Shown in pieces: positions 1 through 41,980 of a stretch of DNA of 41,980 bases (position 1 is its first letter; every line of letters begins with the position of its first letter). Source of the DNA: an archaeon (GTDB lineage: Archaea; B1Sed10-29; JAJSAI01). The DNA is taken from positions 1 to 41,980 of the forward strand of contig JAJSAI010000023.1 in assembly GCA_024274695.1 (NCBI GenBank), given 5' to 3'. The notes beneath the pieces were generated by a model, which saw nothing but the letters and a program-made list of their open reading frames with translations, searched no databases and was not told the DNA's origin. The translations under genes were made by a program, and so were the position numbers.

Positions 1-694
1 CTATGGCAAGGTCACTCTTGCCCTTAGCAGCGGCCATAACCGAAACAACAAGTTCAGGAAGGGATGTCCCGAGGGCGACTGCCGTTGCCGCGATCACGCT
101 AGTGCCAACACCTAAAAGGCCGGAAAGGACGACAACAGACTTCACCACGTACCTCGCTCCAAAGTACAGTAGTATCGAACTCACCGTAACCCCCAGGACC
201 GCTGACCACGCGCTTCCCTCAGGTTTCGCTCCAGTGTTGTTCCTCTTCATCCCAACAAGGTAAAGAGAGTATATCACGAAAAGAAGAAGGCCTATGACCG
301 CCTCCGCGAATGAGAAGACCCCGTCAATTGCGGAGATTATGAGGAAAAAAGTAGACCCAAACAAAAAGCAGATATCCACGTGCAGAAAGTTATATCCTAC
401 TTTTATAGTCTTCCCCACGAGGGCCGCAAGACCCAGCACCAAGAACACGTTAGCAATATTAGACCCGATCACGTTCCCAGCAACTATGTCAGGACTTCCC
501 TGCACCACCGCGAATAGTGATGACGCGAACTCAGGGAGGGATGTTCCAACGGCCACAACAGTAACACCAAGAATGAACGAAGGTATTCCGAAAAACAGAC
601 CCAACCTTTCAGCGGATTTTGTAAAATATTCTGCGGAGTACAGTAGCGTGAAAAGACTGGCCGCGAATACAAGTGCCCACCATAACAACAGCAT
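1..694 (-). CDS. Na+/Ca2+ exchanger family membrane protein, C-terminus cut by window edge
   Basis: A cation/Ca2+ exchanger (CaCA superfamily, YrbG-like) that would swap Ca2+ for Na+ or H+ across the cell membrane. Translating the minus strand from the ATG at 694 gives 231 residues of strongly hydrophobic protein. The alpha-1 repeat is visible as GTSLPEF followed by GNVIGSNIAN, and the alpha-2 repeat begins with GTSLPELVVS just before the window edge. These two inverted-topology repeats form the ion-binding core of the family. Roughly the last quarter to third of a usual 300-350 residue protein lies outside the window. It is divergent from the lysine-rich gene at 794. The large plus-strand open frames over this gene are antisense shadows. 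Confidence 0.9.
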   Translation of the reverse strand, partial: MLLLWWALVFAASLFTLLYSAEYFTKSAERLGLFFGIPSFILGVTVVAVGTSLPEFASSLFAVVQGSPDIVAGNVIGSNIANVFLVLGLAALVGKTIKVGYNFLHVDICFLFGSTFFLIISAIDGVFSFAEAVIGLLLFVIYSLYLVGMKRNNTGAKPEGSAWSAVLGVTVSSILLYFGARYVVKSVVVLSGLLGVGTSVIAATAVALGTSLPELVVSVMAAAKGKSDLAI

Positions 695-737
695 GCGAGA
701 TCACTTTGTGAAACCGGGTACTGTTAAAAAAGAAACA

Positions 738-747
738 TTTATAAATA
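738..747. promoter_or_regulatory. Near-palindromic TATA-like element between divergent genes
   Basis: TTTATAAATA lies almost exactly midway between the exchanger start (694) and the lysine-rich protein start (794). It reads as a TATA box on either strand. Archaeal TATA boxes sit about 26 nt before the transcription start, so either direction would give a leader of about 20-26 nt. A second T/A-rich run at 754-764 could also serve the plus strand. Confidence 0.5.
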
Positions 748-793
748 ATTCCATATTTTTAAAACCATAGAAAAGATTTTGAAGGAGATAATG

Positions 794-1090
794 ATGGCCG
801 TCAAAAAAACGACCAAAAGGACTGCGAAAAGAAAGTGCGCCAAGAAGACAGTGAAGAAGAAGACAACCAAAAAGAAGACCACAACCAAAAAAACAACCAC
901 CAAGAAAAAAACAACCAAAAAGAAAACAACAACAAAGAAAAAGACAGTGAAGAAGACAGCAAAGAAAGCCACCAAAAAGAAAACAACCACGAAGAAGAAG
1001 ACAACCAAAAAGAAGACCACAACCAAAAAAACAACCACCAAGAAAAAAACAACCAAAAAGAAAACAACAACAAAGAAAAAGAAGAAGTAA
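794..1090 (+). CDS. Lysine/threonine-rich basic protein, histone H1-tail-like
   Basis: A 98-residue protein made almost entirely of Lys and Thr in KKKTT and TTKK runs, with a short N-terminus containing its only Cys. The composition resembles the basic tails of histone H1-like and other nucleic-acid-compacting proteins, so binding to DNA or RNA is a reasonable inference, but no folded domain is visible. GGAG at 784-787 sits 6 nt before the ATG at 794, which favours that start over the ATG at 791 and the TTG at 779. A perfect 92-bp direct repeat (853-944 and 991-1082) builds most of the protein, with a period of 46 codons. A T-run at 1094-1099 just after the stop may terminate transcription. 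Open frames in the other phases over this stretch are by-products of the repeat. Confidence 0.75.
   Translation: MAVKKTTKRTAKRKCAKKTVKKKTTKKKTTTKKTTTKKKTTKKKTTTKKKTVKKTAKKATKKKTTTKKKTTKKKTTTKKTTTKKKTTKKKTTTKKKKK
853..944 (+). repeat. 92-bp perfect direct repeat, copy 1
   Basis: This stretch of the lysine-rich gene is identical to 991-1082. The offset is 138 bp, exactly 46 codons, so the reading frame is kept. Perfect identity even at synonymous positions suggests a recent duplication or gene-conversion-like homogenisation. Confidence 0.9.
991..1082 (+). repeat. 92-bp perfect direct repeat, copy 2
   Basis: Second copy of the 853-944 repeat. It is separated from copy 1 by 46 bp that encode similar Lys/Thr/Ala-rich sequence but are not identical. 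It ends close to the stop codon. Confidence 0.9.
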
Positions 1091-1174
1091 ATCCTTTTTT
1101 CAAACGCAGTCCGGCTGACGTGTTTGCTCCTGTCCGGAGGACAGGAAGGAGTCAAAACCCCGCCATTCTCTTTT

Positions 1175-2431
1175 TTAAATTATTTTTCCAGGGAAAACCC
1201 ATCCCGGACCAAAGTAGTGGTCTCTTTGCTCAGGGTCTCCTGCGAGGGAAATATTCTTCATGACATTGAAGAAGTTGCCTACGAGGACACAGTTTCGGAC
1301 AGGCCTCACTGGAACGCCTTCTTCCAGTACCGCTCCAGAGGAAACCTCCAGGCTGAAATCACCCGTCAGGTGATTGCACGTGTGGACTCCTAAAACATCG
1401 CGCACCATCACTCCAGAAACTTCTTCCATCTTCATCTGTTCTTTGGATGAGAACACGAGGTTTGTGGGGTGCTCGTGAACGCCGCCCGCGCTACGGTGCG
1501 CGTGGCCGGTGGGGTTCTCGCCTGAAAGCCAGCAGGACGTCAGGTCGCGCACAAGGTTTTTCAGTACACCGTCTTCTATTACAGGCAGTACTCTGGATTT
1601 TACTCCCTCGTGGTCGTAATCTCTGGAGTACAGTCCCTTCTCAAGCTTAGGCTCGTCAATCACGCGCAGGTGTTCTGCCGCGACCTCCTTTCCTATCATG
1701 CCCCTGAAGATGGACTTCTTTTGTATGACCCTGTACTGGCTCAAAGCAGGCGACAGGAACGCTTCCACCAGCTCTGAGACAGTTTCAGGGGGGATGAAGA
1801 CAGTTGTTTCTCCTGAAAATCTTTTGCCCCCGCACGTGCTGGACGCGAGCCAGGCTATCCTGTCACTCAGTTCGTCTAGACTGAATTTTTCCATGCGCGT
1901 TTTCCCTTCCCACGTTTCAGTACCCTTGTAGGATATGTTGGCGTACGCGGAGTAAAAGGCCTCCTTCCATTCTATCCTTGTCCCGGAGGAGGACACTAGC
2001 AGGGACTCCTCAAGGTGCTTTGAAACACCGCACTGGGTCGGGCTCACTCCTTTTTCGGTTATGCTGCTCGTTAGGACGGCGAGCTCCTCAGCCATGTCCA
2101 GAGGGTCAGCGTGCAGGATGCTTTCGTGTGTCCTCCTCTCCCTGTTTCTTACTGGGTCCGGGAAGAAGATTCCGCCGTACTCTCTTGAATATTTTACAGT
2201 TTTCAGAACCGTTTCCACCACCTTCTCAGGGGATATGTTCCCCCAGAAGGAGCACATTCCAATTTTTTTCCCGCGGGCTACCCTAACCTGGCAGTATTCG
2301 TCAGACTCATCGCGCGCGAACTCAAGACTTCTGCCGACGGATTTCACTTCTGTACCCGATGACTTGCGCACGAACACTTCCGCGTAGTCTGCTTTCTCCG
2401 CGAGTCTCATGACCAGCTCTTCAGGATCCAC
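1175..2431 (-). CDS. tldE: TldE/PmbA family protein, partner of TldD
   Basis: This 418-residue protein is the non-metal-binding partner of TldD; in characterised systems the TldD-TldE heterodimer is a protease that processes unfolded or modified peptides. The C-terminal half carries the family pattern (GEN-TGHAHRSAGG near residue 310 and GDFSLEVSSG near 370). It lacks the HExxxH metal motif, as expected for TldE. The GTG start at 2431 overlaps the end of tldD by 11 nt, indicating translational coupling; an in-frame ATG at 2410 is an alternative. It is the last gene of a three-gene operon with an M18 aminopeptidase and TldD, so the whole unit is probably devoted to peptide breakdown or processing. 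Confidence 0.9.
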   Translation of the reverse strand: MDPEELVMRLAEKADYAEVFVRKSSGTEVKSVGRSLEFARDESDEYCQVRVARGKKIGMCSFWGNISPEKVVETVLKTVKYSREYGGIFFPDPVRNRERRTHESILHADPLDMAEELAVLTSSITEKGVSPTQCGVSKHLEESLLVSSSGTRIEWKEAFYSAYANISYKGTETWEGKTRMEKFSLDELSDRIAWLASSTCGGKRFSGETTVFIPPETVSELVEAFLSPALSQYRVIQKKSIFRGMIGKEVAAEHLRVIDEPKLEKGLYSRDYDHEGVKSRVLPVIEDGVLKNLVRDLTSCWLSGENPTGHAHRSAGGVHEHPTNLVFSSKEQMKMEEVSGVMVRDVLGVHTCNHLTGDFSLEVSSGAVLEEGVPVRPVRNCVLVGNFFNVMKNISLAGDPEQRDHYFGPGWVFPGKII

Positions 2432-3770
2432 CTATTCTCACCTTCCTAACAAGGAGGTAGGGCCCTCCGCTGGACACCCTCACGCTCTGACCTCCCTTCC
2501 CGCAGAAGCCGGGGCTGAGCTCGCCGAGTTTTCTGCCCGCGCATTCTACAGAGTGCAGGGTGTCCAGTATGCTTCCCGAGAACATCACGTTCCGGTAGAC
2601 TGTCTTCTTTTCTCCTTTTTCTATCAGGTAAGCCTTGACCGCGGCGAACTGGAATTCCCCGTTCAGCGTGGACACCTGCCCTCCGTTATCCCCTTCCAGT
2701 AACAGGCCCCTGCCGAGTTCTGACATCATCTCTTCTTCTTTCCAGTCTCCTGGAGCGAAGAATGTGTTGCTCATCCTGACCAGGGGTATTTGCCCGACCT
2801 CTTCTGCTCTCGCGTTACCCGTGGAGTGTGTTTTCATCCTGCCCGCGCTCTCTCTTGAGTGCAGGAAGGAAGACAGGATCCCGCGGTCTATTAGCACAGT
2901 CTTACGCGCGGGGACACCCTCGTGGTCCGCGTGGTATGACCCGTACTCTCCAGGCAGGGTTGGGTCGTCCACTATCGTAACCTGTTGTGAGCCTATTCTT
3001 TCTCCAAGCCGGCCCTTCAGTATGGACTCTCCTGCGAGCACTGCGTCCGCCTCGCACGCGTGCCCTATCGCTTCATGCGCCAAAAGCCCTGCTAATTCTG
3101 GGCCCATTATCACATCGTATTTTCCTGACTTCACCAGCCGTGCTTTCAGGAGTTCTAGAGCCTCTTTTTTGGCTTCTTCCGCTCTTGTGATGTCAAAAAT
3201 CTCCATTCCCGCAAGCCTGCCTATCCTTTTGCATGACTCTTGCACGCCTTTTCCGTTCTTCGCCACCGCGCAGAACATCACGAATGTTTCAGGGTACGAC
3301 TCCCAGAATTCTGTGCCTGTGTTGTCCAGGTACCCTGTTTTCACGTCAGAGTATATCATGGTCGCGGTAGTGTTCACTATCCCTTCCCCGGACATGACCT
3401 CGCACGCGTGCTTCAGCATGTCAACTGCCTCGTCAAGATCAAACTCTTTTTCTGGCTTGACCTCTGTCCTCCCGGAAGCTGTTTTCTCGTCGGATAAATC
3501 GTTAGACAGCCCTTTCACACTGCAGACTTCTGCCATACGCGCTGCTTTTTCCACAAGACCGTCCGGGCTCGGGGAGGATGCTATCCCCATGCCATTTCTA
3601 CCGATCACTCTCACAGAGTAGTCTGTGGAAAGGGTGTTCGTGAGCCTTTCAACTTTCCCGTTCCTCACGGTAATCCTGAGGGTCCTGGATGAAGAAGTTC
3701 TTCCTATGACCAGCTTTCCGGTGCTGGCGGAGAACACTGATTCCGCGAAGTCAGCCGCCAAGATGATCAC
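2421..3770 (-). CDS. tldD: TldD metalloprotease
   Basis: The catalytic, zinc-binding subunit of the TldD/TldE protease, 449 residues. The metal motif HEAIGH lies at residues 232-237, and a C-terminal Cys in GFCGKGG at about residue 423 is a likely further ligand, both typical of TldD. Family members cleave flexible peptides that thread into the TldD/TldE chamber; known bacterial roles include maturing microcin B17 and degrading the antitoxin CcdA. The natural substrate here is unknown. The GTG start overlaps the TGA of the upstream aminopeptidase (GTGA, 3767-3770), and its own end overlaps tldE. Such tight spacing implies one message and matched expression. Confidence 0.93.
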   Translation of the reverse strand: MIILAADFAESVFSASTGKLVIGRTSSSRTLRITVRNGKVERLTNTLSTDYSVRVIGRNGMGIASSPSPDGLVEKAARMAEVCSVKGLSNDLSDEKTASGRTEVKPEKEFDLDEAVDMLKHACEVMSGEGIVNTTATMIYSDVKTGYLDNTGTEFWESYPETFVMFCAVAKNGKGVQESCKRIGRLAGMEIFDITRAEEAKKEALELLKARLVKSGKYDVIMGPELAGLLAHEAIGHACEADAVLAGESILKGRLGERIGSQQVTIVDDPTLPGEYGSYHADHEGVPARKTVLIDRGILSSFLHSRESAGRMKTHSTGNARAEEVGQIPLVRMSNTFFAPGDWKEEEMMSELGRGLLLEGDNGGQVSTLNGEFQFAAVKAYLIEKGEKKTVYRNVMFSGSILDTLHSVECAGRKLGELSPGFCGKGGQSVRVSSGGPYLLVRKVRIGGS

Positions 3771-5161
3771 TTTTCTTTGAAGAATGATGTGATCGCACGG
3801 TACATGTTGTACAGGTCAATCTTGCTGGACACTTCAGCAGGGGAGTGCATGCTGAGCAGGCACACGCCCATGTCTATTACGTCCCCGCCGTGCTTCGCGA
3901 GAAAAGCTGCTACCGTGCCTCCTCCGCCGAGGTCTACTTTTCCGAGTTCTCCGGTCTGCCACGGGATCCCGGCCTTGTTCAGGACATTTCTTATCCACGC
4001 GAAGTACTCCGCGGTGGCCTCGCTGGAGTCGTACTTTCCTTTCCTGCCGGTGTACTTGAACACACCCACTCCCCTTCCGAGGTATGTTGCGTTTGAGGGG
4101 TCATACGCGTCCTTGTATAAGGGGTTCAGGGCAGCGCCCACGTCCGCTGATATCATCTTGGAGTCCTCCAGGAGGCGCTTGGCGTTCTCCAGGCCGCACA
4201 CTTTAGCGAAAACGTTTTCCAGAAAGCTCGTGCTGGCCCCTCCCTTGCCCACGCTACCAATCTCCTCCCTGTCAAGCAGGAAGACCGCCAGCGTGTTCTG
4301 GGGCACTGTCTTGTAGTCAAACAGGGCCCTGAGCACGGCATAGCAGCTGCTCCTGTCATCCTGACCGTAGCCGAGGACCATGCTGTTGTCCAGGCCGAGG
4401 TCCGCGGGCGGGCCCGCGGGAACAAGCTCTAGTTCTGCTGACGTGAGGTCCTCTTCTGTTATCCCGTACTTTTTGTTGAGTATCTCCAGAAGGCCCAGCT
4501 TGAATCTTTTCTTGGACCCGTTCTTTCTCCTGGAGGGCGTGTTTCCTGCGAGCACTGCCAGGGCCTCTCCTTCTATAACCTCTTCTGCCGTTTTTTTCAT
4601 TTGCTTGGCGGCAAGGTGTGGGAGCAGGTCAGGTATCACAAACACGGGGTCTCCTTGTTTTTCTCCGATGATGATGTCAACTCTTTTCCCGTCCTGCTTG
4701 AAGACAACACCGTGCATGGCGAGCGGGTGGTTGACCCACTGGTATTTTTTTATCCCGCCGTAGTAGTGGCCCTTTAGGAGCGCGAGGTCTGAGTCCTCAA
4801 CCACAGGCCGAGGCTTCAGGTCTATTCTTGGAGAGTCAGCGTGCGCCGCGGCTATCCTGAGTTCCTTCCTCCTGCCTATCACGATAAATGCAGCGGCCTT
4901 TTCTCCTGCCGTGAAATAGTATTTTTTCCCTGGTGACGGTTTCCCATCGTACTCCGTGAACCCTTTTTTCTTCGCCTGCCTAACCGCCCAGGAGACCGTC
5001 TCCCTTTCGGTCTTGCACTTTCCCAAGAATTTTTTATAGTCTTCGGCGAAGGACATGACCTTCTTCTTGTCAGCAGAGTCCCAGGATGATTTTAGCTCCC
5101 ATTCCACGCCAGCCAAGTAACAGCACCTCCTGAACTGTTCTATGAAAGTCCCGCCCAGCAT
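3767..5161 (-). CDS. M18 family aminopeptidase
   Basis: A cytoplasmic zinc aminopeptidase of the M18 (aspartyl aminopeptidase) family, 464 residues from the ATG at 5161. Family metal-site and catalytic motifs are in order: AHADSPR, GQDDRSSC, LDREEIGS, SADVGAAL and a final MHSPAE. The start is uncertain. The only good TATA-like box (5174-5182) predicts transcription beginning near 5152, downstream of ATG 5161. A strong Shine-Dalgarno match, AGGAGGTG (5131-5124), then precedes a TTG at 5116. Starting there gives 449 residues and an N-terminus more like other M18 enzymes. It heads the M18-tldD-tldE operon, where it could finish peptides cut by TldD/E. Confidence 0.92.
   Translation of the reverse strand: MLGGTFIEQFRRCCYLAGVEWELKSSWDSADKKKVMSFAEDYKKFLGKCKTERETVSWAVRQAKKKGFTEYDGKPSPGKKYYFTAGEKAAAFIVIGRRKELRIAAAHADSPRIDLKPRPVVEDSDLALLKGHYYGGIKKYQWVNHPLAMHGVVFKQDGKRVDIIIGEKQGDPVFVIPDLLPHLAAKQMKKTAEEVIEGEALAVLAGNTPSRRKNGSKKRFKLGLLEILNKKYGITEEDLTSAELELVPAGPPADLGLDNSMVLGYGQDDRSSCYAVLRALFDYKTVPQNTLAVFLLDREEIGSVGKGGASTSFLENVFAKVCGLENAKRLLEDSKMISADVGAALNPLYKDAYDPSNATYLGRGVGVFKYTGRKGKYDSSEATAEYFAWIRNVLNKAGIPWQTGELGKVDLGGGGTVAAFLAKHGGDVIDMGVCLLSMHSPAEVSSKIDLYNMYRAITSFFKEK
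5124..5131 (-). promoter_or_regulatory. Strong Shine-Dalgarno site inside the annotated start of the M18 gene
   Basis: On the minus strand this reads AGGAGGTG, a near-perfect match to the archaeal anti-Shine-Dalgarno sequence. It lies 7 nt before an in-frame TTG at 5116 and about 16 nt before a GTG at 5107. Together with the position of the TATA box it suggests the real start is 15 codons downstream of the longest reading frame. Confidence 0.45.
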
Positions 5162-5173
5162 ATAAAGTTATCA

Positions 5174-5182
5174 TTTTATAAG
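5174..5182. promoter_or_regulatory. Shared bidirectional TATA-like element (M18 operon / rnz)
   Basis: TTTTATAAG is near-palindromic and is the only clear TATA-like sequence in the 41-nt gap between these divergent genes. On the plus strand it is centred about 25 nt before the RNase Z ATG, predicting a leaderless transcript. On the minus strand it predicts initiation near 5152. Confidence 0.55.
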
Positions 5183-5202
5183 CGGGCGCCGTAATTTTGG
5201 TC

Positions 5203-6099
5203 ATGGAACTGACCTTTCTGGGCACAGCGAGCACCATGCCGACCAAGAAGAGGAATCATCCCGCGATCCACCTCAAGTTCAGGAACTCAAGCCTGCTGTT
5301 CGAGTGCGGGGAAGGCACCCAGAGGCAGCTCACAATAGCAGGGATATCGGCCCAGAAAATAAACGCTGTGTTCATATCCCACATGCACGGGGACCACTCG
5401 TTCGGCCTTGGGGGCCTGCTTCATTCCATGGACTTCAGGGGGAGGCAGGATGAGATATTCGTGTACGGACCGAAGGGAGGGGAAAAGGTTGTCAGGTTCT
5501 TCTGCGAGTGGCCTGGAATACAAATGCTCTTCCCCATACGCGTTACAGAAATAGAAGGTGAGATGGAACTGTACTCGGACTGCAACCTTACCGTGAAAGC
5601 GTTTCCACTTGACCATGGGATCCCCTGCTATGGGTTCTTGGTTGAAGAAAAGGTTGAAAGGAACCTTGACAAGAAGAAGCTGAAGAAGGTCGGCCTGCTG
5701 AACAGCCCACTCTGCCGGAAGCTGAAAGAAGAGGGGAGGGTCACAGTGAACGGAAGAGAAGTGAGACTGGAGGACGTCTCCAAGCCGCTCCGAAGGCCCC
5801 TGCGCGTGGGGATAGTAATGGACACCAGGCCTTTCCCGAAGCTCGTGGAGCACGTGAAGGGATGCGACCTGCTAGTATGCGAGGCGACGTTCTCCGAAGA
5901 ACTTAAAGAAAAAGCGCATGACTATGGGCACATGACAGCAAAGGACGCGGCGCGGCTCGCTAAAAAGGCAGGGGCTAAGACCCTGGTGCTCACACACTAC
6001 AGCTCAAGGTACGAGGACGAAAAGGTCTTAGAAAAGGAGGCCCGCGAGATCTTCAGAAACTCTTTCGCCTCGTACGATTTTTACAGGATTGTCCTGTGA
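5203..6099 (+). CDS. rnz: Ribonuclease Z (tRNA 3' endonuclease)
   Basis: A metallo-beta-lactamase-fold endonuclease that trims the 3' trailer from tRNA precursors, giving the end to which CCA is added. It has 298 residues from ATG 5203, the usual length of the short-form (RNase Z-S/ElaC) enzyme. Visible motifs are HMHGDH at 60-65 (zinc ligands), LDHGIPCYGF in the middle, GIVMDTR (metal-bridging Asp), GHMTA and THYSSRY near the C-terminus (last His ligand). An in-frame TTG at 5197 is less likely because the TATA box fits a leaderless transcript starting at or near the ATG. Confidence 0.95.
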   Translation: MELTFLGTASTMPTKKRNHPAIHLKFRNSSLLFECGEGTQRQLTIAGISAQKINAVFISHMHGDHSFGLGGLLHSMDFRGRQDEIFVYGPKGGEKVVRFFCEWPGIQMLFPIRVTEIEGEMELYSDCNLTVKAFPLDHGIPCYGFLVEEKVERNLDKKKLKKVGLLNSPLCRKLKEEGRVTVNGREVRLEDVSKPLRRPLRVGIVMDTRPFPKLVEHVKGCDLLVCEATFSEELKEKAHDYGHMTAKDAARLAKKAGAKTLVLTHYSSRYEDEKVLEKEAREIFRNSFASYDFYRIVL

Positions 6100-6104
6100 A
6101 GCGC

Positions 6105-6115
6105 ATTTTTTTATA
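6105..6115 (+). promoter_or_regulatory. TATA-like promoter of the secreted protein gene
   Basis: The T-rich TTTTTTATACC lies just after the RNase Z stop and is centred about 27 nt before the ATG at 6138. This predicts a leaderless transcript separate from rnz. Confidence 0.45.
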
Positions 6116-6137
6116 CCAGTAGTGAGTCGTGTTAATC

Positions 6138-6911
6138 ATGAAAGCCCGTGTTACCTTGCTGTTGCTCGTCCTGTTAACCGCAGGGTTCTGCGTGCAGGTG
6201 GAATGGCAGGACATAAACATCAAGCTCGGGGAAAAAGGCAGTGTCAAGGTAACAGAAAGGATAATGGTCTCCTTCGAGAACGAGACGGAGGAGGCTGCGT
6301 TTGACGCGATGTCTAACGCGCATGACCTTGCGTCCTGGCAGGAGCTCGTGCCCGGCCTCCAGACTCACGTCACGGGTGCTGAAGAACCCCTTATCATAAC
6401 ATCCGGCAAGTCAGGGGGGCTTGGGATAATCTCTTTAGAGTACCCTGCAAAATCGCTGTCCCCTTCAAGGGAAGGAAGGTATCTTGTCTACCAGTTTCCC
6501 GCGAACCGGCTCTCCTTCTACTCAGAAGAAGAAAGGACCCTGAGGATTCCCGCAAAGACTACTCTCGCTATAAGCGTGCCAAACAACGACAAAATAAAAA
6601 TAACAGGGCTGGCCCCAACTCCCGTGATACCAACGTACATTGCCAACGGGGTTGAAAGGGTCACCGAATGGAGAGGTCCCTTGTCAACCCCAGAGTTCTA
6701 CTTCAAGTACAAGGTGGAGGAAACCTTGAGTGAGGCGTTCTCACTGCAGGACTTTGCAGAACAGCTGGGAAGGTTCCTTGTATCAAACCCCGCGTACACG
6801 ATCACCCTCGCGGTTTTCCTAGGGTTAATAATCGTGTACCGCAGGGAGATCTTCGGACTGCTCTCGGAGGGAAGCGTGTCAGAAGAGGAAATAGAACTCC
6901 CAAAGGAATGA
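6138..6911 (+). CDS. Secreted, C-terminally membrane-anchored protein of unknown function
   Basis: I do not recognise a family. The 257-residue protein has a clear N-terminal signal peptide (MKAR followed by a Leu-rich core to about residue 17), an extracellular domain of about 190 residues rich in beta-type sequence, one transmembrane segment near residues 215-235 (TITLAVFLGLIIVY), and a short acidic tail in the cytoplasm. The topology is therefore outside-anchored with the C-terminus inside. The domain order resembles archaeal proteins whose ectodomain precedes a single C-terminal anchor, but no catalytic motif is evident. The ATG at 6138 fits a leaderless message from the TATA box at 6105. 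It ends 7 nt from the convergent PIN-domain gene. Confidence 0.75.
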   Translation: MKARVTLLLLVLLTAGFCVQVEWQDINIKLGEKGSVKVTERIMVSFENETEEAAFDAMSNAHDLASWQELVPGLQTHVTGAEEPLIITSGKSGGLGIISLEYPAKSLSPSREGRYLVYQFPANRLSFYSEEERTLRIPAKTTLAISVPNNDKIKITGLAPTPVIPTYIANGVERVTEWRGPLSTPEFYFKYKVEETLSEAFSLQDFAEQLGRFLVSNPAYTITLAVFLGLIIVYRREIFGLLSEGSVSEEEIELPKE

Positions 6912-6918
6912 GACCCCA

Positions 6919-7296
6919 TCAAGCCTTGTTCTTCCCACGGCCTTCTTTTATCCCTCTCCTGAACACAGGAGAGAAGGGTATCCCGAGCCTGGCGGCGACC
7001 ACCTGCACCGCGTAGTCGTCGGTCATTATACCACAACCAAGGTCCCGGGCGAGGGCGAGCACGCTAACGTCCGCCTTGCTGAGCCTCGGCAGGACCCTGC
7101 CCGCAGCCTTCTTTACCTTTTCAACGCTCTCGTCAGAAGGCGCGAGGACTCTGAGCTCCCTTGAAGCCACTGCAGCCTCGGCCAGCATCCTGGACCGTCT
7201 GTCCTTAAGTTCTGCCAGCACTTCTCTGGTGGTAGCCTTTTCTCCGGAGGGGAGAGAAAGGGCGTTCAAGAACGCTGGAGCGTCCAGGACTATCAT
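6919..7296 (-). CDS. Nob1-like PIN-domain endonuclease without zinc ribbon
   Basis: A 125-residue PIN-domain protein that resembles archaeal Nob1, the endonuclease that matures the 3' end of 16S rRNA. Acidic active-site candidates are D5, E25 or E29, D76 and D93/D94. The segment SKADVSVLALARDLG followed by MTDDYAVQVVA is characteristic of the Nob1/VapC-like group. Archaeal Nob1 normally continues into a C4 zinc ribbon; here the protein ends in a short basic tail (RRGIKEGRGKNKA) with no Cys. It could be a shortened Nob1 or another PIN nuclease. No antitoxin-like gene lies beside it, which argues against a VapBC toxin. The ATG at 7296 follows an A/T-rich promoter at about 7317-7329; a GTG at 7299 is also possible. 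Confidence 0.8.
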   Translation of the reverse strand: MIVLDAPAFLNALSLPSGEKATTREVLAELKDRRSRMLAEAAVASRELRVLAPSDESVEKVKKAAGRVLPRLSKADVSVLALARDLGCGIMTDDYAVQVVAARLGIPFSPVFRRGIKEGRGKNKA

Positions 7297-7402
7297 CACG
7301 TAAAGGTTCTGCGCTGAAAGTTTTTATTTCAGTACGACAGAGAAGAGCAGGACCACAACGATTATTAAACAGGGAAACAGTAAACTGTGATGGTGCGGCC
7401 AA

Positions 7403-8896
7403 ATGCATGAGTACGAAAGGAAGCTCTTGCAAGCACTGGCAGACGCCGGAGGAAAGGGGGATTTTGAGGATCTCGCTGAAAAAGCGGGGCTGAATACTGG
7501 AGCGGCTAACTACGCGCTTGCAATGCTTGCTGAAAAAGGGTTTATCAGGGTGCACGAGAGCAAGCGGGAAGAAGTTTCCTTGGACGACGAGGGAAAAGAG
7601 TATCTTGAGAAAGGGCTTCCTGAAAGGCGAGTTCTGGATGTAGTGGAAAAAGAGACAGGCGTAAAGGAAGTCATGAAAAAGGTTCCAGGGAACGTTTTCA
7701 GGATAGCGAGCATCTGGCTCGTTAGGCTTGGTCTTGCCAGGATAAGGTCAGGAACCATCTCCCTTACGGAGAAGGGGCTTGAGTACAAGAAAAAGAAGAT
7801 GGGCCAAGAGAAGGTCCTTGAACTGCTTGCCGAAGGAAAGACAGTGCCTGAGGAGCTCAAGGAAGACTTTAACCTGCTAAAGGGAAGGGGCAGGATAGTA
7901 AAAACAAGAGAAGTGACAGAACGCGTTCTTGAGATAACAGAACAAGGGAAGAAGGCATTGTCTGAAGAGAGCGAAGGTGAGGAGATCGTACAGCTGGACT
8001 CAGAGGCAATAGTCACAGGGAGCTGGAGGGGAAAGAAGTTCAAGAGGTACAACATTAACGCCCCCGCGCCCAGGGAATATGCTGGAAGAGTCCACCCAAC
8101 CGTGAAGATAATGGGCCTCGTGCGCAGGATCTTCACAGAGATGGGCTTCAAGGAGATGAGAGGACCGTGGGTTGAAAGCGCGTTCTGGTGCTTTGACAGC
8201 ATGTTCGTACCCCAGGATCATCCTGCCAGGGAAGTGCAGGACACATTCTACCTGGAAGGAAAGGCGAGGCTCCCTGACAAGGACCTCGTGGAGAGGGTGA
8301 AGAAAGTGCACGAGAACGGGTACGATACAGGTTCTAAAGGATACGGGTACAAGTGGGATCCAGAACTCGCCATGAAGCGGGTTCTCAGGACGCACACCAC
8401 CGCGACCACGTTTAGGTACTTCGGTAAGGGCATAGAAAGGCCCGCGAAGTACTTCAGCATAGACAGGGTCTTCAGGAACGAAACAATAGACAGGACCCAT
8501 CTGCCAGAGTTCCATCAGATAGAAGGGTTCGTGCTCGGTGACGTTGACTTCAGGGACCTGGTAGGCTACCTGAAAACGTTCTACCGCAAGATGGGCATAA
8601 AGAAGATCAGGCTTAAGCCGTATTATAACCCGTACACCGAACCGAGCACCGAAGTGTTCGCCAAACACCCTAAGTTCGGCTGGCTTGAGCTCGGGAACTC
8701 GGGCCAGTTCAGGCCAGAGGCCCTCGCCCCGTATGGGATAACCGACAACGTAGTAGCGTGGGGGCTGGGCCTTGAACGGCTTGTGATGCTCGCGTACGAG
8801 AAGCACTCCATAAGGGAGGTGCTGGGACCAGCCTGCGACCTGGAATGGCTGAGAACATACAGGATACCGGGAGGGTACGAGAGTGGTAGTGCTTGA
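7403..8896 (+). CDS. pheS: Phenylalanine--tRNA ligase alpha subunit
   Basis: The catalytic subunit of the alpha2-beta2 enzyme that charges tRNA-Phe, 497 residues, of archaeal/eukaryotic type. The first roughly 200 residues are predicted helical winged-helix DNA/tRNA-binding repeats, beginning with LLQALADAGG. Class II synthetase motif 2 appears as FRNETIDRTHLPEFHQIEG, and motif 3 as GLGLERLVML near the C-terminus. The archaeal insert with THTTATTFR is also present. The stop overlaps the start of pheT by 14 nt, so the two subunits are co-translated. A weak T/A-rich stretch near 7363-7370 (ATTATTAA) could be the promoter. Confidence 0.97.
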   Translation: MHEYERKLLQALADAGGKGDFEDLAEKAGLNTGAANYALAMLAEKGFIRVHESKREEVSLDDEGKEYLEKGLPERRVLDVVEKETGVKEVMKKVPGNVFRIASIWLVRLGLARIRSGTISLTEKGLEYKKKKMGQEKVLELLAEGKTVPEELKEDFNLLKGRGRIVKTREVTERVLEITEQGKKALSEESEGEEIVQLDSEAIVTGSWRGKKFKRYNINAPAPREYAGRVHPTVKIMGLVRRIFTEMGFKEMRGPWVESAFWCFDSMFVPQDHPAREVQDTFYLEGKARLPDKDLVERVKKVHENGYDTGSKGYGYKWDPELAMKRVLRTHTTATTFRYFGKGIERPAKYFSIDRVFRNETIDRTHLPEFHQIEGFVLGDVDFRDLVGYLKTFYRKMGIKKIRLKPYYNPYTEPSTEVFAKHPKFGWLELGNSGQFRPEALAPYGITDNVVAWGLGLERLVMLAYEKHSIREVLGPACDLEWLRTYRIPGGYESGSA

Positions 8897-10541
8897 AACA
8901 GACAAAAAAACTCTTTTAGGGTACGTAGGAAGGGACATTACTGACGAGGAACTTGAAGAGACTTTGTTCAGCATGGGCTTTGAACTTGAAAAAGCGGATG
9001 ACGGAAAACTGAGAATAGAAATAACCCCTGAAAGAGTTGACATGATCTCTGTTCAAGGGTGCGCGAGAGCCCTGAGACAGTACCTGGGTATAGAACCTGG
9101 GCTGAAGAAGTACGAGGTGCGCCCGAGCGGGATAGAAATATTCATTGACGAGTCCGTAAAAAACGTCAGGCCGTACACTGTTGCTGCAGTGGTCAGGGGA
9201 ATAGAGTTTAACGACGAGAGGATAAAAGAGATAATCTGGCTTCAGGAGAAACTGCACGACACCTACGCTCGGGGACGGAAACAAGCGGCCATAGGAATAT
9301 ACCCTCTGGAACCAATAACCCCCCCAATAAGGTACTATGCTGAGGCTCCTGAAAAGATAAGGTTCGTTCCCCTCGGAGCAGAAGAACCCATGACAGGCAG
9401 GGAAATCCTGGAAAAGCACCCCACCGGGATAAAGTACGCGCACCTTCTCCAAGGCAAAGAGAAGTATCCTCTGTTCGTTGACGCTGAAGGAAAAGTGCTC
9501 AGCATGCCCCCGATAATAAACTCAAGAGATCTTGGAATGGTGACAGAGGACACCAGGAACGTGTTCGTTGAGTGTAGTGGACACGACCTGAAAAAATTGA
9601 ACACTGTCCTGAACGTGATAGTGACGAGCTTGGCTGACATGGGAGGCAGGATAGAATCTGTCAGGGTTCACGCTTACGGTCAAGGATACTCCCCTCCAGA
9701 CCTTTCCCCGTGGAAGATGACTCTTGACTCAGACCAGCTGGAGAGATGGTCTGGAATAAGACTCTCCGCCGCGGAGATGAAGCCCCTGCTGGAGCGAATG
9801 GGATACGATGCTGAGGAGATTTCAAGCACTGAAGTGGAGGTGAGCATTCCAGCTTACCGGGCCGATGTGCTCCATCCTGTTGACATCATTGATGACGTGC
9901 TAAGAGCGTATGGTTTTGACAATATTCCGGAGAAGATCTCCAACCTTATGACCGTCGGAGGCCTGACTAAGGACACGGTGCTCTCAGAGGATGTGAGGGA
10001 GATCATGACTGGCATGGGCTTCCAGGAAGCGCTCACGCTCGCGCTGACCAGCACTGAAGACCAGTACCATAAGATGAACGTGGAAGAAGGCCCTCATGTC
10101 AGGCTGACAGAAAGAAAAGAAAAGAGCATTAACATGGTCAGGACATGGGTACTGCCCGAACTGATGAAGGTGCTGCAGAGTAACAGGAGCAAGCCATTCC
10201 CGCAGAGGGTGTTTGAAGTAGGGTATGTGGTAATCCCTGACAGCAGTTCCGACACGCTGGCAAAAAATGAGCTTAGACTGGCCGCGGTCATCTCGGATGA
10301 CAAGGCCAACTATTCTGATGCCAAGGCAGTGCTTGAAATGTTATGCAGGGTAATGGGCTGGGAGCTCGCACTCAATGAAACAGGGCACGGGTCGTTCATT
10401 CCAGGAAGGACCGCAAAGATCCTGCTGAACGGAAAAGAATGCGGGATTATAGGTGAAGTTCATCCTCAGGTGCTCGAGAACTACGGGCTTGAACACCCCG
10501 CGTCCGCTTTTGAAATCAGCTTACAGCAGTTCATCACTTGA
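8883..10541 (+). CDS. pheT: Phenylalanine--tRNA ligase beta subunit
   Basis: The non-catalytic but essential subunit of PheRS, 552 residues, of the shorter archaeal/eukaryotic form without the bacterial N-terminal tRNA-binding-like domain. The B3/B4-type editing domain lies in roughly residues 90-270, where the family hydrolyses mischarged Tyr-tRNA-Phe. The B5 domain follows (about 275-355), then the inactive synthetase-like core (EVSIPAYRADVLHPVDIIDD, and FEVGYVV). The start is GTG at 8883 inside the end of pheS. Its 3' end overlaps the convergent RFC large-subunit gene by 8 bp, so there is no room for separate terminators. Confidence 0.96.
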   Translation: MVVLETDKKTLLGYVGRDITDEELEETLFSMGFELEKADDGKLRIEITPERVDMISVQGCARALRQYLGIEPGLKKYEVRPSGIEIFIDESVKNVRPYTVAAVVRGIEFNDERIKEIIWLQEKLHDTYARGRKQAAIGIYPLEPITPPIRYYAEAPEKIRFVPLGAEEPMTGREILEKHPTGIKYAHLLQGKEKYPLFVDAEGKVLSMPPIINSRDLGMVTEDTRNVFVECSGHDLKKLNTVLNVIVTSLADMGGRIESVRVHAYGQGYSPPDLSPWKMTLDSDQLERWSGIRLSAAEMKPLLERMGYDAEEISSTEVEVSIPAYRADVLHPVDIIDDVLRAYGFDNIPEKISNLMTVGGLTKDTVLSEDVREIMTGMGFQEALTLALTSTEDQYHKMNVEEGPHVRLTERKEKSINMVRTWVLPELMKVLQSNRSKPFPQRVFEVGYVVIPDSSSDTLAKNELRLAAVISDDKANYSDAKAVLEMLCRVMGWELALNETGHGSFIPGRTAKILLNGKECGIIGEVHPQVLENYGLEHPASAFEISLQQFIT

Positions 10542-11718
10542 TGCTTTCAAGTAACCTTTTTTCGTCCTCGTCCAGCTCGAAGTAGTCCGCCAGGCCTGGG
10601 AAAAGTTTCAGCAGGACGAAGTACGACTCAGCCGCTTTTTTCGAACTGAGGTGGCACTTCCGCCCAACCTTCCTGAATATGGACCTAAGCAGGTACCCCT
10701 CTCGCTTTATGCCCGAACGTATCCTAAGACTCTGGGGAAAGTCAAAGGGCATGAACTTTTTCCGGTGATGCTTCTTTTCCTCCGAAACTAACGCCATCTC
10801 GTCCAGAGCGTACCGGATGTTACCGTAGTCCTGTCTTTTCATCACCCTGCCGAGGTAGACGTCGGCCCTGCTCAGCCGCTCAAACCCTCCCGCCAGGTCC
10901 TCTGGATGCTGGTGGGTCCTCGGGAGGTTTTCCTCAAGCCAAGCGAGCAGGAACCCTGGATCTTCTCCGGATTCCATCAGCGCTTTTCTTGCCATGGAAA
11001 AGCTTCTTGACTCAAGCACTATTTTCAACACGTCAAAGATCCCCTTCTCCCGATCCCTGTACGACAGCACGCTCAGATCCTCTACAGTCACCCTCTTTTT
11101 CCCTCTGGCAAGCATTTCCAGGTCGTTTATAGCCGACCTGACGTCCCCCTCGCTGTACTCCGCGATCCTTCTTATGACCTCATCCTCCACCGAGATGTCC
11201 TCAGCTTCAGCAATGTCCTTCAAGAGCTTTTCAATGGTCCTCGTGCTGACTCTCCTCAGCTTGATAACCTTGCACAGCCGCCGTATTTCCCTGAGCCTCG
11301 GGTCAAAAGCGTTCTCCGCGGTCAGGATGATGGGCGAAGTGTTCTGCTTGAGTATTTTGGCCACTGCAGAAAGCCCTCCCCTGTCCCCTGATGTCATCAG
11401 GTCAACCTCGTCAAACAGAATGAGCCTCATCTTCCCGAAGAGCGAGAGGGTCATGCTGGCCTGTCCCGCTGTCCTCTCAACAGTCTTCCCAGTCCTCTGT
11501 TCCCCAGTGTTCATTTCCAGCAACTGAAACCCGTACTCTTTAGCGCACGCGAGGGCAATGCTTGTCTTGCCAGATCCCGTGGGTCCTGTGATCAGCAGGG
11601 GAGGCTGCCTCTCGCCCCTTTTCCACGCCTCCGCCCATTCCTTAACCTGCTTGACCGCGCTGGGGTTCCCGAGCACTTCGTCAAGCCTGCTGGGAGCGTA
11701 CTTGTCGGCCCATAACAT
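10534..11718 (-). CDS. rfcL: Replication factor C large subunit (clamp loader)
   Basis: The large subunit of the archaeal clamp loader, which with RFC small subunits opens the PCNA ring at primer ends. It has 394 residues from ATG 11718. It begins WADKYAPSRLDEVLGN, the conserved RFC N-terminus, with Walker A GPTGSGKTS near residue 45 and Walker B LILFDEVD, the DEVD form being typical of the large subunit. The reading frame stays open further upstream to 12177, but that part runs antisense to the GTPase gene and is not coding. The protein is shorter than many archaeal RFC-L proteins, and no PIP-box-like motif is visible at its C-terminus, which ends in an acidic stretch. RFC small subunit is encoded separately at 29512. 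Confidence 0.94.
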   Translation of the reverse strand: MLWADKYAPSRLDEVLGNPSAVKQVKEWAEAWKRGERQPPLLITGPTGSGKTSIALACAKEYGFQLLEMNTGEQRTGKTVERTAGQASMTLSLFGKMRLILFDEVDLMTSGDRGGLSAVAKILKQNTSPIILTAENAFDPRLREIRRLCKVIKLRRVSTRTIEKLLKDIAEAEDISVEDEVIRRIAEYSEGDVRSAINDLEMLARGKKRVTVEDLSVLSYRDREKGIFDVLKIVLESRSFSMARKALMESGEDPGFLLAWLEENLPRTHQHPEDLAGGFERLSRADVYLGRVMKRQDYGNIRYALDEMALVSEEKKHHRKKFMPFDFPQSLRIRSGIKREGYLLRSIFRKVGRKCHLSSKKAAESYFVLLKLFPGLADYFELDEDEKRLLESIK

Positions 11719-11722
11719 ATTC

Positions 11723-11734
11723 GTATATAATAAG
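11723..11734 (+). promoter_or_regulatory. TATA-like element for the YchF-like GTPase gene
   Basis: GTATATAATAAG predicts transcription starting near 11755, leaving a leader of about 19 nt that includes the GGGGGAG ribosome-binding site at 11761-11767. On the minus strand, the A/T-rich run at 11743-11752 may be the rfcL promoter. Confidence 0.5.
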
Positions 11735-11773
11735 AGGGTGAATAAAAAAGAAGGCGTACGCGGGGGAGTTAGA

Positions 11774-12922
11774 GTGATAAAGGTAGGCGTCTGCGGCAAA
11801 CCTTCCTCCGGAAAGTCCACTTTCTTTAGTGCTGCCACTATGGTTGATGTGCCCAGGGCCGCGTATCCATTCACCACCATAGAACCGAACGTGGGGATGG
11901 CAGCGGTTTCCAGGAGATGCGCGTGCCAGGACATTCCAGAGATACGCGGGAAATGCAGGCCGCGGAACTCAAGGTGCGTTAACGGAACCAGGATAATACC
12001 CATCCAGTTAGTGGACGTGGCGGGACTGGTCCCAGGAGCACACTTAGGAAAGGGCATGGGCAACGAGTTCTTGAGCGACTTGATCGACGCGGAGGCCCTC
12101 GTGCACGTGGTTGACCTGAGCGGGACCACAAACGAAAAAGGAGAACCCGCAGAGGGATACGATCCCGGGAACGACATAGAGTGGTTGCAGGACGAGATAG
12201 ATTACTGGATAAAAGGGATCCTTGACAGGAACTGGAAGAACATTGAGAGGAAGGCTAAAACAAGACCCTTGTGGGAATGTGTTTTTGAACAAGTCAGCGG
12301 CCTGAGGATTGACCCAGAAAAAGTGAAAGGGATCGTTGAGTCGGGGTTCTCAGACACTCTTGATCTCGCGAGGAGGATAAGGGAGGCCAACAAACCGATC
12401 GTGCTGGCAGGGAACAAGATAGACCTGCCTTCAGCCAAAGAAAACTACGAGCGGCTGAAGAAAGAGTACGATATAATCCCTGTGTCGGCAGAAGCCGAGC
12501 TGGCCCTCAGGAAGGCGGAAAAAGCGGGCCTGATAAGGTATTACGGGAACGATTTTGAGATCTTGAAAAACCTTTCCCCGGCGCAGGAGAAGGCGCTGCA
12601 GGCCATCAGGGAAAACGTGCTAGAACCATACGGGTCCACGGGAGTCCAGGAGGTGCTGAATAGGACAGTGTTCCAGGTACTCGGATACATTGTGGTCTAT
12701 CCCGTGGAGGATGAAAGGAGGTACTCTGACAAGAACGGGAACGTGCTGCCTGACGCGGTGCTGATGAAGAAGGGATCCACGGTAATACATCTCGCTGAAA
12801 AGGTGCACTCTTACCTTGCGAGAGGGTTTATCGCGGCTGTTGACTGCAGGACAAAAAGAAAAATCGGTAGGGACCACGTCCTATCCGACTCGGACATAAT
12901 AAGCATAAAAGCAAGGTCTTAA
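11774..12922 (+). CDS. YchF/OLA1-related GTPase with TGS domain, archaeal type
   Basis: A TRAFAC-class P-loop NTPase of the Obg/YchF group, 382 residues, related to archaeal MJ1332. G1 is GKPSSGKST at the N-terminus, G2 lies in YPFTTIEPN, G3 is DVAGLVPGAH, and G4 is NKID. Bacterial YchF has NMxE at G4 and prefers ATP; NKID predicts GTP here. A Cys-rich insert (CACQDIPEIRGKCRPRNSRC) follows G2, and the C-terminal 80 residues form a TGS domain. A ribosome-associated role is likely from the family. The GTG start at 11774 has GGGGGAG 6 nt upstream. Its TAA shares the bases TTAA with the stop of the convergent gene. Confidence 0.88.
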   Translation: MIKVGVCGKPSSGKSTFFSAATMVDVPRAAYPFTTIEPNVGMAAVSRRCACQDIPEIRGKCRPRNSRCVNGTRIIPIQLVDVAGLVPGAHLGKGMGNEFLSDLIDAEALVHVVDLSGTTNEKGEPAEGYDPGNDIEWLQDEIDYWIKGILDRNWKNIERKAKTRPLWECVFEQVSGLRIDPEKVKGIVESGFSDTLDLARRIREANKPIVLAGNKIDLPSAKENYERLKKEYDIIPVSAEAELALRKAEKAGLIRYYGNDFEILKNLSPAQEKALQAIRENVLEPYGSTGVQEVLNRTVFQVLGYIVVYPVEDERRYSDKNGNVLPDAVLMKKGSTVIHLAEKVHSYLARGFIAAVDCRTKRKIGRDHVLSDSDIISIKARS

Positions 12923-13194
12923 AAGGGGAACAGGCTTCCGCCCGGCTTGTCGTCCTCCTGTTCCTCGTCCCCAGGAAAGCTTATTTTTTCCACCTGGAAC
13001 TTTTTCTCCCTCTCCTCAAGCTCTTCTCTCGCCCTCTGCATCTCCTCTTTTTTGTTCTGCAGTCTTGTGAGGGTGTAGAAGTACGCGTTTATTATGGTGT
13101 CCAGGCCCATCTGCCTTTTCTCTCCTCTCTGGGAGACCTCTTGCACGTACAACTGGACTATCTTGAACGCCATTTCCTCCACGGGGTCAATCAT
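12919..13194 (-). CDS. Small acidic coiled-coil protein, unknown
   Basis: A 91-residue protein without a recognised family. The first half is helical (IDPVEEMAFKIVQLYVQEV), the middle is a heptad-like charged coil (residues about 48-72, rich in Glu, Lys and Arg), and the tail is acidic ending in GGSLFPF. It is the last gene of a three-gene minus-strand operon; its start overlaps the preceding gene by 8 nt. Its 3' end overlaps the GTPase gene by 4 bp. Its fixed place beside two other coiled-coil proteins suggests they form one complex. Confidence 0.7.
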   Translation of the reverse strand: MIDPVEEMAFKIVQLYVQEVSQRGEKRQMGLDTIINAYFYTLTRLQNKKEEMQRAREELEEREKKFQVEKISFPGDEEQEDDKPGGSLFPF

Positions 13195-13813
13195 TCTTCT
13201 TCCCCTCCTCCGCCTTTTGGAGTATCGCGAGCTCTTCCGCGGTTATCTTTTCTCCTGCGAGGAACTTTTTCATTATCTTGTCCGCGAGCTCGCTCACCTC
13301 TTCCGCGGGCATCTCCTTGGAGTACCCGACGGTTATTATCTTGCTCTCTCCTTTTTTAGCCTCTTTAGGGACTTTCTCCAACAGTTTTTCAAGCTTCTTC
13401 TCGTGGGCTTCTATTTCCTTATGAAGTTCTTTCATCTGCTTTGACAGTTCAGCGAGCCTGTTCTCCGCGGCCTGAAGTTCTTCCTTCCAGTGCCTGGACT
13501 TGAAGAAATTCTTCTTCATGGTCCGCAGTTTTTCAAGCTCTGCCTCCATCTCATCCAAGCGCGCGACTATCTCCTTCTCGCGGGACATGGGCGTTTGTCC
13601 CGTCTGGTACTTGAAGTACAAGGACTTGTATTTCCTTTCAAGCTCCTTGAGCCTTCTTCCAGGAGGCTTGACCTCGCCTACTTTCTCCAGTTTTGATTTT
13701 AGGAACTTGATCCTCCTTTCAAGAAGGGATTTCTCTTTCCTCAGGTTACGCAGGTTTTGTCTTTTTTCTTTTAACACTTTCTTCTCTTCTGATATTTTCT
13801 GGCTTATGTTCAT
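13187..13813 (-). CDS. Coiled-coil protein, unknown
   Basis: A 208-residue, highly charged protein that is almost wholly coiled coil from the start to about residue 150 (two long Lys/Glu-rich heptad stretches split by a Gly/Pro-containing linker near residues 46-52 and another around 75). The C-terminal 55 residues look globular: GESKIITVGYSK, then a short helical pair (VSELADKIMKKFLAGEKITAEELAIL). The family resembles archaeal coiled-coil proteins of unassigned function. It overlaps the genes on both sides (4 nt upstream as ATGA, 8 nt downstream), so it is co-translated with them. The long coils suggest a scaffold or tether between the membrane protein at 13810-14529 and a soluble partner. 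Confidence 0.75.
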   Translation of the reverse strand: MNISQKISEEKKVLKEKRQNLRNLRKEKSLLERRIKFLKSKLEKVGEVKPPGRRLKELERKYKSLYFKYQTGQTPMSREKEIVARLDEMEAELEKLRTMKKNFFKSRHWKEELQAAENRLAELSKQMKELHKEIEAHEKKLEKLLEKVPKEAKKGESKIITVGYSKEMPAEEVSELADKIMKKFLAGEKITAEELAILQKAEEGKKND

Positions 13814-14529
13814 CGTGCTCCCTCTTTTTTCATCCAGTCTAGACCATACTCCTTATACTCCTTGGTCTGCGTGGACAGGTAAACGTCAACACCAAACTTG
13901 GCGAACACCGCGCCCAAGATTATCATGACCGCGTAAACGGACATGGGCACGAGGTCTGTGGAAAGCGCGAACTTTGAGAGCATGGCGTGAAGTCCCAGGA
14001 AAGAGTACAGGGCGATAAGTGATCCTGAGAGCATTAGCACTATAGAAACCATTATCTTTGTGGTTCCCTTGACCTTCATCTGGTTCAACTGCTTTTGGAC
14101 GTCCTGCACTGCGGAGTTGAACTGTATCTTGAAGTTAAACAGGTCCGACTTCACTGACTCCACCATTGCTTTCATGTCCTCTATCTTTTTCTCTAGGACC
14201 TCGTGTCTTTCCATGGATTTAAGGTCTGTCTTGAGCAGGATTTCTTTTTCTGTTTTTCTGAGCTCTTCTCTCAGGAAGGACTCGAAGTTCTTTTTTTCTT
14301 CCTCAAAGAGCCTGTGGACCTCAAGCTTTAGTTTGGAGGCAAGGTACCCCTCGTACTCTTTTTTCACCTGCTCGTATACCCTTCTGGCCTCTGATTCTGA
14401 GAGCCCTGTGCTCACGAGCGTGGTTATTATCTTGTCCTCTGGAACGCTCCGTGTTATCATTTCCAGGACTACGTCAGAAAGCTTTCTTGAAGGCGTCTCT
14501 TGTGCTTCCTTTTTGCCGAAAAGAGGCAT
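13810..14529 (-). CDS. Membrane-anchored coiled-coil protein, unknown
   Basis: A 239-residue protein with three parts. Residues about 15-60 form a small helical domain (VVLEMITRSVPEDKIITTLV, then GLSESEARRVYEQV) that looks like a UBA-type three-helix bundle. Residues about 60-155 are coiled coil. Two transmembrane segments follow (near 159-180 and 190-215), with both ends in the cytoplasm. It leads the operon 14529-12919. The run TTTAAAAAATT (14551-14561) is centred about 25 nt before the ATG, predicting a leaderless transcript. No enzyme motif is visible; the architecture suggests a membrane platform that recruits a soluble partner. Confidence 0.75.
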   Translation of the reverse strand: MPLFGKKEAQETPSRKLSDVVLEMITRSVPEDKIITTLVSTGLSESEARRVYEQVKKEYEGYLASKLKLEVHRLFEEEKKNFESFLREELRKTEKEILLKTDLKSMERHEVLEKKIEDMKAMVESVKSDLFNFKIQFNSAVQDVQKQLNQMKVKGTTKIMVSIVLMLSGSLIALYSFLGLHAMLSKFALSTDLVPMSVYAVMIILGAVFAKFGVDVYLSTQTKEYKEYGLDWMKKEGAR

Positions 14530-14618
14530 GAGAATATTACCTTCCGGGAGTTTAAAAAATTAACCGGAACCAACCGTCATGGCGCAGGAAGCCTGTTTTT
14601 ATCCTCTTCTGAGAACAT

Positions 14619-15152
14619 GTGCCCGTGTGGCTGTCTGCATCGGCGGGCGTCGCGGTGATCGTGACGGGCCTGCTGTTGTTCGGGAGCATAACGAGCATGC
14701 GGCCGGGACAGGAGTGGAACACTCTCCTGGCGCACTACAACACCACCGAGACAGTGTACAGGATGGAGCACGGGTTCGAAAACGCGGTCAGGGAGAGTAT
14801 TACTCCGGGGCTGTCGGAACCAGAACAGGTGACCAGAACCTGTGAGAGTGTCTGGACCTGGGCGTCGGGGGAGAAAGTCAGAGTCAGAGTCTTCTTCGGC
14901 CTGGAGACCTTCGGGTTTAGGGAAAACATTGTGAACAGGCTCTCTGACGAAGGCAGAAGACTTCTGAGGGTGACCTTGGAAACGTGCCCGTGGGCGTGCG
15001 CGGCTGTCCTCCGGCGGGATACCCGGGGGTGTATTGTGATTAGGAACGACGGCCTGGTGTCAGGAAGAGGGATGGTCGCCGTGGGCATTATCCTAGAGAA
15101 GGAGGGCGTCAGGACTGTTATTCCCGAGGGGAGGGTATTCTGCGGAGGGTGA
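14619..15152 (+). CDS. Secreted pilin-like protein, unknown
   Basis: A 177-residue protein with a short hydrophobic N-terminus (LSASAGVAVIVTGLLLFGSI) and a soluble, Cys-containing extracellular domain. It starts at GTG 14619 or GTG 14625; a stop lies only three codons upstream, so nothing longer is possible. A T-rich promoter near 14595-14603 (TTTTTATCC) fits a leaderless message from the second GTG. It lacks the class III signal motif itself but lies 4 nt before a gene that has it, and the overall shape (N-terminal helix, small beta-rich domain) is like a minor pilin. Gene symbol and partner are unknown. Confidence 0.65.
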   Translation: MPVWLSASAGVAVIVTGLLLFGSITSMRPGQEWNTLLAHYNTTETVYRMEHGFENAVRESITPGLSEPEQVTRTCESVWTWASGEKVRVRVFFGLETFGFRENIVNRLSDEGRRLLRVTLETCPWACAAVLRRDTRGCIVIRNDGLVSGRGMVAVGIILEKEGVRTVIPEGRVFCGG

Positions 15153-15156
15153 GACC

Positions 15157-15525
15157 TTGAGAGGACAGTACTCCCTGGAGTTCATGCTGATTTCAGCGGT
15201 TTTCCTAGTGTTCTTGGTACTCCTGCTACACCCTGTGAGCCTGCTGCTGGCAGGGTCAAGAGACGTTGCCGAAAAAGAGAATGCCAGAACCCTTCTGGAA
15301 TCCTGCGCCCGAAAGTGCAGGGAGGCGAGCGTGTTCGGCGCTAGTTCAAGGCTGGAGGTAATCTCCCTGACCAAAGGAAGGCTGGCCTCAACGGGAAACA
15401 GGCTCGTTTACACTACAAGAGAGTTTAACGTGTCCATCAGCCCTTTTAGGTGCGCTGTGGACTTAAACATTTCCAGAGGAAAGAACATGGTAGTTATTCA
15501 CGCGCCTGATCCCGAAATGCACTAG
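15157..15525 (+). CDS. Type IV pilin-like protein with class III signal peptide
   Basis: A 122-residue protein beginning MRGQYSLEFMLI. This is the archaeal class III (EppA-type) signal: a short basic leader cut after Gly, followed by the QxSxExxxL pattern, with the hydrophobic helix continuing to about residue 30. Such proteins assemble through their N-terminal helices into type IV pilus-like fibres or remain as membrane-anchored minor subunits. The extracellular part has three Cys, two of them close together (CARKC), perhaps forming a disulfide. The TTG start at 15157 is set by GGAGGGTGA (15144-15152), which overlaps the preceding stop. The 3' end overlaps the convergent gene by 63 bp. Confidence 0.8.
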   Translation: MRGQYSLEFMLISAVFLVFLVLLLHPVSLLLAGSRDVAEKENARTLLESCARKCREASVFGASSRLEVISLTKGRLASTGNRLVYTTREFNVSISPFRCAVDLNISRGKNMVVIHAPDPEMH

Positions 15526-15825
15526 TCTTCCAGCGCACTCTCTTACAAAGTTTATCTGTCCGCAGTTCTTCTGAACGCAGTATTCAAGTCCGCTGGCTTC
15601 CACTACACTAAAGCACTCTGGCACGGGAGTCCCCCTAGTGCAGCATGCCTCCAGAACATCCTGGCCGAGAGCATATGCTTCCAGGGGTGATGTGTTCTCC
15701 CCAGGTCCTGCGGACGCCACGACAAAAGCGCTCCAAACGCACACGAGCGCGAAGACAAAGGCGTCGTACGCCATGAACTGCCCCTTGCGCTTCCGCAGAC
15801 TACTCGCCGCAGAGCACGATCGCAT
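15463..15825 (-). CDS. Secreted pilin-like protein with variant class III-like signal
   Basis: About 120 residues from the ATG at 15825 (an ATG at 15840 gives 125). A basic stretch RKRKG precedes QFMAYDAFVFALV and a hydrophobic helix, a layout like the class III prepilin signal but with Asp at position +6 instead of Ser+3 and Glu+5. The extracellular domain contains at least six Cys (CC, CF, YC, NC, EC), unusual for a cytoplasmic protein of an archaeon and consistent with disulfides outside. It overlaps the stop of the upstream gene by 26 nt and the convergent pilin gene at 15157-15525 by 63 nt. Confidence 0.7.
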   Translation of the reverse strand: MRSCSAASSLRKRKGQFMAYDAFVFALVCVWSAFVVASAGPGENTSPLEAYALGQDVLEACCTRGTPVPECFSVVEASGLEYCVQKNCGQINFVRECAGRLVHFGIRRVNNYHVLSSGNV

Positions 15826-16180
15826 GCACTTCACCTGCAAGCAGTCCTGCTCTTTTCACGCACGCCTTGCCCGGGACTGGTTCCAGCCATGCTCTGCGGA
15901 GCCCCAGCCTCCGCCCGAGGTCTTCAGGAGAAAGGGACTTCAGGAACCTTAGCTTGGAAGGGTCTATGACGTGGTGGAAGACCTTGTTCTGATCGTATAC
16001 TGCCAGGCCCTTTTCTGCGCTGGTCATCAGCAGTTCTGACGCGAGGAGGACTCTTATCTTCCGGCAGTAGTCAGCGTACTCTCCGGCCCTGTTGTATGCT
16101 GTCGCGTGAGAAACGCTAGTGAAAAACACGAGCGCTGCGAGGACTACCAGAAGAGAGGCAGGGGCTTCCAGCACGTTCAC
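15800..16180 (-). CDS. Small secreted protein in pilin-like cluster
   Basis: A 126-residue protein with an N-terminal hydrophobic helix (ASLLVVLAALVFF) followed by an extracellular domain with three Cys and a basic middle. The start GTG at 16180 overlaps the TGA of the gene before it (GTGA). A second GTG at 16189 would add MAQ and give a Q-containing leader reminiscent of, but not matching, the class III motif. It belongs to a five-gene minus-strand run (16840 to 15463) whose members overlap by 4 to 26 nt. Function unknown beyond a likely place in the pilus-like assembly. Confidence 0.68.
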   Translation of the reverse strand: MNVLEAPASLLVVLAALVFFTSVSHATAYNRAGEYADYCRKIRVLLASELLMTSAEKGLAVYDQNKVFHHVIDPSKLRFLKSLSPEDLGRRLGLRRAWLEPVPGKACVKRAGLLAGEVHAIVLCGE

Positions 16181-16497
16181 TTGAGCCACCTTTTTTCCGC
16201 GAGTACCCTGATCCCTTCTCTCCCGGGCACAAGTTCTCCAGCGCAATCGTAGGAGTACTCTCCAGAGGTAAGGGAGCCTGCCGCCAGTTCTGTTCCTTGA
16301 GTGAGATTGAACGAAGCGTCGCGGTAGTCGTTGTCCAGGAATATCGTGTCGCACGCCACCTTGGCCTGCAGTAACACTTTTTTCGCGTTCGCTGACGCTA
16401 TTAGTTCTCTGGAGCCCTTGACCGGGAGGGATGATGCGATTAGTATGGACGTGCTGATCCAGCACGAGAGCACGAGCATTGTTTCTAAGGAGTTCAT
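16177..16497 (-). CDS. Pilin-like secreted protein starting at its cleavage-site motif
   Basis: A 106-residue protein that begins MNSLETMLVLS. The SxE spacing and following hydrophobic helix match the class III motif QxSxExxxL, but the initiator Met occupies the position of Gln+1, so no leader or basic residues precede it. An in-frame stop lies eight codons upstream with no start codon between, and the ATG overlaps the TGA of the preceding gene (ATGA), so this start is firm. Either it is inserted without prepilin peptidase cleavage or the pro-region has been lost. The ectodomain has two Cys (ACDT and YDCAG), possibly a disulfide. Confidence 0.75.
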   Translation of the reverse strand: MNSLETMLVLSCWISTSILIASSLPVKGSRELIASANAKKVLLQAKVACDTIFLDNDYRDASFNLTQGTELAAGSLTSGEYSYDCAGELVPGREGIRVLAEKRWLK

Positions 16498-16667
16498 GGT
16501 CTTTTCCTCAGCATCTCAAGCGCTTTCCGGGAATTGGACTTGGCCCTTGACACGGCTTTTGATGACGTGCTCGTGTACGATGAGACAAACCATGCTGCCA
16601 CGAGCAGTACTGCCGCAAGCACGAGGATCGTTTCCAGTGACACCTGAGCTCTCGCGTCCATTCTCAT
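16494..16667 (-). CDS. Short pilin-like protein with class III signal peptide
   Basis: A 57-residue protein, MRMDARAQVSLETILVL at its start. The basic leader (R-M-D-A-R-A) followed by QVSLETILVL is a clear class III signal peptide with the QxSxExxxL pattern. After one hydrophobic helix (to about residue 28) only a Ser/Lys/Arg-rich tail of about 29 residues remains, with no room for a globular domain. Its size and shape fit a minor or main filament subunit made of little more than the helix. Start overlaps the preceding TGA by 4 nt (ATGA). Confidence 0.85.
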   Translation of the reverse strand: MRMDARAQVSLETILVLAAVLLVAAWFVSSYTSTSSKAVSRAKSNSRKALEMLRKRP

Positions 16668-16840
16668 CCTTCCGCGAGTATTTCATCTATTTCTTTCAGC
16701 AGAGCGTCCGACTTGTTGCTCATGCTAGCAGAAGCTTTTCTGGCGGTTGTTTTCATGCTAGTGACCAGCAGGATGGCTACTGCGAGCACGGCCGCGATTA
16801 GGATCAGGAGCTCTGCGGAAACCTGCCCTCTTTTGTCCAT
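16664..16840 (-). CDS. Short pilin-like protein with class III signal peptide
   Basis: A 58-residue protein beginning MDKRGQVSAELLILIA. The leader MDKRG ends in Gly and is followed by QVSAELLIL, an exact QxSxExxxL class III motif for an EppA-type prepilin peptidase. A hydrophobic helix to about residue 27 is followed by a short charged tail (KTTARKASASMSNKSDALL). It is the first gene of the minus-strand pilin-like operon and is a close structural match to the next gene (16494-16667), probably a paralogue. The ATG lies about 27 nt after a TATA-like box, predicting a leaderless transcript. Confidence 0.87.
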   Translation of the reverse strand: MDKRGQVSAELLILIAAVLAVAILLVTSMKTTARKASASMSNKSDALLKEIDEILAEG

Positions 16841-16862
16841 GGGAGACTATCCCTCAAAATGG

Positions 16863-16871
16863 GGATATAAC
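16863..16871 (-). promoter_or_regulatory. Promoter of the pilin-like operon
   Basis: GTTATATCC on the minus strand is centred about 27 nt before the ATG at 16840, so the operon message is probably leaderless. It sits in the 66-nt gap after the rubrerythrin gene, arguing for transcription independent of rubrerythrin. Confidence 0.5.
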
Positions 16872-16906
16872 AGAAGAAGAAAGGGGTTCGGGTTAGAACC
16901 GGTTTT

Positions 16907-17479
16907 TTAGTACTCCTCGCACTTCAGGTAGAAGTACTCCTTGGGGTGTCCGCAGCTCGGGCAGTGTTCCGGCGGCATCTCTCCTATGTGCACGTAACCG
17001 CACTTGCTGCACACCCAGGCCACAGGACCCTGTTTTTTCCATAGCGTTCCGTTTTCTATTTGTTCTATGAGCTTTCTGTACCTCTCCTCGTGGTGTTCTT
17101 CTGCCTTGGCTATTGCCCTCAGCCTTCCTGCTATTTCAGGGTGGCCTTCTTCCTCTGCTTTTTTGGCGAACTCCGGGTACATGGTGGTGTTCTCGTAGTG
17201 CTCCCCTTCTGCCGCGTACTTGAGGTTTTCAAGAGTACTCCCAATTTTGTTTATCATTGGCACTTCTACTTTTATCTCGGGGTCTGCTCCCAGCGACTGC
17301 AGCATCTTAAGAAGCCACTTGGCGTGCTGTCTCTCCTGCTCCGCGGTTTCCAGGAAGATGTTACCTATCTGGTGATACCCTTCCTTGAAGGCCTGCTTCG
17401 CGTAAAGAGTGTATCGGTTTCTGGCCTGGCTTTCGCCAATAAATGCAATTGCAAGGTTCTTGATCGTTTCCATGTCCAT
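16907..17479 (-). CDS. Rubrerythrin
   Basis: A non-haem di-iron peroxidase that reduces hydrogen peroxide in anaerobes, 190 residues from ATG 17479 (ATG 17473 also possible). The N-terminal ferritin-like four-helix bundle supplies the di-iron ligands from [29 protein letters not shown] and [10 protein letters not shown]. The C-terminal rubredoxin-type domain has two CxxC pairs, VCSKCGYVH and HCPSCGHP, binding one iron. The frame is open further upstream to 17653, but that part is antisense to the regulator gene and lacks homologous features. Its neighbour is a divergent Lrp-family regulator, and a DNA glycosylase for oxidised guanine follows, suggesting a shared oxidative-stress role. Confidence 0.95.
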
Positions 17480-17504
17480 CACCACCAATAAATACGGTGA
17501 TATC

Positions 17505-17519
17505 TTTTTATAAATTTTT
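17505..17519. promoter_or_regulatory. Shared palindromic TATA region, rubrerythrin / Lrp regulator
   Basis: TTTTTATAAATTTTT is near-palindromic and lies about 30 nt from the rubrerythrin ATG and about 25 nt from the regulator ATG, so one element could serve both. Just downstream, GGTAC (17520-17524) and GAACC (17532-17536) form an imperfect inverted repeat centred at 17528 that overlaps the predicted regulator start. It could be an operator, but this is only suggestive. Confidence 0.5.
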
Positions 17520-17536
17520 GGTACGAAAATAGAACC

Positions 17537-17965
17537 ATGGATGCTCGTGACAGGAGGATTTTGAACATCCTTTCTGAAAACGCCAGAACAAGCTTTTCTG
17601 AAATAGCCCGGAGGATCGGGATCACAGAAGCCGCTGTTAGAAAAAGGATTCAAAAGCTTGAACGGTCTGGAGTCATCCTAGGATACACCGTCGTAATCAA
17701 TCCGCAGAAGACAGGAGAGATGATATCCCTCACGGGGATTGATGTAGCACCGGAATACCTCGTGGAAGTTTCCAGGAGGGTAGGGAGAATGCCCTGCGTG
17801 CGCAGGGCATGGTTTTCAAGCGGAGACCACACAATAATGGCAGAGGTTGTCTGCAGGAACACCTCGGAACTGGAAGAAAGGCACAAGAGGATATCCAGAA
17901 TAAAAGGGGTGAAAAGGGTTTGCCCGTCCGTACTATCAGGAACGATCAAGTGGCCCGGAGAGTAG
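17537..17965 (+). CDS. Lrp/AsnC family transcriptional regulator
   Basis: A 142-residue feast/famine regulator. Residues 1-60 form the winged helix-turn-helix ([20 protein letters not shown], then [21 protein letters not shown]), and residues about 65-140 form the RAM effector-binding and dimerisation domain. Regulators of this type assemble as dimers to octamers and often control the adjacent gene and themselves. The ATG at 17537 follows the shared TATA element by about 25 nt. Divergence from rubrerythrin makes that gene the obvious candidate target. Its end overlaps the glycosylase gene by 46 nt. A GVKRV-type C-terminus differs from typical amino-acid-sensing members, so the ligand cannot be told from sequence. 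Confidence 0.9.
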
Positions 17966-18513
17966 AGGAGTTCAGGAAAAAGAGGGACTGGAAGCAGTTG
18001 TTCTCAGAACTGTGCTTCTGCGTGCTGACCGCGAACGGGAGCGCGGAGAAGGGAATAAAAATCCAGAAGGAGGTTGGGGCCGAAGGTTTTCTTACGCTGA
18101 ACGAGAGGGATCTCTCCAGGAGGCTGAAGGAGCTTGGGCACAGGTTCCCTAACTCAAGAGCAGGGTACATAGTACACAACAGGAAACTGGCGAACGCCCT
18201 GCCCCGCGTTTACAGGATGAGTCCTGAGAACGCGAGGGAGTGGCTCGTGAACAACTTTAAGGGCATAGGGTACAAGGAGGCCAGCCACTTCCTGAGAAAC
18301 ATTGGAGTGTTTGACCTTGCCATACTTGACAAGCACGTGCTCAGGTGGATGAAGCGGGAGGGGCTCTTGAATGAAGTCCCCAAGACCTTGACGCGCAAGA
18401 GGTATCTTGAAATAGAGGAGATCTTCGTCAGGGAGGCCAAGAAAAGAGGTCTTGCTCCAGGAGTGTTTGACCTTTTCGTCTGGGCTGAGATGACAGGCCG
18501 TGTCCTGAAGTAA
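17920..18513 (+). CDS. N-glycosylase/DNA lyase, Ogg2 type (8-oxoguanine repair)
   Basis: A helix-hairpin-helix DNA glycosylase with lyase activity that excises 8-oxoguanine, 197 residues from TTG 17920. The HhH catalytic Lys is in FKGIGYKEASHFL and the catalytic Asp in LDKHVL, both as in archaeal Ogg2 (MjaOgg). Length matches the family. AAAAGGGGTGA (17902-17912) is a good ribosome-binding site 7 nt before the TTG, so I prefer it to GTG 17950. The longer upstream open frame lies inside the regulator gene and is not coding. The 46-nt overlap with the regulator implies coupled expression and links the repair enzyme to peroxide defence. Confidence 0.92.
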   Translation: MPVRTIRNDQVARRVEEFRKKRDWKQLFSELCFCVLTANGSAEKGIKIQKEVGAEGFLTLNERDLSRRLKELGHRFPNSRAGYIVHNRKLANALPRVYRMSPENAREWLVNNFKGIGYKEASHFLRNIGVFDLAILDKHVLRWMKREGLLNEVPKTLTRKRYLEIEEIFVREAKKRGLAPGVFDLFVWAEMTGRVLK

Positions 18514-18520
18514 CCTCGGC

Positions 18521-19990
18521 TTACTTCCTCAGTAACAGTACTACCACCACAGCCGCGCCGAGCAGTGCGAGTAAGACCTCCAGGCTGTACCCTGGAGCGC
18601 TCGTGACCACAACCGTTCCTGACTGAGGAGTGCTGACGGTCACGGTGGTGGAGTTGTACGCCCAGTTGCCCGCTGGGTCAGAACAGTTAGCCCAAGCGGT
18701 GTGCGCCCCGGAAGACTGGGGAGTGTAAACGTAGTAGTATGTTCCTCCGCCTGAAGAGTTCATGGTGCCTATGGGAGACCCGTCCCAGTAGAACGTGCAG
18801 TTGGACACTCCCACGTTGTCCGTGGCGTTGACGGTGAAGTTGGTCGCCTGCCCGAGCGTTGCAACCGTGGGATAGACTTGAGTAACGTTTGGCGGTGTGA
18901 GGTCCTCTCCTATCGCGTAAAGGTGAGTGTCAGCAGTGAAGTACACCATCCCTCCCGAGACCGCAGGGGAAGCGGACACATCATAGGCTGCCTGGTACTT
19001 CCAGATAAGCGCGCCCGTGCTAGCGTTCAGCGCGTAGAGGTTATCGTCAGCGGACCCGAAGTACACCACCCCGTTCGCGACCGCGGGAGCAGATTCTATA
19101 AGGTCCCCGGTAGTGTACGACCATATCTCTGTCCCGTTGTCCGCGTACAGCGCGTGGAACACTCCTGAAGAATCGCCTATGTAGAGAACTCCGTTCCAGA
19201 CGGCGCTTGAGGTCGTCCAAGCGCCCAGGGTAATGTTCCACAGCTGCACGCCATTGCTTGCGTTAAGCGCGTACAGGTACGTGTTGTCAGTGATGTACAC
19301 TGTATCATTCCATATGGTCGGGGACGCGGTCAGGCTTGAGCCCGCGTAGGCGTAGCTCCACAAGAGTAGCCCGCTGGTCGCGTTAACCGCGTAGAAGTTG
19401 TCGTCCGCGGAGTCAAAGTAGACTACCCCGTTGTAGACAACGGGAGAAGAGTGCACGGCGCCTCCTGTGGTATAGTTCCAAATGGATACGCCGTTAGTCG
19501 CGTTAATCGCGTGAAGCTTGTAGTCAGGGGCTCCGATGTACACTATCCCGTCAGAAACTGCAGGGGATGATCTTATAGTGAACGTGTTCCCTGTAGTGTA
19601 GTTCCAGACCTCTGCGCCAGTGGTCGCATTAATCGCGTGGACGACCCCGTTACCGTCCCCAACAAAGACCATACCGTACGCTACCGCGGGAGTGCAGTCT
19701 AACACGCCAAAGTCTGTCCTCTGCCATATGAGCGCTCCAGTGGTCGCATTCAGGGCCTCGAATACTGCGGATGGACCGCCCGAGTACACGATCCCCCCAG
19801 CAACAACCGGGGAATTCCTTCCTAAGAACGTGGAGGAGTAGGTTCTGGTCCAATTGACCGCAGGGTTCAGGGGACCGTAGTCAGAGGTAAGCCCTGTGTT
19901 GTTAAGGTCCTTCTGGAACTTCGGCCAGTCTACAGCGGCCAGAGCAAGGGACACTGCGAGGCATAACAGCAGAACTATCTTTAGCCTCAT
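18521..19990 (-). CDS. Secreted PQQ-like beta-propeller protein with Ig-like domain and C-terminal anchor
   Basis: A 489-residue surface protein. A signal peptide (MRLKIVLLL to about residue 20) precedes about eight WD-like repeats of 40-45 residues, each with a core such as NGVVYFGSADDNLYALNA and ending LIW. They form a PQQ-enzyme/BamB-type beta-propeller, probably a binding platform rather than an enzyme because no cofactor-binding residues are evident. An Ig-like domain of about 85 residues follows (from LTPPNV), resembling the repeats of the giant protein at 30520-35112. The C-terminus has one membrane segment (LEVLLALLGAAVVVVLLL) and RK, anchoring it from outside. N-x-S/T sites are abundant. 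The ATG at 19990 is about 30 nt after TTTTAAATCC (20013-20022). Confidence 0.85.
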   Translation of the reverse strand: MRLKIVLLLCLAVSLALAAVDWPKFQKDLNNTGLTSDYGPLNPAVNWTRTYSSTFLGRNSPVVAGGIVYSGGPSAVFEALNATTGALIWQRTDFGVLDCTPAVAYGMVFVGDGNGVVHAINATTGAEVWNYTTGNTFTIRSSPAVSDGIVYIGAPDYKLHAINATNGVSIWNYTTGGAVHSSPVVYNGVVYFDSADDNFYAVNATSGLLLWSYAYAGSSLTASPTIWNDTVYITDNTYLYALNASNGVQLWNITLGAWTTSSAVWNGVLYIGDSSGVFHALYADNGTEIWSYTTGDLIESAPAVANGVVYFGSADDNLYALNASTGALIWKYQAAYDVSASPAVSGGMVYFTADTHLYAIGEDLTPPNVTQVYPTVATLGQATNFTVNATDNVGVSNCTFYWDGSPIGTMNSSGGGTYYYVYTPQSSGAHTAWANCSDPAGNWAYNSTTVTVSTPQSGTVVVTSAPGYSLEVLLALLGAAVVVVLLLRK

Positions 19991-20059
19991 GTCGTTTAGA
20001 AGGAGCAAAGGGGGATTTAAAAGATTATGTTTTTAAACTCTTTCCCCATAGGTGATATT

Positions 20060-20623
20060 ATGAGCTTCTTTTACAAGGGAGAACTGGTGCACATTTTCAT
20101 TTCCATTTTCACCATCACCTTAGCGTTCTCAATAAACTTTCTGCAGGACTTTTTCCTGGTCCTCTTCACGGTAGGCCTTGGCTTCTTCTTGCACGAGATG
20201 GGCCACAAGGCAGCTGCCATCAGGTACGGGGCTGTCGCGGTTTACAGGGCGTGGATGTGGGGGCTGGTAATGGCAGTGTTCCTGGCAGCCGCCACCCACG
20301 GCAGGTTTGTTTTCGCTGCCCCGGGCGCGGTGTACATATGGAAAGAGAATCTCACGAGAAGGGAAGATGGGATCATCTCGCTCGCGGGACCAGTGATGAA
20401 CGTCCTGCTCGCGGTTTTCTTCTTTTACCTCTTGTACGCTTTTGGAAGCATTCCCCTTGTTTTCGCGATCTCTGTTCCCGGGATTTACGTGAACCTGTTC
20501 TTAGCCCTGTTCAACCTGATCCCTGTCTACCCGTTAGACGGGTCAAAAGTGTGGGCTTACAATCCCGGCCTGTGGGCCCTGGTGACAGTACCCCTGGGCA
20601 TCGCGTTCCTCTTGCTGTTGTGA
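20060..20623 (+). CDS. M50 family site-2-type membrane metalloprotease
   Basis: A 187-residue intramembrane zinc protease with HEMGH at residues 45-49 in the second or third hydrophobic segment and NLIPVYPLDG near residue 160, the second metal ligand motif of the family (Asp in PLDG). The small size and few transmembrane segments match the minimal archaeal/bacterial S2P group without PDZ domain. Such enzymes cut membrane-bound regulators or other transmembrane helices; the substrate is unknown here. GGTGA (20051-20055) precedes ATG 20060. It is divergent from the propeller-protein gene and convergent with Cdc48. Confidence 0.88.
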   Translation: MSFFYKGELVHIFISIFTITLAFSINFLQDFFLVLFTVGLGFFLHEMGHKAAAIRYGAVAVYRAWMWGLVMAVFLAAATHGRFVFAAPGAVYIWKENLTRREDGIISLAGPVMNVLLAVFFFYLLYAFGSIPLVFAISVPGIYVNLFLALFNLIPVYPLDGSKVWAYNPGLWALVTVPLGIAFLLLL

Positions 20624-20635
20624 AACATAGGGGTT

Positions 20636-22816
<2,181 letters not shown>

Positions 22817-22841
22817 TTATCTAAGGTGGTAGGTGTTTTTA

Positions 22842-23504
22842 ATGTTGTCGGACAGAAATAAGGAACGGATGATACCTACTGGTTGCAGGGGTCTTGACAG
22901 GCTCTTGGGAGGCGGCCTGCCCGAGCAGGTCATAACACAGTTTTACGGAGAGCCGGGCTCGGGGAAAACCAGCGTCTGCCTGCAGACCGTTAAGTCCAAT
23001 CCTGGGAAGAGGATCGTGTTCGTGGACACTGAGTCTTCTTTTCACCCGATAAGGGTTGACCAGGTGCTCGCGGGCCTGGACCGGAACGTGCTCAGGAACG
23101 TTAGGGTCTTCAGGGTGACGGACTTCTCGGAGCAGACTGAGGTGTTGAACAGTCTTCCTGACTGCGATCTTGTGATAGTGGATTCAATATCCAGTTTGTA
23201 CAGGCTCCAGAGGGCTGATGACGGTCTTGAGGCTTCAAGGGTTCTCGGGAACCAGGTGGCTTCTCTTCTCGCGTTCGCGAGAAAAAACAACATTCCTGTG
23301 CTCGTGACCAACCAGGTGTACACTGATCCTGAGACTGGTAGGCTGGAGCCTGTGGGGGGAGACGTGCTAAGGTACGCCAGCAAGATTATTGTAGAGTTAA
23401 GAAGGGAGGAGGGTGCTATGAGGAGGGCTTTTCTGCGCAAGCATTTTTCAAGACCTGATGGCCAGGATACGTTGTTCAGGATCGTTGGAACAGGCGTCAT
23501 CTGA
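22842..23504 (+). CDS. radB: RadB recombinase paralogue
   Basis: An archaeal RecA-family protein that lacks the DNA-binding extension of RadA and is thought to assist or regulate recombination. With the ATG at 22842 it has 220 residues. Walker A is GEPGSGKTS near residue 42 (of this start), preceded by GCRGLDRLLGGGL, and Walker B is DLVIVDSIS. AGGTG lies 6 nt before ATG 22842; the in-frame ATG at 22869 gives an N-terminus (MIPTGCRGLD) more like most family members. Divergent from Cdc48 with a 46-nt gap. Confidence 0.9.
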   Translation: MLSDRNKERMIPTGCRGLDRLLGGGLPEQVITQFYGEPGSGKTSVCLQTVKSNPGKRIVFVDTESSFHPIRVDQVLAGLDRNVLRNVRVFRVTDFSEQTEVLNSLPDCDLVIVDSISSLYRLQRADDGLEASRVLGNQVASLLAFARKNNIPVLVTNQVYTDPETGRLEPVGGDVLRYASKIIVELRREEGAMRRAFLRKHFSRPDGQDTLFRIVGTGVI

Positions 23505-23525
23505 AAACGGCTAAAACGGTTACAA

Positions 23526-24305
23526 CTACTTCTCGGTTTTTATTATCTTGCTGCCTCCGTTCGGAAGGATTTGCATGAGCCAGTCAACGTCCGCTTGGAT
23601 TCCTGGAAAGATTTTTTCAAGCTCTGCGAGGATCTTTTTGGCTGCCTCGTGCTTTGTTCCAGGTCCGGGGGAGATGATCACTCCCTTGCCCTTTATCGCT
23701 TCAGGGGGTCCGGCCAGAAGCTTTTCGCCATCGTAGGAGATCTTGAGTTCTAGGGGAAGGTTCTTGTACCATTCCCTCTCGCCGGTTATGACGAAAGCGC
23801 CCTTGGCAAGGTATTCTCCTGCCTTCGCAGCGGTCCTCACTTGGTCTGGTCTGACGATGAACGCGTCAGCCACTTTTACTCCAGCAGCCCACAGTCTGGA
23901 GTAGCATGCTGCGAACCGGGCCACCATTCTCTTTTCTTCCTCAGGAGCCTCTTGGCCCTTCTTGAAAACGGTGGCATGAGCCCCGTGAACGTCAGCGTGC
24001 GCGAACAGGTCCTGCTTTTCAAGATGCTTTCTTACGAGATCCTGATTGCTTCTGGCGTCCTTTCCGCCTAGAACGAGTCTTCCGGAGGGGGTGAAAAACC
24101 AGTGGTACTTCTCGTACCATTCTTTTTTTCTCACGATCTTTTTCCGGAGAACCTGCCTTTCGGGCTTCTGCTCGCTGATCTTCCGCATGCTTTCTTGTAT
24201 GGCCCTTTTTATTCCCTCTATTTTTTTCTTGTACTTCTTGCTCTTCTCATAGTGCTCTGCAGCATTCTCGTACGCGCTTTTTCTGGGGTCTATTATCACT
24301 TTCAT
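23526..24305 (-). CDS. NFACT-R domain protein (half-length Rqc2/NEMF homologue)
   Basis: A 259-residue protein that matches only the second half of Rqc2/NEMF/FbpA. Residues 1-75 are a coiled coil beginning IIDPRKSAYENAAEHYEK, the usual linker sequence. Residues about 80-190 form the NFACT-R (DUF814) domain, with WFFTPSGRLVLGGKDARSNQDL and FAHADVHGAH. The full family protein has an N-terminal NFACT-N domain and HhH and binds stalled large ribosomal subunits. Here that half is missing, and the ATG overlaps the macrodomain gene (ATGA), so the short form is not due to a missed upstream frame. It may work with a separate NFACT-N protein elsewhere, or the N-domain has been lost. It closes the run of genes starting at 27535. 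Confidence 0.85.
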   Translation of the reverse strand: MKVIIDPRKSAYENAAEHYEKSKKYKKKIEGIKRAIQESMRKISEQKPERQVLRKKIVRKKEWYEKYHWFFTPSGRLVLGGKDARSNQDLVRKHLEKQDLFAHADVHGAHATVFKKGQEAPEEEKRMVARFAACYSRLWAAGVKVADAFIVRPDQVRTAAKAGEYLAKGAFVITGEREWYKNLPLELKISYDGEKLLAGPPEAIKGKGVIISPGPGTKHEAAKKILAELEKIFPGIQADVDWLMQILPNGGSKIIKTEK

Positions 24306-24790
24306 TCTTCTAACGCCCTCTTGAACGCGTCTTCTGTCCTGTCGTCTATCGCGACCAGCAGGACGGTCATGTCATCGTGACCTATCTCGTTTATTGCTTT
24401 TACCATTTGCCTGGCCGCTATCAGGGGAGGTACCCCTCCTACTCCCGCGCCCATGCACGGGAACGCTACTGTTCTCGCTCCCTCGTCTTTTGCTTTTAGC
24501 ATGGCTGCTCTGGTGGCAAGGTAGACTTTGTCAGGACTTGTTCTTTCTGCAGGCCGTTTCATTGTGGGAGCGTGTATGACCATTTGGGCGGGCAGCCTGC
24601 CTGCTGATGTTGTTATGGCCTGTCCTACTGGAGTCTGACCTTGTTGTATAGCCTGCTTCTCTATCCATTCTCCGCCGTGTCTTTTTATCTGTCCCGCCAC
24701 TCCTCCTCCCATTATGTGCCAGGAGTTCGCGGGATTGACTATCGCATCAACCTTTTGGTTGAGAAGATTTCCTCTCACGATTTTTATCAT
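24302..24790 (-). CDS. Macrodomain protein (ADP-ribose / O-acetyl-ADP-ribose binding)
   Basis: A 162-residue macrodomain. The ADP-ribose loop is NPANSWHIMGGGVAGQI (about residues 19-35), and the second phosphate loop is MGAGVGGVPP (residues about 112-121). Most such proteins bind ADP-ribose or hydrolyse O-acetyl-ADP-ribose or protein mono-ADP-ribose; which applies here is unclear. The start lies 44 nt inside the end of the topoisomerase gene in another frame, and its stop is overlapped by the NFACT-R gene. So topoisomerase, macrodomain and NFACT-R proteins are likely made from one message. Confidence 0.9.
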   Translation of the reverse strand: MIKIVRGNLLNQKVDAIVNPANSWHIMGGGVAGQIKRHGGEWIEKQAIQQGQTPVGQAITTSAGRLPAQMVIHAPTMKRPAERTSPDKVYLATRAAMLKAKDEGARTVAFPCMGAGVGGVPPLIAARQMVKAINEIGHDDMTVLLVAIDDRTEDAFKRALEE

Positions 24791-26801
24791 TTTTCTTACC
24801 CCAGTGTTTTTTGGTTTCGCAGTCTGGGTTCACGCACATTTCAAATGATCTTCTCCCTTTCATGCTTACCCTGACCACGGGAGTCCCGCATGATTCGCAT
24901 GCCTTGTTCAGCGGCTGGACTCTTCCTTTTGCGGGAAGCGGGAACGTTACCCTGCACCCTTTCTTGTAGTTGGAGCAACCCACGAACCGTGTTCCCTTCC
25001 TGGTTCTTATCATCACAAGGTCTCCTCCGCACTCGGGACACTTTCCGAGGATGTTGTCCTTTGATATGGACTGCCTCAGCTCCTGCGAGATCGTTTCCTT
25101 GTTCTCCTGGAGTTTTCTGACTATCCTCTCTAGGATTCCCCGTGACTCCTGCACAACTTCTTCTTTTGTTTTCTTTCCTTCTGCTATCAGGTCCATCTCT
25201 TTTTCTATCATCGCGGTGAGGCTCGGTGAGGTTATGTCCTTGGCGTACTTTTCAAGGGTTTCTATGACCGTGAACGCTATCTGGGAGGGTGTGAAGGTTT
25301 TCCTTCCCAGGAGGTAGCCTCTGGAGATTATTTTCTGGATTATGCCTGCCCTGGTGGATTTTGTTCCCAGCCCCAGGTCCTCCATTGCCTTGAGCAGGGT
25401 CGCTGCGGAGTATCTTGGTTTGGGTTTCGTGTACTCTTTCTTCTCTTCTACCTTGATCACTTTCACTTCTTCTCCTTTTTCCAGTGGAGGGAGTTCTGTT
25501 TCCTTCAGCTGGTTGTAGGGATAGTATTCTCTCCAGCCGGGGTCAATGATCCTCTTGCCCTGCGCTTTGAAGTCTTCTCCAGCGCACTCTATAACGGCTG
25601 TGGTGTTCTGAGTGATGCTGGGGGGCGCGAGGGTTGCGAGGAACCTGTCAACCACCAGGCAGTATATCCTCCATTCCTTTTGGTCGAGTTTTTTCTTGTC
25701 CGCTGCGGCCACGGGGTGTATGGGAGGGTGGTCTGTTGTCCGTTTTTTGCCTTTTGAGGGCGTGATCTTAGGCTGGGAGAGTATCTTCTTCGTTTTTTGA
25801 GAGTACTCAGGAAGCTTGCCTATTTCCCCGAGAATTTTCTTAAAGTTTATGCTGCCAGGGTACACTGTGTTATCCGTTCTGGGGTATGAGATGTATCCGC
25901 GCATGTAAAGCCTTTCGGCTATTTCCAGAACCCTTTCGGGGGAGTAACCGAGGTTCGCTGCCGCGCGCAGGAAGTCGTTGGTGTTGAAGGGGGTCGGCGG
26001 GGACTGTTTACTCTCTCTTACGGAAACCTTTTTCACTACAGCCGTCTTTGCGGCTTTTACTTTCTGGTACACCTCTCTCGCGGCCAGCTCATCTTTTATA
26101 CCTGTCTTTTCCGCCTTGAATTTTTTGGACTGCTTTTCGCAGTGTAAGAATATGTTCCAGAAGGGTTCCGGCTTGAACGCGCGTATTTCCTTTTCTCGGT
26201 TCACGCACAGCGCTAAGGTAGGGGACTGAACTCTTCCCACGGAAAGGAATGCCTTGCCCATTCTCCTGGCTGAGAGGGAGATGAACCTTGTCAGGACCGC
26301 TCCCCAGAGCAGGTCTATCTCCCTTCTCGCGTCAGCAGAGTCTGCCAGGTTGTGGTCAAAGTCAACCAGGTTCTTGAACGCTTTCGTGACCTCTTCTTTT
26401 GTGAGCGCGGAGAACTTTGCTCTTCTCACGGGGAGCCCAGGCTTCTCTTTGAGTATTATCTGGAGCGCTTCTTTTCCTATGGATTCCCCTTCCCTGTCGT
26501 AGTCACAAGCGATTATGACCTCGTCCGCTTCTTTCGCGTATTTTCTCAGCACCCTCGCGAGAGAAGGGGATGTTTGCTTGTACACTATTTTGGCTCTTAC
26601 AAGATCCGCAAGGTCTACCGAGGACCAGTTGGCGTATTCTTTGGGAAAGTCAGGGTTTGTGATGTGCCCCTTCAGTGGGATTATGGTGTACTCTCCTGAA
26701 ATGAAGACTTTTACCTTACCCTCTGAAACGAGCTTTGGAGAACCAAGTATTTTCGCTATCCTCTCCGCCGCAAGCGGTTTCTCCGCTATTACGAGCTTCA
26801 T
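24747..26801 (-). CDS. topA: DNA topoisomerase I (type IA)
   Basis: A 684-residue type IA topoisomerase that relaxes negative supercoils. The N-terminal Toprim domain has VIAEKPLAAERIA and DYDREGESIG, and the active-site Tyr is in GYISYPRTDN near residue 310. Two C4 zinc-binding segments end the protein (CPECGGDL with GCSNYKKGC, then CESCGTPV with CVNPDC), as in archaeal topo I. The start ATG at 26801 overlaps the TGA of the upstream membrane-protein gene by one base (TGATG). A TTG immediately before it is also in frame. It shares an operon with the macrodomain and NFACT-R genes. Confidence 0.95.
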   Translation of the reverse strand: MKLVIAEKPLAAERIAKILGSPKLVSEGKVKVFISGEYTIIPLKGHITNPDFPKEYANWSSVDLADLVRAKIVYKQTSPSLARVLRKYAKEADEVIIACDYDREGESIGKEALQIILKEKPGLPVRRAKFSALTKEEVTKAFKNLVDFDHNLADSADARREIDLLWGAVLTRFISLSARRMGKAFLSVGRVQSPTLALCVNREKEIRAFKPEPFWNIFLHCEKQSKKFKAEKTGIKDELAAREVYQKVKAAKTAVVKKVSVRESKQSPPTPFNTNDFLRAAANLGYSPERVLEIAERLYMRGYISYPRTDNTVYPGSINFKKILGEIGKLPEYSQKTKKILSQPKITPSKGKKRTTDHPPIHPVAAADKKKLDQKEWRIYCLVVDRFLATLAPPSITQNTTAVIECAGEDFKAQGKRIIDPGWREYYPYNQLKETELPPLEKGEEVKVIKVEEKKEYTKPKPRYSAATLLKAMEDLGLGTKSTRAGIIQKIISRGYLLGRKTFTPSQIAFTVIETLEKYAKDITSPSLTAMIEKEMDLIAEGKKTKEEVVQESRGILERIVRKLQENKETISQELRQSISKDNILGKCPECGGDLVMIRTRKGTRFVGCSNYKKGCRVTFPLPAKGRVQPLNKACESCGTPVVRVSMKGRRSFEMCVNPDCETKKHWGKKNDKNRERKSSQPKG

Positions 26802-27535
26802 CAAATCCCTGCCAGAGGATATCTTGTTAGGTAGAGTTCGCTAGCGTACATCTGGGTCAGAGGAAGCACCACCAGAGAGACTATCAGCACGCTCACTATG
26901 TTGTGCTCGAAGAACAGGAACTGGCCTAGAACGGTTTCTATTACCAGCACGAGTATTAGCAGGACAAAACCTATGAGAAGATACTCCAGCAGGGCCCCAG
27001 GATGTTTTGCCACGAATTCTTTTGAGTCAGCCATCGCTCTCAGCACGGGATAGTCTTCCAGCACGATCACCTGGGGAGAAAAGAGGAAGAGAGCCCACAG
27101 CACGAGGAGCACGAACTGCGCCAGTGCTGGAGGCGCGTTCACGAAACTGGCTACTGCTGCCACGGCTACGGTGGCAACGGTCATTATCACCAGGAATATG
27201 AACACTCTGAGCACGTAGTCGGGGAACACGTTGATTATCTTGGCGAACCCGGACTGGTCTAGTGTTTCCTTTAGCTTGGTTATGCTTATCACGCTAGCAA
27301 GGGTTATAGAGAACAAGGCTGTTGATGCCAGGGAAACAGCGGCGAAGAAGACTGCTTCTGTCAGGGTCATGTCAAGTCGTATGCTGGAAAACCGTATCAT
27401 GCCCGCTCCTGCCGCAAGATAGCTTGACAGGAACAGCATCATTGAAAGGGACAGCAGGGCGAATATGCTGAAGGAGACGGTGACCTTGTACGTTTCCTTG
27501 TACATTCCGCAGGCTTTGATGAACGCCTCAAACAT
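26801..27535 (-). CDS. Multi-pass membrane protein, unknown
   Basis: A 244-residue protein with about six transmembrane helices (near residues 20-45, 60-85, 110-135, 138-155, 180-205 and 210-230) and no recognised catalytic residues. The overall shape resembles uncharacterised archaeal membrane proteins of the glycerophosphodiester-phosphodiesterase-membrane-domain-like group, which I cannot confirm. Its ATG at 27535 is about 25 nt after GTTTTATAGTACC (27554-27566), predicting a leaderless start that lies over the stop codon of mtaB. It abuts topA at its 3' end (TGATG), so it may head the topA operon. Confidence 0.7.
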   Translation of the reverse strand: MFEAFIKACGMYKETYKVTVSFSIFALLSLSMMLFLSSYLAAGAGMIRFSSIRLDMTLTEAVFFAAVSLASTALFSITLASVISITKLKETLDQSGFAKIINVFPDYVLRVFIFLVIMTVATVAVAAVASFVNAPPALAQFVLLVLWALFLFSPQVIVLEDYPVLRAMADSKEFVAKHPGALLEYLLIGFVLLILVLVIETVLGQFLFFEHNIVSVLIVSLVVLPLTQMYASELYLTRYPLAGI

Positions 27536-27556
27536 GATTCTGATTAAGTTTTGGTA

Positions 27557-28804
27557 CTATAAAACTTTTGCCTTCAGGTGGCTTGGGCCAGCGCCTGTTA
27601 TTCTGAAGGAAGCCCACTCGCCCGGGACTGCCTTGCCCGAGAAGAAGACTGTCTTGTAGTTTGTGGTGCGAGCCATGCCTTCTGAAACCACGAGGCCTCT
27701 CATTGTCCTGCCAACATACCTTTTGTTATTCTCCTCGCTTATTCTTCTCACGAGATCCGACAGGAGTTTTGACCTTCTTTTGATCACCTGGGTTCTTATC
27801 CTGGGCATCTTTTCCGCAGGGGTTTTCGGCCGTGGGTAGAACTTGGACACGTTGGTAACGTCCGGCCTTGTTTCCTCCAGCAGTCTGATGGTATGATGGT
27901 AGTCTGTCTCGGTTTCTCCAGGCAGGCCCACTATAATGTCAGTGGCTATGGTAACGTCAGGAACGTTCTCTCTCATGTAATCCACTATTCTCACGAAGTC
28001 CCTTGCTTTGTAAGGTCTTCTCATGTTCTTCAGAATCCTGTCAGACCCTGACTGGACAGGAGCGTGCAGGAATGAGTAAACTCGGGGATGATTGAGCAGG
28101 CTGGAGAGCTCCTGCAGCATTCCCAGCGCGTGGTTCGGGTTCATCATCCCTATTCTTATCACGTAGTCCCCGTCTACTTCCAGCAGGGAACGCACGAGCT
28201 CTGGCAGGCTGGTCCCGATGTCAAGCCCGTAGCATCCTGTGTCCTGCGCGGTCAGGAAGATCTCTTTCTTCCCTTCCCTGACCATCTTCTCAAAGGCCAT
28301 TCTTATCTGCTTGGGATCATAGCTTTGGAGGTCTCCTCTCGCGTTCTTCGTCCCGCAGTAAGCGCATCTTCCCAGGCAACCTTCAGATATGGGGAGTATC
28401 CCGGTAATTCCCGGCTGGACCCCGACGGGAACGCCTGGTTTTTCTCCTTCACGGTAGTCCACAATCTTTCCCGAGAGCGTTTTCTTGACAGCGTCAGCGA
28501 TCCTGTTTATTGCCCTCGCGCTCACGACAGAAATCTTGTACCTTTTCAGGAGCACGGGATTGACGTCAGGAAGGCAGCCTGCAACAACGACCCTTTTCCC
28601 CATCTCCAGAAAGTTTTCTATTCTTGAGACCATTCTGGACTCTGTGGGGTTCTTGACAGCACACGTGTTTATCACTACAACGTCCGCGCTCGCAGGATCT
28701 GAGATAGTGAACCCTGCTTTCTCAAGTTCTGCTATAATGTAGTACGTTTCCGCCTTGTTCAGGGAACACCCGTACCCTTCAACGTACACTCTCCTGCTGC
28801 TCAT
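27557..28804 (-). CDS. tRNA (ms2t6A37) methylthiotransferase, MtaB/CDKAL1 type
   Basis: A radical SAM enzyme, 415 residues, that adds a methylthio group to t6A at position 37 of tRNAs reading ANN codons. The N-terminal UPF0004 domain has three Cys (C13, C48 and C77) for an auxiliary [4Fe-4S] cluster, and the radical SAM CxxxCxxC is C143, C147 and C150 in GCLGRCAYC. A C-terminal TRAM RNA-binding domain covers about residues 350-415. Archaeal members form the e-MtaB/CDKAL1 branch. The ATG at 28804 overlaps the TGA of the small membrane-protein gene (ATGA). The frame continues upstream to 29056 but that part is antisense to or overlaps the previous gene and has no family features. Confidence 0.93.
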   Translation of the reverse strand: MSSRRVYVEGYGCSLNKAETYYIIAELEKAGFTISDPASADVVVINTCAVKNPTESRMVSRIENFLEMGKRVVVAGCLPDVNPVLLKRYKISVVSARAINRIADAVKKTLSGKIVDYREGEKPGVPVGVQPGITGILPISEGCLGRCAYCGTKNARGDLQSYDPKQIRMAFEKMVREGKKEIFLTAQDTGCYGLDIGTSLPELVRSLLEVDGDYVIRIGMMNPNHALGMLQELSSLLNHPRVYSFLHAPVQSGSDRILKNMRRPYKARDFVRIVDYMRENVPDVTIATDIIVGLPGETETDYHHTIRLLEETRPDVTNVSKFYPRPKTPAEKMPRIRTQVIKRRSKLLSDLVRRISEENNKRYVGRTMRGLVVSEGMARTTNYKTVFFSGKAVPGEWASFRITGAGPSHLKAKVL

Positions 28805-29085
28805 CGTCTGTTCACTGCAAAAGAAGCGATTGCGCCGCCGGCCAGTAGTGCTATAATGAAACCCTGGAAGGTGCTTGTCACCGGGGGGTTTGACTGCCAG
28901 AGTCCGAGAAACCCTGGGACCACGGAGACCGAGACGAACGCCACAAACGCCAGGAAAACCGGCAGGGCAAGATCTTTTTTCTTGTCCCCTGACAGGGGCA
29001 GCAGGATGCTCGCAAGTCCTGCTCCTATGAGAAGACCTCCTGCCCACACCATCCACTGCGACAGCCAGAACATTTTGCTTTTCAC
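28801..29085 (-). CDS. Small three-helix membrane protein, unknown
   Basis: A 94-residue membrane protein with three hydrophobic segments (near residues 10-30, 42-60 and 70-88) and no family I recognise. It overlaps the genes on both sides by 4 nt (29082-29085 upstream, 28801-28804 downstream), so it is translated with the YbjQ-like and methylthiotransferase genes. Nothing in the sequence explains why a membrane protein is coupled to tRNA modification. Confidence 0.7.
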   Translation of the reverse strand: MKSKMFWLSQWMVWAGGLLIGAGLASILLPLSGDKKKDLALPVFLAFVAFVSVSVVPGFLGLWQSNPPVTSTFQGFIIALLAGGAIASFAVNRR

Positions 29086-29441
29086 TTCCTCTTCTTTTTG
29101 ACGGGCCTTATTTTGACCGCGGTACCGTACGCGAACAACTCAACCGTTCCAGGGATAACCTGCGCGGTCGAGCCTATTCTCACGCCCACCACCGCGTTAG
29201 CCCCGAGGGCCCTCGCGTTCCTAGCCATCCTCTGTAGCACAAATCTCCTCGCGTCGTTAACCATGCTAGTGTATTCCTTGACCTCTCCTCCCAGGAGGGT
29301 CCGGAAGAACGCTATGATATCCTTTCCCAGAAACTTTGACCTAACACTAGTGCCCCATACCAGGCCCTTGACCTCCACAATCTCGTAGCCCGGGACTGTT
29401 TCGGTAGTGACAACGTGCACCGGTTCCATTCCTCTCACCAT
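29082..29441 (-). CDS. YbjQ/UPF0145 family protein
   Basis: A 119-residue protein of the YbjQ family, small pentameric proteins of unknown role found in many bacteria and archaea. Family features are VKGLVWGTSV near residue 25-35, ARRFVLQRMARNARALGANAVVGVRIG in the middle (broken into two parts here for length), and AYGTAVKIRP at the end. The start may be ATG 29441, which fits a leaderless message from ACTTTAAATACC (29461-29472), or ATG 29429, which has GGTGA 5 nt upstream. It heads a three-gene operon with the small membrane protein and the methylthiotransferase. Confidence 0.85.
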   Translation of the reverse strand: MVRGMEPVHVVTTETVPGYEIVEVKGLVWGTSVRSKFLGKDIIAFFRTLLGGEVKEYTSMVNDARRFVLQRMARNARALGANAVVGVRIGSTAQVIPGTVELFAYGTAVKIRPVKKKRK

Positions 29442-29511
29442 AAGATTAAAAAGAACCAGGTATTTAAAGTTATTCGGAGTTGACGAAGAGCGGAAAAAGG
29501 AGAGGATGATC

Positions 29512-30480
29512 ATGGACCGCGAGGACCTGCCGTGGACTGAAAAGTACAGGCCTGAAAGGCTCAAGGACGTTGTCGGACACAAGCACATCGTGGAAAGGCT
29601 CGAGAAGTACGCGAAGACCAAGAACATGCCTCACCTTCTTTTCGCAGGCCCCGCGGGAGTGGGAAAAACAGTGTGCGCAATCGCGCTGGGAAAAGAGCTT
29701 TTCGGGAAAACGTTTAACCAGAATTTTCTTGAGCTGAACGCGAGTGACGAGAGGGGAATAGACGTTATCAGGGGCAAGATAAAAGACTTTGCCGCGGTCC
29801 TGCCTTACGGGGACGCTGACTTTAAGATAATATTCTTGGACGAGGCTGACGCGCTCACCCGGGACGCTCAGGCGGCTCTCAGGAGGACCATGGAAAAGTA
29901 CGCCAGGACCTGCAGGTTCATACTCTCCTGTAATTACTCCAGCCGGATAATAGACCCGATACAGTCAAGGAGCGCTGTGTTCAGGTTCAAGCCACTGTCA
30001 GAAGAGGAGATAATGAAAAGGCTCGAGTACATAGCAAAACAGGAGCATTTGCAGGTCTCAAAAGAGGCGTTGAAGGCCCTTGTTCACGTTTCCGAGGGAG
30101 ACATGAGAAAGGCGATCAACTTCCTGCAGTCTGCTAGTGTTCTGGGCAAGAAGGTTGACGAGGAGACTGTTTACAAGGTCGCCGCGAGAGCAAGGCCGAA
30201 AGAAGTTCAGGAAGTAATAGAAACTGCCCTGAAAGGAGATTTCATGAAGGCCAGAGAAAAGCTTTACACCCTATTGTACGAGTACGGGCTTTCAGGAGAA
30301 GACGTGATGAAGCAGATGCACGGCAGGATAATAGAGCTGAAGATCCCTGAAGAAAAAAAGGCCAGGATAATAGACAGGATGGGAGAGTATTCCTTCAGGA
30401 TAGTTGAAGGAGCTAATGAGAGGATACAACTGGAAGCCCTGCTGGCCTGGCTGGTCATGGAAAGGTCTAAACAGGACTGA
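29512..30480 (+). CDS. rfcS: Replication factor C small subunit
   Basis: The small clamp-loader subunit, 322 residues, four copies of which join one RFC-L (10534-11718) to load PCNA. Its N-terminus is LPWTEKYRPERLKDVVGH, Walker A is GPAGVGKT, Walker B is FLDEAD, and the SRC region is SCNYSSRIIDPIQSR. The collar domain fills the last third. AGGAG at 29498-29502 is 9 nt from ATG 29512 and only 3 nt from ATG 29506, so 29512 is preferred. The plus-strand frame extends further upstream to 29407, but that part lacks homology. The gene is convergent with the giant surface protein. Confidence 0.97.
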   Translation: MDREDLPWTEKYRPERLKDVVGHKHIVERLEKYAKTKNMPHLLFAGPAGVGKTVCAIALGKELFGKTFNQNFLELNASDERGIDVIRGKIKDFAAVLPYGDADFKIIFLDEADALTRDAQAALRRTMEKYARTCRFILSCNYSSRIIDPIQSRSAVFRFKPLSEEEIMKRLEYIAKQEHLQVSKEALKALVHVSEGDMRKAINFLQSASVLGKKVDEETVYKVAARARPKEVQEVIETALKGDFMKAREKLYTLLYEYGLSGEDVMKQMHGRIIELKIPEEKKARIIDRMGEYSFRIVEGANERIQLEALLAWLVMERSKQD

Positions 30481-30519
30481 AAAAAGAAAGGTTTTACAAA
30501 AAGAGGAGAAAGGGGTTTT
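30481..30519. terminator. Convergent terminator region between rfcS and the surface protein gene
   Basis: After the rfcS stop the plus strand has GGGGTTTTT at 30509-30517. On the minus strand, reading out of the surface-protein gene, T-runs lie at 30497-30501 and 30481-30486 (A-runs on the plus strand). Short T-runs are typical archaeal termination signals, so this 39-bp gap probably ends transcription from both sides. Confidence 0.5.
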
Positions 30520-33500
30520 TCACTTTCTTCTCGTCATTTTCTTTCCAGCGCCGGATATGGGAGGTGTTCTCTTCTGTTTCCAGTATAGTACTGCTGAGAG
30601 CAGTACTGCCACTATTGCGACCACTCCTGCCACGAGCACCCACGTGTAGTCCTGTGCTGTTGGTGTTACCTCCTGCGCTGGTTTAGTGGGAGCCTGCGGC
30701 GCTGAAGGAGCTGCTGGCTGCTGTTCTTCCGCCGGTTTCTCCTCAGGAGCCTGTTCTTCTGGGGCTGGAGCCGCTGGCTGTTCTTCTGTTGGCGCGGTTC
30801 CTGCAACGAACACCTTGGATGCAGGCTTTTCCTCCACTATGTTCAGGTTCTTCCAGCCGCTTGTCTGGTACTCTACCGTGAGCTCGTCCCCTGGGTTCAC
30901 CTGGTCGTACACGAGCATGAACACAGGGTCTTCCCTCACGACGCGCACCGTCGCTCCCGGAGCATTCACTGTTATCTCTGAAGCGTTCGCCGCAAAGTCT
31001 TTGGGCACCTCGTCGTAGACCACGACGTTGTGCAGTGTCTCGGTTCCAGTGTACTTGAGCGTGACCTTGAGCGTTGACGCGCTCGTGCTTGAGATCATGC
31101 TCGCGGTATGAGTGAAGTCTCCGGCGTACTTGTAGGATTGTTCTGCGAGCCTGTTCAGCGCGTCCTCTGTCAGCTGCTCTCCGAGCACGTCTTCAAGAGC
31201 CTTCTTGAGGGACTCGTCACTTGTTATCTCCTGCACTACTTCCTCTGCGCTCTTGTACTCCTGCACTGGTTCTGGCTCTCCTTCCATTGTCACACTCCCT
31301 GTCGGGACGCTTCCGCCCGCGAGACCTCCTGCTGTTGTGGTGGTGGTCGTGCTTGGAATGTGATAGTTGACTTTTATGTTGTGTACTCCTGGAGAGAGGG
31401 TACCGTCCAGGAGGATAAGGCTTCCCTTCTTGTACGTTCCCTGCCATGGGGCGCCGTCAACGAGGATTTCTATCTGGTCTGCGTTCGTTATGCCTGGAAC
31501 GTCATCGTTCGTGAGTTTTATGTTACCCTGCTGTGCCATGTTTATTGTTGCACTGTAGTTGTTGTCTCCGGCGGTCCCTTGTGGAACAACCTCTTCTATT
31601 GCAGGGAAGGAGAGCAGGGCGTTTGCTTTCAGCACGAACGTTTTGCCTGCAAGCCATGCGTCAGGCAGGTCAGTGTGGTTCACTACTGCTACCGTGATCT
31701 TGTACCTGTATACTGAGAAGCAAACGGTGATGTTCGCTCCATGCGTAGGAGACCCTGATATCGCGTCCGTCACGTTATAGCACGCTGAATACGCGCTGGT
31801 CCTGGTAGCGTTTGGAGCCGCCCACGCTGTTCCGTTCCACTCTTGTAGTGTAACTCCTGACGATATGTTAAGTGTCTTCACCGTGCCGTCAGGAAGTGAA
31901 ACGGTCACGTTCTTCGGGAACACGAAGTCAAGGTACACGTTGTCCTGAGTGTAGAACTGGTTCAGCGCTGAAATGTTCACCGTGTACGTCGTGTTCACAG
32001 TAGCGCCGAGTTCAGGAGGCGCTGTTGTCGGGTCGAACCCTGTGACTGTCTGGCTTGACACGTTAATCGGAGGTATCGCGCTCAGGTAAAGGGTAACTGG
32101 CACAACAGTCTGGTTGGTGGCGTTAACCTGGAGGGTTATTACTGTTTTCCCTGACGCGAAGTCAAAGGAGAAGCTTCCGTTAATGGGCTGGCTGGCCAGG
32201 TCTCCTGTGTTAGCGTACTTCGTACCGTTGTACTCTATGGTGAACAAGTTGCTGAACCCGTACTGTCCCGGAAGAGCGTCAGGGGCTATCAGGGTCAGGT
32301 TCACTGGCCCTGCGGGGGTGTAGATAGTCTGAGTACTCACCTTCGCTGGGATGAGTCCTGGGGTGGTCAGGGTGATCGTGACGATCTCGTTTGATGCTGC
32401 AAGGTTGCTTGCGTTAAGCTGGAAAGTATAGTTGTACGCGAGGTTCTCCATGCTGGTGGCTCCCGCGAACACTGGCTTATCAGTGTATACTGGGTCCACC
32501 CAGAATCCTTCAAGGAAAGACTCGTCATCCTCCCTGTATATTGGGACAGGAACACTGTACTCGCTCCTCAGGGTGGTCAGGTTAGCGTCCTGCAGGGTTA
32601 TCTTGCTGGAATCGTAGGACTGCTTGGGCAGCCCGTTCACGACGTACACTGTCAGGTACTGGCCGGCGTTAATGTTTCCTGCCGAGTCGTTGGCCCTGAC
32701 CGCGAAGGTGTAAACTCCGGACTGGGAGGGAGTGAACTGGCAGTTCACTGGTGACGTTCCCGTGCATGAGTATACTGTGGTGTTGGTCATGTCAATAACA
32801 CTAACCACTGTAGTGTTCACTCCTGACGTGGCGTCAGTGACGGTCACGGGAACAGTGATCGCTTCTCCTGCTGTAGTGTACCATCTTCCGTTTATCTGGA
32901 CCGCGTTGGTGACTGCACCGAACGAAACTGCAGGGGGCGTGTTGTCCACGGTAACGTTAATGGTTGAATCGCTTGACCATCCCGCCTGGTCCCCGGCGCT
33001 GAAGGTCAGGGAATACGCTCCGTCAGGCAGGCCTGAAAGGTTCCAGTGGAAGTTGCAGACTATGACTCCAGGCGCTGATCCAGATTTTGTACAACTTGTG
33101 GCCTGGCTAAAGTCTGTTGTCCCGTTTGGTGCCGAAACAGTCGCGCTTGATATGCTCGTGCCCGCGTCAGTCGCGTTCACGACCACCGTCACGTAGGAGG
33201 TGTACTGGTTGAACGCGCTGTTGTTCGCGGGAGTCTCCCACGCGATCACAGGCGGATTGTTGTCCACGTACACGGGCTGTACCCCGGTGGTGTCATTGTA
33301 GTTGCCTGCCTGGTCGGTTATGTTAAACTGGATTGCGTACATTCCGTCTGCAACACTTGCCGAGGCGAGCAGGCCCCTCCACACTCCCTGGGTCAGGTTT
33401 CCTGAGTACAGGCTCATTGCAGTCCACGGGGTCACGTTAACTCCGCTGCTCATCAGCGCAAAGTTGACGCCCGCGATTCCCGTGAAGTAGTCGGAGAAGT

Positions 33501-35112
33501 TACCGTACACGTAAGAGTTTCCTGTGATTATCCAGTTCGGAACGGTGGGGTATACTTGCCCCGCAAACTGCGGGTTCGTTAGGTCTATGTTGTACGTCCG
33601 GGTCTCTGAAACGTTCCACCAGCCCACCTGGTCAGAACAGTTCACGTACCAGTAGTGCGTTCCTTCTGCCAGTCCTGTGACTGACAGTGTTGTCGGGGTG
33701 TTGTTGGTCGCGGAGGTGTTTTGTGCTACTATCGCCCCGTCAACGTACAGGTAGCAGCTTCCTGGAACGGACATAGTGTCAGTAAAGTTGAATTGTACTG
33801 ATAGGGTGGTGCTCGTGGTGTTGGTGTCGTTGACAGGAGATCCGGACATGAGGTTAACGATGGGAGGAGTAAGGTCAACTCTTATAACCTGACTGGCGGA
33901 TTGCCCGATATTGCCCACGTTGTCAGTACAGTTAACGTAGTAGGTGTGCTCTCCTTCTGTCAGGCTTCCTGTGGAGTACACTGCGGGAGTGTTGTTCTGT
34001 TCTGTCCCTGAAGCAGTGCTCACCCCATCAACATACAGGACACACGATGCTGTCGGGGACAGAGCGTCAGTGAACGTGAAGTTAATCAGGTTGGCTGCGC
34101 TGGACGTGTTGTAGTAGTTTACTGGCGAGTTGATCGTGACCGTCGGAGGAGTCTGGTCAACGGTGATTGTTCTGATAGATGTGGTGTTAAAGTTTCCAGC
34201 AGCATCCGTACAGTTGACATAGTACTGGTGCTTTCCTTCTGAGAAGAGTTGGGAGATCCCTAAACTGGTTTGAGGCAGTGGAACTGTCCCTCCGTTACCT
34301 TGAGAGCCATCAACGTACACATAACAGGTCGCGTTTGGCGATAGGTTATCCGTTACGTTAATGGTTATGCTGTTAACCGCGGAGGAAGTGTTGTAGTTGT
34401 CAACTGGGCTCAGTTGCGCTACTGCGGGGGGAGTCCAGTCCACGTGGAAGGTTACTGTTTCTGAAATGTTCTGGTTCCCTGAACCTCCTAACACGTTGGA
34501 GACCGCGTTATCCCAACATGTTATGTTGAATGTGTAGTCGTTCTCTGATTTAGAAAGCGTGAACACTGTTGGCGTGTTGTTCAGGACACTCGTGTTAGAG
34601 TATATCACAGCACCGTTTTCGGTAACGTTACATGTGAGGTTGGACGCCAGAACATCAACCGCGGTAAAGTTGTACAGGACAGTTGAGGATGTGGTCCAAG
34701 AATCGTTGGCAGGAGCGGTGATTGTTATTGATGACGGGGGAGTGTTGTCAATTATTGCCGTCACGGTCGTGGTGTCATTATACGTTGTCCCGTTGGTAGC
34801 GTTGTACGTGAAAACCCTGGGACCGTCGGGCATTGTGGTGAGGTCGAGAACAACGCTCCAGTTCCCGCTCTGGTTAGTGCCTTCTGTGAGCGTCATTGCG
34901 ATCCAATTGCCGCCAGTACCGTTTTGTATCTGGACGCTTGTCACTTCCTCTCCTGCGGTGGTCACAACAGTCGCGCTGAAGTTATACTGACAGTACATGC
35001 GCACGTTGTCCTGCGCAGGAGTGTTCAAGGTGACTTGGATCGCACTGGCTCCTATCTGGAGCAGAAGAACAGCACACAAAAGAGACAGAACCGTCCTGCC
35101 CAAAAAACTCAT
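30520..35112 (-). CDS. Giant surface protein with Ig-like repeats and C-terminal membrane anchor
   Basis: A 1530-residue exported protein, the largest gene here. A signal peptide covers residues 1-24. Four Ig-like repeats of 94-103 residues start with TPP at about residues 124, 227, 321 and 415 and share the marks YVDG or NGT and YYVNCTD; further beta-sandwich regions follow to about residue 1150. Then come a region of different beta sequence, a DUF11-like domain (about 1320-1440), and a Pro/Ala/Glu-rich stalk of about 60 residues. A single membrane helix (about 1488-1510) and a basic tail KKMTRRK end it. Dozens of N-x-S/T sites suggest heavy N-glycosylation. Likely an S-layer-associated or adhesin protein; the exact role is unknown. 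The promoter is at 35145-35156 and AGGTGA (35120-35125) is the ribosome-binding site. Confidence 0.88.
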   Translation of the reverse strand: MSFLGRTVLSLLCAVLLLQIGASAIQVTLNTPAQDNVRMYCQYNFSATVVTTAGEEVTSVQIQNGTGGNWIAMTLTEGTNQSGNWSVVLDLTTMPDGPRVFTYNATNGTTYNDTTTVTAIIDNTPPSSITITAPANDSWTTSSTVLYNFTAVDVLASNLTCNVTENGAVIYSNTSVLNNTPTVFTLSKSENDYTFNITCWDNAVSNVLGGSGNQNISETVTFHVDWTPPAVAQLSPVDNYNTSSAVNSITINVTDNLSPNATCYVYVDGSQGNGGTVPLPQTSLGISQLFSEGKHQYYVNCTDAAGNFNTTSIRTITVDQTPPTVTINSPVNYYNTSSAANLINFTFTDALSPTASCVLYVDGVSTASGTEQNNTPAVYSTGSLTEGEHTYYVNCTDNVGNIGQSASQVIRVDLTPPIVNLMSGSPVNDTNTTSTTLSVQFNFTDTMSVPGSCYLYVDGAIVAQNTSATNNTPTTLSVTGLAEGTHYWYVNCSDQVGWWNVSETRTYNIDLTNPQFAGQVYPTVPNWIITGNSYVYGNFSDYFTGIAGVNFALMSSGVNVTPWTAMSLYSGNLTQGVWRGLLASASVADGMYAIQFNITDQAGNYNDTTGVQPVYVDNNPPVIAWETPANNSAFNQYTSYVTVVVNATDAGTSISSATVSAPNGTTDFSQATSCTKSGSAPGVIVCNFHWNLSGLPDGAYSLTFSAGDQAGWSSDSTINVTVDNTPPAVSFGAVTNAVQINGRWYTTAGEAITVPVTVTDATSGVNTTVVSVIDMTNTTVYSCTGTSPVNCQFTPSQSGVYTFAVRANDSAGNINAGQYLTVYVVNGLPKQSYDSSKITLQDANLTTLRSEYSVPVPIYREDDESFLEGFWVDPVYTDKPVFAGATSMENLAYNYTFQLNASNLAASNEIVTITLTTPGLIPAKVSTQTIYTPAGPVNLTLIAPDALPGQYGFSNLFTIEYNGTKYANTGDLASQPINGSFSFDFASGKTVITLQVNATNQTVVPVTLYLSAIPPINVSSQTVTGFDPTTAPPELGATVNTTYTVNISALNQFYTQDNVYLDFVFPKNVTVSLPDGTVKTLNISSGVTLQEWNGTAWAAPNATRTSAYSACYNVTDAISGSPTHGANITVCFSVYRYKITVAVVNHTDLPDAWLAGKTFVLKANALLSFPAIEEVVPQGTAGDNNYSATINMAQQGNIKLTNDDVPGITNADQIEILVDGAPWQGTYKKGSLILLDGTLSPGVHNIKVNYHIPSTTTTTTAGGLAGGSVPTGSVTMEGEPEPVQEYKSAEEVVQEITSDESLKKALEDVLGEQLTEDALNRLAEQSYKYAGDFTHTASMISSTSASTLKVTLKYTGTETLHNVVVYDEVPKDFAANASEITVNAPGATVRVVREDPVFMLVYDQVNPGDELTVEYQTSGWKNLNIVEEKPASKVFVAGTAPTEEQPAAPAPEEQAPEEKPAEEQQPAAPSAPQAPTKPAQEVTPTAQDYTWVLVAGVVAIVAVLLSAVLYWKQKRTPPISGAGKKMTRRK

Positions 35113-35144
35113 AAGAACTTCACCTGCGGTTATTACCTCCCGAA

Positions 35145-35156
35145 AGATATAAAAAG
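35145..35156 (-). promoter_or_regulatory. Promoter of the giant surface protein gene
   Basis: CTTTTTATATCT on the minus strand is a strong TATA-like element. It predicts initiation near 35124, just upstream of the AGGTGA site 7 nt before the ATG. This gene therefore uses a short leader with a Shine-Dalgarno site, unlike its leaderless neighbours. Confidence 0.55.
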
Positions 35157-35237
35157 CTTGTGATTACCGTAACCACTTTTTCGTGGTTTCAGTGCGTTCG
35201 GCAATTGTTATATTCTTTTGAGGTTATAGAGAAGAGC

Positions 35238-35816
35238 ATGCGTTTTGACCAGCTGAAGAAAAGGGCGTTATCCAAGCTTGAAAAAGCTGTGGCCGCTGGA
35301 GAGGCGGACGAGCCCGTGCTCCCGTACCTTGAGTTAATTAACAGACACCCAGACTACTTTACGAGCAGCTCGTGCTACGGGAGGACAATCTTCATACACA
35401 TTGACAGGAGAAAGGACCTGTCAAGGTTTCTGGGAAAATGGCACAGAAAAATATCGTTCGAAGAGGCGTGGGAGACACTGCAGAATGTTGAGGGGAACGT
35501 CTGGTTCAGGTTCGACCCGCTCATACTGCACATCAGCTGCAGGAACATTGACGCAGCGAAAAAGGTTCTTGAAATAAAAACGAGCACAGGGTTCAAGAGG
35601 GGAGGAATATTCAGCATAAAGCCTGAAAGAGTTCAGATAGAGCTTGAGGGCACGGACATGCTCGCCGCACCAGTAAAATCAGGCAAAGAGATTCTGGTGT
35701 CTGAGGACTACTTTAAGACCCTCGTGGAAAAGGCGAACCAGAAGTTTGAGAGCAACGAGAGGAAGTGGAAGAAGTTCGGGTCAGCGTGGGAGGACTACTT
35801 TTCTATTCATACTTGA
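35238..35816 (+). CDS. taw3: tRNA wybutosine-synthesising protein TYW3 (Taw3)
   Basis: A SAM-dependent methyltransferase of the TYW3 family that acts on the N-4 position during synthesis of wyosine derivatives at G37 of tRNA-Phe. It has 192 residues from ATG 35238. The signature PDYFTSSSCYGRT lies near the N-terminus, with VWFRFDPLILHISC and TGFKRGGIFSIKPERVQIEL further on, all characteristic of the family. A T/A-rich GTTATATTC (35207-35215) is centred about 27 nt before the start. The frame is open upstream to 35160, but that part is intergenic. Its 3' end overlaps pelota by 14 bp. Confidence 0.92.
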   Translation: MRFDQLKKRALSKLEKAVAAGEADEPVLPYLELINRHPDYFTSSSCYGRTIFIHIDRRKDLSRFLGKWHRKISFEEAWETLQNVEGNVWFRFDPLILHISCRNIDAAKKVLEIKTSTGFKRGGIFSIKPERVQIELEGTDMLAAPVKSGKEILVSEDYFKTLVEKANQKFESNERKWKKFGSAWEDYFSIHT

Positions 35817-36813
35817 ATCTGAGTATTCCGACTATGCCCCCGAACGCGCTTACTTTTTCTGATTCAGGGTTCTCGTGAGAGATTATGAGAACCTCTGCCC
35901 TTGTCTGTTCTGCCTTGTCAAGCAGGGGTTCTATCTCCTCTCTTTTGCTCATGAACAGGGAATCTGTGATGATAAGTTTTTCAATAGCCCCGTAGTCAAG
36001 CGCTTCCTCAATCTTTCCTATCCCGTAGACCGCGTTGTCCTTTGCCAGCGCGGCGGTGAATTCCTCCACCGCCCTCACTTCTTTTGCAGCTCTGGCGTTC
36101 TGAACGATCTTCTGAAATTCCTCTGATTTTATTACTTCAGAAACTCCTCTTGCCCCGATATCGTTGGAGGACACTATCCTGGCCCTCTTGGCAGTGTCCG
36201 GGTCGTCCTCTTTCATTCTCTTGTACAAGTCTTCCGGCCAGAATCCTGGGCCTGCGATCACCAGGAGGCCGTCCAGCCTCTTGAGCACCTCAAGCAGTTC
36301 AGAATACTTCTCTTTAGCCTTTTCAGGATAGTACTTCCCGGATGGGAAGGTGAAATGAGCTCTTTCCGAGAGCCCGAACGGCCGGATAGTGTGCACGTAC
36401 GCTTCCCGATCGTCAAGGGTCACGACGTGAACGAGCTGCTTCTTCTCCTGAGCTTCCTTGAGTCTGTCAAGGTCATGTTTCTTCCAGACGTCTTTTTCCA
36501 CGGATAGCTCGGATCCTGGGGAAACGTCTATTGAATGGTGCTCGCCTGCCTGGACGTACTCTTCGGGCTTTCCGGAAACTATCACCCCGAGAATCTTGAG
36601 GCTGTTCGTGCTGGGCCTGTATGCTACTCTCTCAACCCGCAGGGTAACCGTCACTGGCTTTCTTTCACTGGCCCCTGACTCGAACACCACCTTACGGGTG
36701 GTCCTCGCAGTGACAAGGTCTCCTGGTCGGATCACTTTTTCAAGGTGCCAGAGGTCGTCAGGATCCTCTGCCCTTAGTCTTATCCTGTTGTCCTTCCTGC
36801 CGAGCAACAGCAT
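35803..36813 (-). CDS. pelA: Pelota (aPelota/Dom34) ribosome-rescue factor
   Basis: An eRF1-like protein, 336 residues, that enters the A site of stalled ribosomes and, with ABCE1, splits them; in archaea it works with aEF1A in place of Hbs1. The N-terminal Sm-like domain is residues about 1-130, the central domain carries FWPEDLYKRMKE and SSNDIGARGVSEVI, and the C-terminal eRF1-3-like domain holds GIGKIEEALDYGAIEKLIITD. No GGQ motif is present, as expected. The frame continues to 36855 but the promoter at 36835-36843 puts the leaderless start at ATG 36813. ABCE1 lies close by on the other strand. Confidence 0.96.
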   Translation of the reverse strand: MLLLGRKDNRIRLRAEDPDDLWHLEKVIRPGDLVTARTTRKVVFESGASERKPVTVTLRVERVAYRPSTNSLKILGVIVSGKPEEYVQAGEHHSIDVSPGSELSVEKDVWKKHDLDRLKEAQEKKQLVHVVTLDDREAYVHTIRPFGLSERAHFTFPSGKYYPEKAKEKYSELLEVLKRLDGLLVIAGPGFWPEDLYKRMKEDDPDTAKRARIVSSNDIGARGVSEVIKSEEFQKIVQNARAAKEVRAVEEFTAALAKDNAVYGIGKIEEALDYGAIEKLIITDSLFMSKREEIEPLLDKAEQTRAEVLIISHENPESEKVSAFGGIVGILRFKYE

Positions 36814-36834
36814 AATCTTTTTTAATCCCGGCCA

Positions 36835-36843
36835 GTTTATAAC
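36835..36843. promoter_or_regulatory. Shared bidirectional TATA-like element (pelota / small membrane protein)
   Basis: GTTTATAAC is near-palindromic. Its centre is about 26 nt from the pelota ATG (36813) and about 34 nt from the small membrane-protein ATG (36873), so one element could direct transcription both ways. Confidence 0.55.
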
Positions 36844-36872
36844 CAGTAGTGACAACCGGAGGTTGATGGAAA

Positions 36873-37076
36873 ATGACCTTTGACAAGTTCGGCGTTGGAT
36901 CGCTCGTGGCGGGACTCCTGTTAGTGCTTGGAATACTGCACTTTTGTTTCATGGCCCCTGCAGGAGGCTGGAGCGTTGCAGGCCTTTTGAACGCAGTGTT
37001 CGCCACTGTTACAGGCGGCCTCATACTGTTCGGACTGCTTCTGATTGTTATAGGCGTGCTGTTGCTCGTCTTGTAA
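36873..37076 (+). CDS. Small two-helix membrane protein, unknown
   Basis: A 67-residue hydrophobic protein with two transmembrane segments (residues about 8-30 and 43-66) and almost no loops. CGGAGGTTGATGG lies 8-10 nt before the ATG, a good ribosome-binding site, which supports translation. No family is recognised. It sits between pelota and ABCE1 on the plus strand and could be co-transcribed with ABCE1, whose TTG start follows after 44 nt. Confidence 0.65.
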   Translation: MTFDKFGVGSLVAGLLLVLGILHFCFMAPAGGWSVAGLLNAVFATVTGGLILFGLLLIVIGVLLLVL

Positions 37077-37120
37077 AACCCCCTTCTTCTCAAAACCTTT
37101 CAATCTGATGGTGGTCTGGG

Positions 37121-38869
37121 TTGAGAATCGCGGTTATTGACAAGAAAAAATGCCAGCCGAAAAAGTGCGCTCACGAGTGCGAAAAGTACTGCCCCGGAGT
37201 CAGGATGGGTGACGAGACGGTCACGTTCGATCCTGAAACAGGGTACCCTGTAATAGACGAGAACCTCTGCACCGGATGCGGGATATGCGTTAAGAGATGC
37301 CCGTTTGGGGCCATAAGCATTATCAACCTTCCAGAGGCTGTGGGAAAACCCGTTCACCAGTACGGAAAGAATGGGTTCAGGCTCTTCGGGCTCCCTGTTC
37401 CTAGGAAAGGAATCGTTGGGATCATAGGACGTAACGGGACTGGGAAGACCACCCTGCTGAAGATCTTGTCAGGAACCCTTGTGCCCAACCTAGGTCACGA
37501 GAAACTAGAGTACTGGGGACCTGTCCTGGAAAAGTTCAAGAGGAGCGAGACAGGGAAGTACCTGGAACTTGTGGCGAACAAGAGGGCAAAACTGGCAGTA
37601 AAGCCTCAGGAAGTTGACATGATACCAAAGGTTTTCAAGGGGACTGTCAGGGACCTTATAGAAAAATATGATGAGACTGGTCAGGGCAGGGAGCTTGCGA
37701 AAGAACTCGGGCTCTCGGAATGCCTTGACACCCCAGTGTCCAGAGTGAGCGGAGGAGAACTACAAAGGGCCGCGATAGTGTCCACGATGTCCCGGGACGC
37801 GGAGTACTTCTTCTTTGACGAGCCAAGCTCTTTCCTTGACGTGAAGCAAAGGATAAAAATGGCGAGGCTCATCAGGGAACGCCTCGGGAACAAGCACGTT
37901 TTTGTCATAGAGCACGACCTTGCAGTGCTCGATTACCTCACAGACTATGTTCACATAGTCTACGGCAAGCCTGGAGCATACGGGATAGTCTCGGGACTCA
38001 AGCCGAGCAGGAGCGGGATAAACGAGTTCCTGGAAGGGTACCTGAAAGCAGAGAATGTTAGGATAAGAGAGTACGCTATAAGGTTTGAGGCAAGGCCCCC
38101 AGCGGACGCTTGGAAGGGAAAGGAGAGAATTCCTTACAATGGTTTCACCAAAACATTCCCAGGGTTCAGGCTTGAGGCCGAGCCAGGAGAACTGATAAAA
38201 GGAGAAGTCGTCGGAATACTCGGGCCTAACGGGATCGGGAAAACCACTTTCGTGAGAGTGCTTGCCGGAGAGGACAAGCCTGACTCAGGAGAGCCTGGGC
38301 TGTCAGAAACTGTTTCATACAAGCCACAGTACATAAGCATAGAGTACGAGGGGACCGTGAGAGAATGGGTTGCAGAACAGGATATTGACAGGGAATTTTT
38401 CAAGTCAGAATTGGAGCCGATAGTTAGAGACCTGTATGACAAAAGGATTACCGATCTTTCTGGCGGAGAAAAACAGAGGGTCATGACAGCCGTAGCCCTG
38501 GCCAGGAAAGCAGGGATAATGCTCTTGGACGAACCTTCAGCATACCTTGACATAGAACAGAGGCTCGTGATCGCGCAGAAGATAAAAAGGGCCAGCGAAA
38601 AGCGTGAGGCTACGTGCATGGTAGTGGACCATGACATCGTCTTCCAGGACTCTGTGGCTAACAGGATCCTGGTATTCCAGGGCACTCCTGGAAGAGAGGG
38701 TAAGGCCGGAAAGCCTGAGGGCATGGAGGAGGGAATGAACAGGTTCCTGGCAGAAATGCAGATAACCTTCCGCAGGGACATGGAAACCGGAAGACCGAGG
38801 GTTAACAAGCCAGGGTCACAGCTTGACAGGGAGCAGAAGAAAACCGGAAGATATTATTACACTGGATAA
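37121..38869 (+). CDS. ABCE1 (Rli1) ribosome recycling factor
   Basis: The soluble twin-ATPase that splits ribosomes after termination or rescue by pelota, 582 residues. The N-terminus holds two [4Fe-4S] clusters: KKCQPKKC with HECEKYC, then CTGCGICVKRC. The first nucleotide-binding domain has Walker A GRNGTGKT, signature SGGELQR and Walker B FFFDEP. The second has GPNGIGKT, LSGGEKQR and MLLDEP. The start is TTG at 37121, as no ATG or GTG is in the right frame. It shares the neighbourhood with pelota, its physical partner. Expression from a rare start codon may limit its level. Confidence 0.96.
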   Translation: MRIAVIDKKKCQPKKCAHECEKYCPGVRMGDETVTFDPETGYPVIDENLCTGCGICVKRCPFGAISIINLPEAVGKPVHQYGKNGFRLFGLPVPRKGIVGIIGRNGTGKTTLLKILSGTLVPNLGHEKLEYWGPVLEKFKRSETGKYLELVANKRAKLAVKPQEVDMIPKVFKGTVRDLIEKYDETGQGRELAKELGLSECLDTPVSRVSGGELQRAAIVSTMSRDAEYFFFDEPSSFLDVKQRIKMARLIRERLGNKHVFVIEHDLAVLDYLTDYVHIVYGKPGAYGIVSGLKPSRSGINEFLEGYLKAENVRIREYAIRFEARPPADAWKGKERIPYNGFTKTFPGFRLEAEPGELIKGEVVGILGPNGIGKTTFVRVLAGEDKPDSGEPGLSETVSYKPQYISIEYEGTVREWVAEQDIDREFFKSELEPIVRDLYDKRITDLSGGEKQRVMTAVALARKAGIMLLDEPSAYLDIEQRLVIAQKIKRASEKREATCMVVDHDIVFQDSVANRILVFQGTPGREGKAGKPEGMEEGMNRFLAEMQITFRRDMETGRPRVNKPGSQLDREQKKTGRYYYTG

Positions 38870-38899
38870 TGCGTTTTGCATTGTTCCCACAGGCCCCTT

Positions 38900-39559
38900 T
38901 TACTTTACCGCAAGGACGTAGAATCCTTTTATCCTGCCCTTGCGCATCTCGTGTTCTGTTATAATAACCTGGCCCCAGTCCTTCAAGAGTTCAAGGAGCT
39001 CTTCCTTAGTGAAAAAGTGGTGCAGTTCTTTTATGCCCTTGCCGTATCCGTACTCTTCTGTCAAGAACGTTCCAGGTTCTACCTCCTCGCCCTTCCCGTA
39101 TCTTGAGTCTCCCCTGCTCGGGACGTTGAAAAAGAACAGCCCTCCTTTTCTCAGGACCCTGTGCACTTCCCTGACAGCCTGTTCTATCTCTTTCTTCCTG
39201 GCGTGCGCGAGCGTGGTTATGCAGAGGACAGCGTCAAAGTGGTTGTCTGGGAAGGGTATTCTGATCATGCTGGAGTGCACCAGCTCGGCCTGCAGGCCCT
39301 TTTCCTCCAGCGCCCGCCGGCACATCCTGAGCGCGGTCTCAGAGAGCTCCTGTCCAGACACGTCAAAACCCTGTTCCAGAAGGTACAAGAGGTGCCTCCC
39401 GAACCCGCACCCGAGGTCAAGAATCCTTTTCACTCCCCTTTTTTTGAGCAGGGGCACTATGTCCCTGACCTGCTTCCTAGGGCCCTTCAGAGGCTCGGGG
39501 ATTCCTTCTTTTTCAATCTTCTGGTAGTACTCTTCCCACACTTCTGTCATCAGGATCAT
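38900..39559 (-). CDS. Class I SAM-dependent methyltransferase
   Basis: A 219-residue Rossmann-fold methyltransferase. SAM-binding motif I is ILDLGCGFGRH (residues about 46-56), motif II contains GQELSE near residue 70, and the post-motif region holds FDAVLCITTLAH. It resembles small archaeal and bacterial methyltransferases of unknown substrate, so the target cannot be named. The ATG overlaps the stop of apgM (39556-39559), and it is the second gene of that operon. Confidence 0.85.
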   Translation of the reverse strand: MILMTEVWEEYYQKIEKEGIPEPLKGPRKQVRDIVPLLKKRGVKRILDLGCGFGRHLLYLLEQGFDVSGQELSETALRMCRRALEEKGLQAELVHSSMIRIPFPDNHFDAVLCITTLAHARKKEIEQAVREVHRVLRKGGLFFFNVPSRGDSRYGKGEEVEPGTFLTEEYGYGKGIKELHHFFTKEELLELLKDWGQVIITEHEMRKGRIKGFYVLAVK

Positions 39560-40806
39560 ATTGTGTTCAAGCTCATTAAAAACGGCATCAGCTCAGGGCC
39601 GGTCATTCGTCCCAGCCTGCCCTGGGAGCATGCTTTTTCCCCGAACTTTCTCACGGGCCCTGGGACGGTGATCCCTCCTGCTATCAGCAGGGGCACGGGA
39701 TCGGACGAATGTGCTTTCAGCTCGCAGGGAGTCGAGTGGTCAGAGGTCACACAGATTAGAGTCCTCTTGAGAAGAGTTTTGGTCAGCAGGCTGCCGAAGA
39801 AGTGCTCGTCTATCCTCCTTATGCTTTCTGCCTTGCCAAGACAATCCCCATCGTGACCGTGCACGTCAGGCCCTTTCAGGTGAACGTACACGAAATCGTT
39901 TTCTTTCAGGGCCTGTTTTGCGAGACCAGCCCGCTTCTCGTATCCTTTGGGCGAATCGTCTGGCGCGAGTCGTTTGACTTTCATTCCAGCCAGCCGGGCT
40001 ATGCCTATCTCCAGTGGCATGTCCGCGATCATAAAAAACCGTTTGCTGTACTCCATTGGCAGGGGCGTGATGTCAGGCAGCCGGTTCCCAGCATCCCTGC
40101 ACAGGACAGTGTTCGCTGGAGGCAACCCTCTCTTTTCTCGTTCTCGGTTGAAGCGCGCGCGGGAAAGCACGCGGTACGCTTTTTCAGTGAACGCGTTAAC
40201 TGCCTCGGCGGCTGGCACCGCGTCCTTGGACAGGGGCCTGCACTTTCTAACTTTCATCATGTAGCGGGGTCTGGCCACGGAGTAGTGGCCCCTCCGGTCG
40301 TAGGCAGGGTCAGTGTTGGTTATCTTGTCGGACAAGGGTCTGCCGTCCCTCCGGCGTATTACCAGGACCCCCCGGTGCCCTGCAGTCATCTTGAACCGGA
40401 GCGTGAACCCGGGGATTTTTATCTTGTTAAGCAGGACCTCTATTTCCCTAGCCTCTTTTTTTGCGATCTTCCTGCCAGCCCTCCTGTCAACCAGTTTGAC
40501 ACCGTCCTCCGAGCTTGCTATGTTGCACCTGAGCGCAAGCTCCCCCTCGTTTATCCTTATCCCCGCGCCCAGAGCCTCTAAGGGACCCCTACCGGTGTAC
40601 TTTTCAGGAGGGTAACCGAGCAGGCTCATGACCGCAATGTCTGACTCTGGAGCAACTCCTGGCACGGGGTGTAGGAGTCCGACCCTGCCGATTGACGCAA
40701 GAAAGTCCAGCCTGGGCGTGTCAGCGTACTCTAGGGGAGTCATACCCCCTAGTGCCTTGACCGGCCTGTCTCCCGCGCCGTCCAGCACGACCAGCAGGAC
40801 CTTCAT
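39556..40806 (-). CDS. apgM: Cofactor-independent phosphoglycerate mutase, archaeal type
   Basis: Interconverts 3- and 2-phosphoglycerate in glycolysis and gluconeogenesis; 416 residues. An alkaline phosphatase-fold metalloenzyme with VVLDGAGDRP at the start, the active-site Ser region in APESDIAVMSLLGY, DMPLEIGIARLAG in the middle, HLKGPDVHGHDGD and SDHSTPCELKAHSSDP, all family metal ligands. The ATG at 40806 follows GGGGTG and the shared T/A-rich element at 40828-40843. It is followed at once by the methyltransferase. Confidence 0.94.
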   Translation of the reverse strand: MKVLLVVLDGAGDRPVKALGGMTPLEYADTPRLDFLASIGRVGLLHPVPGVAPESDIAVMSLLGYPPEKYTGRGPLEALGAGIRINEGELALRCNIASSEDGVKLVDRRAGRKIAKKEAREIEVLLNKIKIPGFTLRFKMTAGHRGVLVIRRRDGRPLSDKITNTDPAYDRRGHYSVARPRYMMKVRKCRPLSKDAVPAAEAVNAFTEKAYRVLSRARFNREREKRGLPPANTVLCRDAGNRLPDITPLPMEYSKRFFMIADMPLEIGIARLAGMKVKRLAPDDSPKGYEKRAGLAKQALKENDFVYVHLKGPDVHGHDGDCLGKAESIRRIDEHFFGSLLTKTLLKRTLICVTSDHSTPCELKAHSSDPVPLLIAGGITVPGPVRKFGEKACSQGRLGRMTGPELMPFLMSLNTI

Positions 40807-40827
40807 CACAACACCCCAGGATTCAGA

Positions 40828-40843
40828 AGTTTTTAATAGTTTC
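40828..40843. promoter_or_regulatory. Shared T/A-rich promoter element (apgM / JAMM gene)
   Basis: AAGTTTTTAATAGTTT lies in the 51-nt gap between divergent genes. Its centre is about 29 nt from apgM ATG 40806 and 23-26 nt from ATG 40858/40861, so it could serve both as a TATA box. Confidence 0.5.
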
Positions 40844-40857
40844 CAGACCCCTTAGGT

Positions 40858-41508
40858 ATGATGCTTTTCAGGAAGGGCAAGAAGCAGAGGACGCCCGGAG
40901 AGAAGAAAAGGCTTCCAAGGATACTCGGCGAGTCCAAGGAGGACATCTCAGGAAAGAGACTTAAGGTGGACAGGGTGGTCCTGTCCCCCAGGATATCGCA
41001 GCTCATCCCCATACTCAGAAAACGGCAGGAGAGATTAAGGAGCAGGGGACTGGAAGATCAGATATACCTGACGGGCAGGATAGAAAACAACAGGATAGTT
41101 GTGGAAAATATTGGCCTTATGCCAGCAAGGGATATTGAAAAGTACGCTAAGCGCAACGCGTTCAGAGGGGGAAGGCTCGTGAGCGAGAAGGGAGGTCTGC
41201 CCGAGAACACGGTGGGAATGCTTCATTCTCACGTGGACCAGGTGACCCCTGAACAGGTCCCGAAAGGAGCAGAGGAGGAATTCTGGAAAGAACCGGGCAA
41301 GAAAAGAGGGTACCGGAAGGCAATCCCTTCAGAGGCGGACGTGTTCCATATCACGAGTATTGCCGCGGCAAGAGAAAAGCAGACCAAGGTCATACTCATG
41401 TTTGACCCTGACACTGGAAAACTCGTGGCGTGGGCAGCCCATCCTGACGGTAGCGTGACCAGGATAGACAAGTTCACTCTCAGGCTGGGAAAACGCGGGA
41501 AGCACTAA
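40858..41508 (+). CDS. JAMM/MPN-like protein with insert between metal motifs
   Basis: A 216-residue protein with a basic N-terminus. JAMM signature residues can be traced: a Glu at 66 (EDQIYLTG, matching the E-x6-G spacing of the family), HSH at 123-125 and SEAD at 158-161. In standard JAMM enzymes the HxH and SxxD are about 8 residues apart; here 25 more residues, rich in Lys, Glu and Gly, separate them. If all four residues bind zinc, it could be an isopeptidase or other metal hydrolase. I infer this from motif spacing and am less sure than for its neighbour. It is convergent with that second JAMM gene, overlapping by 4 bp. Confidence 0.65.
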   Translation: MMLFRKGKKQRTPGEKKRLPRILGESKEDISGKRLKVDRVVLSPRISQLIPILRKRQERLRSRGLEDQIYLTGRIENNRIVVENIGLMPARDIEKYAKRNAFRGGRLVSEKGGLPENTVGMLHSHVDQVTPEQVPKGAEEEFWKEPGKKRGYRKAIPSEADVFHITSIAAAREKQTKVILMFDPDTGKLVAWAAHPDGSVTRIDKFTLRLGKRGKH

Positions 41509-41858
41509 ACAACCTGCAGGGGCAGTCTCCTGCCCCTGGAGTCATACGCTCTGACGTTCTCCTCGGTGTACGGCCACCCGATCACCAGGTGCTCTCTTCC
41601 TGTCTTCGCGAACAGTCCCAGGTCAGCCTGACTAGGGACAGGGAGCCCGCGCGGGTGGGAGTGAAACGTCCCGACAGCGTCAGGATATATTGGCAGGTTG
41701 TGCAGTTGCATGTAAATGCTGTCCCGATAGTACTCCCCTGGAAGGAGGATAAAGTCCCTGACAACGTCCTTGCCTAACAGTATTCCCCCAATCTCGTTCG
41801 GGTACGCTTGCCTGCACAGTTCCAGGATCCTCTCCAGAACCTCTTTTTTTATTCTCAT
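41505..41858 (-). CDS. JAMM/MPN+ metalloprotease-like protein
   Basis: A 117-residue single-domain JAMM protein with complete zinc-site motifs: E22 (NEIGGILLG), H66 and H68 (GTFHSHP), S76 and D79 (PSQAD). Archaeal members of this family cleave ubiquitin-like SAMP proteins from targets or process the sulfur-carrier forms of these proteins. ATG 41858 overlaps the stop of the upstream membrane-protein gene (ATGA), which supports this start over the longer frame to 41903. Faces the other JAMM gene tail to tail. Confidence 0.88.
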   Translation of the reverse strand: MRIKKEVLERILELCRQAYPNEIGGILLGKDVVRDFILLPGEYYRDSIYMQLHNLPIYPDAVGTFHSHPRGLPVPSQADLGLFAKTGREHLVIGWPYTEENVRAYDSRGRRLPLQVV

Positions 41859-41980
41859 AAGACCATCCTCAGCCAGACGGGAAGTATTATCGCGCTCATG
41901 CAATTAATTCTTTCCGCCCGCGCGGACAGGCTCAGTAGGCCTATGCTTGTGCTGGCGAAGAACACGAGCAGGCCAAGCCA
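41855..41980 (-). CDS. C-terminus of a membrane protein, cut by window edge
   Basis: The minus strand stays open from the window edge to a TGA at 41855-41857, giving 41 residues with a hydrophobic stretch at each end (LGLLVFFASTSIGLL and IILPVWLRMVL). The stop overlaps the JAMM gene's ATG (ATGA), the pattern of linked genes in this region. The start lies beyond the window. It is too short to assign a family, and the hydrophobicity only suggests a membrane protein. Confidence 0.55.
   Translation of the reverse strand, partial: WLGLLVFFASTSIGLLSLSARAERINCMSAIILPVWLRMVL

Follow-up and report, generated by a model that had tools for sequence, protein, structure and literature searches.

In Methanococcus maripaludis, the major pilin has 74 amino acids, 62 of them in the mature protein, and the genes for the pilus are spread over several distinct loci (PMC3875500). 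Among the clade 1 archaeal pili described by Makarova and colleagues, major pilins of ∼70 amino acids are encoded by stand-alone genes and are accompanied by two TadC proteins and five or more minor pilins, and archaeal ATPase/TadC pairs act on pilins in trans (PMC4858521). Short major pilins are common to Epd-like pili and bacterial Tad pili, the latter being derived from archaeal type IV pili and grouping with the Epd-like systems (PMC6668835). Cultivated DPANN archaea need direct contact with a host (PMC11291902). What mediates this contact is poorly known, and the pilin set described here, which is kept in two DPANN groups, names genes to test.

We analyzed a 41,980-nucleotide stretch of DNA (the window) from a tiny-genome archaeon. 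At positions 14619–16840 it contains seven open reading frames for small pilin-like proteins, all of them present where the original prediction had placed them and kept in relatives. We read this cluster, with a probability of roughly 0.7, as a conserved module of archaeal type IV pilins that is detached from its motor; the likeliest motor, acting in trans, is of the ferredoxin type. The seven genes and their neighbors are as follows (↓, putative cleavage site).

E, 14619..15152, plus strand: 177-aa minor-pilin-like protein, GTG start, N-terminal helix without an acidic +5 residue
D, 15157..15525, plus strand: 122-aa putative class III pilin, RG↓QYSLEFMLI, TTG start
C, 15463..15825, minus strand: 120-aa putative minor pilin, corrected start ATG 15825, variant signal KRKG↓QFMAYD
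B, 15800..16189, minus strand: ∼129-aa putative minor pilin, variant A↓QVNVLE, GTG start; a start further upstream is possible
A, 16177..16497, minus strand: 106-aa pilin-like protein that starts at the motif, MNSLETMLVL; its start codon lies inside the overlap with the S2 stop (ATGA)
S2, 16494..16667, minus strand: 57-aa putative short pilin, RA↓QVSLETILV, basic tail, mature net charge +6
S1, 16664..16840, minus strand: 58-aa putative short pilin, RG↓QVSAELLIL, acidic tail end
K1, 13810..14529, minus strand: coiled coil and C-terminal membrane helices; syntenic neighbor, not claimed as part of the pilus
K2, 13187..13813, minus strand: coiled-coil protein; syntenic neighbor
K3, 12919..13194, minus strand: 91-aa protein; syntenic neighbor
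M50, 20027..20623, plus strand: site-2-type protease (Pfam PF02163, E = 4.4e-13)

The cluster forms two convergent runs, in which S1, S2, A, B, and C are consecutive minus-strand genes that overlap head to tail, and E and D on the plus strand point toward them. The start of C is most likely ATG 15825, which gives a 120-aa product, MRSCSAASSLRKRKG↓QFMAYDAFVF, with an apparent basic leader and variant motif.

The cluster resembles the Epd pili of M. maripaludis (PMC3875500, PMC4858521) in its tiny major pilins, its several minor pilins (130–156 aa in Epd), its glutamine at +1 and glutamate at +5, and the separation of its pilin genes from those for an ATPase and two platform proteins; for this comparison, 57 and 58 aa were counted as falling within the Epd-like size of about 60–75 aa for a major pilin. 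It differs from Epd in that short and minor pilins are encoded together, the mature short pilins have ∼50 aa, the minor pilins are not in Pfam or NCBIfam, the candidate motor carries 4Fe-4S domains, and no peptidase could be clearly assigned to the EppA type. Because M. maripaludis is already established to build pili from mature subunits of ∼60 residues whose genes lie apart from those for the minor pilins and the motor (PMC3875500), the new kind of short-subunit fiber that the original prediction had entertained is not needed. Bacterial Tad/Flp pili (PMC6668835) likewise have major pilins of very small size and a pair of platform proteins, whereas the present system is archaeal, has other minor pilins, and has its pilins apart from the motor. 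In methanogen-type loci (L092, L099, L120, L121, and L125), a class III pilin of 55–56 mature residues directly adjoins TadC, unlike the arrangement here, and no E-A-B-C-D set was detected there. These five loci also have an M50 gene within ∼6 kb of TadC and the tiny pilin (L121:2044–6146, L125:3253–6000, L092, L099, and L120), which echoes the adjacency of M50 and short pilin in DPANN genomes. In type II secretion systems, GspH-I-J-K is a four-gene run of minor pseudopilins that forms a tip/initiator set and has one member without Glu5. E-A-B-C is likewise a four-gene minor run with one member, E, without the acidic +5 residue; the two runs differ in having no detectable sequence homology, and a tip role for E-A-B-C is suggested by analogy. 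The principle of in trans short-subunit pili is thus known, and the novelty lies in the conserved gene set, its families of minor pilins, and the ferredoxin-fused ATPase proposed as motor; no description of these was found in the limited open-access literature searched, and the word “ferredoxin” is absent from PMC4858521.

In the mechanism that we propose, an A24 peptidase would cut the short leaders at G/A↓Q, and the mature helices would remain in the membrane after leader removal. S1 and S2, as mature pilins of ∼50 residues with a membrane-spanning helix and a charged helical tail, would be the filament subunits, whereas D, A, B, C, and E would act as minor pilins, with the E-A-B-C run as a tip/initiator-like set. 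A separately encoded ATPase and two platform proteins would then extrude the pilins as a thin surface fiber, which may function in adhesion or host contact.

The signal motifs were compared with chance expectation. In three places in the window, all of them in the cluster (S1, S2, and D), a start codon is followed by QxSxE and a hydrophobic stretch, and the same pattern had a mean of 0.015 and a maximum of 1 in 200 dinucleotide shuffles of the window. An exact QxSxExxxL signal had been claimed for all three proteins; QxSxE is indeed present in each, but reading of the residues rules out the full form for two of them, as it holds for S1 (QVSAELLIL) and not for S2 (QVSLETILV) or D (QYSLEFMLI). 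The Pfam Class_IIIsignal model scored above its cut-off with S1 (E = 6.8e-8) and below it with S2 (E = 2.8e-4) and D (E = 0.008). A begins at the motif itself (MNSLET), as predicted, and so do its counterparts in loci L064 and L077. Two proteins had been credited with an N-terminal helix only. E has no acidic +5 residue, and in C the likely earlier start adds the KRKG↓Q leader and variant motif. A, B, and C have the forms leaderless MNSLE, A↓QVNVLE, and G↓QFMAYD in the window. In many relatives, A has the canonical motif, B mostly has FSxD or a similar form at the N terminus, and C has an FSxE-like form. The E members listed, from the window and relatives, have a hydrophobic run with no aspartate or glutamate near the N terminus, and so lack a class III motif.

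The two proteins described as having almost nothing after the helix, S1 (58 aa) and S2 (57 aa), would each leave ∼50 mature residues. In an alignment of 28 members of the S family, the Q, S, and E positions are invariant and the mature length is ∼47–54 residues, which is too short for a beta domain; S1 and S2 are apparently tiny, helix-only pilins. A search of PDB sequences with the short-pilin profile gave an archaellin as its best match (E = 0.03, not significant). Eight genomes have two copies; in each, the charges of the pair are 3 or more units apart, and in seven of them one member is positive and the other zero or negative. We keep this contrast as a hint only, because the order of the two is inconstant and no null model was run.

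D, A, B, C, and E appear to represent five minor-pilin families absent from Pfam and NCBIfam. Searches of Pfam, NCBIfam, PDB sequences, and PDB folds with the minor families gave nothing significant, and neither the B family nor the tested members of the others belong to a Pfam or NCBIfam family. A long N-terminal helix followed by a globular domain is predicted in the B and E families only. The alignment-based AlphaFold2 models have, for a B member from locus L093, one helix (residues 12–61) and a domain with beta strands (pLDDT 88) and, for an E member from L085, a helix at residues 3–70, a second helix, and beta strands (pLDDT 91); both were made from relatives' sequences with shallow alignments, the window's own copies being divergent. 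Since Foldseek found no significant match in the PDB for either model, the assignment of a pilin architecture draws on secondary structure and context.

To test whether the cluster is conserved, a check that the original prediction had suggested, we looked for the same gene order in related metagenome-assembled genomes, which vary in completeness; gene calls in the compared loci were made by hand. Profile HMMs built without the window recovered as its best open reading frame E (2.4e-5), B (4.5e-11), C (3.7e-5), and D (3.9e-16). The corresponding A profile gave 1.2e-4, but three other class III reading frames outscored A; A was therefore assigned by position, as its profile is not able to separate it from other class III helices. 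D as query had weak matches in all five same-order relatives (G001–G005), and in most of these the locus, when read, was complete or almost complete. Complete or near-complete sets were also found in G006, G008, G011, G015, and G017, a partial set in G013, and only fragments, at the edges of contigs, in G007 and G014. The match coordinates in G014 are the same as those in the genome of locus L061. Overall, the gene set is present in at least 14 of the phylum's 19 genomes, the phylum presumably being Micrarchaeota, as well as in Diapherotrites-type records. A scan of GTDB genomes anchored on M50 gave 80 named loci, ∼12 of which have the same set in the arrangement E-A-B-C> <D-S(-S), with labels that are Micrarchaeota, Diapherotrites, or evidently misnamed. 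M50 often adjoins S in these loci and is a divergent neighbor of the short pilin in L065, L070, L074, L085, and L093, and K1 adjoins the cluster in several relatives. Records L077, L085, and L093 are titled Thaumarchaeota or Chloroflexota yet carry the DPANN cluster and its synteny, so the titles are probably wrong.

The gene set recurs in the relatives, and the window's order is one inversion away from theirs. The relatives have K1, E+, A+, B+, C+, D–, S–, S–, and M50+, and the window has K1, E+, D+, C–, B–, A–, S–, S–, four other genes, and M50+. Flipping the A-B-C-D segment alone turns one order into the other, leaving E and the S pair unmoved. One inversion therefore explains the window's order, and the genes are intact though their operon partners have changed.

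No assembly ATPase, platform protein, or peptidase was detected on the window's contig (C18), which extends the earlier observation that none lies near the cluster. The suggestion of a surface fiber with its machinery elsewhere is supported by the rest of the genome, although the fiber itself remains putative: both peptidase and assembly genes were found, contrary to the outcome that would have refuted the suggestion. There are two A24 prepilin peptidases, on contigs C3 and C2, both above cut-off, as well as seven T2SSE ATPases and seven T2SSF matches above cut-off. The proposed search for an EppA/PibD peptidase and a GspE/TadC-like pair thus succeeded for A24 peptidases and for several ATPase/TadC loci; the EppA type fared less well, as Arc_PepC_II (PF06847) was not found in the genome search and the C3 peptidase matched Arc_PepC (PF06819) below cut-off (E = 0.0012). 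Reading of selected stretches of the genome located an ATPase with two platform proteins on C3, C19, C26, and a candidate C9 locus. Loci of the C3, C19, and C26 types have pilins and C9a has pilin-like genes, so that these four platform-bearing ATPase types have pilins or pilin-like genes alongside.

The candidate locus (C9, ∼54–57 kb) encodes two short TadC proteins and a pilus-type T2SSE ATPase with 4Fe-4S ferredoxin domains fused to its N terminus (L034:5427–7106, C9 ∼55.4–57.1 kb of the window's genome, G000). In a maximum-likelihood ATPase tree of 48 rows, in which one gene was counted twice through overlapping stretches, the ferredoxin-type ATPases form a clade with support 100/100 that is present in 17 of the 19 genomes of the phylum; its loci pair the ATPase with two short TadC proteins, and most members keep the ferredoxin fusion, which is lost in some. 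No QxSxE (class III) pilin adjoins any of the ferredoxin-type loci read; a motif scan there gave a few non-canonical matches, in longer proteins only (L034, L141, L144, and L212). Two non-canonical pilin-like reading frames lie upstream of the L141 locus (G003) and one truncated pilin-like frame at the contig end of L034, so some pilins might belong to the ferredoxin-type motor itself. A motor without class III pilins and a pilin set without a motor, both near-universal in the phylum, suggest by elimination that the two are paired. Among 30 genomes of other phyla not chosen for the cluster, a strong B match (E < 1e-16) and a clade ATPase (at least 384 bits) were both present in G037 and G058, whose ATPases have no detected ferredoxin motif, and both absent from the other 28. 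Among 11 further, cluster-bearing genomes chosen for having B, nine have the ATPase; in G063 and G066 the cluster is present and no ferredoxin-type ATPase was detected. In G007 (67% complete), only another ATPase type was detected. In G005, the K1-K2-K3 block, instead of adjoining the cluster, lies ∼0.6 kb from an ATPase/platform pair whose ATPase is a ferredoxin-less member of the motor clade. Between K1 and the pilus ATPase, this genome also has two small reading frames resembling a HicB/HicA toxin-antitoxin pair (L142:3967–4417). As Micrarchaeota and Diapherotrites are related, their co-occurrences are not independent events, and the above counts ignore kinship. Based on co-occurrence in related lineages, from incomplete genomes, and on elimination, we put the odds that the ferredoxin-fused ATPase and two TadC proteins are the cluster's motor at a little better than even. 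Such a motor raises a testable question, whether a pilus ATPase could be under redox control. A broader scenario, in which Micrarchaeota and Diapherotrites would share a dedicated ancestral pilus that co-assembles two tiny helical pilins unlike in charge behind an initiating E-A-B-C tip and is extended under redox gating by the 4Fe-4S ATPase, is speculative and in our judgment doubtful.

The cluster could instead supply the C3-type machine (ATPase, two TadC proteins, and peptidase) with a second, interchangeable set of pilins. C3-type loci L157, L160, and L164 have similar kinds of pilins, namely two class III proteins of 51–63 aa, class III minors, and FSxD minors, and in G004 a pilin like those of C3 (L051:1–791) adjoins RfcL less than 3 kb from the cluster. 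However, C3-type loci of relatives already have tiny pilins and minors of their own, so that several pilin sets coexist; G006 (72% complete) has the full cluster and, as its sole platform pair found, the ferredoxin-type one; and a C3 pairing would leave the ferredoxin-type motor without class III pilins. We consider this alternative unlikely.

The products might form a short pseudopilus for secretion or DNA uptake instead of a long surface fiber, since five minor pilins for two tiny subunits recall T2SS/Com pseudopilus sets. ComGE models (Pfam/NCBIfam) gave weak matches to B, A, and C members, far below cut-off (E = 0.004–0.03), and no DNA-uptake or secretion-effector genes were seen beside the cluster in an unsystematic look; we regard a pseudopilus as improbable. 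That the seven are ordinary single-pass anchored proteins without a common function would fit a protein A that starts at its motif, a protein E that has none, and processing that is only predicted. The conserved set and order, the motifs, the predicted folds, and the translational overlaps all oppose this idea, which we judge very improbable, and we rejected an unrelated set of anchored proteins because of the synteny.

Other features of the window include a 495-aa secreted protein with repeated beta-propeller-like units and a C-terminal membrane helix, encoded between the pilin cluster and M50 (18521–20008, minus strand), and a surface-type protein of 1530 aa that has repeats of a bacterial Ig-like domain (Big_13, E = 1e-20) and a membrane helix at its C terminus (30520–35112, minus strand). 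Positions 739–1263 are a low-complexity repeat region that in another frame would encode a lysine-rich repeat protein, and a similar repeat is present at L057:6472–6681.
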